The notes beneath the pieces were generated by a model. It saw nothing but the letters and a program-made list of their open reading frames with translations. It did not search any database and was not told where the DNA came from. 64,000 nt of DNA from Diadema setosum (taxonomy: Eukaryota; Echinodermata; Echinoidea; Diadematoida; Diadematidae), in the NCBI RefSeq assembly GCF_964275005.1, contig NC_092698.1, positions 23,367,809 through 23,431,808 on the forward strand, read 5' to 3'. The position numbers were made by a program, and so were the translations under genes. Positions 1 through 64,000 of this stretch are shown piece by piece (the stretch's first letter is position 1; every line of letters starts with the position of its first letter).

Positions 1-3000
1 CAAGTTCATCGGTAAATTCACCAATATGACCAAACCGCACTCTACTGTCGCCTCCCCACACTCTACTGTCGCCTCGTTTTATGTGCATAACGCATAGGCA
101 TTAGGAGAGCACTTAATACTAAGATGTTGTCATTTTCAACGGTCGAAACACATCAAAAGACATGATTTTCGGCTCCAGGTGCCTTGTTTGTCACTCTACT
201 AAAAATAATGAATGTTAAAAATTCAATTTCATCGGTAAATTCACCAATATGACCAAACCGCACTCTACTGTCGCCTCACCACACTCTACTGTCTCCTCGT
301 TTTATGTGTATAACGCATAGGCATTAGATGAGCACTTAATACTAAGATGTTGTCATTTTTAACGGTCGAATCACATCAAAAGACATGAGTTTCGGCTCCA
401 GGGGCTTTGTTTGTCACTATACTAGAAATAATTAATGTTAAAAATTGAATTTCATTGGTAAATTCACCAATATGACCAAACCGCACTCTACTGTCGCCTC
501 ACCACACTCTACTGTCGCCTCGTTTTGTGTGTATAACGCATAGGCATTAGGAGAGCACTTAATACTAAGATGTTGTCATTTTTAACGGTGGAAACACATC
601 AAAAGACATGATTTTCGGCTCCAGGTGCCTTGTTTGTCACTCTACTAAATATGATTAATGCTAAAAATTCAAGTTCATCGGTAAATTGACCAATATGACC
701 AAACCGCACTCTACTGTCGCCTCACCACACTCTACTGTCGCCTCGTTTTATGTGTATAACGCATAGGCATTAGGAGAGCACTTAATACTAAGATGTTGTC
801 ATTTTTAACGGTCGAAACACATCAAAAGACATGAGTTTCGGCTCCAGGTGCCTTGTTTGTCACTCTACTAAAAATAATGAATGTTAAAAATTCAATTTCA
901 TCGGTAAATTCACCAATATGACCAAACCGCACTCTACTGTCGCCTCACCACACTCTACTGTCGCCTCGTTTTATGACATAACGCATAGGCATTAGAAGAG
1001 CACTTAATACGAAGATGTTGTCATTTTTAACGATCGAATCACATCAAAAGACATGAGTTTCGGCTCCAGGGGCTTTGTTTGTCACTATACTAGAAATAAT
1101 TAATGTTAAAAATTGAATTTCATTGGTAAATTCACCAATATGACCAAACCGCACTCTACTGTCGCCTCACCACACTCTACTGTCGCCTCGTTTTGTGTGT
1201 ATAACGCATAGGCATTAGGAGAGCACTTAATACTAAGATGTTGTCATTTTTAACGGTGGAAACACATCAAAAGACATGATTTTCGGCTCCAGGTGCCTTG
1301 TTTGTCACTCTGCTAAATATGATTAATGCTAAAAATTCAAGTTCATCGGTAAATTGACCAATATGACCAAACCGCACTCTACTGTCGCCTCACCACACTC
1401 TACTGTCGCCTCGTTTTATGTGTATAACGCATAGGCATTAGGAGAGCACTTAATACTAAGATGTTGTCATTTTTAACGGTCGAAACACATCAAAAGACAT
1501 GAGTTTCGGCTCCAGGTGCCTTGTTTGTCACTCTACTAAAAATAATGAATGTTAAAAATTCAATTTCATCGGTAAATTCACCAATATGACCAAACCGCAC
1601 TCTACTGTCGCCTCACCACACTCTACTGTCGCCTCGTTTTATGTGTATAACGCATAGGCATTAGAAGAGCACTTAATACGAAGATGTTGTCATTTTTAAC
1701 GATCGAATCACATCAAAAGACATGAGTTTCGGCTCCAGGGGCTTTGTTTGTCACTATACTAGAAATAATTAATGTTAAAAATTGAATTTCATTGGTAAAT
1801 TCACCAATATGACCAAACCGCACTCTACTGTCGCCTCACCACACTCTACTGTCGCCTCGTTTTGTGTGTATAACGCATAGGCATTAGGAGAGCACTTAAT
1901 ACTAAGATGTTGTCATTTTTAACGGTGGAAACACATCAAAAGACATGATTTTCGGCTCCAGGTGCCTTGTTTGTCACTCTACTAAAAATAATGAATGTTA
2001 AAAATTCAATTTCATCGGTAAATTCACCAATATGACCGAACCGCACTCTACTGTCGCCTCACCACACTCTACTGTCGCCTCGTTTTATGTGTATAACGCA
2101 TAGGCATTGGAAGAGCACTTAATACTAAGATGTTGTCATTTTTAACGGTCGAATCACATCAAAAGACATGAGTTTCGGCTCCAGGGGCTTTGTTTGTCAC
2201 TATACTAGAAATAATTAATGTTAAAAATTGAATTTCATCGGTAAATTGACCAATATGACCAGACCGCACTCTACTGTCGCCTCACCACACTCTACTGTCG
2301 CCTCGTTTTGTGTGTATAACGCATAGGCATTAGGAGAGCACTTAATACTAAGATGTTGTCATTTTTAACGGTCGAAACACATCAAAAGACATGATTTTCG
2401 GCTCCAGGTGCCTTGTTTGTCACTCTACTAAAAATAATGAATGTTAAAAATTCAATTTCATCGGTAAATTCACCAATATGACCGAACCGCACTCTACTGT
2501 CGCCTCACCACACTCTACTGTCGCCTCGTTTTATGTGTATAACGCATAGGCATTAGGAGAGCACTTAATACTAAGATGTTGTCATTTTTAACGGTCGAAA
2601 CACATCAAAAGACATGATTTTCGGCTCCAGGTGCCTTGTTTTTCACTCTACTAAATATGATTAATGCTAAAAATTCAAGTTCATCGGTAAAGTTTATTGA
2701 CCAATATGACCGAACCGCACTCTACTGTCGCCTCAACACACTCTACTGTCGCCTCGTTTTATGTGTATAACGCATAGGTATTAGGAGAGCACTTAATAGG
2801 CCTACTAAGATGTCATTTTTAACGGTCGAAACACATCAAAAGACATGATTTTCGGCTCCAGGTGCCTTGTTTGTCACTCTACTAAATATGATTAATGCTA
2901 AAAATTCAAGTTCATCGGTAAATTCACCAATATGACCGAACCGCACTCTACTGTCGCCTCACCACACTCTACTGTCGCCTCGTTTTATGTGTATAACGCA

Positions 3001-3483
3001 TAGGCATTAGGAGAGCACTTAATACTAAGATGTTGTCATTTTTAACGGTCGAAACACATCAAAAGACATGAGTTTCGGCTCCAGGTGCCTTGTTTGTCTC
3101 TCTACTAAAAATAATGAATGTTAAAAATTAAATTTCATCGGTAAATTGACCAATATGACCAGACCGCACTCTACTGTCGCCTCACCACACTCTACTGTCG
3201 CCTCGTTTTATGTGTATAACGCATAGGCATTAGAAGAGCACGTAATACTAAGATGTTGTCATTTTTAGCGGTCGAATCACATCAAAAGACATGAGTTTCG
3301 GCTCCAGGGTTTTGTTTGTCACTCTACTAAAAATAATTAATGCTAAAAATTCAAGTTCATCGGTAAATTCACCAATATGATCAAACCGCACTCTACTGTC
3401 GCCTCACCACACTCTACTGTCGCCTCGTTTTACGTAATATTCGCATAGGCATTAGAAGTGCACTTTTTGTCATTTTTAACGGT
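1..3483. repeat. 223-bp satellite array with three-monomer higher-order repeat
   Basis: About 15 full tandem copies of a 223-bp monomer plus partial ends. The landmark GACCAAACCGCACTC (or a close variant) starts near 28, 251, 474, 697, 920, 1142, 1365, 1588, 1811, 2034, 2257, 2480, 2708, 2934, 3157 and 3379, so spacing is 222-223 except for small insertions near 2690-2810. Each monomer holds a 17-bp block, CACTCTACTGTCGCCTC, twice in a row and a third partial copy (CACTCTACT) further on. Three monomer types alternate in the first 2 kb, giving a 669-bp higher-order unit; later copies mix the types. The array continues past the left edge. The last copy decays at about 3483. No open frame is maintained. 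It could be centromeric or a local satellite; location cannot be told from this window. Confidence 0.95.
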
Positions 3484-3781
3484 TGATTGAGATGAACTTC
3501 GAATCAATTAGAACTTCCAAGAATGACTGATTTCATTGAGTGTACTTTTCTGTGTTTTCTGATCTAGCCCATTTTACCCACCCCCCCCCCCAAAAAAAAA
3601 AAAAGAATAACAACTAACGTTAGGCCCTAACGTTACTAAAAGTATTTATTTGAAGAAATCTTGACACCCCTTACCACAATGACGATCAAACTCATCGTCA
3701 AACCATGTTTGTACAGAGTCTGTGGGATGTCAACAAGGGTGAGTCGTCGATGGACATTCCTCGAGTGAGTGACAGACAGAC

Positions 3782-3822
<41 letters not shown>

Positions 3823-4198
3823 TGCAACTGTGAAAGCGATATGTGTTTACATGACGTTCACTCGGTGGTGTACGTTTACAACGCAGGGGAAAGGGAATCT
3901 CCCACCTCATACATATTCAATAAGGCTTCGGCAGTCTCCGCGCCAGCTCATGAATAATTAATGTCTGTGACCTTTGGTGAAACTACTTCCCGCAGAGCAT
4001 TCTCGCCTCTTAAGTGCCTACCTATCTTCCGCGGTCCAACAGTCTAATTCGCGAAATTAGCAACAATTAAACCTTCGCGAAAATAACAGCTCGTACAGAG
4101 AGTACGTGCATTAGAGAGTGAACCTCTTTGGTATGGCCATTCAGTAAACTGAAGTTGTCGGCTATTTTTTTTTTTTTTTACCATAATTCAAGTATACT
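3484..4198. other. Unique-looking spacer with short simple repeats
   Basis: No gene is visible. The stretch holds a C run followed by an A run near 3580-3604, a CA microsatellite and a T run near 4166-4179. Short open frames here run through the CA repeat and are not credible proteins. Confidence 0.6.
3784..3819. repeat. (CA)n microsatellite
   Basis: Eighteen uninterrupted AC units. Frames through it read as alternating Thr-His or Cys-Val and are artefacts. Confidence 0.95.
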
Positions 4199-5028
4199 AG
4201 TAATAATGATAATTATATCAATTTATAAAGCGCAAAACCTATAGACATATACTAGTATTCTTTTGCGTTGCAAAAGCTTCTGATGTGCTTGATAATAACG
4301 AACAATTAAATGAACAGATATGTTCTGTTACTGTTGGGGATTTCCGGACTTCTATGATAGATCATTCCAGAGTTTGGGAGCTGCACAGGCAAATGCTCTG
4401 TCTCCCAAACCCAATGTTACTTTTGTTTTACATGTTGGAATCTGTAAAAGAAGAGTGTCCTTAGAACTGCGCAAATTATGAGTATGTCGATGAGATTTAA
4501 ACACTAATAATTCGGATATGTAACTGGGGGTTGACCGATAAGTGACTTATACACAATCAACAAAATCTTAAACAATATTCGTTTACGAATCGGAAGCCAG
4601 TGTAAATCTTTCAGAAGAGGAGTAATCTTGAAAACCTAGGTTTGTTACAAATAAGCCTTGCACAGGAGTTTTGGACTCGCTGCAGGCGCCCAACTTGAGA
4701 ATCAGGGAGTCCATATAACCCATTACAATAATCCAATTTACTAAGAATACATGCTTGGACAATCATTTTCATACTGTTCTCATCAAAATATTTCCTGATA
4801 CATCATTATCATATGGTATGATGATCATTTACACACATTTGTGATGTGTGCTTCCATGTTCAGATGCGTGTCAAAACACACTCCAAGATTCCTAACAGTG
4901 GAAGATGACTTTATGGCAGAACTTCCAACCGATATCCCATCAAAAGAAAGTTTAGATATTTGCTTGAACTTACTAGTACTTAGTATACTAAATACCACGA
5001 AATTATGTGTAAGCTCGCGGTCGTGATT
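4199..5028 (-). mobile_element. LINE fragment, L2/CR1-like, 3' part
   Basis: Read on the - strand, broken pieces of the C-terminal part of a non-LTR reverse transcriptase ORF2 can be seen: SSTVRNLGVCFDTHLNMEAHI, then SKLDYCNGLYGLPDSQ, then RLQRVQNSCARLI. These match the VRNLGV..D, SRLDYCNSLLYGLP and LQRVQNSAARL blocks of L2/CR1-type LINEs. Stops and frameshifts interrupt it. After the protein part the - strand ends with a GCGCTTTATAAA-type 3' tail and an AT-rich ATTATTA run at 4199-4210, as L2-like LINEs do. The 5' side is cut at 5029, exactly where a TTAA foldback element begins. An old, 5'-truncated, dead copy. Confidence 0.8.
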
Positions 5029-5448
5029 TTAAAGGGATGCCGGTAGGCCCGGCCCCTATATAATTTTGGTTGAGGTGAGGATTCAGTTTTTACCTTTCTG
5101 CACGATGCTTAAAAAACACTCCTTATTATGAAATCTTAAAATTCAAAGTTTACATGATGAAAAGCGGTTTTGTTAACCGAGATATCTGCAAACAAAGTTA
5201 CCGGTAAGGTAATCCTAATCATTGTAAAAGATAGGTCCCACCTTTTATCAAAATAACTTTGTTTTGGATATCTCAGCCATTTCAAAAACAATTTTCATCA
5301 CATAAACTTTGAATTCCTCTTAGAGTTATTATGCTCTAACATATTTCATAAGAGGTTTCTTATTTTCTCCACAATATTATATATAATAGTTATATATATA
5401 TATATTACATATATATATTTATATATATATATATATATGTACATATGA

Positions 5449-5691
5449 AGAGTTTGTTTGCAAAAACCGATAAGTCCATATTTGTCAAATGGAGATATTT
5501 GCGATTAAAGGTCAAGAAAAACAAAGAGAATAATAAGAAAATTTTTGCTTCTTTTGACCATAACTTCAAAAATATACCTTTATATGTAGTGATCAATATA
5601 TCATTTAAAACGTATTATCTTGTACTTTATGACAAAGACCGTATTTCAAAATGTTCAAAAATGGACTTATCGGTTTTTGCAAACAAACTCT
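5449..5691. mobile_element. MITE with perfect 31-bp terminal inverted repeats
   Basis: The left end 5449-5479 and right end 5661-5691 are exact inverse copies over 31 bp, beginning AGAGTTTGTTTGCAAAAACC. After one mismatch the match runs a few bases more. Total length is 243 bp, without coding capacity. It sits in a TA-dinucleotide tract, so a target duplication cannot be read. The perfect ends suggest a recent insertion relative to its host element. Confidence 0.85.
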
Positions 5692-5694
5692 AAT

Positions 5695-5726
<32 letters not shown>

Positions 5727-5755
5727 TTACGTATATATATATATAAATAAATAAA

Positions 5756-5811
<56 letters not shown>
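5692..5811. repeat. (TA)n microsatellite
   Basis: Nearly pure alternating TA, with a matching but more broken tract on the other side of the MITE at about 5383-5441. The element probably landed in, or seeded, one TA tract. Confidence 0.9.
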
Positions 5812-5815
<4 letters not shown>

Positions 5816-5875
5816 CATCAAAAGAAGTTGGAAACCTGAAGCCCCATCTCAACCGAAATTGTATCATCCCTTTAA

Positions 5876-7002
5876 GAATACCAGTACTTACAGTATAAGG
5901 AGGTTCTAGAGAATGGAACCACAACCGTCTTATTTCCTTTGCTAGATGTTCGAAGCCGCCGCTCAAAAATATTTGAAGCATGTGCAAAACAGGATCTGCC
6001 GTGCGGATAGGAAGACAATTGACTCGTGTCTCATTTCATAATCACTAGCCACTTTCAAAGGAAGATATTTCTTTGTGATGGTAATTACTTTTCGCTATCC
6101 CTTCTTATAAAAGGTAGGTGGTACAGACATGAGGATGCGCGAATATAGAAATTGAGCAAAAAATGCTGAAATGAAGATTAAAATTACTCGACTGGGCATA
6201 TGCGGGCACTAATCTGATATATCTATCAATAAAGATACTTGAAGATTATTCCATATTAGTTTCACTTGGATATGGGTATCCTCAAGGTCACGGAGATGTC
6301 TCCGATGCGATGTGACCGTCTCGGACATAGTTTCTGCAACAAACGTGGCATAGATGGCAGCAAAGTCTACGTTGGAAGGTGACTGCTCATCGATAGGCCT
6401 ACATAGGGCCTACCCACTTTATGTAAAGAATTCCGAAAAGAGGGGGTAGGGGCGCCAAAGCATTTCTGGTGCCACTGTCGGGTTTCATCGGCTGACCAAA
6501 AATAAAAATTGAAAAAGAAAGAAAGAAAGAAAGAAAGAAAAAAAAGTATTCAGCGCAAATTTCTGCTGCCACTACAATCGGCTGACAAAGATCGTTTCTT
6601 CAAAAATTAAAGGAGGGCAACCCCTTTCATTTTTCTCTTTATTTCTTTTGTTTAAGAAAGGATCTGCTTATGTTCTATCAATACATCAAAATTGATTCAT
6701 TGTTGTTGTTGTTGTTGTTGTTGTTGATATTGTTGTTGGTAAAACACTGATCTGTGCAGCTACACGAACAAAATAATGGGTACCTCGTACATCGCATTTC
6801 CATTGGACAGTGTTGGGCGACATGGGTGCATCCCCGCGGCCATATGGGGGATGCACCCCCCCCCCCCCCCCCCCCCGCTCTTGGAAAAGGGGTGAGAGGA
6901 GAGAGGGAGGGATGGGGAGCGAGAGAGAGAATGACTCCGAAGTAGAATGAAAAAGAAGAAACAGGCAAAGAAAAGTGAATACACTGTATTACTAGCTATT
7001 AC
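5876..7002. other. Non-coding spacer with simple repeats
   Basis: No gene is seen. It contains (GAAA)n near 6517-6545, (TTG)n near 6700-6737 and a C homopolymer near 6856-6877, flanked by the short inverted match GGGATGCACCC. The latter may be the core of a decayed palindromic MITE. Confidence 0.5.
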
Positions 7003-7774
<772 letters not shown>

Positions 7775-8099
7775 CGTTATCATTATTATCATCATAATCA
7801 TCATTATTATTAAAAAGAATATCATGCATGATTGTTCAAATTTCTTTTAAAGCTTGCTTTTTAAAGACACAATATCTTATGAACGTACAATGATGTATGT
7901 CTTGCTAACTTCTGGCTGCAATGCTTAGGCTTACTGTATTTGAAGACTTTTTATAATAATTACAAAATGAAATTTAAATTTCGCAGTCAAGCTTCATGAT
8001 ATATGTTAGTACACTTAAATTTTGATTTGATCACAATTTCAAATTTTTATTAATTAACTTTTATTGCCATATAAAGAGCTTGTTTTAAAGACCTTTCTT

Positions 8100-8229
8100 A
8101 AAATTTTCCTGTAAAAGGAGGTTGAGAACACGACAGTCGCCATATTCGTACTCATCGAGCATCAGAGTGAAGAAAGACAGTACGCCTGTAGCAAATTCTC
8201 TTTTAAACTTGAACCAACTAAGAGGGAAA
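8100..8229 (+). promoter_or_regulatory. Probable NDUFA4 promoter and 5' UTR, with YY1-like site
   Basis: The 130 bp before the NDUFA4 start codon have no TATA box. CGCCATATT at 8138-8146 fits the YY1 core (CCATnTT), which is common at start sites of nuclear genes for respiratory-chain subunits. The transcription start is not visible, so both the boundary and the factor are inference. Confidence 0.35.
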
Positions 8230-8277
8230 ATGCCAATGCAAGGATTAACATTGAACAGCTTGAGGAATCACAAGGCA
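8230..8277 (+). CDS. NDUFA4: NDUFA4 exon 1
   Basis: Encodes the first 16 residues, MPMQGLTLNSLRNHKA. ATG at 8230 follows GGGAAA, an acceptable but not ideal Kozak context; a second in-frame ATG lies two codons on. The donor is GTAAGT directly after GCA, phase 0. This exon is too short to be found by frame length and was placed by the reading frame joining HKA to LIPLF in exon 2. Confidence 0.85.
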
Positions 8278-11200
8278 GTAAGTGATTAGATTTGTGAAGT
8301 TTTGTTTGTCTCTTCAAGATTAAAAGCATTTCTTGTGCTGTTGTTATATGCTGGAATGGTTAGAGTTGAAGTTCAGACGGTAAAACCAGACATATTCGCG
8401 GCATGAAAATATGGCGAATTGGAGCCGACAGCTTTTTTCGCGGCAGGAAATTTTCGCAAATTGCCACTGGCCTTCTCTAGTGTAGAATAGAACTTACGTG
8501 CGTATTTTAATTTCGCCAATCTTGGCTCTCATCAAATTCGTGAAATTAAGATGCACGCGAAAATATGTGGTTTTACAGCACAACGTGTGTTTGAGCTACC
8601 ACACACACGTCCACCGTCCACGGCATCGCGTAGGTCCTACCGCAGTATGGTTGAGCAGTTGAGGGGTCTAGATATCGCGCACGAAAATTTGTGATGCTCG
8701 TATTTCAAATAGAAATTATTCCACAATCGTACCTGAATTGGATTTCTCAATAAAATACACTGTAGCCAATAATGCAGTAGGCCGTCCATCCCAGGAGAGT
8801 TTGATCGTATCACCAAACGTTTTTGTTTGTGTTTTTTTCGTGGCTCTGAATTCCGTAGTAACCAAGTTAGGCATCTTAACGTTACTCAGAGGATGAAATT
8901 TCGGTCAAAAATAGCACCAGTTATTCACAATTAAACAAATAAAGACCTGAAAATTACGAGTTCGGCAAAATTATGAAAATTATTCACCCCAATTTTTGGA
9001 AAATAGACTTAAAGAAACTTTACATTGAAGTTCAAATATAGAACTAGGCATAGCCTAACGTTAGGGCCGGGCTTCTACCCCTCTCCAAAAAGTTGTCTTT
9101 TTGCCCGGTGTAGGCCTAAATTGCATTATAACTCCAGACATGATTTCCGTAATGGAATAATCAACGCCTTTCGCTCCTAATCCTTGCGCCAGGATTACAA
9201 TTCATACCGATGTATCATCGTACACATTCTATACCGAGCAGATGACCGATAAAAAATCGGCAAATAATGAGGCTCAAATTTCTTATTTTACGGTAAAATG
9301 TCTAACTTGAAACATTTCAAACAGTTCACGCGATAATTAAAACCTTGTGAAAAATCGACAACTTGTTTTAAATCTGAGGTAAAATGTGAATTTCTTAGCG
9401 TTTTTACATTTGCGATTTGGCCCGCCCCCATTCAACGTTTTAATTCTGTGAGGCTACGAACTGAACGAAGTCTCAGCTCTCACGCGTATTGAATGTCATA
9501 GTACGCACCCTGTGAGAGGTGTTCACAAAGCACACAAAGGTGGTTTAAACTTTGCAAATATGCTTAAAGTTTACAAGTGTGTGGATCGATTGTTCTGCAA
9601 TATGAATGCACTTTCATAGTCCTGAGTTCTGAGAGAGTAAAACTCTAAAGCAATGCGAATTCAGCTGTTACGGGACTAGTGGCATGTGTAATAATTGGAT
9701 GTGAGCTACATGTACATTATTGTATCTTTCAAGTACCAGTAGAACCTCTTCTGTAATTGCAGAAATTTTCGTGGTACATTAATTTTTGCACTAATTCTGG
9801 CTAGCGCGAATTCTAAATGCGCAAAAATATCTTCACAATTTTCTCTGCACGTTTTGAATGGGTTGACAATTTTCGCAGCGCAATTTCAAGACCCGTGAAT
9901 ATGTTTTTTAGTTGCTCAGCTCAGCGCAAAAAATTATGCAAAAATATTGATGTTTACAAGTAACCAAGATCTAGCAGAAATCAGTTATGGACAATTGATC
10001 TACAATTTGTACATGTATGTATGGCAAGTTGACTGAAGTCAGTGGGAAAATACAGTTCCTCCAGAGCACACACATCACAAACACACTGAGAGATACAGTC
10101 AACTGTCAAATAATTGCCTTTTAGAAGTCAAAGGTCTTTTCAAGTTCTCTTTTTTTTGGGTTTTTGTTTCAAGTTTCTTTATTTCGCCAAAGCAAGGAAC
10201 ATATTAAAAACAGACACATCAACATTCGAATACGATTACAAACATATCATGATTATCAGTAAGACAGTGAAAAGAAAAAGAAAAATTGCAAAAATAGAAT
10301 GAAAATTATACTTATATAGGTTAACAGGTATGCTTTAGTAGACATTGTAGTAGCCAGGAAGGAAATGTTCCTTATTCTTAGCTGACCTAATATTATTCAT
10401 TTAATTTCAATTATCTATAATGTGTTCAAAGGAAAGTAATGACTGTTCTATTGATTATGATCCCTCATTATAACTAAGTCAATTTTTTTCAAAGTCAAAG
10501 CTGTAGTGAACTCTGTTATAGTGAAGTTCTTGGGATCAGCAGTTTTCTTTCGTTATAACCGAACAGATAAAACAATAAAAACACTTGTAGAGCGGATAAT
10601 GTTATGGCCTGAATTTTTACTTCGTTTTAACTGGAATTTCGTTATAACTGTGTTCGTTACAACGGGAGTGCACTGTATTTCTTCAAATGATACTAGGCCC
10701 GTTCACACACAAGGGAAAATGTGAGATATAAAAATCAATTTTCTTATCGTGATCAAAATTTCGAAATTTTTTCCTGTGTGGACAGAAAAATCTCACTAAT
10801 TTTTGTGATCCTAATCGCGATCCAACTCGCACTATTAGTGCGATTTTTCAGAAAAATTGTGATTATTTTGTCAAGCGTCGTGTGTGTGAGCGCGATCGAG
10901 ATTCGGAAATCGGTATTTTTAATCCCATCGTTCGTAGCGCATGCGAAAACTCTATTGGGACCGTGGGGTCAGTCTTCGGTCATGCAAGTTTCGCGTATGC
11001 GCAATTTGGCCACTGATCGTTCTTTCCTTGCTGCGAAGTGCGATTTTTCCCAGTGTATGAACGGTCGGAAAAAAAAAAAAATCGAAATTTGGATCGCGAT
11101 TGTAATTTCGATTTTCGTTGTGTGTGAACGGGCCTACTGATAGGCAGTGTTGACTGTAGGTCTATTACAGAAGCAGACATGCATGTTTTCTTCTTCTTCT

Positions 11201-14200
11201 TCTTCTGGTTAAGTCTGCCTCCTTCAATAGCCTGAAGATTCTTGCAGACCGGTGCTATTTACATTATAATACAATTTATTTACAGATATTTACAAGCACA
11301 TAGAAAATTTGACGAAAACAACTAGCCACTGTGATCAACCGTTAGACGGTTTCGAAATGATCCCACAGATGGCGCAGAAACAATGTCTGACGACAGGGAA
11401 TTCCAGTTCCTTACAGTTCTTGGGAAGAACGAATGGCGATGCGATTCAGTTCTCGAATATGGTACCTGATAGGAGTGTGGTTGCGAGGCTCTCGTTAACT
11501 GAGTAGCCTGTTTGATAATATAGTCCTGTGCTGAAAGAGGAGTAAGATTATTGTGTATTTTGTACATCATAATTAACCTGTCATTTTCTCTGCGCTGTTC
11601 CAGAGTGGTCCAATCAAGTTCTTGTAGCATTTTGGTGACACTTGAGGTGTTATGGTAGCGATTTAAAGTGAATCGCGCAGCTCTTCTCTGGACCATTTCC
11701 ACTTGGTGGATTAGCTTCTTGGTGGATGGGTCCCAAACTGTAGAAGCATACTCAACAATTGGTCGAACCAACGTTTTGTAAGCTGTGGCTTTAACATCAG
11801 AAGATTTTATGCGAAGATTGCGTTTTAGAAATGCAAGCACGTTATTGGCTTTATTAACAGTATTATTGATGTGTTGGGTCCACTTCAAATCAGAAGTAAT
11901 GGTTACACCTAAGTACTTCGCGGATTCAACAGATTCAAGAGGGGCGTTATTTAGATGATACACGTGTTGCACCTTACTTCTTTTCCTGGATATTGTCAAA
12001 ACCTTGCACTTATCTGTGTTCAAATCCATCATCCATTTTTTCGCCCAATCACCAATTTTGTTTAGGTCCTCTTGAAGATTTTGCGTATGATGTTGATTGT
12101 CGATGGTCATGTAAGAGATTGCATCATCGGCAAAAAGGCGAACCTTTGACGCGAGACCATCAACCAACTTCTTTCATCTTGCAATAACATCACTGTACAT
12201 TAATTTTTAGCTCCCAGTTAACATCTTGACAAATGCAATCTGTTGCATTTTCATGTTCAGCACTGAGTCTAGAAATGGTATACACTGTAAAACACAGTGT
12301 TCAGTAGAATTTTTGGGCGCATGTATCTTTTCTAATCAAAATCAAGCCATTCAGTTGAAAAACAGATTTTCAGCAGACAGTTGTTATTTGACCTTCACAT
12401 GTATGTTAGTACATTGTTTATACATTGTAGATGTCACATGGTGTACTGTATGTTCACCCACAAAAATTCCAACATAATTGTAGATTTTTTTTAAAGCAAT
12501 ATTTGCAGAAAGTTTGTCCCAGGTATCTCTCATTAAAGTGTTCTGTGTGTGATTCAGTGATATACATATACATGTATACTTACAGTTTGTACTTTCTAAT
12601 GAAAACATTATTTTGTAACTTTTTCATGTTTCAAAGCTATATATACAAAATAATGACAAAGGAATTTTTCTGTAAATTGTGATCACAATTTTAAGTGGAT
12701 TCTGGAAGGCGGATAAAACTGTACAGGGAAACCAAGGCATACAGTGTACCCTAATCTTACGTTGATGTGCTATAACTTTCAGATTGAATTTATAAATTTT
12801 TTGTGAACCCCCTCCCCTGAGTAGATATGTAGGGGCACGTTCTACTGAAATTAGTTAGCAACTGCATGGAATTGCCTTGGTATACTGTATGTATGCTAGC
12901 TGGGAACCTCAAACTTGTGTATTCGATGCTTCTGAACACAGTAAATTCCCTTTGGGGAGTTGTTTCATTTGATGTTCTTTGCTCTACAGAGTTTATATGT
13001 TCAGTGGTTTGTCTCCTTCTCTTTGGCATTTTGTGTCAGAGTGAATGAGAGAACAAACAAATAACAACCAAGGGGACATTGCTGCATTCATTGACAGTTC
13101 ATGAACTTTTGAATCCAGCTTGTTGAAACCCGAATCAATCAGAATGGTGGGCTAATTTCTGCAATTCCATACCAACAATGTACAAGTACAATTGTATGTA
13201 TGTACAGTATGTTAGGTCTATGAGTGTACAACTTACATGTATGTGTTAATGGAGGAGCTAGCAAAAAAAACAAAAACAAAAAAAAACAAAAACAAAACAA
13301 AAAAAAAAACAAAAAAAACAAACAAACAAACAAACAAGCAAAACAAAAAATGAATCCAGAGATGCAATTTTTCTGTATGCATATGGCAATTATTTCATTA
13401 TAAGTGGGGCCAAGTTTTGGTTACTGTATGATGATGACATTCTTGAGAAGCTGGAACCTGTGACAATGCCATTAGTAGTATAGTACATTATGTACACGTG
13501 TAACTTGTAATTTAGCCTGCTGCCACCCTGTTACAATTTCTCTTTCAAGATCTGTATACTGGGTAATACAATTTGTAGTATGGCACTGCTAAATTGGAAA
13601 GCGGCATTTCCAGGAAAATCTGTTCTAAGCTCTTAGATCTGAGCATTTCTTTTAAAACCATAATTTTTTAAAGGGAAATATACGCTGTATTGGATTCTGA
13701 ACAATGTTGACACATTAACTGAATTGGCTTATCTGAGGTTAAAGGGACTGTACAGTACTGGTTGGGGTAGGGATTCATGTTTGGAACATTCCTAAGTGAG
13801 ATAATGAAAATACTTCTATGAAATATGAAAGAGCATGTAATTTTAAGAAGGATTCAATGTTTATTTGATGAAAATTGGTTTTCAAATGGCTGAGATATCC
13901 AAAAAAGTGCTAATAATAAAAGGCGACATGCCCCAACTTTATTAGTATCTCTTTGTTTCACCTTGTTTTTGGATATCTCAGCCATTTCAAAACCGATTTT
14001 CATCGAATAAACTTTTGATACCCCTTAGAACTGCATGCTCTGTGACATCTCATAGAGCGGTTTCTGAATATCTCACAAAATGTTAAAAGCTAAATCTTCA
14101 CCTCGACCAGAACTGTACACACCCTTTAATAGTACTGTTCCTGTATCAAGTGCAAAATGGTTCTATGTAGAAAATGTTTCTTTGAATTATATCAACCATT

Positions 14201-17200
14201 TTTAAGGTATGATGATTGTACTGTATCTACCCTTTAATATTATGCAATATGTGCCTTATAATATTAGGAGATAATAATTATGTTTGTACTCTGGATCTTA
14301 CAGCTGATTCCTCTATTCGTTTGTGTGGGTGGAGGTGCTGTCTTTGCTGCATTCTACCTTGGAAGGCTGGCGATCAAGAACCCTGATGCCACGTAAGAAT
14401 TTAAATGTAACCTTTTCGGTTATTTACAATATTTGTAAATTGTACATGATTGGATTAGGAACCAGATATTTGTTGCAATGAGTTATAAATTGGTGGTTAT
14501 GGGTGTCAGCAGAAATACCAAACTGCTATAAAAGTTTCAAATCTTAGAATGTTATTGTAAAGGAATTCAGTCGTTGATGGAGTTGATGAAATGTAGAATT
14601 ATGACTACACTCATAATCTGATACACTAGTCAATTCCATCAACATACAGGAGCAGAAAACTAGTGTACAATTGTATTTTTTTATGCCTCTGCCACGAAGT
14701 GTCGCCGGAGGCATTATGTTTTTGGGCAAGTCCAAGCTATTTGATCACACAAGACTGAAAATTCAAAATGGGTCAATCTACATAAACTTGGTATCATTTT
14801 AAAGCTAAGAAGTTAAAATACATGAATTTCAAAAAGAAAAAGTAAAAATCCTTCCGCATAACTAGCAATGAATTAATTAATCTGCATAAATTAAAATTTA
14901 GAGTAACGCGTGGGACATTCAAAAATTCTGCATTTTAAAATATATCTTTTAATTTTTACAAGTTTTTATGAAAATAAGTATGGTGACCTTAAGTCTGACT
15001 AACAAGTTATCATGACTGTGATTTTCAGTTTCTCAACTGATCAAATATGCAAATGAGGGATGGGCCAAAATTAGCATGTCCCACGCGTTACTTTTTTAGG
15101 TCATTATTTCTCATTTGCATAAAAGTTAATGATTTAATTGACCTGAAACTTTCAAAAGACCAAATTCACAATGGACCTAATCATATCAAAGAGATAAAAA
15201 GTTAGTCTGATAAATCTCATACTTGCAATTTGCAATTAGATTTAGTAACGCGTGGGACATTTTAGTAACGCGTGGGACGATTTGTGTACAAGTCAATGGA
15301 AGTGTACTAAATCTTAGTCTTCTATGGGAAATGTGTACATTATTGAGGGATTTTTTGTAATTTTCTGAATTCTGACTTGAAATTTGGTGAAAAACTCCAC
15401 TTTGGATAAATAATTCACAAAAGATCATTACATGCTATTTTCAAGGTCACATTCAAAGTCAAATGTCAAAAAATAAAGGATAACACAGGCATTTCATATT
15501 TTTTATTATATCTATTGTTTTGGTGGGTCTAAATCATTTGAATTTGCAAGAATTTATTAGAAATACATCTATTTAGATAATTAGTACCCCATATTAAAGT
15601 TTCTCTGAGCATATGTGCAATTCACATCACAATATTCATAGTGACAAAAATGTCCCACGCGTTACTTGTCCCACGCGTTACTATACCTATCTTTCTATAA
15701 TTGACCTTGAGAGAAAACAGTTTCATGATTTTTTCTGAAATGTTTTGTTTCAGGTACAGTAATTGTTGTAGGAAAAGATGTTTGTAATGATTTTATAGTA
15801 TACCAAGTATTTTCACAATAATTGAGATAAAAGTAAAAGAAGAAAAAAAGGACAATTTTTATGGTCCCACGCGTTACTGGAGAATAGATTTGCATAAATT
15901 GAATACTGAATGCGTGATTCTCATTATTTCTATTGTTTTGAATGAAGATACCTACTAGCTATCAAAAGCAACCCAACATATGAAGTTTCAATCTTAACAG
16001 TGCAATATAGGGCTAAATCTTCTTGTGATGTCCCACGCGTTACTGGTGCAAAATAGCTTGGACTTGCCCTTTTGGGTTGTCCGTCCTACCGTTCGTCCGT
16101 CCGTAATCAATTTTGTGGACAGCATAACTAAAAAAACTGCCTTTCAACTTTTGGGTCCAGATGCTCAAGGTCAAAGGTCATGGTCAAATGCTCAAAATTT
16201 TACTCTTTCCCCCATATATCTATGCAATACCTGAAGGTATTTTCTTGAAACTTAGTGCATGTATTACCAAATTAACCCGTTGAGGACGAGTCCCGAGTAT
16301 ACTCGGGCAAGAGTCTATGAGAAATGCGTGTTGTAGCAAAATCAAACCGTCCTCAACGGGTTAAGATTCTCTAGTGAGAGTTTCTGGTCATGAGGTCAAA
16401 GTTCAAAGGTCAAGTGAATTTTTTTTTCCCTCCACATCTCACAAATGGTTCCAGGTATCTTCATAGTACATATGCATAACTGACTGGCAGTGATTATCTA
16501 GGGATTTTTGTGGTCATGAGGTCAAAGATCAGGTGTCAAAGGTCAACTCATTAAATGTCACTTTTCCATCATATTTACAGTGTATGCAGTGCTTGCAAGA
16601 TTTTTCTTGAAACTTGGTGTATACATGTATTAGGTTACCCAGTAGAGATTATCTGGGAAGTTTTGTTTTGTTTTGTTTTTTGTTTTTTTGCCAAGAAGGT
16701 CAAAGGCCAAAAGGTCAAAGGTCAAGCAAAAGTGCTAAATACCACTTCTTCCTCCATATCTTGGAAGTGGCTGAAGGTATCATCATGAAACTAATATTTA
16801 TGCATGTTCTGTCTGACAGTGATTCTCTTGGGCATTTGAAGTTGATAGGGTCAAAGGTCATGTCAAAATTCCAACAATTTTATGACAGATAATACACTTT
16901 TTCTCTATACCTTGATATTGTCCAATGCATAAACATATTTAAAGGTTAAACGTGAAGTAAAAGTCCTCAAATAACCAAATACATGCTCTCTTAGAAAATG
17001 TAGCCATTCATCCAATTAAATCTAGTTCAAGGAAGTGAATACTGAACACAGTATACATGTCATTTTGATATTTTGCCAACTACCTGGTAGATGAAACTGT
17101 CATCACACATTGTCAAGACGTAGTAAAGACCTATTAAGAGAATCATACCAACTGTTCTATTTTGCATTACATCTTGTATAAAATGTTTCGTAGGCTTGAG

Positions 17201-18478
17201 TGTGTTGCATTTCACTTTTCAGCCAAATTGTACTGCATATTTTCTCATGTCTGGATTTTTACATGCATTTCTTACAGATGGATGAGGAAATCGAATCCCA
17301 CGCCATGGAACAAAATCAAACCAAACGAGCAAGTGAAGGTACAGTACAACCTCTCTGTATTAATCAGATGGGCTCTGAATATTGAACATCGGGCAAGGGG
17401 GGGGGGGGGGTGGGGGTGATGATAAAACTAATGTCTGATTTATGAACGTCAACTTTATGAACCTTTGAACAAAATTATTTTACAAGATGACAGAGACCTG
17501 GAAAAGAGTCTAAGGTGAGGAAATGAATAATATTTGGGTCTATACTCGTAGCTCCAGACTTTAACTGTGTCCTGGTCAACAATGTAGGCCTACACTGTAC
17601 AACAACCGTCATTGATTTACAGTGTATATTGTTTGCAGACTTGTGTGATTTTTGAAACAACAAGAATAATGCCAGTATCTATCTGTGGGAATTTATTCCA
17701 CATTCCAATGTTATGCCAGTTATATTTTATAATATCAGGTGACAAGTTAATTATGTCAAGGAGAATTATGTTGTACATGTACATACACGCACACCTATAT
17801 ATGTACTGTGTGCAACATCTTTGTTGACATACACCTGTACATGTACTTGTATTAAAGTGGACACATCAGACTTTTATTGGACTGGTTATACACACCACAC
17901 AGTATCTGTGTTGTCTTTTTTTTTTTTATCATTGAGAAAAGAAATGTTGGCAGATCTTCAGCAATTAATATGGGATTTCATCTTTCTTCAATAGGGACCA
18001 ATAAGTCGTGCTGACATTGATGAAATGACAACTTATAAATGTCTGCTTACACACAAAATTGTGGTAACAATATCATGGGGGTAGAAAATTCAGCCCCCTT
18101 GGATACTAGAACTCCAATGCTTATTTGATACAATGTATTTAACAATTAACCCATTGAGGATGAGTCCCAGCTATACTTTGACAAGCGGCTATATATGGGA
18201 AATGCTTGTTGTAGCAAAATCAAATTGTCGTCAACAGGTTTACGTAAAATACAAGGTGCTGTATCTAGAATAGAATTTTATACATGTATACATGTACACC
18301 ACACCACTTTCAAAATAAACCACCCTCAATCTTTTGTCTTCTTTTTTCTTTTTTTCTTTTTTTTTTTTGTCACTTAACCAGAGGGCCTAATGTTCTTATT
18401 CATTCTTTTCTCTTTCAGTTTTATGCTGCCGGGAAGATCGACTACAAGAACCTGAAGAAGAACAGTCCAGAGTTTTAG
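8230..18478 (+). CDS. NDUFA4: NDUFA4 (COXFA4), cytochrome c oxidase-associated subunit, complete gene
   Basis: The coding sequence joins 8230-8277, 14304-14392, 17278-17338 and 18419-18478: 258 nt, 85 residues plus TAG (human about 81). Intron phases are 0, 2 and 0, and every intron is GT-AG. The family protein was first assigned to complex I and later shown to be a subunit of cytochrome c oxidase in the inner mitochondrial membrane. Diagnostic features seen here: LIPLFVCVGGG at residues 17-27 starts one transmembrane helix (about 17-40), followed by NPDATW, the conserved PWNKIKPNEQ block (about 55-64), and the C-terminal FYAAGKIDYKNLKKNSPEF end. Human NDUFA4 has the same order (LIPLFVFIG, NPD, PWNKLGPNDQ, FYSVNVDYSKLKK). 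No cleaved presequence is expected. All exons are intact and the gene looks functional. Confidence 0.95.
8379..8577. mobile_element. MITE in NDUFA4 intron 1
   Basis: The left end GTAAAACCAGACATATTCGCG and the inverse of the right end, GTAAAACCACATATTTTCGCG, are imperfect terminal inverted repeats. The inside is rich in TTCGC/GCGAA. About 0.2 kb, non-coding. The TTTTCGCG-rich style resembles the copies at 51682 and 52003. Confidence 0.6.
8578..10503 (+). other. NDUFA4 intron 1, no recognised feature
   Basis: No coding exon or clear inverted-repeat element was found here. There are scattered GCGCAAAAA/TTTTTGCGC words near 9790-9940 that may be remnants of TTTTCGCG-type MITEs. Confidence 0.4.
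10504..10675. mobile_element. Pogo-like MITE (CAGTG.ACTC ends)
   Basis: The right end, inverted, reads CAGTGCACTCCCGTTGTAACG, and the left end reads AGTGAACTCTGTTATAGTG. These match the TA-flanked CAGTGGACTCCCGTTATAACGAA type of the Tc1/mariner-pogo group. Non-autonomous, with diverged left end. Related copies lie at 19343-19530 and 20820-21148. Confidence 0.6.
10694..11136. mobile_element. MITE with TAGGCCCGTTCACACACAA ends
   Basis: The left end TAGGCCCGTTCACACACAA at 10694 is repeated in inverse at 11118-11136. TA may be the target duplication. The inside is full of ATCGCGAT and ATTTCG words in both orientations. A 139-codon open frame across it is a by-product of the AT/CG pattern, not a gene. 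It lies in NDUFA4 intron 1. Confidence 0.75.
11186..12175 (-). mobile_element. LINE fragment with intact C-terminal reverse-transcriptase frame
   Basis: On the - strand an uninterrupted frame (12167 to 11322, 281 codons) encodes the C-terminal half of a Jockey/CR1-group reverse transcriptase. It begins just before the catalytic FADD box (VRLFADDA). Then come W.M.LN..KCKVLTISRKR, AKYLGVTITSDLKW..HI, LKRNLRIKSSDVK, TLVRPIVEYASTVWDP and VQRRAARF. A 3' UTR of about 0.1 kb follows, ending in a (GAA)n tail at 11186-11206. The 5' end is cut at about 12175, so no endonuclease or N-terminal RT domain is present. The open frame suggests a young insertion. It lies antisense in NDUFA4 intron 1 and shares its 3' terminus with 46590-46664. 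Confidence 0.9.
12176..13738 (+). other. NDUFA4 intron 1, mostly plain, with an A-rich tract
   Basis: No exon or mobile element is recognised. An A-rich (CAAA/CAAAAA)n low-complexity tract covers about 13261-13350. Confidence 0.45.
13739..14129. mobile_element. 391-bp TTAA-flanked foldback MITE, copy A
   Basis: Starts TTAAAGGGACTGTACAGTAC and ends in the inverse CTGTACACACCCTTTAA, with TTAA at each end. The whole element folds on itself: GGCTGAGATATCCAAAAA near 13888 pairs with TTTTTGGATATCTCAGCC near 13967, and the outer arms share the inverted GAGGT.GGGATT block. The copy at 49601-49992 is almost the same in length and sequence. It ends 175 bp before NDUFA4 exon 2. Confidence 0.85.
14304..14392 (+). 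CDS. NDUFA4: NDUFA4 exon 2 (transmembrane helix)
   Basis: The acceptor is TCTTACAG and the donor GTAAGA. It encodes the hydrophobic helix LIPLFVCVGGGAVFAAFYLG and on to NPDA, ending two bases into a Thr codon (phase 2). This is the best-conserved part of the family. Confidence 0.93.
14724..16069. mobile_element. 1346-bp inverted-repeat element with eight GTAACGCGTGGGAC motifs
   Basis: The terminal inverted repeats are exact over 19 bp: GGGCAAGTCCAAGCTATTT at 14724-14742 and its inverse at 16051-16069. The insertion splits the host repeat at ATGTTTT|GGGTTGTCCG and leaves T-rich flanks, so the target duplication is short and T-rich but not exactly readable. Inside, the 14-bp word GTAACGCGTGGGAC occurs eight times. 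Copies on + start at 14903, 15245 and 15265. Copies on - (GTCCCACGCGTTAC) start at 15078, 15652, 15668, 15864 and 16030. The remaining sequence is AT-rich and non-coding. I do not recognise the family. The repeated word may be a transposase or host-factor binding site. Confidence 0.85.
16272..16364. mobile_element. 93-bp TTAACCCGTT mini-element, copy 1
   Basis: TTAACCCGTTGAGGACG at the left is repeated in inverse (CGTCCTCAACGGGTTAA) at the right, and the centre has the 16-bp palindrome CCCGAGTATACTCGGG. TTAA at both ends replaces what is a single A/T-rich site in sister copies of the host repeat, which fits a piggyBac-type TTAA target. It is identical in length to the copy at 42097-42189. Confidence 0.85.
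17278..17338 (+). CDS. NDUFA4: NDUFA4 exon 3
   Basis: The acceptor is TTTCTTACAG and the donor GTACAG. It completes the split Thr and encodes WMRKSNPTPWNKIKPNEQVK, with the PWNK motif typical of NDUFA4. It ends in phase 0. Confidence 0.93.
18146..18243. mobile_element. TTAACCC mini-element, diverged copy 3
   Basis: TTAACCCATTGAGGATGAGTCC at the left, AAATGCTTGTTGTAGCAAAATC in the middle and GTCGTCAACAGG at the right match the 93-bp element with many changes. The right TTAA is lost. It lies in the last NDUFA4 intron. Confidence 0.7.
18419..18478 (+). CDS. NDUFA4: NDUFA4 exon 4 with stop
   Basis: The acceptor TCTCTTTCAG sits downstream of a long T-rich tract. It encodes the terminal 19 residues FYAAGKIDYKNLKKNSPEF and stops at TAG 18476-18478. 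The human counterpart is FYSVNVDYSKLKKERPDF. Confidence 0.95.
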   Translation, partial: FYAAGKIDYKNLKKNSPEF

Positions 18479-19180
18479 CTTAATCGTGCCAATGTCTTCA
18501 TATTCATCAATGTTTGATGTACCAACTTTAGGATGCAGAGAGTTTCCGTGACTAAGCTATATGTACAAAGTGTGAATGTATTGATAATTGAAATATATAT
18601 CAAGTTTGTACCTGTAACATTTCAGTGCAGAGTCATAGCTTCAGATGACTGAAATTCTGGACACCATGCAGTTTTACCAGTACAACTGAATTTTAAGGGT
18701 CCTTTAATTCTCTGCAAACCTGACAAAAAACAAACAACCTTACACTGACAAGGGATTACATAAAGACATGAATAAGTAATGTATTGTTTTCATTTGGTTT
18801 AGCTATATTTTATTGTCTGGTATTGGTGGCTCTTCAAATTCTACTGCAATACATATTGCCAGAATTGCTAAATCATAGAGTCTGCAGTTTTATGTCAAGC
18901 AGGGTTTGATAATGACACAGTGTGTCATACAGTAAAGCTCAAAATAGTGGCTGAAGTTTAACAAGCACAAACTTTCTTTACTTTATTGACTTGTACTTTG
19001 AACTTGTTTTCAATTCATAGGTACAGAAGTTACCACAAATTTAAGCAGAAGACCAAGGTATGATACATGCAGTGTCGATTAAGTCTTTGTCCAGTGTAAA
19101 GAATAGGTCATTCACTTGTATTTGATCTGCACTGTGTTATGTGGGCAGACATGCTCAATAAAATGATGTGAAATTTGACA
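18479..19180 (+). terminator. NDUFA4 3' UTR and likely polyadenylation signal
   Basis: Downstream of the stop the sequence is AT-rich and largely free of recognisable repeats up to a canonical AATAAA at 19157-19162. That would give a 3' UTR of about 0.7 kb. No other canonical AATAAA was noticed in between. The true cleavage site is inferred. Confidence 0.5.
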
Positions 19181-19294
19181 GATTATTGAACAATAGCATC
19201 CATTTCTTTGGTGTTTGCATTGAGCCTGCTCATCATATCCAAACTTTTTGATTGTTTTGTGGTGGTTGTCATAAAGGAGAATGGAACCCCAGTA

Positions 19295-19706
19295 CAGTGG
19301 AAACTTAATACAAAGAGGTCTGTTTTATCAAAATCCCTGATACAGTGTACTCCCATTGTGACAAACACGGTTAAATAACAAAATTTCATTTACAACGAAG
19401 TAAAAATTCAGGTCACAACATTACCAGCTGTTTGTATTTTTATTGTTTATGTGTTCAGTTAAAACAAAATTTCGATGTAACGAAAGAAAACTACCGGTCT
19501 CTAGGACTTTGTTATAAACAGAGTCCACTGTATAGCAAACTAATTTCTCCGGTCCCAATGAATTTATTTGCTATGTTTCATATTGTTTATTGCCTGCTGA
19601 TATAACAAAATACTAGTACTGTACAATGTATCTGATTTAAAGATCAAGGATCCCAAGGATGTCTTGGTCCCAAGGATCTCGTTATACATGTACTGAGTTT
19701 CCACTG
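19295..19706. mobile_element. Pogo-like MITE with a related MITE inside it
   Basis: The outer ends are CAGTGGAAACT (left 19295) and its inverse AGTTTCCACTG (right, to 19706). It is split by a second CAGTG.ACTCCC element at 19343-19530. The right part contains CCCAAGGAT repeated and TCTCGTTATACATG, typical of TA-targeting pogo-type ends. Confidence 0.6.
19343..19530. mobile_element. Pogo-like MITE nested in 19295-19706
   Basis: CAGTGTACTCCCATTGTGAC at the left is mirrored by the inverse of GTTATAAACAGAGTCCACTG at the right. TA flanks both sides (19341-19342 and 19531-19532). The internal words CGAAAGAAAACTACCGGTCTCTAGG match the copy at 20820-21148. Confidence 0.75.
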
Positions 19707-19898
19707 CATATGTGAATTGAGGGAATGCTACAATATTTTTCATCACATTTCAACATACATGTACCTTAACAGTTCAAGGATAATGGAAGAGCACTTGACT
19801 TTACTTTTTCAGAAAGCAGGGGGAATGGTTTTACCCTTTGTACATGTAGGTCTCCCGACAACCCGACCTAAGTCGAATCTATTTGGACTGAAAGAATA

Positions 19899-20130
19899 CT
19901 GTATACGCCATATATTTCGCGAGTCTAAAATTTCGGGAATCTGGAATTCCCGACGATTTCGCGAGTGGTTAAATTTGAGATCGTGGAGTCCTGTACTGAA
20001 CAGAGAATTTAGTGTACATGCTGTCACGTTCACATCGGTATCAGAGTCAATATTTCCATGGGTCTTTAATTTCGCGATTAGCACCTGACTCGCGAAATTA
20101 AAAACCTCGCAAAATATTTGGCGTATACAG
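19899..20130. mobile_element. 232-bp MITE with CTGTATACGCC ends, TA target
   Basis: The left end CTGTATACGCCATATATTTC and the inverse of the right end CTGTATACGCCAAATATTTT form the terminal repeats, and TA flanks at 19897 and 20131. The inside repeats TTTCGCGA and its inverse. Both-strand open frames of about 100 codons here reflect this symmetry and are not genes. Confidence 0.8.
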
Positions 20131-20819
20131 TAGCTTTTTAGTAGTTTTAGTTATGAGGGATTATTAGATATCAATAGAGTATTAAGAGACCTTCCACTAG
20201 GGCAATTCTTGGAAAATTGTAGTTATGAGGAATTATAATTGATAGAATATGAAGAGAAGAAGACTGGAAAAGACCTTTGACTAAGGCGATTATTGGACCA
20301 ATGCAAGGACCACTAAACAAGGTTGACTGTGTGTCATTAAAAATTTGAGTGGATGCACTTGTAAAGATTTTTTTTTTTTTTTGAATGGAGTTCTCTTTAT
20401 ACTGTATTTCTACATAATTATATACTTTCCATATGTGTCATCACAGACTGTTGTAGTTTTGTCATTCAGAGAGGCTGCACTTAAGCTGTAATGATTTGTA
20501 ACATTTGAATGGATTGTTTTGAGTTTTCTGAAACCTTACTGATGTGTTCTACTGATATTGCAGCATTCACTCAACCCTCAGCTGTACAGTCAATCTTGCA
20601 TGAAGTTGACCTTACAATTAGTCGATGGTCTTTTCAAGTCCTCTTGTCTATTGATTTCAATCCATCATAACTTGAATTTTCTCTTAGTTCTGCAGTCCAC
20701 ATAGATTGGATTCAGGCAAAGTTCACTATACAGTGTATTTGGTTTTCTTTTATCTTATTTAGGCTTTTATCACAATATGAAAGCTCCTGAAATTATGTAC
20801 AGACTGATGTGTGAGAATA

Positions 20820-21148
20820 CAGTGCACTCCTGTTATAATGAACATGGTTTATATCAAAATTCAGTTACTACAAACTAAAAATTCGGGCTACAACATTATC
20901 CGCTGTATGTCCTTTACTGTTTATGTTATCGATTGTAACAAAATGCATACTTGCCAACTCTACCGCATTTGGCGGTAGACTACCACTTTTGAAAGATTTC
21001 ATTAGCATTCAAGCTAGCGCTGCTCGCATAGGCATCCTGGATTCTACCGCTTTCTCAAATGAAAATGTTGGCAAGTATGAAAATGTCAATATACATAACG
21101 AAAGAAAACTGCTGGTCCCTAGGACTTTGTTGCAATGGGAGTCCACTG
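20820..21148. mobile_element. Pogo-like MITE carrying a nested element
   Basis: CAGTGCACTCCTGTTATAAT at the left, with TA before it, is mirrored by the inverse of TTGCAATGGGAGTCCACTG at the right. It is interrupted at 20946-21079 by an unrelated element. Without the insert it matches 19343-19530 in order: GGCTACAACATTATCCGCTG, then CGAAAGAAAACTGCTGGTCC. Confidence 0.75.
20946..21079. mobile_element. 134-bp MITE with 6-bp target duplication AAAATG
   Basis: The terminal repeats are CATACTTGCCAAC at 20946-20958 and GTTGGCAAGTATG at 21067-21079. AAAATG flanks both sides exactly (20940-20945 and 21080-21085). GCGGTAG and CTACCGC pair inside. The ends resemble the CAGRG.TGCCAAG ends of the elements at 21967 and 53075. 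Confidence 0.85.
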
Positions 21149-21387
21149 TTCTTTTTCGAATATGGAGTACATGTACATGTTTTTGTATGATGCTTTTGTT
21201 AATATACATACATGTATGTGCCGTCTTATGCAGGCAACTCCTGTTATAACAAAGCCCTTGGGGTTTGCAGTTTTTACTCTAAAGCCCTATTTTAAAGCTC
21301 AACAGAGCCTTTCAAGCTAAAGTTACCGCGACAACGTCCGGGTAGCATCCAGGCTTTTGTTTTTGTTTTGTTTTGGGTTATTTTTTT

Positions 21388-22735
21388 ATGCCTCCGCCAC
21401 AAAGTGTTGCCGTAGGCAATATGTTTTCGGGTTGTCCGTCAGTCCGTCCGTCCGTCCGTCCTTCCATCTGTCTGTAATCAAATTTTGTGGATAGTGTAAA
21501 TAAAAAACGGTTTGAGGTATCGTAGTGAAACTTGTCATGTGTATGTATGAATGGGCGAAGTTGTGCCTATCAACTTTTGGGCGCACATGCTCATGGCCAA
21601 AGGTCAAAAGGTCAAGGTCAAATGCTCAAAATCCCACTATTCCCCCCATAACTATGCAATGCCTAAAGTTATTTTCTGGAAACTTAGTGTATACATGAAC
21701 TACCAAATAAAGATTCAGCAGAGAGAGTTTTGGGGTATGAGGTCAAAGGTCAAGTGAAAATGTTAAAATTTTACTTTTTTCTCCATATCACAAAATTTCA
21801 AGGTATCTTCATGGAATTTAGTACATATGCATGTACTAAGGCAGTGATCATCTATGGGTCATAGGTCAGGGGGTCAAAGGTCAAGGTCAACTCATCAAAA
21901 TGTCACTAATTCCCTCTTATCTGTGCAATGCCTGCAGGATTTTTCTTGAAACTTAGTGTATGCATGCAGAGCTACCAAGTCTCACCCGTTCTGCGTGAGA
22001 CTAAAGCATTTAGGGGTCATCTCACGATCTCATGCATGGCACCCATTTTTCTCACGCATCGGGCGAAGTCTGCAACTTGGGCCTATAATAATGAGCATAG
22101 CTCAAAGGATTAAATTGATAGTTGCAATTGAAAGTATATATTTCCCTTTTGTCTTTCAAAATAAGTAAAAAAAAAATAAAAAAAAAAAAATAGTCACCCA
22201 AGTACATGTATGCACCTGTTCGCATCATTAAGAGCTAAAAATTGAAAAAAAAAAGCTCCCTACCGTGGGGGGGAAACACCTCCCACACCCTCGCTTGCGC
22301 GCACATTCGCGCGCCGAGATGCCGAGTCATGAAAATCTTGCTCATAAAAATTTTTTGAACTTGGCATCCCTGATGCATATATTACCCAATAGAGATTCTC
22401 TTTGTAGTTTCTTGCCAAAAGGTCAAAGGTCAAGTACTGTGAAAGTGCTAAATTTCACTTCTTCCTTAAACTAATAAGAGGTTCAAAAGTCGGGTACAAA
22501 TACTCAAATCCCCAAATACCTGCACTCTAAGACAGTATAGCCATTCATCCAATTAAACCTAGCTCAAGGAGAGTGAACATTCAACACATTTGTGACAAAC
22601 CTGTAATTTTAATATTTTGCCAATAGTGTGAAACTGTCATCACACATTGTCAAGACATTGTACTATAAACCTGTTAGGAGAACCATGCGTTATGGCGGAG
22701 GCATACCAGTCGCCATAGCGACATTTCTAGTTTTT
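21388..22735 (+). mobile_element. Interspersed ATGCCTCCGCC family, copy 2
   Basis: Complete at both ends: starts ATGCCTCCGCCACAAAGTG and ends with TATGGCGGAGGCATACCAGT followed by CGACATTTCTAGTTTTT. The first and last parts share GGCGGAGGCAT as an inverted repeat. The body has repeated AGGTCA words, with an exact AGGTCAAAGGTCA at 21740 and 22420. A 406-bp element is inserted at 21967. Confidence 0.75.
21967..22372. mobile_element. CAGAGCTACCAAGTCTCAC element, copy 1
   Basis: The left end CAGAGCTACCAAGT and the inverse of the right end CAGGGATGCCAAGT are imperfect terminal repeats. The body (CTCACGATCTCA, CCATTTTTCTCACGCATCG, GCCGAGATGCCGA) matches 53075-53453 closely. ATGCAT occurs just outside both ends, one base offset on the left. 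It is nested in the ATGCCTCCGCC copy. The call rests on two copies with the same boundaries. Confidence 0.8.
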
Positions 22736-23320
22736 ACGTTTTGTTTTTTTGTTTTGTTTTTTTCCTTTTACCAGTACACTACCTGTTGAAACGGCCCATG
22801 GTCCTCGGACGTTGTCGCGTTAACTTCTACCAAAATCTACCCAAGCCAACAGGTTATAACCCAGACATTACCCAAACTTTACCCCAAGATCCTATCTAGG
22901 TATTAGAGAGCTCCCGTAGTATCATTCCTTTGATACACTCAACAAGCATGCTCGTCATTGCCGAGAGAAAATAAATGACACACCATGCATGCACTGGTCA
23001 TGTGTTTTTAACCACTGATCTCTATGTAGTTGAGAGGATCAGGAGTGATTGTATCCACATTTTGTTCACTGATCTGATGACGCGATTGCCTACCTAGATG
23101 TGCACAATCTAGACCAATTGGTGGCGCTGGTCGGTGCGGGCGCGGGGGCGCCGCAGTCGCATTATTGGGTACACCCCCTTCGTGAAAACCTACTCGCGGA
23201 AGGTATGCAGTGTGTATCTGCCCTCTCCTGCAGTTCTATCGTCCGAGACAAGGGACTTTGTACTCCTGATGTTGTCCTGACTTTTTGGGTATAAAGGACT
23301 GTTAAAGCAGAGCTTAAAGC

Positions 23321-23468
23321 GGGGCCCCGTTTTATAAAACTTGTTATCAGTGACAAGTTGTCATAGTGGTTATAAGCTACTGAAATCCTTGCATCTGATT
23401 GGCTAAGAGCAATACGTCATAGAAATGTGGCGGTTGTCAATGATAACAAGCTTTATGAAACAGGGCCC
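23321..23468. mobile_element. 148-bp MITE with GGGCCC.GTTT.AT.AA ends
   Basis: GGGCCCCGTTTTATAAAACT at the left is mirrored by the inverse of GCTTTATGAAACAGGGCCC at the right, and TTGTTATC/GATAACAA continues the pairing. Non-coding. The type is common in marine invertebrate genomes; the family name is not certain. Similar words (GACAACTTGTCA, TTTCATGAAAC) appear next to the tRNA-like sequence at 34629. Confidence 0.75.
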
Positions 23469-24263
23469 AGAGCTGTTAGCCTGATGGTGGGACTCGTGAG
23501 CCTTATTTGCCTAGTGTCGAGCACCGATGGGTCGTATGACTTGTGGGTGGCGACGTTGTGACGTGCACCCTTTTGAATACCCCCTGGCTCCTTTCATCTC
23601 CTCTAGGGAGTTTCGGATTGGGGGTTGGGGTATGTTCGATGATTATGAACTCTTTACTTAACCCTGTTTTATATGACCTCACCTCGACAACACCGGGACA
23701 ACGTCCGGGGAACAAAATTTCTTACTTCGAGAAATAAAACTGCAGGAGAGAGCGAAGGGTACCGTTTTAAAATACATCTGTACATTGAAAACCTCCTGGT
23801 AGTTAAACTTACCCGATCATGCGCGAAGGGGGTGTGGTTACTATCCATACGCTTAACGAAATCACTGTTTTTCTTGCACATGCGTGGATAATATACCATG
23901 TGTATGAGAATATTAACACAATGTAACTACGTTGCGTAATACAGTTTTGTTGTGTATAAGGCAAAGAGATACATAAGCAGTTCCCTGTAGGTATGTTACA
24001 AACATTAGTACGAGCAATCATGCAGGAAGGGGTTCCATGACATTTGCTCTGGTGACAATATATTGCTCCCATGAATATCTGCACGCTATAAGCCAAACAT
24101 ATATTCTACCCACAAACTTATCCCTAACCTTAATCCTAATCTTCACATCAAGCTAAACTTAAACCCTATCTCAATCCTATAACCCTAACCGTAAATCATA
24201 GGGGAAAATAAGACTGCCCAGAGCAATTGATGCAGGAGTAAGAATGTCGTGCCACCACAAAGT
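23469..24263. other. Non-coding spacer
   Basis: No gene is visible. A small palindrome CCGGGACAACGTCCGG lies near 23692-23707. A degenerate run of CCTAA/CCCTAA words (about 24118-24192) recalls telomere repeat but is too irregular to be telomeric. Confidence 0.4.
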
Positions 24264-24445
24264 GAAAATGCACAAGCGGCCAGATCAAAAGCCATTCATT
24301 TTGTCCCTGAAAATTAGTCTTTCGTATACCTTTTTTGATTGACAGTCTCTTAGCTATTCCATATAAAAGTGTCCAGCAGATCACTTGATTTCAATTCTAA
24401 ACACATAAAAGCTTCCTCATGTGGGAGGATTGATTTGTATCCACG

Positions 24446-24621
24446 CAGTGGCGGATCCAGAGAGGGAGGGGGGGGGGGGGAGGCGCTACCGGCGCACGCC
24501 CCCTTTATATTTCGTTAAAAACAAAAGAAATAAAAATATAAAAAAAATGAAACCCGGAAGTGGCAGCAGAAATATTAGTTGCGCCCCCCCCCCCTTCACA
24601 GAATTCCTGGATCCGTCCCTG
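24446..24621. mobile_element. hAT-like MITE, CAGTGGCGGATCC type, copy 1
   Basis: CAGTGGCGGATCCAGAG at the left and the inverse of GAATTCCTGGATCCGTCCCTG at the right form the ends. Long G and C runs lie just inside and an AT-rich core with AAACAAAAGAAAT. CAG...CTG ends and CAGTGGCG suggest a hAT or similar class. No clean target duplication is seen. Confidence 0.65.
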
Positions 24622-25045
24622 TCTATGCATATCCCCCAGCATATCATATAGGTCTAATCATTCTTGCCCCAATGATGTATGCATGATCAGAGAGGACATT
24701 AGTAAAGGTAAAGAAAGCTAGGCCTCTTCGGACGAGCTTACTGACGGCATTCATGTTCAGTTTGCGCCAAATACTAATGAAAATGTACACGTAGTTTTGA
24801 TGTAGCCCAGAGGCCGATACCATAGCGGAAGAACGTCAGTATTGCAATAGGCCAAATTTTAGTACAAATGCACAAGCGGCCAGGTCAAAAGCCATTCATT
24901 TTGTCCCTGAAAATTCATCTTTCGTATACCTTTTTTGATTGACAGTCTCTTAGCTATTCCATATAAAAGTGTCCAGCAGATCACTTGATTTCAATTTTAA
25001 ACACACAAAAGCTTCCTCATGTGGGAGGATTAATTTGTATCCACG

Positions 25046-25222
25046 CAGTGGCGGATCCAGAGGGGGGGGGGGGGGGGCGCTACCGGCGCACGCCCCCTTT
25101 ATATTTCGTTAAAAACAAAAGAAATGAAAATAAAAAATGAAATGAAACCCGGAAGTGGCACCAGAAATATTAGTTGCGCGCCCCCCCCCCCCCCCTTCAC
25201 AGAATTCCTGGATCCGTCCCTG
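25046..25222. mobile_element. hAT-like MITE, CAGTGGCGGATCC type, copy 2
   Basis: This is the same element as 24446-24621, carried along by the tandem duplication. The G and C tracts differ in length between the two, which dates slippage after the duplication. Confidence 0.65.
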
Positions 25223-25464
25223 TCTATGCATATCCTCCGGCATATCATATAGGCCTCATCATTCTTGCCCCAATGATGTATGCATGATCAGAGAGGACAT
25301 CAGTAAAGGTAAAGAAAGCTGGGCCTCTTCGGACGAGCTTACTGACGGCTTTCATGTTCAGTTTGCGCCAAATACTAATGAAAATGTACACGTAGTTTTG
25401 ATGTAGCCCAGAGGCCGATACCATAGCGGAAGAACGTCAGTATTACAATAGGCCAAATTTTAGT

Positions 25465-26399
25465 CATTTTCGAAGGAAGCTTACCCATGTTAATGAGAAG
25501 TATACTCCACAACAATTTGAGCTTCGACCTAACCCTCCCCTCATTGAGAAACAAAATACGTTTACACACAAAGTTTTATTTGTGCTTGCACAGTGTTTAG
25601 GAGCTTTCTGGTACGACATGCAGGTTCTATTTTTGTTTCTTTTTTTTTTTAATCTATGAATGTTACCTAAGCAGGCAGAGGGACACGATACATCCTTTAA
25701 TTGTTGCGTGATATACATTGTAATGGGTGATTTACGGATCAAATCAAATCAGAGCAAACCAAGGGGAAAGTGGGAATTTTAAAAACAAAAATCCTTGGTG
25801 ATGGGGGAAACAACCTTCGCCGCCGAGATGCGCACGGCCATCTACATGACCACAATGTAAGGGGACATCCCATTATAATTTATTGTCATTAAGGGTCACA
25901 TTATTATAACATGCAAGTTTTTTTTTACCTTCCGACGTCTTTTGATATCTCGTAAAGCCGTATTTGTGATAAGCACCTTCACACATTCTTCCATGACCAA
26001 GGAGTATCTGGTCACAAGTAGTCTATCTGCTTGTCTCGAGCAGTTTTATGGTTTTCTTTTTCTAACTTTGTAGGTGTCCTGAAGTGCTTGGCGAAATCCT
26101 TTCATGATAGTCTGAGATGGATTTGTAGTCCTGTAGGCGTGTTCGAACAAATCGAGGAAGGTATAAATGAGACTTCCACACACATTGAAAGGGAGGATAG
26201 CTTGTCTATGAGCGTTTGATGCTCTTTAATAGCGTGTGTTGGAGATTTTACATCCTCTTCCAATTTGGTGAAGCCACTTGATATGGACCCCGTGTTCCCC
26301 AACACGTACGACGTATAGGCTATCATACGAAAATTTTATGGGGTGTCATTAAACCGTTTGGTCATACAATTCCCCTGTTGATGATCGGTATATACGTTC
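25465..26399. other. Non-coding spacer
   Basis: No feature is recognised. Overlapping short frames on both strands near 26031-26326 show no known motif and no splice context that I trust. Confidence 0.35.
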
Positions 26400-27870
26400 C
26401 TGCCTGTCTGTACACGAAGCAGTGCTGAAAGCTCATGTGCATAGGCATATAGCTCTGAACTGCCTCAACACACCTTTGTGGTCACTGTGGATATATTCTA
26501 CATCACAGTGAACTATGTACCTACCAGTGGCCTAAACCTACTCCACCACTGTAAGGGCTGACTGATCTCTCGGTCGGAAAGCTCGAGCGGTTCGGGTACA
26601 GTTATCAGTGGCCACCAAGACATACTTCTCCGTAGGTCTATAGGAGACAAGTATGTTTCCATACTGTTCAGAAAAATCTACATGCTGGTGCCAGAGGCCA
26701 AGTTAGTGCTTGACTGACTTTGGTGGTGGGGTTACGACTCAGCTTTTGCCGTCTTCCGGACAGTTCGCTTTCGACCCTGGCTTGGGCCTTGGCTCATGCA
26801 CTTCGAGCTGCCTCACACCTTCGTCACGGGTAACTGTGGATATCGACTCAGTGTGATGGAGTACTTATTACTCCGTACAGTTCTAGCCACTGTAAGTGTT
26901 GATAGATCTGTGGTCGGAAAAGCGTCATACAAAAGCATTAAGGGTAAGATGATCAATGGCCACCAAGAATCGACATTTGACCTCAACGTGATGTCTATAC
27001 TACATCGTATTTGGACTACACACTTGTTCTTTTCAATTTTTCGCAACACTGATGCCTAGTGTTCGCGAGCGACTTTGGGTGAAGTGGGGCCTTCGATTTA
27101 GCTTCGGCGTGCCGTCTTCCGGATAGTAGGGTGCCCATAGCTCATGTTTACCTCGAGCTGCCTCAAAAACACCTCGTTTTCATTGTAGACTATTTACCGG
27201 TAAACCTTTATTCTCTGTGTAGGCTATACTCCACCGCACTTCTAGCCACAGTGCTGATTGATATCTGGTCGAAAAAGCTGGAGCGCTTGCATCAAGTCAG
27301 TGACCACTACAGACAGTCTTTGTACATGTGATCTGCACGTACATGTATTATATTGGATGATTATCAATTTCCATGCTTAGAAAGTGTAGGTTAGTTTGCC
27401 CTGGTCGTGTTCAACTTGGGTTGAAGTTCGACTCGGCTTCCCCCGTCTTCCAGATTTGAGAATGTATAATCAAAACGACCTAGCTCATGAATACTTCACA
27501 CGGCTTTAAAATAAAACACCTTCGTGGTCACTGGTGGATACGTTCTACACAGTGGACGTACCTCGACCCTTTCTAGTTCCTTCAGTAACTCCACATCATG
27601 CAGCTATCTCTAACCCGTGAGTCCGCCCCAATCTCTTACTCGGAAAGCTTTACAAGAGCGCTTCCGGTTATAGTGAGCAGTCAATGACCACCAATCCATT
27701 CTTCATCCCTCTGCGTATTTTTTTTTTCTCTTGCTTGAATAGAAAATCTACATACCCGCGGTTATAACGTGTTCTTGATCGACTTGCATGAGTTGTATAG
27801 CCGGAGGTGGAAGCCTAATTCCTTGTTCAGCTGTCGGGTCTTCGACTTAGCTTCTGTAGGCCTGCATTTT
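26400..27870. repeat. Decayed tandem array of ~350-bp units
   Basis: Four diverged units follow each other with landmarks in the same order. The first is CATA(G)..GCTC(A)TG...GAGCTGCCTCA, near 26440, 26790, 27140 and 27480. Next is GTGG(T)CACTG...GGATA.ATTCTACA. Then come a GATCTCTCGGTCGGAAAGCT-type block, a GTGACCACCAAGA-type block, and TTCGACT.AGCTTC.G(C)CGTCTTCCGGA. Spacing is roughly 340-370 bp. Each unit carries many changes, so the array is old. Open frames inside do not stay in phase between units. Function unknown. Confidence 0.65.
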
Positions 27871-28159
27871 CGACACATCTTTACATGTAAACCCGATTGC
27901 TATAGATGTTTGTCGAACTTCGTGACATAGGTAATTCTGTCATGCATATACACGTACAGATTTAATCTCAAGTGCAAGACGATTCCCCTTTTACACGTGC
28001 GCTTTACCAGGGCCAATTTTCTGTCAAGTCTGTTAAGCAGAGAACGAGTGACTCCTGATCACCTCTGCTATTACCACATATTGTACAACCAGTTTGATAT
28101 ATATTAAGCTATCATTCTTGCATAATGTGAAGCCTATTCCATTGGCGCAGCAGCAATTA

Positions 28160-28478
28160 GCCAGCAACAATGCTTCCTTCCGGAATTGTGGCGCGGAATT
28201 GACGTGAAGCTGACATCAGCTGCCCGACGCGGAGGAGTTCAATGACTCGGTCAATAAGGACATCCTCGCTAAGCTGAGCAAGTCTATCAAAGATAGGATC
28301 GACGCCCGCCAACAATGATGAACCATCAATGAATGAACCATTGTCTTGCACTACATGTACAGACATGAGGTTCGTACGGTGGCTGGCAGCTAGCTGCCGG
28401 ATGGAAGGGTGAGTCCTATAATCCTTTGTCTGCCCTGATATTGCCGTTTGTCCACGAATTAATTGTCTGGTGCACCTT
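28160..28478 (-). CDS. Unrecognised 106-codon open frame, possible exon or relic
   Basis: The - strand is open from 28478 to a stop at 28157-28159. An in-frame ATG lies at 28366, with about 37 codons open before it. The upstream part reads ADKDYRTHPSIRQLAASHRTNL and the part after ATG reads MSVHVVQDNGSFIDGSSLL, DPIFDRLAQLSEDVLIDRV, then IELLRVGQLMSASRQFRAT. The composition is protein-like: mixed charged and hydrophobic residues, an amphipathic leucine-rich stretch, no low complexity, and a local GC rise against the AT-rich surroundings. I do not recognise a domain, no convincing splice acceptor is seen, and no partner exon is placed. It could be an exon of a - strand gene, a relic of a mobile element, or chance. 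Confidence 0.25.
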
Positions 28479-30463
28479 TCACATCTTTTATGGGGAAGGG
28501 ATCCGATACAAAGTCACTATGTGCGTTCTCATTGGATTTTCCTGACCTGTATTTGATACGGATCGAGGTTACATTGGGGCCAAATTATTCACTCTGTCCA
28601 TATGTGAAATAGATCAACCTTTTCTGAGAATTAATGTTAATGGGGGACTGTTATCTGACTCCTAACTTGGTATCACAGTACAGTGACCTATATATAGGCC
28701 TACATGTACAACAAAATCATTGACGTGGCGACGTGGCATGATGTACCGAAAGGACAGGAATAATGTCACGACGCGTCGCGTACTACCAACGATTATGAAC
28801 CTCTCTCCATTGATCATTACCCCCCCCCCCCCATTGCCTTTGAAAGACACTGCTGCGGGAGTGTATATTTACCAGTACCTTTTTTTTTTCTCTTGTTAAT
28901 GAGAGTGGTATTAGTATACATTGTATAACAACAACATAACAGGACAAGGCTAAAGAATGATGTTGAGAGGAAGTAGAAGATGAAAAAAAAAAGTAATTAG
29001 AAAATAATGGTAAGGAGAAGTATATGTAGTTCAGTAATGGTTATGATCACGATGAAGAAGAAAGAAACTCTTAAATCTTGTATGATTAGTAGGCCTATAT
29101 ATGCATAATATCAATATTCTATATTCTTATAAACGCGAGAAAGTCAGCGTATTATGCTCCAAACGTACCCTTTCGGGAGGGTTCCAATCAACGTCAAGGG
29201 TGACATGGACGCCACACCGGAACGCCACACACCGTCTCTCGGTACGAGTTTGTGTGGCGCAAATGAGGAGCGCTGCGTTTTGTTTGTTTGTTTGTTTGTT
29301 TGTTTGTTTGTTTGTTTGTTTGCTTGTTAGTTAGTTTTAATTCTTTATGTCACCTTCCTGTCCAAAACCGTAAGTTAAATGTGATCGACACTGTACATTG
29401 TATTTTATCCTATAAGTACTTGTGAAAATTGATACAACACCACTAAGATTCTACTGAATTAAACAGAGGGTGTTGCTGGCGTATACACTGCGTGGTGTCT
29501 ATAGACCGGAGGAATTTGAGTTTTGTGGAATTCGAATTCAAGAGAAAATAAACACATTTTGATCTATCCATAATGCAAGAGTTGAAATACACTGCAATGT
29601 TTTGAAATCTTATGTGCGACCTTAATACAAGTTATTTTATAAACTTACCGGTATTTTTTTTTCAATAATTCATGCAACTTATGATCAAGTAATGCAGCAT
29701 AAGGACTTAGTGATCAGCGAAGATGACATCTTGGAGTAGGACATCTTGGAACACTAAAAATGAATTAAAAATATTCACAAACCGTGATTTCGGGTGCAGT
29801 GGCCTCCCCTTGTGATGAATGATAATGATTGTAACGAGTTTTCGGTCGTTGATAACGAAGTATCGGGCCGCGGCGTTGCTGTTCGGTTGTTGTCGTTGCG
29901 TGTGTGTTTGTCTGTTTGTTTGCATATTTGTTTCTTTCTTCGTTCGGTCGAGGAGACGTTTCGATAAAGCGAGACAAGGATGTCGGTCCTGGGGACTTTG
30001 TTTTAGCGGGAGTCATATTTCATGAGTGTTTTATAATCATTACGTCAAATTGTGATAAGTGTGTGTGCGTGAGTGTGTGTGTTTTGTATAATAATACGCA
30101 CATTTTGCTCGTACCCAGCACCTATTTACGGGCTGTGCATGTTGATTTTAAGTTTTCCCTACCAATGTATTGTTAAATAGTAGTGTAGGATTCATATGTT
30201 TATTGTATTTTTTTCCGGTCGGAAAATTTCCCCTCTATTATCTAATATTAGATGTGTAACAAGACCATGAATGTTTGGTGGATTTAATGAAATTCATTAT
30301 GAATACAATAGACAAGTATTTTGGTGGTGTATAGTTTTGTATAATCGAGTGAGTGTTTAGAGTTAGTAATTTGTGTGTGTGTGTGACAGCGTGTGTGTCA
30401 GGTTAAATGAATGCTGAAATGATTTTATTTTCAGTTTTGACAAAAACAAAAAAACAGCTGATC
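28479..30463. other. Non-coding spacer with (TTTG)n
   Basis: No gene is recognised. A (TTTG)n tract lies at 29278-29322. A C run lies near 28820-28832, between MITE-like words. Confidence 0.4.
29278..29322. repeat. (TTTG)n microsatellite
   Basis: Eleven TGTT units. Open frames reading Leu-Phe-Val-Cys through it are artefacts. Confidence 0.95.
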
Positions 30464-31591
30464 ATAGGTTTTCCCATCCATTTTCGCACTTTTGTCATTC
30501 AATTTCAAAAATGTATTATTCAATTTCGTCCCGAGAAGCAGGTGGAACTCAAATCCTAACTTCAATTCCGTCAATTGTCATTGTAATTCGTTTTTCGTCA
30601 AACATTTTCGAGGACATAGCATTCAGAATCGTCAATTTTCATTCAAATTCGTCCCTCCCGCTCACGGATCGCAGAATGTGAAGATCAAAATTAATTCGTC
30701 TTTGTTCACACAATTTCACGGATTTTTCATTCAAATTAGTCAGATGTTGCCGATTCTTTATTTTGATGGTGAACCTTACTTTCTCTCGCAAATTGTATCG
30801 TTACACATTATTCCCTAACCATTTGCTTTAACAATACACACGAAAAACAAGACTGCCAACCAAAATGTGATTGAAGGATAAACGACAGTCAAGGTCATAT
30901 CCCAGGACAGTATGTCAGTGTCACATTTTGAACTTTAACTCGTAATGTTCAGGTTTTCGCATCATATACAATGCATAGAGCAAACTTTAAATTTTGTACC
31001 CTGGAAAACAGCAAACATAATCATGTTATCAATTCTTTGACATTAAACAGGCGACAATTCTACACTTAAATTTTATCTTTAATCATGTTTGCCTAGAAAT
31101 CGTTTGTCCGTGTTTTCGTTTGCAAGACGGTACGTCTGTTTGTATCAGTGTGTACTCGGATTGCTTGTGTGTGTGTGTCTGTATCTGTGGTTCTGTGTGT
31201 GTGTGGGGGGGGGGCACTTGTGTGTGTAGTTTAACTCCTGAATGTAAAATGTGAACGGTTACAGAAAAAAAAAACAATACATGAATGACTGGAAAATCAC
31301 ACCGGGTAGATATAAGACGAATATGAATGAAAATTTAACGAAAATGATTGACAAAAGTCGAAATCGATCCTGCTGTTTTGAGTGCTGCGAGTGACACTGA
31401 CGAATTTGAACTGTAAATGACAAAAATGTATGCCAAATGACTAAATTGAATGGACTTTATTCGAAAATGAACGACAAAAGACGAATTTGGAAGTAAGATT
31501 GGCCTACTCCCGACATTCCACGACGAAATTGAAGTAAAAATTTGTGAAATTGAATGAAAAAAGTTTGAAAATGAATGGGAAAACCAGTCCT
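30464..31591. mobile_element. 1.1-kb long-inverted-repeat element with CATTCAATTTCGTC words
   Basis: The left arm TAGGTTTTCCCATCCATTTT and the inverse of the right arm GGTTTTCCCATTCATTTT begin imperfect inverted repeats. These run on as ACTTTTGTCATTCAATTTCA and further over about 90 bp. The word (T)CATTCAA.TTCGTC recurs in the left third and its inverse GACGAA.TTGAATG in the right third, so much of the length is self-complementary with drift. The middle (about 30830-31300) is unrelated and holds GT-rich repeats. No transposase frame. The class is not recognised. Confidence 0.65.
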
Positions 31592-31792
31592 ATATTATGT
31601 TTGTTTGTAAATGTATATAATTATGTTTGTGTCCCTGTCAATATAGTGTTGTAATGGTCCATTGTATTTTTTTCCTTGTAGGCCTACTGATAGGCCCTAC
31701 TCCAATCCCGCCTGTGGGCAGGTAGAAACCTAGAATTATTTATTACATGCTTTGATTTGTGAAGAAATAATTAAAGTATGATATATAACACT

Positions 31793-33547
31793 CAGTGGCG
31801 TATCTAGGGAAAACGGCGCCCGGGGCAAGCACGAAAATTGCGCCCCTAATTCCTGAAAAAGTGTTCAACCCCAACCCCATCCCGGTAGGGACTTTAAACA
31901 AGGTCCACATGATGCTTTTTCAAGCACTTAAAAGGGATCTTTTGAGGGTGATTTAAATGTAATGAATTTTGATAGATTTTGGCGAGCGAGCGCAGCGAGC
32001 GAGCCGAAAATTTTTGTATTTCAGCTTACAAAACATGGAATTCTTGTCATTTTTTGCTTACCAAATCTTACAATTCTTGTTTTTTTTAAACAAGGTCCAC
32101 ATGATGCTTTTTCAAGCACTGAAAAGGGATCTTTTGAGGGTGATTTAAATGTAATGAATTTTGATAGATTTTGGCGGGCGAGCGCAGCGAGCGAGTCGAA
32201 AATTTTTGTATTTCAGCTTACAAAACATGGAATTCTTGTCATTTTTTGCTTACTAAATCTTACAATTCTAAACAAGATATAGTGACGGCCTTATAGATAA
32301 CTATTTATACCAAAAAACTGAGGACCATACTCTACATTAGTACGCGCGAGTGAGCTGAAATTTGTATATGTCCCCGTCATCATCACGTATTGTTCTTATC
32401 TTTTTTAGTATAAATTTTGGCGAGCGAGCGCAGCGAGCGAGCCGAAAATTTTTGTATTTCAGCTTACAAAACATGGAATTCTTGTCATTTTTTGCTTATT
32501 AAATCTCACAATTACAGTGACGACCTTATAGATAACGATTTATATCAACAAAGTGAGGACTTGAAAAAATACTCTAAATTAGTACGAGCGAGTGAGCCGA
32601 AACTTTTATATTTCTGCGTCATTACGTTTTTTTTTTCTTATCTTTTTTGATTGTTTTTTGCGCCCCCCTCCCCCGTATATATATGTTCGAAACCGTTGGC
32701 GTCCTCTTTTGATGAAATCGGCGATCGCTTCAGAACGAATGAAATTGCAGACGCTGCTCCGTGTAACATTTTTCCTGCTAAATATAAAATGACATGAGTG
32801 AACACAATAGACATTGTCATTTTGTCCGTGTCATCGTCACGTTTTATTCTTATCTTCTTCTCTTTTTTTATACAAATTTTGGCGAGCGAGCGCAGCGAGC
32901 GAGCCGAAAATTTTTGTATTTCAGCTTACAAATCATGAAACTCTTGTCATTGTCTGCTTATTAAATCTTACAATTCTAATCAAGATAATAGTGACGGCCT
33001 TATAGATAACGATTTATACCAACAAACCGAGGACTTGAAAAAATAATCTAAATTAGTACGAGCGAGTGAGCCGAAATTTGTATATTTCCGCGTCATCATT
33101 ACGTTTTGTTATTATCTTGTTTGATTCGGGGTTTTTTGCGCCCCTCCCCCCGTATGTTCGAAACCGTTGGCGCCTTCTTTTGATCCAATTGGCGATCGAT
33201 TCAGAACGAAAGAAATTGCATCCGCTGCTCCGTGAAACATTTTGCAGAAAATTTTTGTATTTCAGCTCACAGAACATGGAATTTTTGTGTGAACACAATA
33301 AACATTGTCATTTTGTCCGCGTCATCATCATGTTTAGTTTTTATCTTGTTTGATTTGGTTTTCTGCACCCCCCCCTTTCCGGGCGAGTTTTTTTTTTTTC
33401 CTTCTTCTTCTTCTTTTCTTTTTTTCTTCTTCTTCTTCCTTTTTTTTTTTCTTCTTCTTCTTCGTTTTTTTTTCCGTTTTTTTTGCGCCCCCAAGGAGTG
33501 GCGCCCGGGGCACGTGCCCCCCTTGCCCCCCCCTAGATACGCCACTG
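31793..33547. mobile_element. 1.75-kb non-autonomous hAT-like element with perfect 8-bp TSD
   Basis: The terminal inverted repeats are CAGTGGCGTATCTAGGG (31793-31809) and its exact inverse (33531-33547). The 8-bp target ATAACACT flanks both ends exactly (31785-31792 and 33548-33555), which is the hAT signature. Inside there is no transposase. A unit containing GCGAGCGAGCGCAGCGAGCG followed by AAAATTTTTGTATTTCAGCT repeats near 31981, 32173, 32419 and 32881, with a partial copy near 33247. The first two are direct 192-bp tandem copies. A second unit with CGAAACCGTTGGCG repeats near 32688 and 33158. Open frames across it are repeat by-products. Confidence 0.9.
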
Positions 33548-33555
33548 ATAACACT

Positions 33556-34628
33556 TAAAAACCGCCAGGGGTGATAGAAGGCTTCAAATTCTCGTACCAC
33601 GTACTGCGACTAACTATACAAGTAGGCCTGTAACAGTGCATGACGGGTCGGGTGGGGGGGGGGGGGGTGCGCACCGGGCGCACCCCCCCCCCCCCCCCCT
33701 GCGTTTGTTACATACTCAGAAAGCTGCATTTATTCGGTGATCCCTTGCATTAATTTTATCAACAAGTTGAATATCCTTCGGGTTTATGCCAGGTCACAAG
33801 TTAAGTGTCGGTGCGTGTGTGTCGCACACCATGGACCCAGATACAAGGACATTCACCGTATCGTTAATTCATGCACCTATACATCTCAAAAGCGCCACAA
33901 AGTCATTTTTAACATGCTTCACTGGTTTGATCCCATCGTCTTCGCCGCCAGTAAGCCGGGAGAAGAACAAGACGGAGATTCGAAAAATCTAAAACTAGGT
34001 CCCTATATGCGCAGAAGAAAATAACTTACAAAAATCAAGTAAAGTGAATGTGCAGTTGTGGTGTATGTTAGGAAATCATGCCCCAAACAATTTCGCTTGG
34101 GAGAAGCAGGCAGTTTGTAAAAGAAAGCCAACATTTCGGCAGAATGAGTGTCATTTGTGGTTTCGATATTTCACTTTTCCGCAGCTTATTCCAAAGCAAA
34201 AAGGTACGATAATGGTAGAGAATAGGTTTATCTTGCCGCAAGGTCTTATGTGCAAAGGTCTTATATGCAAATCAGCAATTACCCATCTTTTGACACATAA
34301 TTTGTCATGTTCTCAGGTTTTGCTGCTCCTCATCTTCTAGCTGTATTTATTCAAAGACATTTCCGTCTGAAAAAGGCATATCAGCGAAACAATTTAAGAC
34401 TGAAATGAGGGAAACAATTTCTTTTGTTAGTGACGATACAATGTCATGATCACACAATCGTTATTGTCCAGACACCTGAATGTACTCATTAGGATGGACA
34501 TAATCATGTGTCGGCGACGATGATTACATCAAAGAAAGACTGCCGTGAACAGTCCATGTATATTAAGTTCATGCACACACAAACACACTGCTATAGCTTC
34601 TGTTCTGGGACGAACACTGAACTATAGA
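33556..34628. other. Non-coding spacer with G/C-run hairpin
   Basis: No gene is recognised. At about 33653-33701 a G run, then GTGCGCACCGGGCGCAC, then a C run form a perfect hairpin. It is probably the collapsed remnant of a MITE with G-rich ends. Short frames at 33737-34340 show no domain. Confidence 0.45.
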
Positions 34629-34702
34629 GCTTTCTATAGCTCAGTCGGTAGAGCAACGGGGTAGCAATCCGGAGATCTCGGGTTCGAATCCCATTTTCAT
34701 GT
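34629..34702 (+). repeat. tRNA-like sequence, probable SINE head
   Basis: TAGCTCAGTCGGTAGAGC is a clear A box with D arm, and GGTTCGAATCCC is a clear B box with T loop, at tRNA spacing. The acceptor strands (CTTTCTA against TTTCATG) do not pair and the T stem has mismatches. A working tRNA gene is therefore unlikely and a tRNA-derived SINE or pseudogene is favoured. Pol III promoter boxes look intact. Confidence 0.6.
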
Positions 34703-36451
34703 CCACTGACAACTTGTCAGGGATGACAAAACTTTCATGAAACGCTGCCCTGACATGAACTGGATATAATGGAACTGATTCGCCATCCAACATCTCTATT
34801 TTTTATGAGTTCTGTACTTGTAACCTTTGTCTCCAAGAGTGGTATTTAATTAATAAATGTTCAGTGATACACATCACAATAATAATGATAGCCTACCGGG
34901 CCAAGGCCTGACTCATCCCACCTCCCTGCTCTTGTCAATCGTTCAGTACGTTGCGCGCTCATGCAGGAAATGTAAATACACTGTACGTACTGTGCGTGAG
35001 GTTGCGCAATAAACCCTGCTGAAGATGGTACGCTGCTGCCGAGCTTATGGAACGCCATACGTTGCAAAAGTCTAATGTAATCAGAGATGTATTAAATTCC
35101 TGATTACGGGCTTTTACTCTGTGCAAGCAACTCTACAGCAAAATATCAAACAAGCAAACGAATAAACAAACCATTGATCAAAGATTTTGACTCTTGAAGA
35201 ACAATCCAGAATTATTCATTAGAGGTTTCTACGTCTACACAGCGAGAAAAAACACATAACCTGAACATCACTACAACAAATTTAACTCTGCACAAGCCAG
35301 GCATGTAAGACCTCTTATCAGTATACTTGTGTTGTTGTTTTTTTGTGTGTCTCTCTCTGCACGAGCAAAAAACAAACAAACAAACAAACAAACAAACAAA
35401 CAAACAAAACAAAACAAAAACAAAACAAAACTCTTATACGTGAGCTTATTTCTGCATGACTGTTAGGTTGTTGTCGTTTTTCATGGAGGTATAGACAAAC
35501 CTTTAACATGATTTTTTTTTTTTTTTTTTTTGGGGGGGGGGGGGGAGAAACCGCCAACCCCCACAAAAGAAATAAATAGAAATATCACCATGGCGACTAG
35601 TATTCCTCGCCATATCGCATGGTTATCCCAATAGGGTTATACTGTAGTATGTCTTCAAAGTATGTGACGACAGTTTACTTGATTGATTTAGAAGTTTGAC
35701 ACAGCCATAATGTGTTGAGTGCTCACGTTGCATTCCTTGCATCAGTTTTCACTATTGCTAGATTGTTTTAGAGGGCAAGTAGTCAGAATTTGGGCACTTC
35801 ACCTGACCTTAGTTTGATCCTAGTCCTTTGACCCCATGCGACATTGTTAATAATGACTCACTGGCATTATCCAATTTCCACAACATTTCCACAATAATAC
35901 TTCGAGCTCTCTTTTAAAATGTGGAAAATTGTGACATAATCGGACATAACCGTTGACCCCCGTGGCCAAAAACTTTCTCGGCAGGATTTTGAATATTCTG
36001 CAATAATGTATACAACAAGTTTGATGAGGGCAAGTGTCGAATAATCTCCCAAAATGGAGAATCTGACCCTTGACCCTTTACATTGGACCCGTTGCAAACT
36101 GCGTGCTCATTGCAGTTTTTGTGCAGACGTTGTAGTCTTTGGTCATACGACCTTTCACTGCTGCACTCTCATCTAGACCCTATGTTTGAATCTAGATACG
36201 CAAACATACGTCTTTAGGGTTTTGCATGACAAACATTTTTGAAATCTTAGCGTTTTAGAGAAAACAGGTATGATATCATACAGACTGATGCTCAATATTA
36301 CTGATTAATGACATATCGTATATATTTTTTTTATTACCCAATCAGTTTAGAGTGCACACTCCATCTGTTTACCTGTGAAGTTCTTTCATATATAAGTGAT
36401 GGGACTCACAAAGTCATGCGCTATACATCAGGCAACATTAGAATTCTGTTC

Positions 36452-36454
<3 letters not shown>
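34703..36454. other. Non-coding spacer with simple repeats
   Basis: No gene is recognised. It has (CAAA)n near 35371-35430 and a T run followed by a G run near 35513-35546. Confidence 0.4.

Positions 36455-36485
<31 letters not shown>
36455..36485. repeat. (GA)n microsatellite
   Basis: About fourteen GA units, with a further GAGAG run at 36492-36498. Confidence 0.9.
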
Positions 36486-36494
<9 letters not shown>

Positions 36495-36687
36495 AGAGCC
36501 AGTGAGCGCTAGACGGACGAGCCCGGCCTCATTTTACTGTAAACGCGCAAAAGGCCAAATGTGGTACCAAAATCGGCCGCGCATTTGGCCAAGCTCTGGA
36601 GGTAGTCTCGGCCGCGACCGAGCCGCGGCCGAGCCCGGCCTTTTCTCACTGTAAACGCAAACTGGGCCAAATGCGGTACCAAATTTA

Positions 36688-36859
36688 GTCTGGCTTCCAG
36701 ACCCTCTGCCCGTACTCGCTATTCAGGATATTAACGCCCTCAACGTCGAAAACTAGTATAGTTTAAGGTGGTTTTGTCCTTCAGAGGCTTAGGCGGCGAC
36801 CTCGGGGCGGCGACCTCGTCGCCGCGGAGTCCAGCTAGCAAAGGGTCTGGAAACCAGAC
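36688..36859. mobile_element. 172-bp MITE with GTCTGG.TTCCAGACCCT ends
   Basis: GTCTGGCTTCCAGACCCTCT at the left is mirrored by the inverse of AAGGGTCTGGAAACCAGAC at the right, with TA on each side. The core contains GGCGGCGACCTCG repeated twice. It is inserted in the GC-rich composite. Confidence 0.8.
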
Positions 36860-36996
36860 TACCACATTGCGACCGGCGCCCTCCCAATGATAGTGTTTGT
36901 TTACAAGCAGAGCGCCACTACGACAAAATATTGAAAGGTTTGAATTAAAAGCCCGGGCCGAGCCCGGCACTGTAAACGGATAAAATTGCGGGTGCT

Positions 36997-37259
36997 GTTC
37001 GTTATTCCGAAGGTTCGCTATTCCGAAGGTTCGTTATTCCGAAGGGTCGTTAATCCGAAACACGCAAATTCCCTATACCTAGAGGTTCGTTAATCCGAAA
37101 ATGAAAAAGGGTTCGTTAATCCAACAATTTGTGGCGTTATTCCGAAGATCTATACTCCGAAGATTGGTTAATCCGAAAATGAAATTCGGAACAATGAACC
37201 TTCGGAATAACGAATCTTAGGAATAAAGAGCCTTCGGAATAACGAACCTTCGGAATAAC
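36997..37259. mobile_element. Palindromic array of TTCGTTATTCCGAAGG units
   Basis: The left half has direct, spaced copies of GTTCGTTATTCCGAAGG or GTTCGTTAATCCGAAA. The right half has the inverse CCTTCGGAATAACGAACC, so the element is a large palindrome made of ~17-bp repeats. It lies between ACTGTAAACG copies 3 and 4 of the parent. Confidence 0.75.
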
Positions 37260-37345
37260 TAGCTGTAACCAAAATTGCGGGGCCGAGTACCGCAATTGAG
37301 GCCGGGCTCGGCCGCGGCTCGGCCCCGCCCTGCACTGTAAACGGG

Positions 37346-38620
37346 GTCATAGAGAGACAATGACAGACAGAGAGCGAGATGCAAAGCCAGTTGGGAGCAT
37401 TGCAAGAAATGTTACAGAAATGTTACAGGAATCAGCTTCTTTTCTTGCAGTAGGAATAATAGAATACAGAAACACGTTCCAAAAGCTCAACAGGTAGCCC
37501 GTACAGGTAGGCCTATTAGTACCAATTCAGTGAGTGCGTTATAATCATAGTGGAGATGCGGTGCAGTCAAGGGCATTTACAATGATAATGCAGCATGCGT
37601 GACGTAGTGGGCCCGTTGCATCTCCACCTAAACCTAAATACGTGCATTATCTGTTCTATGAAATGGGTCTGTGAACTATGATAGCATGCAGCTGGTAAGC
37701 TATTGTATCTCAAAACAATGGGGCTGTTCTTCGACCGACCGTGCAGGTGACCTTGTGAATCAAAGCAATAGTTTTGGTTCTAACAGACATAGCTATCGGT
37801 ATCCTGCCACAGGATAGCACGCATCCAGTGCAGCTATATTTTTTTTCCAGTGTGCATTTTTACTTCGACGAGCACTATGATGTTAACAAAAATGTATAAA
37901 TATAATATAGAGCGCACGAGTGAGTAATTTCAAGGCTAATTCTTGACTATGATTATTCTATGAAGATTTGCTGACAGACGCGTAAATGTGAGGCGAACGG
38001 TCTGAGGTGAAAAGTAACAAAAAATAATTACTGACAAACATAGAAGGCACGTGTCAGTGCCCGCGGAAGATTTTAAGTGGACATGGGGGAAGGGGGCCGG
38101 TGAGGGTTTCAGTTATTTTTCTTGAAGTATAATATCGTGCTCCTACTTGTCTTCTTTTCTACTCTTTGTACATAATGGGTGTGCGGTATTCTGTTCGTCT
38201 CTCCCCATCCCTCGATCTCTCAAAAATGTGAGAACAAGAATTCTAATAACACAAAGATTTACGAGTTTCATTCTATAGACCTACGTTTTTATTAAAGAAT
38301 GTGAAATGGTTAACGATGCAGAAGCCACTTTATAGAATTAATGGGGTCAACATGAAAAATGCTTTATGTCAGTCAGTTGTATTCACATTCGTCAGCACCA
38401 TTGTTTTCAAGAACATTGAGATATTTTAAGAAATGAATAATTGTCTGTAACTGTTTGTATTGAGTAAACTTTCAGCTTTAAACTAAACTTTGAATCAACA
38501 TGTACAAATTACATATAACTAAACTGCAATGTTGCGTAAAAAGTCTATACCTGAACAAAGATCTGGGATCGGGGAATTTTCTTTACCCATGCAGAGCTAA
38601 AAACTACAAGAGTAGAAATG
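37346..38620. other. Spacer upstream of the zinc transporter
   Basis: No exon or mobile element is recognised. A 5' non-coding exon of the zinc transporter could lie here, but nothing marks it. Confidence 0.35.
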
Positions 38621-38621
38621 A

Positions 38622-38730
38622 TATTGATAATACTAATGATAATAATAATCATAGTAATAAAATCATGATAATGATAATAATAATAATAATAATCATGATA
38701 ATGATAATATTAATGATAATAATAATAATG

Positions 38731-38784
<54 letters not shown>

Positions 38785-38818
38785 GTAATAATAATGATAA
38801 TAATAATAATAATAAATA
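38622..38818. repeat. (AAT)n-rich microsatellite
   Basis: AAT/GAT units, purest at 38735-38782. The open frame of Ile and Met codons across it is an artefact. Confidence 0.9.
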
Positions 38819-39311
38819 TAAACTGATCAGAAGCCTGTCGCTTTGCTCGTGCTGGGTGGAAACCTCAGATCAGCAGTTCCTCTGTTGCTTGCGCAGTTGA
38901 ATTGCGCCGAAGACAAGCCAGTGCCCGTGATCAGTACTTATAATTCTTTTGCAACACATGGCGTTTCATATGTACTCGATTGGCCCTCACGCCTGCCTTC
39001 ATTCACTTGGTTCTTCAATCCAACGTGGGTCTGTTTACACCGTAGAGCTCTATGGTTTACACGCAGCAGCGAGAACTCGTCCGGTCACCTCCTCTTCAAC
39101 TAACCATATACCATACGGTATCGAAGTAGCGTGTGCAAAATGCACAGTGGGTGACAAAGCAAAGACAGGAGACAGTTGGGTTAGTTCGTCTGCGCAAGAA
39201 ATCACGAGATTTATTTCTTAGTTTGTAATACTATCTTATCAGCTTGTTGCCGTGACCGTCAATCTTTTCACCATCTTAGTGATAACTCTTGCAGATCTAG
39301 CAAATATTGCC
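38819..39311 (+). promoter_or_regulatory. Proximal upstream region of the SLC30A gene, with one MRE-like site
   Basis: About 0.5 kb of less AT-rich, repeat-free DNA before the start codon. GTGTGCA at 39131-39137 is, on the - strand, TGCACAC, which fits the MTF-1 metal-response core TGCRCNC. A short core like this occurs often by chance. CTCTTGCAG at 39286-39294 would serve as a splice acceptor just before the ATG, so part of this region may be intron behind a non-coding first exon. Confidence 0.3.
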
Positions 39312-39828
39312 ATGGGTAGCGCAGACACCTTGACGGTTGCCCTCGTCGATTTTGCCAGTGACGGTTCTATGCCCCAGCTGGTAAACGATTATTATTCAAC
39401 GCCAGACCCAGAAGATCGGGATCAGGATTTTAGAAATTCTCGGCTTGTGCTCCATGAAGCATACACTGACGACATGCAATGCACGAACCGCACGCTAGGC
39501 GTTGTCAGTCTCCATGCAGGCAACACAAATTCTAGAAACAGATACGATTCTCTCGATGTAGCAACCACCAGAGCTTCCCAAGGGCAAGGAACCGGGAAAA
39601 TGGAAAACGGAGACTTGAGAATCAATGTAGCACGGGAGGAAGATGTATCACCGCTGAACCTGACGGCGAGCGATGATAGTGATTCTACCGCAGCTTCTTC
39701 TCGAGAAGAGTGCTGTGACTACGACCATTGTCATGGTCCTCTGCCTGCAACATCGAACAAGGGAGCTCAGAGACAACTCCTCATTGCTTGTTGTATTTGC
39801 GTCTTGTTCATGATAGGCGAGGTTGTCG
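39312..39828 (+). CDS. SLC30A: SLC30A coding exon 1
   Basis: ATG at 39312 sits in ATTGCCATGG, a strong Kozak match. The frame stays open upstream to a stop at 39219 but has no ATG there. The exon ends G|GTAAGA after the first base of the Gly codon in GEVVG. The N-terminal tail of about 150 residues is roughly twice the usual length in vertebrate ZnT2/3/8. It is rich in Asp, Ser and Thr and has no visible domain other than the terminal Cys-Cys...His-Cys-His cluster. Confidence 0.92.
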
Positions 39829-42800
39829 GTAAGAAAAGTCAATACTTAGCCAACAGTTTTATGAATAATACCTTCTTCATTCAAAGGATCTTGTCCACTT
39901 CGTTGAGCAAATCCAAGTAGAAACAGTGAGAAACTACATGTAACTATAAATTTACACAGCCCAGTCGCTGTAAATATAGTGTATAAGTAGCGATGCTGTG
40001 CTGGTCGTAATTATTAGTAGGGGCCTACTAACCCTACTAGGGCCTACTACTACTACTACTAACGTTAGAAACTATCTAGACTGTCCCCACCTAGCTACCA
40101 TTGGCATTGGTATCAGCATCATATTCATGGAATCATAATCATAACTTAGGTTGCAACTTAAGAATAAGTAAAACTAACTTAGTAACAGAACATTTCCTTT
40201 GTAGAAACAAAGTCATGTAAATTTTGCTAAAAATAGTAAGTGATAATAAGACTTATCTTACTAACGTTATTAAATGCTAGTCTAATTTTGTATCACTACA
40301 GCCCGTACAGGTGTACATGTGCATGTAGGGGTTTTTTATCTATAAATTCACACAGTCTTGTAGTCGTATGTGTGACTTGAAGCTGAAAGTAAAAACTCAG
40401 ATTGATAAAAAAGACTATCACGAATAAAGGCGCATAGACTGTAGTCCCGGTGGGTGTGGGAGCGCTGTTGGTGATACATGTACTGCCGATCACCGTTAGC
40501 ATTGATAAGATTGCTGAAGTTGAGCTGTCATCAAGAGCAAAGCGCGTAGGTGTTGCTAGGTAATGTTGCCTTCGTTGTCTTCTCTGTGCATCACGCAGTC
40601 TGTAGTAATGCCAAGGTGCGTGTAACTGCGACCAGCCCCAACATGCAGCGTTGGGGCTGCGCCGTTTTCGCATTCAGATCTTAATGTTGTACAAAACGGG
40701 TGCCGTTGCGGCGCTATATTTCCTTAATTTTTCAACAAAAACTACTAGGAATACTTACATGGGTCGATTAAACCTAAATGATTCAAATCGGCGACTTTTT
40801 GATGCATTTCGTTGCTTATGATGCAGAAAATGTTGTCTTATAAGGCGAATTGTCTTTAGCTCGCTGATGCTCACTAACGTTGCATGCTAGCCTTTGGCAA
40901 GGCCCTCTCGCTGTAACGGACGAGCGAACGGACGAGCAAAGCGAGTCGCGCTACCTTACTCGGCTGGGCTCTCTACACCACGCAGCGAGAGGGCCTTGAC
41001 AAAAGGCTACGTATTACTCGCTACATGCGCAGATGCTTACTAATGGATATACCCGTTCAAAATGGTAGCACGGCTCTCCCACTAGGGCAGGCCGCTTACT
41101 CCTAAAAAATGTGGAAAATTTTGCAGTTTCCAGATAAATTCGTGAAAAGAACCAAGGCAATGGGGTAATGTGTATTTCATTTTTTATTGTCACTGTGTTT
41201 ATAATAGAAATTTACCCATGATTTACTCGTGAAGTCGCCGTATGTGGCAATAGGGAGTTGTTCGTGGTTCTCACTTTAGCTAAACTGCGAGGTAGCCGCC
41301 AGGACCCCGCCGCATAGCGGCGCGGTCTCCGGGGCTAAGGTGCGTGCATAATCTGTGCTTCTTAATCTTAGTATGACATCACAAAAGAAATTTGCTAAAG
41401 CTGTCATCCCCCTCAGCTAAATTGTGAGCCGAACTGTGATCGGACCACTGACTACCGTGGATTGGACTTCTTCTTTTCCATGCCTTCACATTGTCGTTAC
41501 AGTTGTGCAGCAATTGCCCTTTTGTTTGTAAGAAATGCAATATAATTACAAAAAGAAAAAATGCTCTACATTAACTATATTGTCAAAAGTGTGAACACTC
41601 AAGAGCAATCCCTTGGGAAGTGTCCAAAATTACACCGCCGCTCAAGCCCCGTAATTACAACACACGGATACTATGAACGCAAATACAGACGTTCTTTCGT
41701 GCATGGTTTTAGAAGTACAATACAGATATTTTTATATCAATGAATGTCGTGGAAATGATACATTTTAGGAGAAGCATTGCTTCAAAATATTTATTTACTG
41801 GGAGGATGCACATTAAATGCCAATCCTGTGGGATGTGCCCCAAAGTACACCACCCACATGGTAATATAGAAAACATTGAATATCATTAATGCGAATATAC
41901 TACATCAGTATATGTTCCAAACGGACATGTTTTCAAACTTCGATCATGCCATACATCAAGGGCACTTTTGTTTTCAAAAATACATTGTAGTTAATAGAGG
42001 AGACATTGCTCTACAATATCCATATCGTCAAGAGGGTGAACATTAAAAGACAACCCCATGGGAATTGCCCAGAGGTACACCTGCGCTCAAGCCCCCTTAA
42101 CCCGTTGAGGACGAGTCCCGAGTATACTCGGGCAGGTGTCTATGAGAAATGCGTGTTGCAGCAAAATCAGTCCGTCCTCAACGGGTTAAAAGTTTTGGTA
42201 CCTCAAAAGTTTCCCTGAATTTCCTTGTCTTAGTTTGTGTTTCAGGTTAAAGTAAGTTGTCTGTGAGACTTACTCGCCCCAAAGCGGCCAGCGCATGCGC
42301 ACACAAACATCTTATCTGTTCATGGATTTGAAATTTGTGCGCTTGTGATGTGTTCGCATGCACTGGCTGTAGTATTCAGTGTATGTAGCTCTCCCAAGGT
42401 CCTCTCGACCGAGTCACATTCAGTCATCAATTCGAACAGAAAGGCCGGGACTATTGGCAGAACCAAATGTTGCCCGAAGCCTGTTTCAATACTTCAACTT
42501 AATTGGTAAGTCTTCAAATTGAAGAAATTCCTGGATTTTAAGTTGATATTTACCCGCGATACTAAATCTGTCATGATCCTGAATGCTACAATGCGAAGCC
42601 CCATTACGCTGTGCGTATGGGGCTGCTGGTCGCAGTTAATTGCATGATTACTAAGACATGAGAGCACTTTGGGGCGAGTAAGTCTCACAGTAGGTACTTT
42701 AACCTGAAACACAAACTAACATAAGGAAATTCAGGGAAACTTTTAAGTTTGTACCAAAACTTTTTATTATCTTTAAGACAAAATACAGATATTAGCAACG

Positions 42801-45800
42801 CAAACACAGTTGTTCTAGCGTGAATGGTTTTAAAAGTAGTTCCAGCAATATACCAAATATACTTTTTATGCCTCCGCCAACGAAGTGGCCGGAGGCATTA
42901 TGTTTTCGGGTCGTCTGTCCGTCCGTCCGTGTGTACGTCCATCCGTCCCGTTTTGTTTTTGTCGATATCTCAAGAACCGTGTGGTGGTTTTGCATCAAAC
43001 TTGGTATGAGGGTATATCCTTGGGGGTTGATACTTTGTGTGGATTTTAGGGTCACAGGGTCAAAGGTCAAAGGTCACAGGTTATTTTGTGGAAAAAAAAA
43101 TTGAAATTTCATGTTTTTCTCCATATCTCGCAAATGGTTCAAGGTATCTTCATGGACGTTATGCTTGTACGGATGGGCAGTGATTATCTAGGGAAGTTGG
43201 GGGTCATGGGTCAAAGGTCAAGGTCAACTCCTCAAAATATAACTACTTTCCTTATATTTATGCAATGCCTGAAGGATTTTTTTTAAAACTTGATGTATGC
43301 ATGTATAACCCAATATTCTGTGGAAAGTTTGTTGCCAAAAGGTCAAAGGTCAACGGTCAAGTGAAAGTGCTAAATTGCATTTTTCTTCCGTATCTCAAAA
43401 ATAACTCAAGGTATTGTCATGAAACTTACATATTTATGCATGTTCTACCTAACAGTGATTCTCTTTGGAACTGTGGGGTCAAAGGTCAAAGGCCAGGTTT
43501 CGATAATACTATTTTACCATTTGATACTGAAATTATACTTTTTCTCAATACAGTTAAACTCGCCTAAGTCGACGTCGCATATGTCGAATAATCGCGTAAG
43601 TCGATGATTTTAAAAAGTCCCGATTTTTCCCCATTGACTTACGTGTATTAATTCACTCACAAGTCGAATTTTGTAAGTCGAATACTCGCCTAAGTCGATG
43701 AAATTCCAAGAACACTTTCACGGAAAAACCATTGAATTCACTGTGCCTAAGTCGAATAAGATTTTATTGTGTAATAAATCACTGTCATTCATTATTCATT
43801 ATTTATTACTCATCATTATTTTGTTTGTCAGATGAGTTTGATGTGACAAAAAAAAAACGATCTAAAATCAAAATTCAAAGCGATCGCATGGGATCGTTGA
43901 ACTCTCTTCGTGTTTGGAGGTCCGCTGATACAGCCCTGTCAGCTGTCGCGCTACGTACGTACAGCGTTCGTACAGTACACATGCGTTCATTTACATGTAC
44001 AGTATTGAGCTTGCAGTGTAGCTTGGCATTTGCAGCGCTGTGCAGTCAATGGTATAATGGATGAAGCTGCTGAGTTTTCAAAGCGGAAAGTAGGGGGAAA
44101 GTTACGGGCACGGGTAAATCAAATTGCACCTCTACACGCATTTCAAGCCACGGTATGGTATACTAGAATCAATCACTGCTCAAATATCGTTCATATTCAC
44201 TTCCCCAAGGTTTAACAAGGGTGTAAAGTAATCGGACCTGTGCCAATACTAATGCACTGTCCATGCAAAGTTAGCCGTGGCCCTGCCGGGCGACCCGTGC
44301 CGCGGCACATCGCTCCAGCTCTCGGCTCCAGAGTAGACAACATATACATTATACATACATGTATGTACGTGTGGTGAAACTGTAAGTCGATTTTTTTTCG
44401 ACTTACGCACAAGTCGAAAATCGCCTAAGTCAATGTGTTTTGCTCAGTCCCTAGAAGATCGACTTATGCGAGTTTAACTGTACCTTGAAAATTACTCAAT
44501 GCATAAACTTGTAAAAGGGTCAAAAGTCAAGTGAAAATCATCAGTTCCCCCAAATACCTGCACTCTGACGTTTTAATCATTCATCCAATTGAACCTAGTT
44601 CTAGGAAAGTGAACATTCAGCACATTTGTGGCAAACCTGTCATTTTAATATTTTGCCAATTGTGTGAAACTGTCATCACACATTGTCAAGACATTGTACT
44701 ATAGACCTATTAGGAGAACCATGTATTATGGCGGAGGCATACACCAGTCGCCGTAGCGACATTTCTAGTTTAACAATGAAATGTCATGAAAATGATAGAA
44801 GAGGTTTAACTTTACAAGATCTATGCAGTGAAGAGGGTGCACATTAAATGGCAACTCTGTGGGATGTGCCAAAAAATATTCCACCCTCACAGCAATATAT
44901 AAAACATATAAAATCATATAATTAATGTGAATATATATGTTCCAAACGTACATGTCTTCAAAATGCCATCGTGCCGTATAGTAAAGGCACTTTTGTTTCC
45001 AAGAAATACAACTTATTAATAGAGGAGACATTGCTCACTCTACAAAAACTATATTGTCAAAAGGGTGAACATTCAAAATTAATCCCTTGGGAGGTGTCCA
45101 AATTCACACCTAAGCTCTTGTTACAAAACACAGATATTAGCAACGCAAATACCGTTGTTCTAGCGTGAATGGTTGTAAAAGTAGTCCCGGCAATACAGCA
45201 AATACAATTTTCATCGATGACAAGTAATGGAAATGATAGAAGAGACTTAACTTTACAAGATCTATACAGTGAAGAGGGTGCGCATTAAACGGCAACCCTA
45301 TGGGATGTGCCAAAAATACTCCACCCTCAAGGCAATATACATGTAGAAAACATATAATATATAACGCGAATATATGTTCCAAACGTACATGTTTTCGAAA
45401 TTCCAGTGTGCCGTATAGCAAAGGCACTTTTGTATCCAAAAATGCAACCAATTACTAGAGGAGGTATTGCTCTACAATAACTACATTGTCAAAAAGGTGA
45501 ACATTCAAAGGTAATCTCTGGGGAGGTGTCTAAATTTACACCTATGCTCACGGCCATTATTACAAACCATTAGCAACGCAAATACAGTTGTTCTAGCATG
45601 AATGATTTTAAAAGTAGGTCCGATGTAGCAAATACACGATCAATGAAAAGTCATGGAAATGATAGAAGATTTACCTTACAAGATCTATCATAATAAAGAG
45701 GGTTCTTATTGAAGGGCGATCCTGTGCCGTGTGCCCCAAATGCCCTTTGTCCTCTTGCCAATATAGAAAACATATATTATCATATAACGCAAATATATAT

Positions 45801-46631
45801 ACTATGTTCCAAACGTATATGCTGTCATGCCTTATAGCAAGGGCACGTTTGTTTCCAAGAAATGCAATGTGATCAATACAGGAGACGATGCTTTACAATA
45901 CTTATATAGTAAAAAGGGGTGTACATTTAAAGCGACCCCTTGGGAGGAGCCCAAAATTTCCCCCTCAACCACGCGTCCCCATCTGCAAAACGTGCATTAT
46001 GCCAACAGGAGTACTGTTGTTATGAATGTACTCTAATACATTTACCACTAATTTGCATTTTATGTAAATTATTTTTGTATGACCAATTCGAAAAGGCTTC
46101 CATCGTGTTCAGTGACCTACAAAATATAAGTTCATACATTTAAATCTTTAAAATTGGATAATGGGAAGCGACAATTACTCTAGCAAAATTGCAGTCCTTA
46201 AGATGCCATTTTGATGACGTCATTTGAGCATGTTCCCGATTAGATTTTCTGGGTAAATTTCATGTGGGATATTGTGAGGACGTATACTTTTTAAAAAAGT
46301 TAAAATTTACTTGTTATATGATAGTTGCCAGTTGAGCCTTTTTTAAGCCACTTTTTGGCCATCGTCTGCAGGCCTATAAAGGTATGTTACATTTTGTAGA
46401 GTCCAAACAATCATGTAAACTAAGCACTGTAACCACACCGTCACTGGAAGCCTTCCACTATCGACTGACGAAAGGTAGTGGATAAGTCCCTGGACTGTTT
46501 TTACTTGCACTGTGTATATGTATACAGTACTCTGCACCATGCACCTCAACCATTGCGTTTCACACACATACTCACACACATCCAAAGTTTGCAAGAATCT
46601 TCAAGTTTGAAGGAGGCAGACTGGCCCAGAA

Positions 46632-46664
<33 letters not shown>

Positions 46665-49600
46665 ATCTGCTATGTGCATGGGATAATGATGCATGATACA
46701 TAGAAAGGGAATATCTGGACAATCTTGAAAACCATGATACTGCTGTGCTATGATGTAGAAGTCCAATGTCACTGGTGTCTATATGATGTATACCCTAGAT
46801 CCCCTATACATGTATACTTCTGATAGACTGCCAGGATACACAACAATATATTGTCACATACAAAGATTGAACATTCACATAATATTTGGATTCAGTGCAA
46901 TCAGAACCATGTAGTTGATGCAGGATTGCTAAACTGCTGTGATTTTCACCATCATTGCTGACATATTCCAATATTTCTCCATTCCTGCCATGAACAGGCA
47001 GCAGCATAACTTTTCTCTATCACTTGCCCCGTCAGGCAAGCAGGTTTTCAATATTTTGCAGAACACTTGCCAAACATAAATTTTACTTGCCGAAGAAGAA
47101 AGAAAATGATACACAAGCATTTAGTAGTCCCTACATACCATAAAAAATCATGTGTATGTCAAGGGCTTACTTAAAGGGGAAATAATAATACACAATCAGT
47201 TGAATACACAGCACACCTTGATTTGCATGCTTACATTACAATTGAGTACAACAAACTTTGATTGAGTGTTGACATTGCATTGCCTGGGGCTTCTTAATGG
47301 AAGTGTTGGAAAGTTGCTGAAAAGAATTTAAAGTGCATTGCATCACTATTAAAGCGAACATGATCTATTACAGCTGTAGCCTTCGTACAGGTTTGTAGGG
47401 GAGAATAAGTGAAAAAACGTAGCTTCAAAACTTTTTGCCTGCTCAGTTCTAGCAAGCTTTCTCACTGTTCCAAAATACTTGCCTGACTTTGATTTTTACT
47501 TGCCCTAGGCAATCAGGCAAGTGCTAATGTACACACATACAGTAACTAGCATGTACATAGATGCATGATTTACCATTTGCAGATGAAACAAAAACCCAGC
47601 ATTAATGTTTTAAAATAGTTCTAGAATATGAGTTGGGGATAAAAACAACCACTGTAAAAATGTGAATCTGTAAAATAAATGTGAAGTATACAAAACGTGA
47701 ACGGTAGTTATAATAGAATTGTTTCCAGACTAAACTGTCTACAGTTACAGTTTATTGATAAAAATACTGATATATCTCTTTATATTTTAGGCTTTATTGC
47801 TAAAATTTTATTTGGTAGGATGTTTTGTGGTACAACATACCTCTGCATATGCATCAAATGTAATATCTTAGGAGCATTTTTTTTTTTAAATCACTGCTCT
47901 CAAGGGTAAACAGTAGCATACAGCTGTACACATCACAGGGCTGCACACTATCCCATTTTTTTTTTCTTACTCGCCCAACCTGATTTGTTGGACCAGTACC
48001 CTTGTAGGTACCCAGTTTTTCTATTTTTCACCGAGTCCATTCCTGAAAAAGTCACTGGTCCTACAGTGATTTTTACTGGTCAGGGACCATCGTGCCAGTG
48101 CCAGTGTGCAGCATTGCATCGTATACACATTTTGTAGAAACTGGATTTACATTCCATGAAAAGTGATAGGTGTGTGAACTCTGCATGCAATTGTAAGGTA
48201 AGTGGTACTGGCAATGTTTTTTTTTAATGTCATTTGTTTTAAATTGTTTTAGCCTTGCTGCACTAAAACGAATTTCCATTTGTTTTAGGTCTGTGTGCAT
48301 GATTGAAATTAAAAATTTGCTTGTAGTGTTGTTATTTGCAGTCACTCGATCAATGTACCAACAGGTTGTCTGTTTGACACTATGTGTAAGTACCGGTACT
48401 TTGTACTTCAAATTTAACAGCTCTTCAGAGTGCAGCTTTACCAGTACTTGACCACTTCTATTCTGTCAATACAGCAGCGGCCTTCAAAATGGGGGGGGGG
48501 GGGGGGGTGGGCGGGAGGGGGAAAGAGCATGCCTGTCATGTGATCTGCATATCTTTCATAATTTGTCAGTGTGTTACCAAATTAGTCAACAACTTCTCTG
48601 AGTTATTGCTGCTCAAGCAACTTCTTCTGTTTTTTCACTACATGTGCTTGCCTAGGGGACCGTCAATCACAGTTTGGATCAGGACCAGACTGATAATCTG
48701 CCTCTTGCTCGGTGGCCTCTTGTTTTAAAACTGATACAATCAGTGATATGTCTAGATCCGGACATGAAGCAGCATGCCATCATGATAAAGTAAAGAACAA
48801 GAAAAAAAAATTAAATATCAAAAGATACCTCTGTGAAGTACTTACAAGTATTCATTTTTTTTTCAAAGAATTTATTCTATATGTAGTCACATTTATGTGG
48901 TACTGTACAACCTGCTAACTTTACCACGCTAATTCTAAAGGGAATGAACTTTTGGCATACAGACATGTCTGTAATTTGTAGGTCTACAAGACAATAGTTA
49001 AAAATTCTGATGTGCTACTGTATGCTTTATGAGATAATATTCGAACATGCATTTGCTTCAACTTTTTGATACATAGTTTGAGTGAGTGCAAATGTTATGC
49101 TGACCAGTTTAAAAAACGTTCAGTCAGAGAATACAGACTTAGGTTATGAAGCATGGCATGCTGAAGAACAATGTTACCATTTAATGTGGTACATTAACAA
49201 TGTAATTTTAGTTATCCGGTGCCGGTAATTGGTATTTAACACCTCAGACTATCCACAGAAAACTGAACGTATTGATTAGACCTCCACATGTGTGGCTGTT
49301 CTTGCAGGGAGGTGTGAGAGGAGAGGAAACAAGAATCTCTCTTTTGTACCCATGCTTTGTGCCGCCAAGAAGTAATGTGCGTCATATAAATTGCTTTGAC
49401 AAAAGACAGCTCTTGTATGTTTGAATATATAACTCAGATGAACGTTTGTCATTTATATGTATGCGTCATTCCTAAAATACAACATGCCTAGCCAGCAGCC
49501 ATTCGCTGTCCCCTTCATTGTTCTCGACAGCAATAGTTAATGTGTAAAGAATACAAGTAGGACACACAAGAAAATTAGTAGAAAAAAAAATTGTACTTCT

Positions 49601-52600
49601 TTAAAGGGACTGTACAGTACTGGTTGAGGTGGGGATTCATGTTTTGAACATTCCTAAGTGAGATAATGAAAAGCCTTTTATGAAATATGAAAGAGCATGT
49701 AATTTTAAGAAGGGTTCAACGTTTATTTGATGAAAATTGGTTTTCAAATGGCTGAGATATCCAAAAAAGTGTTACTAATAAAAGGCGACATGCCACAACT
49801 TTATATAGGATCTCTTTGTTTCACCTTGTTTTTGGATATCTCAGCCATCTCAAAAACGATTTTCATCGAATAAACTTTTGATACCCCTTAGAGCTGCATG
49901 CTCTTTGACATCTCATAGAGTGGTTTCTGAATATCTCGCAAAACGTTAAAAGCTAAATCCTCACCTCGACCAGAACTGTACACACCCTTTAAACTGTAAA
50001 ATGCTACTTAACAACGCAAAAACATACAGAATTAGCCAATTTCTTAATTTGAAAGATTTAACATTGAAGTAATATACTTGGTGAAGCAGAATGCAGAGGT
50101 GTACGTGATAGTACATGTAAATTTGATTATGAGATGCTCCTTCAGTCAGGGGGTATTAACCAGGAGATTTGAAGAGAAACAAAAAAGTTGTTCTGTACTT
50201 CTAAGATTACCACTGGCAAGTTTACAGGATTTCAACATTTCCTGTGAAATATGGAGGAAAAATGATTATTAAAATCAAGAACCTCTTCTTCGGTCTGCAT
50301 CCAAACTCTGTGGAAGAACAGCTTGGAGCATGGGACATCAAAGCCAGTGAAATGCAAAGCATTCAATTGTCATGCTATAGGTACGCATTAAAGTTTACAG
50401 AAACTGCGAAGAGATTTCATTCTTTCTCTAACACCTGCCTGGTTCGTTTACGTACGTGTACTGTACCTGTATAGTTTAATTGCAAGTTAAGAGGAAGCTA
50501 ATATACCCCAAAGATAAGTTTGTTGATATCTGGTGTTAAAGAGTACAAAGTTTACTTTGATCATGTCCCAACTGTAACTCCTAGCTCCTAGCTGCTAGTA
50601 ATAACTTGCATACTTTGCATAGTGTGCATTGATAAATCTTCTGATAGGCATCAGCGACTGTCGCTTGATTGCCCGTCATGTGTCACTGACAGTACATTCT
50701 CCATTAATTAGTATTTACTGTTTATACAACATGTAGTTTATGTTGTACTACAAGTACTTTTACGTATCTCAGCTACCATCACAAGCTACATTTGTACAGT
50801 GTACATGTATATTACACCATAAAACAATCTCCAAAGCAAATGTAATGTTGTAGTGGCATGTACGTGTACTCATACTACAAATCCGACGTGTTGATCTCTG
50901 CTTAACTATAATTTTGTCACTCACTGAGTTTTAATAGAACTGTGTCTGTCTGTTTACAGCACCATTAATCATTTTTCATTACCCCTATCATATGTTTACA
51001 ATGTACACACACAATTTGTATGTTACATCTTGATGCAAGAGAACCATTGTCTAAAAGGGAGGATGAAATTATTCTCCAGATGTTTCCTGTAATTTCCACA
51101 GTAAAACCAAAACACTAATAATAAGCCAGTTCAGAGAATAACGGTAGCTCATGAATGTGCACATTGGTACTGTACAAATGACTCACTTGGTAAAGCACTT
51201 CACTTGTTTTCCATTTGACATACTGGATAATATTTGACAGAGCATGCCAGATGTAACAATTTGTGGAATTCATCAGAGTGTTCCAGCAGTTACAATTTGG
51301 GAAAGCCTCCCATTCACTAAAGTTTGCATTTTAATGTACCAACTGATCTATTTCTATCAATATTGCCAAATACAATAACAATTTACTACCCGGTATTCTG
51401 AAATTACACTTTTTCTCCATACCTTGAAAATTACTCAGTGCATAAACTTGTAAAAGGGTCAAAGTCAAATGAAAATCCTCAAATCCCCAAATACATGCTC
51501 TCTTAGAAAATATAAGCCATTCATCCAGTTAAACCTAGTTCAAGGAAAGTGAACATTCAACATATTTGTGAGAAACATGTTTTGCCAATTATGTGAAACT
51601 GTCATCACACATTGTCAAGACATAATGTACATTGTACTATAGACCTACATTGTATTATACAAATGTACGTAGAATGCATTACTCTAAAAGTGGAAATTTT
51701 CGCGGTGTTGAAATTTTCTCGCATTTTGCGCAACCAGAAAGTAGCATGAAAATAAAAGCATTTAAATATTTTTGCTTGCTATACATTGTATGTTCCAGTA
51801 GTTGATATCTTGATCCCACGGATTAAAAAACACGCAAAACTCTTCTTACCTGGCTGAGAGCGAAAAATTAGTCGCGCAAAAATATCCACTTTTACAGTAT
51901 GGTAGAGGCATACAATGTACCAGTCACAATAGTGACATTATCTAGTTTGTTCATTCAAACTGTCATAACATTCTTATTTTATCAAAGATGGCTATACATG
52001 TACTGTAAAAGTGGATATTTTCGTGCAATTAATTTTTTGCGCTCGGCCAGGTAAGATGGATTTTGCGTGTCTTTGATTCCACGGAATCAGGACATTAACT
52101 ACTGGAATATACAGTGTATGGCATGCAAAAATATTTGCTTTTATTTTCACGCTATCTCTTGGTCGCGCAAAATGCAGAAAATTTTCCACATCACAAAAAT
52201 TTCCACTTTTACAGTATATTCAAGTACATTTGCATGTTAAAAGTGCTCTGCTGGCACAATTTGTTGAAGTACAGAATGTATCATACACACCTGTATGTAC
52301 ACCATGTAAACATGTATAAAGTGGAGATACATTGAACACTGTATAAAGATTACTGTCCAGATTGTAGACGTGTGCAGACTCAACATTCAATTGGTTATAA
52401 GAGTTCTAAATGCCTGCCTAGTAGTTTCACTTTTTTGTTGTTGTGTTTTTACCATACAATGGCATTGTTTCATTGCTTTCATCCAAAATACCTCACTTGA
52501 TCATAAGAGTTCTAAATGCCTGCTTATACTGGTAGTTTCACTTTTGTTGTTGTTAGTGTTTTTACCCTACAATGGCATTGTTTCATTGCTTTCATACAAA

Positions 52601-55600
52601 ATACCCCTCTCCATGAGGTGAATGCTATCAGAAATGTACACCATTTGTACATGAGGTCATGTCACACCCTGTGTGGGTGCAGGAAGTTTCTAATATGAGA
52701 AGGCCTGAAGACAGCCAGCCGTGCCCACTGTGCCTGAGAACTAATCATTGAGTGATTGCCCTGATACAGTGTTGTACAATTTGTAGATCTGCAAATGTGT
52801 CACTGAATTGAAAATATTGACCAACAAACACATGGATGACTGCAGGTCATTGCTCTTTTTAACTTTTGAATTCATCATATCCATTTTGTTATAATAGACA
52901 ATTAGCTGTTAATACATTGTATCCAAGTATAACGTGTACAATTTGTATACATGTGGTACAATTGTGTGAGATATATACAGCTGTACATTGCGCTGCACAT
53001 TTGAATACTGCACAAAGACATGTTGAATGTACACTGTATGGCAATATTTTCTATAAAAGGACTGCTGTATAATGCAGAGCTACCGAGTCTCACACATTGT
53101 GAGTGAGACTCAAGCATTTAGGGTCTGTCTCACGATCTCACGCATGGCACCCATTTTTCTCACGCATCGGGAGCACAGCTTAAAGGATTAAAGTGAGAGT
53201 TGCAATTGAGGGCATATTTCCCTTTTGTCTTTCAAAATAAGTCAAAAATAGTCATTTAAGTATGCACCAGCTTACACCATTAAAGCTAAAAATTGAAAAA
53301 GCTCCCTACCATGGGAGCTAGGGTGGACACCCCTTTCCCACACCCTCCCCTCTCTCAGTCGCTTCGCTCCCTCGCTCATGCACACGCACACGCGCCGAGA
53401 TGCCGAATCATGAAAATCTCACTCATAAGAATTTTTTGAACTTGACATCTATGATAATGATAAAAGTTAGTGTCACCTCATTTGACTGAGGATTGCATTT
53501 TCTGTAAAGTTCAATACATACATTATGTTGTCCAGACTCTTTTCTTTTTTTTATCATGGAAAATATCAAAGGTTGGGACATGTCCTAAATATGGGTACAT
53601 TGTACAAGAAAATCTTGGCAGTTGTTTCTACAACATGTACGCTGTACACTGTATTAAAGGCTGATGTACTGTGTACAGTTGTCACACTGTATACACCATG
53701 TAAATCTGATCTTTGATCAAGATAGGAAATGCACTCCTAGCATTAGGTGTTGGGGTTATGCAAAGGAAAATAAAAGGCATTGAACTGAAATTTCCTATAG
53801 TGCATTTTATACCATATCATCAGCTCATATTACATAGATCATAATGATCTACCCATTCGTATGTATGACAAGCCCCATCAGTAGAATCGTTTAAGACACA
53901 TCTTAAAACTCACCTTTTTCCATTCTTTCCCTAATTTAGTGTACTTAGTGTAACCCAATTATTGTATGTGTTTATTTACTGGTACACACTGATGGATGTC
54001 ATACCCCATTGTTTTTATTTGTATTTTGACTTGTTTGTTATCTCTCGTTTTTTTTTTTTTTTTGGGGGGGGGGTTTGGGGGTCATTTTTCCTTTCGTCTT
54101 TCCCCTTTGCGCGTAGGAACATTGTATTGAGTGCAATGTAAATGTAATGTGTTTTTATTTTTCATATTTGATCTTCTCAGGGTTACTGAACTTCCCATTA
54201 CAACTGTGATACATGTACACTGTATCTTTGCAATATACAGAGCTCTGTAGAATTTGTCTGGTGCTATTTTGAAAATGCAACATGTACATGTACGTGTATG
54301 AGTTGCAGCAGACTCTAATGACCCTGGCCTTTTTGAGGGGAGGGAACTAGAATTTAGACAAGATGGACTACATATGTACATATGATAATGTTAAGTCAAG
54401 AAATTTTCTTCTATAGGTCGATCATCAAAAGAGAAATGATGTATTTTGGACTGCCTCAATACTTTTGTGCAAAAACTGCATGTACATGTAGGGAGTCAGT
54501 AATTTATTGACAAAATTCTGAATATGGTTGTTGTGTTTAATTCTCACAGTATCAGGTAAACTGTACACCTTCTGTACCCTACGCTATAAAAGTGGTGCTG
54601 AAGGTGTTATTTTTCAACGTATACAATGTATGTTCATCACCCTATTAATGAACTTCGTGATATCAGACATTACAGCAACCAACACTCATGAATCTACCCC
54701 ATTGTGTCCATTCATGATCACAAACAATCATGAAGTTGATTTTTTTTTTATTGTCATTTATGATAAATAATGCTAATTTATGCATAATGTAGGACCCTAC
54801 AGTATATTAGCATGAAATCAGACTTTGCTATAAATCACTACGTAAAGCTCCAAACAGGCACATTTTTTGTTTAAATATACCATGATTCTTTCTTGTGTCC
54901 TTAAAATAAGTGTATTGTACAATGTAAGTGGGGAAAATTGTGCCATCAAAATAATTTCTGAAGTATTTTTTAAAGAATCTCTTATGTATTTCTTTGTTTT
55001 TTACTTTTTGTTTTTCATTGTTTTTTTAATGAAATTTATGACCTTGTTCCAAGCATGAGAATATGTCATTAATTGATTTTAATCTGATAATCATGCTTCT
55101 ATGAAATTTGACTTAGCATAATTTGCATTGTAATTGTACGAGAATTCATGTTTTTGAGCACTTTTTTTGTTTGTACCTCCATGATTTTTGGTCTGGCATG
55201 CATGTACAAATTTATGAGTAACTTTGAAACTCACAATCGCCCCCAGCATAGTTCATAGGATTAACCTTCATTTCTCGGAAATACACTAGAGCCAATCAAA
55301 AAAACATCCTTGTGTATGTAGCATTGGTTTCACCCTCAAAAGTCCAATATACAATGTATGACCTACAAAAGAGGATAACAGCCATTCAAAGAATGGAAAC
55401 ATAGTTGATAGAACGTAATCTTATACCATAAGTTTCTAATCTTTCGCAACATAACTTTTAAATACAAAACTCTAGAAACAATGGTATGATTCTTTGAAGA
55501 AGTTGACCTGCCACAGTCTGATTGTGTTAGTGACCTACAATTGTGTACTTAGTATAAGTTTCCATAGTGCAAGAAAAGCCTATATTGGACTGGATTTTTT

Positions 55601-57504
55601 TCTGCAAACTGAAACATATAGTAGAGAAGGATTTTACTTTTTTTTTTTCAGGAAAGTGTGCCAGGTTCACAAATTGCATGTGAAGATATGAACTTTGTTG
55701 TTTTTGTGTGGCTTGATAAAACCCCAGCATACCGTACACGAAGGCCCGAATTCTCAAAGCTGGAATAACTGTTCTGCGGACAACACTATCATAACAATAA
55801 GGAAATGAAGAGGGAGGGAGAGGATAGGCAATACAGAGCAGACATTGTTTGGAAATACGTATGTACGTGTACATCAAATAACTGGTACTGTAAGAATGAC
55901 ACAAGGCCGCTTTGATTGATGCAGGAAGGAAGGAATATTCTATAGAACTTTAGTCATCCGTGCTATTATGTAGTGCTAATTAATTCATTACATCAAAACG
56001 GGCTGCAAAATGACATTTAGATAGCAGTGCTGCCTGGAAACTATTTTGCAATATTGATTGATGGACTTCTAAAGTACACATCTTGTGGATGAGAGGAAAA
56101 ATTCTCAAAGCAATCATTTGGTGGTGGCTGGTAATATGGAAGGTCTGCAATATTGCAGGACAAGGATAGGAGAGAGAAAGGTAAACCCAAGCTGTAATGA
56201 GATTTTGGAACAGAGTATGAAGTAAATGCCACATTCACCAACAGAAACAAACTTGTTTTCTTTCTTTCTTTTTTTTTAAGAGCATACATAAGTTATACGT
56301 CATGTTCAGATGTTGAAGTGTATCCACGATGATATGATGCCATATTAGAAGTTTGATCAAAGACTGTCGTGACATGTTGCGCTTGCTTGGTAATATGAAA
56401 CCCCACAGACATTTAATCAGTGTACTAAACATTACCCTTTGAAAGGCCTACGCTTTTTCCATATTCAGGGAAATGTTTTGTAAGAAATCAAAGAGGTACA
56501 GTTTCATAGAAATTGGACTGAAGAAAGTGAAATGGAACTTCAAATTTTCTCATTTCCATGAAGTAAACATGTCAGTAACTGTCACAGATGCACTATTAAT
56601 AATAATAAGGTGATGACGTGCGCTTATGATTGCCTCACAAAAGAACGCTATTTGCTTCCACACACAATCTTTCCCTTTCCTTCACAACATGCCTCCAAGA
56701 AGTAGATGCAGGTACATGTTTATCCTTCTCCTCAAATTCTTCACAAAAGCAAAGATTACGGCAGTAATTCACTGTGTGAAGGCAAGGGGGTGGGGGTCAT
56801 TGATGATGAATTTACATTATTGATACATGGACAAAAACAATTAGTATACAGCTGTAGCACTAATTATGTAAAAAGACAAACCTACAAGAGTTGACAACAG
56901 CATAATCACTTTTTGTGGTTTTCATGACATTCAGACATGTGATTGCTCTATTGCTGTCTGATGTTTTTCAGTCTTTGATTTATGTTGAGTTTTAAACTTC
57001 AGCTGTTCTGTTTTTGTTTTGTTTTTTTGCAACAGAGGAGGTGGTGATTACGTATATAAAAGTTGTCCACTTGCTGTATTGATGTCTGTTGATGTGCTAC
57101 TAGTGATGCATTGCATTTAAATGCATCATTGATTCATACACTTGTAGTGATGCATTCATGTAATATTCTGTGCTTTTTGTCAGTTTTTGTCAAAATTTGA
57201 CTAGCACCTCCTCACCTTGTTCACAACATGACATCACTGACTTCTATCACCCTTAATGTTTCTCTGTCTTCTTGGCAACCCAAGTATGGAAGCCTCTATT
57301 TGGATTACACCACAGGGGGCCAAGGTTAAATAGTTAGTGCCCATTGTCATTGTCACAACTGAATGTGTTAGGTTGGGGGGTTTTTTTCAGCTACATTTGT
57401 CAATTTGGGATCATGCTGTGGCCTCATTGTGAATGCAGTCTCCAGATGTGAGACTTTAGTGACAGGTGGGATTGCTTGTAGAGAGCACTTGAATGATCAT
57501 GAAT

Positions 57505-57539
<35 letters not shown>

Positions 57540-58026
57540 TTTTATGGAATCTATAGTACCATTCAGAATGCCCCCCCCCAAAAAAAAAATACAATTGGAC
57601 TTCTGCATTGATAACTTCCAATAAGATCAAACTATCTGAATGTTATTTTAGGGACTAAAAATATAACATCGTAGCTACATTTTGCAGAAAACCCCATTTG
57701 ATTTGGTTAAGTAGTCATAGAGTAATATGGATTGTTGTAAAGCATGTCATACAATTGTATGTCTGATTCTTCAAGTTTCGCACTTGGATGCTCTTGGAAC
57801 TGCATAATGTGTGAGCACAATGGACAGAACTTGGAGGGAAGGGATTCCTGACATGCTCTTCATACAATACTCCTCATTTCTCTTTGACCACTATAAAAAG
57901 CAAATCGGACAGGGTTATCTTTAAGATTTGAGTAATACAATAACCGTAAGTTATAGTTTCATACCCTGAAATTGTATTTGGGTTGTCTCACGGTTTTTAA
58001 AGTTATCATTGCGGAGGCTCCAGTTG

Positions 58027-58057
<31 letters not shown>

Positions 58058-59307
58058 GAGGGGGCATATGGTACAGTCAGTGTTGTTCAAACACTGTGCT
58101 TTGTTTCTGATCGACCCAAAGCTCTCTTTTAAAACACTGAGAGGAATTTAAAGGAAACCAAAGCCTAAATATCAATGTGGATTGAGTGAAAGTGCTCAGC
58201 AGATATACCTTAAGTAGAATACATCAGTGAGTTTTTGAGGAAAATCAGACAGTCTTTTCAAAAGTTTTTTTTTTCTAGTTTTGTTACCATCATTGCTGGA
58301 GAAGAAGACTAGTTCAGTTCATGATGTCATTTTGCACAGCAATTTGAGAATTTTCTGAGAGAGGCAAGTCAAGTGCTTTTTCATTTTGCAAGAAAAGTGA
58401 AGACATGTTGAACTTTCCTTATCTTTGTTTGTATAAATGTATTGTCCATAATGACATTATTACGTGTAGTGGTCTCCTTACCAGAGATAATGGCAGTGAA
58501 ACTTTAAAGATTCATTTTACTTTTGAATCGATTACGCACTTTCCCTCAAATTTTCACTGATGTGTTCTACTGACATTATAGCTTTCAATACTCAATCCAC
58601 ATTTATATGTGGGCCTTGGTTTCCTTTATGAAGTACAGAGTCTAGACAGATTCTGTAAAGACAGAAATATTCGTGTGCATCTTGATTTTGCAAATTTTGC
58701 AAGAGCCAAGATTTCCAAACTAAAATGCACATTAAAAGTTGTTGTCGACACTACATTGTATGAGCATTGAATTCCAGCGGCAATTCACAAAATTTTAATG
58801 ACCCTGCAAAAAGGCAGTCAGCTCCAATTTGAAAAAGTTTTTGGCTGGGAAAATTTAGAATTAGAACCAGCACTAAAGGATTAGAACCAGCACAGGCTGT
58901 CAGGCAGAAGCTTGGTGGTCTAGTGGATAAGACACCTATCGGGATATCAGGTCGTAGGTTCAAATCCTGCTTGAGTATGTATACCCATGATTTCTTTTGT
59001 CGTAGCTACTACTGAAACACTGATAAATTTAGTTCTTATTTATGTAGATACAGGGCATTTTATCAATCAATTGCAATTTCAGAAAATCTTACTTTACAGT
59101 TAATTCAACTGTCATACATTCGTGTCTGAATACCCTTGTGTGTCTGATTTCTTTGTGCAGGTGGCTACCTTGCCCACAGTTTGGCCATCATGACAGATGC
59201 AGCTCACCTCCTCAGTGACTTTGCAAGCTTTCTCATCAGCATCTTTGCTCTCTGGGTAGCTAGGAGACCAGCTACAAAGCGCATGTCATTTGGCTACTAC
59301 CGTGCAG
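39312..59307 (+). CDS. SLC30A: SLC30A (ZnT2/3/8-type) zinc transporter, 5' two exons, continues past window
   Basis: Joins 39312-39828 and 59161-59307 in phase 1, giving 221 full codons so far. The family (cation diffusion facilitator) exchanges Zn2+ for H+ out of the cytosol, in this subgroup mostly into vesicles, as a dimer of six-TM subunits. Seen: a long acidic, Ser/Thr-rich cytosolic N-terminus (about 1-152); an HCH triplet at 139-141 in [11 protein letters not shown], like YHCHSG of human ZnT8; TM1 from about 156 ([20 protein letters not shown]); then [20 protein letters not shown] with the zinc-binding H188xxxD192 pair; TM2; and the conserved [15 protein letters not shown]. Vertebrate ZnT2/3/8 have the same order. 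The rest (TM3-6, His-rich loop, C-terminal domain) must lie beyond 64000. The exact paralogue cannot be fixed. No break is seen. Confidence 0.93.
39829..40887 (+). other. SLC30A intron 1, proximal part
   Basis: No exon is recognised. A 125-codon frame on the - strand at 40296-40673 has no domain and overlaps GC-rich palindromic words near 40620-40720, so it is probably repeat-derived. Confidence 0.4.
40888..41009. mobile_element. 122-bp MITE, TAGCCTTT.G.CAAGGCCCTC ends
   Basis: TAGCCTTTGGCAAGGCCCTC at the left is mirrored by the inverse of GAGGGCCTTGACAAAAGGCTA at the right. TA is the likely target. GACGAGCGAACGGACGAGC lies in the core. Non-coding. Confidence 0.8.
42097..42189. mobile_element. 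93-bp TTAACCCGTT mini-element, copy 2
   Basis: TTAACCCGTTGAGGACGAGT at the left, the palindrome CCCGAGTATACTCGGG, and CCGTCCTCAACGGGTTAA at the right. It has the same length as 16272-16364 and differs by only a few bases. TTAA at both ends. Inserted in the 437-bp array. Confidence 0.85.
42188..42764. mobile_element. Foldback element with ~95-bp arms
   Basis: The left arm runs AAAGTTTTGGTACC, then AAAAGTTTCCCTGAATTTCC, then AGTTTGTGTTTCAGGTTAAAG and GTGAGACTTACTCGCCCCAAAG. It is repeated in inverse at about 42670-42764, with small indels. The core of about 0.39 kb is not repeated. It abuts the TTAACCC mini-element and lies inside the 437-bp array. Confidence 0.85.
42868..44770 (+). mobile_element. 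Interspersed ATGCCTCCGCC family, copy 3
   Basis: Complete: begins ATGCCTCCGCCAACGAAGTG with GGAGGCATTATG and GTCCGTCCGTC, and ends TATGGCGGAGGCATACACCA then CGACATTTCTAGTTT. It interrupts a unit of the 437-bp array between CCAAATATAC and AACAATGAAA. It contains GGGTCAAAGGTCAAAGGTCA at 43057-43076 and further AGGTCAAAGGTCA copies. It is itself interrupted by a 930-bp element at 43551-44480. Confidence 0.8.
43551..44480. mobile_element. 930-bp pogo-like element with AAGTCGA subterminal words
   Basis: CAGTTAAACTCGCCTAAGTC at the left is mirrored by the inverse of CGAGTTTAACTG at the right. TA flanks both sides (43549-43550 and 44481-44482). The host sequence resumes as TACCTTGAAAATTACTCA, as in the intact copy at 51411, so the boundaries are proven by the empty site. 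CTAAGTCGA and its inverse recur near both ends. TA target with CAGTT.AACTCG ends fits the Tc1/mariner-pogo group. No transposase is visible. Confidence 0.85.
46590..46664 (+). mobile_element. LINE 3' terminus, same family as 11186-12175
   Basis: GCAAGAATCTTCAAGTTTGA, then AGGAGGCAGACTGGCCCAGAAG and a (GAA)n tail to 46664. The - strand LINE at 11186-12175 ends GCAAGAATCTTCAGGCTATTG, then GAAGGAGGCAGACTTAACC and (GAA)n. Only about 75 bp remain, a strongly 5'-truncated copy. Confidence 0.75.
47023..47525. mobile_element. MITE with CACTTGCC...GGCAAGTG ends
   Basis: CACTTGCCCCGTCAGGCAAG near the left end pairs with the inverse of CAATCAGGCAAGTGC at the right end. ACTTGCC or its inverse recurs subterminally at both sides (ACACTTGCC, TTTTACTTGCC, ATACTTGCCTGAC, TTTTTACTTGCCC). 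About 0.5 kb, non-coding. Confidence 0.65.
47938..48114. mobile_element. ~177-bp MITE with GCTGCACACT ends
   Basis: CAGGGCTGCACACT at the left is mirrored by the inverse of AGTGTGCAGCATTG at the right. The inside repeats CTGGTC/GACCAG words (GGACCAGTACC, ACTGGTCCTAC, ACTGGTCAGGGACC). CAG...CTG-like ends suggest hAT type, but no target duplication is clear. Confidence 0.6.
48115..49600 (+). other. SLC30A intron 1, no recognised feature
   Basis: No exon or inverted-repeat element found. A G run lies at 48490-48507. Confidence 0.4.
49601..49992. mobile_element. 392-bp TTAA-flanked foldback MITE, copy B
   Basis: TTAAAGGGACTGTACAGTAC at the left and CTGTACACACCCTTTAA at the right with TTAA both sides. 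It agrees almost base for base with 13739-14129, including the paired GGCTGAGATATCCAAAAA and TTTTTGGATATCTCAGCC blocks. Two such similar copies in introns of two genes show recent activity of the family. Confidence 0.88.
49993..51394 (+). other. SLC30A intron 1, mostly plain
   Basis: No exon found. From about 51122 to 51394, words such as AATAAGCCAGTT, GGTAGCTCATGAATG, ATGTAACAATTTGTGGAATTC and TATTGCCAAATAC match the element at 60452-60899. A decayed copy, truncated on the right, therefore lies here. Confidence 0.5.
51395..51946 (+). mobile_element. ATGCCTCCGCC family, 3'-end fragment, copy 4
   Basis: TACACTTTTTCTCCATACCTTGAAAATTACTCA and the later GTGAACATTCAACA.ATTTGTGA and GTGAAACTGTCATCACACATTG blocks match the last third of copies 2 and 3. 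After a nested MITE it resumes as TATGGTAGAGGCATACAATG and GTGACATTATCTAGTTT, the family terminus. It serves as the empty-site reference for 43551-44480. Confidence 0.8.
51682..51897. mobile_element. 216-bp MITE, CTGTAAAAGTGGA.ATTTTCG ends, copy 1
   Basis: CTCTAAAAGTGGAAATTTTC at the left is mirrored by the inverse of AAATATCCACTTTTACAG at the right. TA flanks both sides. The host repeat GCAT|TATGG.AGAGGCAT is split here, which proves the boundaries. The inside has GCGCAAAA words. Confidence 0.85.
52003..52214. mobile_element. 212-bp MITE, same family, opposite orientation, copy 2
   Basis: CTGTAAAAGTGGATATTTTC at the left and the inverse of AAAATTTCCACTTTTACAG at the right, with TA flanks at 52001 and 52215. 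Its internal sequence (GGCCAGGTAAGA, CACGGAATCAGGA, ACTACTGGAATATACAGTG) is the inverse of copy 1. The two copies lie only 105 bp apart. Confidence 0.85.
52397..52614. repeat. 106-bp direct tandem duplication
   Basis: ATAAGAGTTCTAAATGCCTG starts at 52397 and again at 52503. TTTTTACC.TACAATGGCATTG and TTTCATTGCTTTCAT follow in both copies. Differences are few. Non-coding. Confidence 0.85.
53075..53453. mobile_element. CAGAGCTACC.AGTCTCAC element, copy 2, with 6-bp TSD ATAATG
   Basis: The left end is CAGAGCTACCGAGTCTCAC; the inverse of the right end is CATAGATGTCAAGTTC. ATAATG flanks both sides exactly (53069-53074 and 53454-53459). The body matches 21967-22372 over its length. Together they define the element and a 6-bp duplication. 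Confidence 0.88.
53870..54150 (+). mobile_element. LINE 3' fragment, L2/CR1-like
   Basis: The + strand reads [16 protein letters not shown] at about 53880-53935, the usual last block of L2/CR1 ORF2 (ESFKK.LKTHLF), followed by a stop and a 3' UTR. It ends in TTTGCGCGTAGGAAC...GAGTGCAATGTAAATGTAATG, a decayed GCGCTATATAAATG-type tail. A T run and G run near 54047-54071 interrupt the UTR. Confidence 0.7.
54151..57570 (+). other. SLC30A intron 1, no recognised feature
   Basis: No exon or clear mobile element found in this 3.4 kb. It contains a poly-A tract at 57507-57537 and T-rich runs. Several short frames (for example 55527-55904 on the - strand) show no domain. Confidence 0.4.
57571..58060. 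mobile_element. ~490-bp element with CCCCCCAAAAAAAATTACAA ends, copy 1
   Basis: The left end is a C run, an A run, then ATACAATTGGACTTCTGCAT and TGATAAC. The inverse of the right end is a C run, an A run, then ATTACAACTGGAGCC and GCAATGATAACTTTAAA. The body (CACTTGGATGCTCTTGGAAC, GAACTTGGAGGGAAGGGATT) is shared in the same order with 63449-63905. Confidence 0.75.
58149..58628. mobile_element. ~480-bp MITE with AAAGGAAACCAA ends
   Basis: AAAGGAAACCAAAGCCTAAA and then AATGTGGATTGAGT at the left pair with the inverse of ACTCAATCCACATTTATATG and GGGCCTTGGTTTCCTTTAT at the right. Deeper inside, AGAATACATCAGTGA pairs with the inverse of TCACTGATGTGTTCT. A related half (ACTGATGTGTTCTACTGATATTGCAGC.TTCACTCAA) lies at about 20540-20575. 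Confidence 0.75.
58905..58975 (+). repeat. tRNA-like sequence, probable SINE head
   Basis: TGGTCTAGTGGATAAGACACC is a good A box and GGTTCAAATCC a good B box at tRNA spacing. The acceptor strands (GCTTGGT region against CTTGAGT) do not pair well, so a functional tRNA is unlikely. It lies 186 bp before SLC30A exon 2. It differs from the one at 34629, so two separate SINE lineages or tRNA pseudogenes are present. Confidence 0.55.
59161..59307 (+). CDS. SLC30A: SLC30A coding exon 2 (TM1-TM2)
   Basis: The acceptor is TCTTTGTGCAG and the donor G|GTACGC. The exon is 147 nt, phase 1 at both ends. It encodes [33 protein letters not shown] and [16 protein letters not shown]. It covers the first half of the transmembrane zinc site and ends at the conserved FGW/YHRAE junction, where vertebrate genes also have an intron. 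The next exon (ILGA block) was not found to the right and is probably outside. Confidence 0.95.
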
Positions 59308-59570
59308 GTACGCAATGCTGGCATTCCAGCTGTGATAGAGGATGGAGCCATGCAAACTCAAACTTCCAGGGAAGCCAACTCTGTTGAAAAATTGATTTTT
59401 GTATAGATACAAAATGAAATGGACAACTGAAACGAAGCAAAACAATTCAAATTTTATCAGCAGTTGAAAATACTGAAGGAACTCAGAGAAATTTAGCGAT
59501 TGTTTTGTACAAATGTTGTTGCAAGCTAATGATCCAGTGATGAAATCACTTAAATACAAATTCGACAAAA

Positions 59571-59934
59571 GTTACGTTCAGACGACAAGCCTTAACCTCG
59601 AGGTTAGGAAACGTCGAGGTTAAGCTTGTACTGTAGTTAGGGACCGTGAAGACGCACTCGTAGTTAGCTAACCTCGAGGTTAGCTCGATGTTAAGAGCCA
59701 CTGAGAAATCTTATGTTTAGCGCTTTAACCATGAACCGCGGGGGGTTCCCACTCGTAGTTAAGCACCGTGTGGACACAAAAATCAGCGCACTCAAAGGGG
59801 CAGGAATTTAACCTCGAGGTTTCGTAACCTGGAGGTTAAGATTCGTTGTGTGGACGCACGTCGAAGTTATGTGGCAAGAGCTTAACCTTGAGGTTTCCTA
59901 ACCTCAAGGTTAGGGCTTGTCGTCTGAATGTAAC
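59571..59934. mobile_element. 364-bp MITE built on AACCTCGAGGTT palindromes
   Basis: GTTACGTTCAGACGACAAGC at the left is mirrored, with one change, by the inverse of GCTTGTCGTCTGAATGTAAC at the right. The 12-bp palindrome AACCTCGAGGTT is exact at 59594, 59670 and 59810 and has one or two changes at 59826, 59884 and 59900. Shorter GTCGAGGTTAAG and CGTAGTTA words add to this. It lies in SLC30A intron 2, 263 bp after exon 2. I do not recognise the family. Confidence 0.8.
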
Positions 59935-60451
59935 TATTGTATAATCACGCAACTGCCACACAACTGTTCCATTAGTTTGTATATCGATACCCAAGTCAAT
60001 ATTAAAGGTACATGTAGGATTACTGCTTGAATTTACATGTACAGTTTGTAGGTCCCCAAAATGAAATTTGGTAAAAGTTTGTGTGCAGTGAAACAGTGTG
60101 CCTGAGATGGCATTTCGTGTTCAATTCATCCAAAATATGAGTTTGTTACGAAAGATGATTGTGACCCTCATTAAATTTACTGTTCTAGGAAAACAGAATA
60201 TTGTATAGCATTCATATTTTCACTAAACCTGAGTAAAAAGATAAAAATATTCAGACTTTAATTACAACATTAGTGCAGGTGTCACACAGGCTGCTAGAGT
60301 GAACATGACTGTGTAGTTGGTATTGCATTTTCAGACATTGTACAGCAAGTAATTCATACACTGTGATATTTGGATGTCTTATGAATTTAATTACATTTAC
60401 TACACTGTATATCCAGGGAAGTGTTACAGAGATGGAGTGGCAACTCTTCGT

Positions 60452-60899
60452 AATAAGCCAGTTCGGGGTTAGCTCATGGGCACATCGGTACAAATGACCT
60501 TTCTTCTTTCTCAGTTGATTAGGCACTCCACGAGTTTTCAAGCGAGAGAAGGTATTTCAGCTTACCCGACGTAACAATTTATGGAATTCATCAGTCATGT
60601 TCAAAGAAAGAATGAACTTGCATAGACCAGGTGACCAGAATGATCCATCAATTAGCACTTTGGAAAGCATCCATTTCATTATTTCGCATTGAATGTATTA
60701 ACAATCTTTTTCTATTGATATTGTCAAATACTGCATTTGCTGTCAGGTGGATGTGCTAGCAAGCACCACTCATAATGATCACTTGAATAATCATTACATC
60801 AAAGATGCTTATCTCAGTGAATAAAAAACCAACATGCTCTGTCGGTACTGATTACCTTTTTCTGCTCATGCTCAAAGTGGAACCCCGAACTGGCTTATT
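60452..60899. mobile_element. 448-bp MITE with AATAAGCCAGTTCGGGGTT ends
   Basis: AATAAGCCAGTTCGGGGTT at 60452-60470 and its inverse, AACCCCGAACTGGCTTATT, at 60881-60899 form exact 19-bp terminal repeats with only a base or so of drift inside. The body words recur in the decayed copy at about 51122-51394. Non-coding. Confidence 0.8.
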
Positions 60900-61863
60900 C
60901 ATGCAAACGCATGTTTGGGTTCAAGGCGTTACAATGGGATGTCTAGCATTCCACTACGCTTTGAAGTCATGCTCGGCACCGCTCTAGTTGCGAGACGAAG
61001 TTCGGAGACGAAGAACGCATTACACCTTTCGTTGAATTACAAGCTTTATTTCACCGTAAAATTGTAAATGAAATACTCGAATTGATTTAGAATAGTTTAG
61101 GAAAGAATTCAATATTATAAACATTTATTTCTAGTTTCTTCGTAATGTGCAAAACGAAATGAAATGAAAATTAGGCCCTCTTATAAACCTTATATTTTTC
61201 TATAATGTGCACGTTTCCGCATGTTAGTTTTCTATCTTTTAATCTGGGATATTTTGATCTTTCAAATAAAGTACTCCGCTAAAGCGTGTTCCAGCGTGCT
61301 TTTAAACTATTTGCTGTTAAAATTGTCAGTTTTACACTGCATTTTGATTAGCTGCTCCAATTCAAGGTACACAAATTCATTGTTGCCATCACATTGAAAG
61401 AGAGAGCAAATAGCAGTAGGGGTAAGTATTTCTAGATGTGAGAACGCTAGTCCCGATTATTGATGCTCTCTTTTGTCAAAGCACCTGGTTTCCACCTGTA
61501 GTTAAGCGCATGACTTCAAAGGAGAGCAGGAATTGTCTCTCCTTCTCTAGCACCTCCCTGGTATATCCTATACAAATACATTTACTCTGTAGGTTCTATC
61601 CAGTACACCCTGAATTGTTTTTAGCATTTTTACACTGAATCTGGTACTTCCAATGTATAATATTTTGTGACTGTTGTTCATTTCATGTGACGCACAAAAC
61701 ACAAAATTAGTATTACTTTACATGTATGCATGCAGTGTTGCTTTGGTGCCAAAACCTTTTGTATCTCAAATTTTGGTGAAAACCACAATCAGTTGTCACA
61801 TAGGTCCTACTTGACATCCTGTCTAAATACTGGTACTATTGTACTTCCAACATAAAGCCACCA
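60900..61863 (+). other. SLC30A intron 2, no recognised feature
   Basis: No exon matching the expected next ZnT block (ILGA...) is seen. Plain AT-rich sequence. Confidence 0.4.
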
Positions 61864-62039
61864 CAGTGGCGGATCCAAAGAGGACCGCACCGGGCGCATG
61901 CCCCCCCCCCCCCCCCCCCGCCTTTAGTTTATGTTGAAACAAAAGAAATACAAAGAAAAAATAGGGGGGAGGGGTGCGTGCGCCCCCTTTAATTTTGTAA
62001 ACGCGCTCCCTCTTAACAGAATTCCTGGATCCACCCCTG
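61864..62039. mobile_element. hAT-like MITE, CAGTGGCGGATCC type, copy 3
   Basis: CAGTGGCGGATCCAAAGAGG at the left and the inverse of GAATTCCTGGATCCACCCCTG at the right, with C and G runs just inside and AAACAAAAGAAAT in the core. CACCA flanks both sides (61859-61863 and 62040-62044). Same family as 24446 and 25046. Confidence 0.7.
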
Positions 62040-62792
62040 CACCATGGCATGTCAAAGGAAGGGCAATCCCTTTTGTTATAGTGCTTTGGCTCAGTCAGCA
62101 AAAGTGAGAATACTGTACATACAGTACATTATGTGCTCTATTTGTCCAGTTGGACAGACTGCTGGTAAATAAATCACATACCAAATGTTCACTTTTGTGG
62201 TATGCATAAGAAATTCAATCAAACGCTATATTGATAAGGGTGTGATAAGTCTGTTTGTATATGGCCTTTTTTACGATCAGTGGTGTAACTTTTGTACTCA
62301 GAGGGTCAAAATTTCAAACAAAATATTTTTTCATTATTCTGTTTGATTCCTGTTGGAAAGTATTCAAATTTTTGAAAAAATAACATTTCAGACCTTAAAG
62401 CTGAAGAGTTATTGGTGTAATTTAAGGAAAACCCTGGCACCTGGAGTAAATTTAAGCAAAATTTTGTTTTCATGAATTGCACCATAATGACAAAACTCTG
62501 TAGTCAAACTTCACCATGCAAAGTTTATATGGTTAACAACAATATATAGTTTGTGAATCAAAACTATTTGGGGGTTGAATATAAAGTGAATTTAAAAAAA
62601 AATACATGAGATTTATAAATTTTTGGTAAAAATACCAACTGACATGCAATTTTTAAGATTTTAACTATTTAATGGAGGGCAAGCCAGGTCAAACTCTATA
62701 CTATAACAAGTCTTTAAGAAGGGCTATCTTCCTATGTAGGTTAAATGAAATTCCAATCATTTCTTTAAATCTTGGATTTTTCACACATGGAT
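62040..62792 (+). other. SLC30A intron 2, no recognised feature
   Basis: AT-rich sequence without exon or clear repeat. It may be the left part of whatever element carries the motif repeats that follow. Confidence 0.35.
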
Positions 62793-63448
62793 GTTTCGGA
62801 GGTGACAGTTAACATAATAGAATGTTTCGGAGGTGACATTAATATTAACACTCAGTTTTTTTTGAGAATAAGTGACAATAACACAAAACTTCTTCTTTTT
62901 ATCAATGTTTTTAATAATCATAACTCGAGAACAAGAAATTAACTCCTGTTTCAAGCAGATAAACCACACAGAACAAGTGTTTTTTTACACTTCATTAATT
63001 AGCATGGGCACCGGTAGTTTGCCTTCCATTTGGACGAAGGTTGTAAGCTAAATATTGTAATCTGAAGAAACGTGGCATTCCATTTTCTACCTTAAATTGA
63101 GATGAGGGTGTGAGATCATTTTAGTAATGTTTCTTTGCTCTCAGAACATTTTATTCCACAACACCAGGGAAGAATCACTTCGTTTCGGAGGTGACATTCA
63201 ATGTTAACATTGTGTTGAAATATTCATTTACAGTAAGAATATGACGGACATATTTAAAGCTAGATATTGTAATCTGAAGAAACATGGCATTCCATTTTCT
63301 ACCTTAAATTGAAATGAGTGTGTAAGATCATTTTAGTAATGTTTCTTTGCTCTCAGAACATTTTTTTCCACAACACCAGGGAAGAATAACTGTGTTTCGG
63401 AGGTGACATTTAATGTTAACATTGTGTTCAAGTATTCATATAGTATGT
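62793..63448. repeat. Region with four GTTTCGGAGGTGACA motifs and a 212-bp tandem duplication
   Basis: The 15-bp word GTTTCGGAGGTGACA is exact at 62793, 62824, 63182 and 63394, all on the + strand, and mostly followed by (T)TAA.(A)TTAACA. From 63046 a 212-bp unit (AGCTA.ATATTGTAATCTGAAG to GTTAACATTGTGTT) is repeated from 63258 to about 63448. No terminal inverted repeats were found, so the borders of any element are unknown. Confidence 0.8.
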
Positions 63449-63905
63449 CCCCCCCCCCCCCAAAAAAAAAGAATTACAATTAGACTTTTGCATTGATAGC
63501 ACCCAATATGATTAAATCAGCTAAAATCTACTTTGGGGTCTTAAATTATAACATCTTAGCTCTATTTTGCAGAAAGCCCCAGTCAATTTGGTTAAGTGGT
63601 CTCAAAGAAATGTGGATTGTTATAAAGGATGTCAGGAGTCTGATTCTTCCAAGTTTAGCACTTGGATGCTCTTGGAACTGCATATTAATGTGTAAACACA
63701 ATATACAGAACTTGGAGGGAAGGGATTCCTGACATGCTCTACAAAAATCCTCATTTGTCTTTGACCTCTGAAGCAAATTGAATGGGGTTTTCTGTAAGGT
63801 GTGGGCAATGAGTTATAGTTTCAATCCCTCAAATTGTATTTTAGATTGATTCACTATCTTTAAAGTTATCGTTGCGGAGGGTACCATTGTAATTTTTTGG
63901 TGGGG
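63449..63905. mobile_element. ~457-bp element with CCCCCCAAAAAAAA ends, copy 2
   Basis: It matches 57571-58060 throughout in the same orientation (ACTTTTGCATTGATAGC, TTTTGCAGAAAGCCCC, CACTTGGATGCTCTTGGAAC, GTTATCGTTGCGGAGG). The right-hand T and G runs are much shorter here (TTTTTTGGTGGGG). It directly follows the motif-repeat region. Confidence 0.72.
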
Positions 63906-64000
63906 ACATAGGTTATGAATGCCAAAAGCAAAAATTCTTATTTGACTTGTATTATGTTTTTGTTTGCACATAGTATTATAGATAGATTAATTCAAGGATG

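Follow-up and report, generated by a model that had tools for sequence, protein, structure and literature searches.

Sibling transposon families in Diadema setosum carry family-specific 14-bp words in a mostly retained layout

A 1346-bp element in Diadema setosum belongs to a recently mobile, non-autonomous terminal-inverted-repeat DNA transposon family (family A) and carries a 14-bp word eight times. It was found in a 64,000-nucleotide stretch of contig NC_092698.1 (assembly GCF_964275005.1, forward strand, 23,367,809 to 23,431,808), here called the window. Mobility marks, copy number, constraint on the words, a largely conserved layout and concerted word replacement are all observed: the A words are under constraint, and in the sibling families C, D and E the word is replaced in concert while the layout is mostly retained. 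Judging from these sequence patterns, the A words are probably recognition sites of an element-specific protein supplied in trans, either a transposase or a TNPA-like factor, which would assemble the ends into a complex, with site and protein forming family-specific pairs.

The element has no genes of its own (no stop-free ORF longer than 87 aa lies within 14724-16069) and sits in an intron of an NDUFA4-like gene. The original prediction of an insertion with exact 19-bp ends in an NDUFA4 intron, carrying eight exact words, three on the plus and five on the minus strand, was borne out: the ends are perfectly inverted and NDUFA4-like exons flank the element. A third NDUFA4-like piece at 18413-18475 matches weakly (E 0.12). 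The features are as follows.

14304..14387, plus strand: NDUFA4-like coding exon upstream of the element (E 4e-07)
14720..14723, no strand: target site duplication TTTT, left copy (junction analysis of 34 copies)
14724..16069, plus strand: whole family-A element, 1346 bp, 0.74% from the 34-copy consensus
14724..14742, plus strand: left terminal inverted repeat GGGCAAGTCCAAGCTATTT, perfect 19 bp
14903..14916, plus strand: A word 1, 180 bp from the left end
15078..15091, minus strand: A word 2, 355 bp from the left end
15245..15258, plus strand: A word 3 (inner pair), 522 bp from the left end
15265..15278, plus strand: A word 4 (inner pair), 542 bp from the left end
15652..15665, minus strand: A word 5 (inner pair), 405 bp from the right end
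15668..15681, minus strand: A word 6 (inner pair), 389 bp from the right end
15864..15877, minus strand: A word 7, 193 bp from the right end
16030..16043, minus strand: A word 8, 27 bp from the right end
16051..16069, minus strand: right terminal inverted repeat, 19 bp, pairing perfectly with GGGCAAGTCCAAGCTATTT
16070..16073, no strand: target site duplication TTTT, right copy (junction analysis of 34 copies)
17288..17338, plus strand: NDUFA4-like coding exon downstream of the element (E 1e-04)

With up to three mismatches allowed, the A word GTAACGCGTGGGAC matches the window nine times (the eight exact copies and one with three mismatches at 60919), against a mean of 1.85 and a maximum of 5 matches in 100 window shuffles. 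The base before each word is A in all eight cases and the flanks otherwise vary between sites, so that about 14 bases form the unit. An empty site is plausible, as an uninterrupted copy of the host repeat at 42891-42920 differs by three mismatches from the element's two flanks joined. Also near the NDUFA4-like gene, a stop-free ORF of 283 aa at 11322-12173 on the minus strand of the window weakly matches a reverse transcriptase (PF00078, E 4.5e-07).

The genome (912,680,840 bases in 102 contigs) contains 424 exact A words versus 4 for a reversed-pattern control, and 133 exact 19-bp A ends (67 + 66) versus 0. The element is thus repeated, and the interval is not unique DNA with no other copies, the outcome named in advance as speaking against the prediction. 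Viral contigs gave no match to the 19-bp end. A similarity search returned 35 full-length matches (1-1346), the window's own included, among 40 scored of 105 seen. The copies that match 1-1346 in one stretch, drawn from 56 places (55 loci and the window), make up a set of 34; the remaining 22 places, interrupted, partial or of family B, were excluded (L010, L014, L016, L021, L023, L024, L026, L028-L038, L040, L042, L043, L058), and the full A copies L067 and L069-L071 came after the set and stand outside its counts. An exact 4-bp target duplication flanks 26 of the 34 copies, and at least three of the four bases match in 32, while in a control that paired flanks across different A copies 4-bp agreement occurred in 16 of 1122 pairs. 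Family A therefore combines inverted ends with a fixed-length duplication in many dispersed copies, the pattern by which terminal-inverted-repeat transposons are recognised. The 34 copies lie 0.4-4.7% from their consensus.

Whether words are more conserved than the rest of the aligned copies had been proposed as a check, and they are, once CpG positions are separated and enough copies are used. Thirteen copies with CpG pooled gave 0.0137 changes per site in words versus 0.0172 in the rest, which is not significant (fraction 0.30). Across the 34 copies, the 79 non-CpG word sites show 8 changes (0.0030 per site per copy) versus 662 at 1189 background sites (0.0164), and CpG positions mutate faster, at 0.031 in words and 0.118 in the background. 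Variants common to at least two of the 34 copies, which most simply arose in lineages that kept moving, occur at none of the 79 non-CpG word sites versus 104 at the 1189 background sites, and 0 of 5000 permutations were as low. Because 12 of the 34 copies had been chosen from the word list, a separate count was made on 22 copies (21 chosen by their ends, plus the window copy). For shared variants the permutation fraction in these was 0.0032, and it was 0.059, not significant, in the 12 word-listed copies. Private changes gave fractions of 0.014 (34 copies), 0 (22 copies) and 0.078, not significant (12 word-listed); the 22-copy set has one private change at the 79 sites versus about nine expected from the background. 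That an ordinary repeat carries these words by chance can be given almost no credence: beyond its AT-rich background nothing favours this reading, already refuted by the genome counts and also by the shuffles, the constraint and the layout tests below. As a separate observation, the words contain 17 of the 20 CpGs in the consensus of 13 A copies, and these mutate at roughly ten times the rate of other word positions, which would fit methylation of A copies after insertion.

An older relative, family B, has the same ends as A and a different middle, with a 2349-bp consensus built from seven copies chosen by exact ends or words; its target duplication is TGAA in the single copy examined (L014). 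Over 1031 positions shared by the two consensus sequences, words are identical at 110/112, tips at 38/38 and the rest at 673/881, where the conservation of the tips is partly built in, most copies having been selected with the tips as a criterion. The words were more conserved than every one of 20000 random sets of eight 14-bp blocks (best 0.9375). Other blocks are kept between A and B as well:

15040..15060, no strand: non-word block, consensus ATTAAATATGCAAATGAGGGA, with octamer ATGCAAAT
15093..15125, no strand: non-word block of 33 bp, holding ATTTGCAT

The words are therefore not the sole constrained part, and of the predicted "conserved words in neutral filler" the conserved words stand while the filler is not wholly neutral. 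The octamer-like ATGCAAAT/ATTTGCAT blocks may possibly mark a host POU factor or a second type of site. Since these blocks lie near some words, they also speak for a host factor (cell-cycle, POU-domain or similar) binding the words themselves, as does the ACGCGT contained in the A word; the sibling families make this reading very unlikely.

Family C is a 2957-bp insertion beside a B copy, flanked by an imperfect duplication (AGAG/AGAA) and carrying the word GTAACTGACGTTAC between ends GGGCAATTCCACGGT; its host is read as a Ty3/Gypsy-like pol gene, by integrase domains and by eye. The C ends occur 390 times in the genome (196 + 194) versus 0 in the control, and target duplications are exact over 4 bp in 5 of the 7 assessable among eight copies (L083 ends at its flank). 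Family D is a 3022-bp element within an A copy, with ends CAGCCATTCCAT and duplication AGTA; its word GTCACGCGAGTCAC has seven sites in the one copy, five of them exact, and its right end occurs 20 times (11 + 9) versus 0. Family E is interrupted by an A copy and has ends GGGCAAGTCCAAGATAA and duplication ATAT, with eight sites, seven exact, for its word GTTACGTATGGGAC in the first copy. A longer E copy, L085, has ATTA on both sides, so that duplications are exact in both of two copies. E ends number 326 (158 + 168) versus 0, and E words 582 (307 + 275) versus 9 (3 + 6). Family E was found by scanning loci for repeated 14-mers of the form GNNAC-N4-GNNAC, and the recurrence of this form in later finds is partly circular, because A, C and D had suggested it.

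The distances of the words inwards from the two ends, in bp, are as follows.

A: right end 27, 193, 389, 405; left end 180, 355, 522, 542
E: 25, 176, 371, 386 and 181, 346, 514, 534
E, copy C3:34214153-34216238 (coordinate subtraction): 25, 193, 389, 404 and 181, 346, 514, 534; copy C3:32874131-32876231 agrees with these within 1 bp
E, copy C2:20946367-20949247 (coordinate subtraction): 25, 187, 382, 397 and 179, 344, 515, 535
E, longer copy L085 (seven of eight sites): 199, 394, 409 and 178, 337, 511, 531
D (by subtraction): 14, 191, 379, 401 and 359, 526, 559
C, eight copies, up to three mismatches: at one end 14 and 191 in 8/8, 386 in seven, 400 in seven, extra sites at 597-626 in 8/8; at the other end about 359 and 526 in 8/8, a third site at 558-568 in six

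No site near 180 is present in families C and D, whose inner pair at this end has the opposite orientation. The layouts were compared with random placement using one copy per family, omitting C's extra sites at 617 and 631 and a poor match near 195. Within 20 bp, A and E agree at 8/8 sites and C and D at 7/7 (each 0/20000), and the remaining pairs at 7/8 (A/C 0.00005, A/D 0.0001, E/C 0.00005, E/D 0.0001). Within 10 bp, C/D still agree at 7/7 (0/20000), A/E at 6/8 (0.0003), A/C at 5/8 (0.00075) and A/D at 5/8 (0.001); E/C (2/8, 0.37) and E/D (3/8, 0.10) are no better than chance at this tolerance.

Aligning the ends of A with those of E places every one of the eight A words on an E word. Positions 3, 7 and 8 are changed at 8/8 sites, and one site has two further changes; two of the three common changes convert the CpG at positions 7-8 to TpA. 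Outside the words, 429 of 849 positions are identical (51%, in a forced end-to-end alignment), and blastn finds identities of 59% (559 bases) and 62% (272 bases). Gene conversion, too, would change all eight sites in concert, and the inner pairs (16-20 bp apart in A) resemble local duplications, so the words might be a functionless by-product of duplication and conversion, kept alike by homogenisation. This is highly improbable, since the flanks are unlike beyond a base or two and the A and E words stand in both orientations; it also leaves the kept positions unexplained, A and E sites being retained over about 50% divergence. Nor does a single host factor explain four different words at corresponding positions in one genome, two of them, those of C and E, without ACGCGT. 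As C and E keep most positions with such words, the suggestion that ACGCGT acts here as it does at a fungal cell-cycle regulator site is unsupported. Of the predicted binding sites for a transposase or a host factor, constraint thus fits the binding sites, and the four family words argue against one host factor.

A long autonomous relative of the kind proposed for a search, encoding a transposase between the same ends, was not found in the loci read, and no transposase or DNA-binding gene lies between such ends in the copies read. Of the 133 A ends, 100 were listed, and the seven exact pairs among these that span more than 1.5 kb were read as candidates and rejected: L028, L032, L033 and L034 are A copies with inserts, and L029, L030 and L031 older family-B copies. 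Eight further loci were read from 72 right-end places; L067 and L069-L071 proved to be full A copies, L065 and L072 belong to family B, L068 has about 180 bp in common, and in L066 an A copy is split by element D. L036 retains only about 180 bp of the left end, and L037 about 200 bp, with a decayed right end 1.6 kb away. A Pfam hmmscan of 23 ORFs (10 + 6 + 7, four being window ORFs outside the element) gave no TIR-type transposase; the mobile-element matches were just an L040 integrase and the window reverse transcriptase fragment. At L040 2872-4347, with L064, an ORF with integrase core PF00665 appears to be part of a Ty3/Gypsy-like pol interrupted by a C copy; lying downstream of that copy, it was rejected as a Ginger-type transposase. 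The E copy L085 is 5531 bp long with a 3.4-kb middle that has no match to the other E copy, no ORF longer than 103 aa and no Pfam match in the four scanned of its six ORFs of at least 70 aa. Two E-type left ends, C2:221322 (to about 228.7 kb) and C2:417582 (to about 426 kb), have further words 7-8 kb away, their end coordinates being estimated from the outermost listed word; both are possibly long or autonomous copies. A further longer E-type candidate lies on C1 at 16996321-17001897.

Other word-bearing repeats were seen alongside. At the window edge, from 62278 to 64000 and continuing in L076 as far as about 67116 (window numbering), another word-bearing element has GTTTCGGAGGTGAC four times exactly inside the window and further copies outside it, between ends CAGTGGTGTAA that look hAT-like; its word positions are unlike the layout of families A to E, and a target duplication could not be resolved. 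L042 6095-6808, outside the transposon, has GTTACCATGGCAAC five times at spacings of about 160-220 bp. This array may be a satellite, and its repeated motif resembles an RFX X-box.

The most fitting reading of a non-autonomous element with conserved tips, long conserved ends and nearly fixed internal sites is that it serves as a substrate for movement in trans and that the sites bind an element-specific protein. The family-A element would have moved by cut-and-paste, its ends acting as long compound recognition regions of about 0.4-0.56 kb with four 14-bp sites each. A sequence-specific protein of an autonomous relative, transposase or TNPA-like accessory factor, would most probably bind the eight sites and build an end-to-end complex, in which the conserved tips would be cut. 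In the sibling families, site and protein would have changed together, so that each family would respond to its own protein.

The main rival to this end complex, although unlikely, is that an element-encoded protein for anti-silencing or transcription targets the words, which would have no part in cutting or joining of the ends, as with VANC21 of the VANDALs, which are Mutator-like plant elements. Targets of VANC are described as short motifs repeated in non-coding TE DNA that differ between related families and co-evolve with the protein (PMC5735166), and the words here are likewise CpG-rich (17 of 20 consensus CpGs, as above) and different between sibling families. The VANC targets are, however, reported as tandem repeats that vary considerably among related elements (PMC5735166), whereas here number and end distances are largely kept. 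A gene of either kind, for transposition or for anti-silencing, was found in none of the loci read. The kept word distances favour the end complex over a VANC-like role, though the data do not decide between them.

On a tentative reading, which we put forward as a possibility of less than even weight, the families could represent an animal transposon group, perhaps an undescribed superfamily, with a largely kept lattice of about eight 14-bp sites at a spacing of about 150-200 bp, tight inner pairs and a word replaced in concert according to each family's DNA-binding protein. If so, a spacing near the nucleosome repeat would let the complex be read on chromatin. Subterminal motif arrays are already known; in the present case, the site layout is mostly shared among families of one genome, with the word changed at every site. 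This makes the evolution of transposon specificity testable, namely how change in a protein can be matched at about eight dispersed sites, and raises the question of whether the word change stops families moving one another. The families are ready reporters, in which word, layout and tips can be varied separately.

Diagnostic features of several known superfamilies are lacking in these elements. hAT elements make 8-bp duplications, and none of the 34 A copies has 5 to 8 matching junction bases. The TTAA target of piggyBac and Kolobok occurs in 0 of 26 exact A duplications and 1 of 5 exact C duplications, and Helitrons have neither target duplications nor inverted ends, both of which A has. The tips, GGG...CCC in A and CAGCC in D, do not fit CMC (CACTA/Chapaev), although repeated subterminal motifs, a CMC feature, are found here. 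Chapaev elements share a 3- to 4-bp duplication and occur in a wide range of animals, but their ends are described as invariably CAC...GTG (PMC4079192) and those of A are not. The 4-bp duplication of family A is a Sola feature, and Sola2 is likewise described with 4-bp AT-rich duplications (PMC3627910), a likeness in the duplication alone; the ORFs scanned here contain no Sola transposase, nor that of another TIR superfamily.

The Repbase rule for non-autonomous elements asks for the same duplication length and at most one mismatch in the first 11 bases (PMC4455052). A, B and E (GGGCAAGTCCA) and C (GGGCAATTCCA) agree within this limit and in a 4-bp duplication, that of B being seen in one copy, and by this rule they belong together as one superfamily. 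Family D (CAGCCATTCCA) has three mismatches to C and so falls outside the rule by its tip; its layout and its 4-bp duplication (one copy) agree. No transposase that could place the group in a known superfamily was found in the loci read. Open-licence literature gave no match to the A word; matches to further sequence strings, judged by their listing, were none of them on transposons, and a general search on subterminal sites and coevolution gave nothing related.

For a trans-moved element with such sites, CACTA (En/Spm-type) elements and their TNPA appear to be the closest mechanistic model. Many copies of a short motif occupy both ends, in soybean Tgmt* as far as 732 bp inside the tip, the motif differs between families while terminal repeats are conserved, and non-autonomous derivatives are moved in trans (PMC2613891). 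These subterminal repeats are recognised by TNPA and determine excision in cis, and from family to family both the motif and its binding protein diversify (PMC2613891). The tips here are GGGCAA... and not CACTA, and the duplication is 4 bp in place of the 3 bp of Tgmt*, whose ends have 4 and 24 repeats (PMC2613891), whereas site number and distances are largely kept across the families described here. For concerted change of a word and its reader, VANC would be the closest model, by analogy and in anti-silencing. Its motif in Arabidopsis VANDAL elements, YAGTATTAY for VANC21, is short, scattered in non-coding TE DNA and family-specific in step with a TE-encoded protein (PMC5735166). VANDAL motifs are described as considerably varying tandem repeats (PMC5735166), while those of families A to E are spread, with close pairs only.
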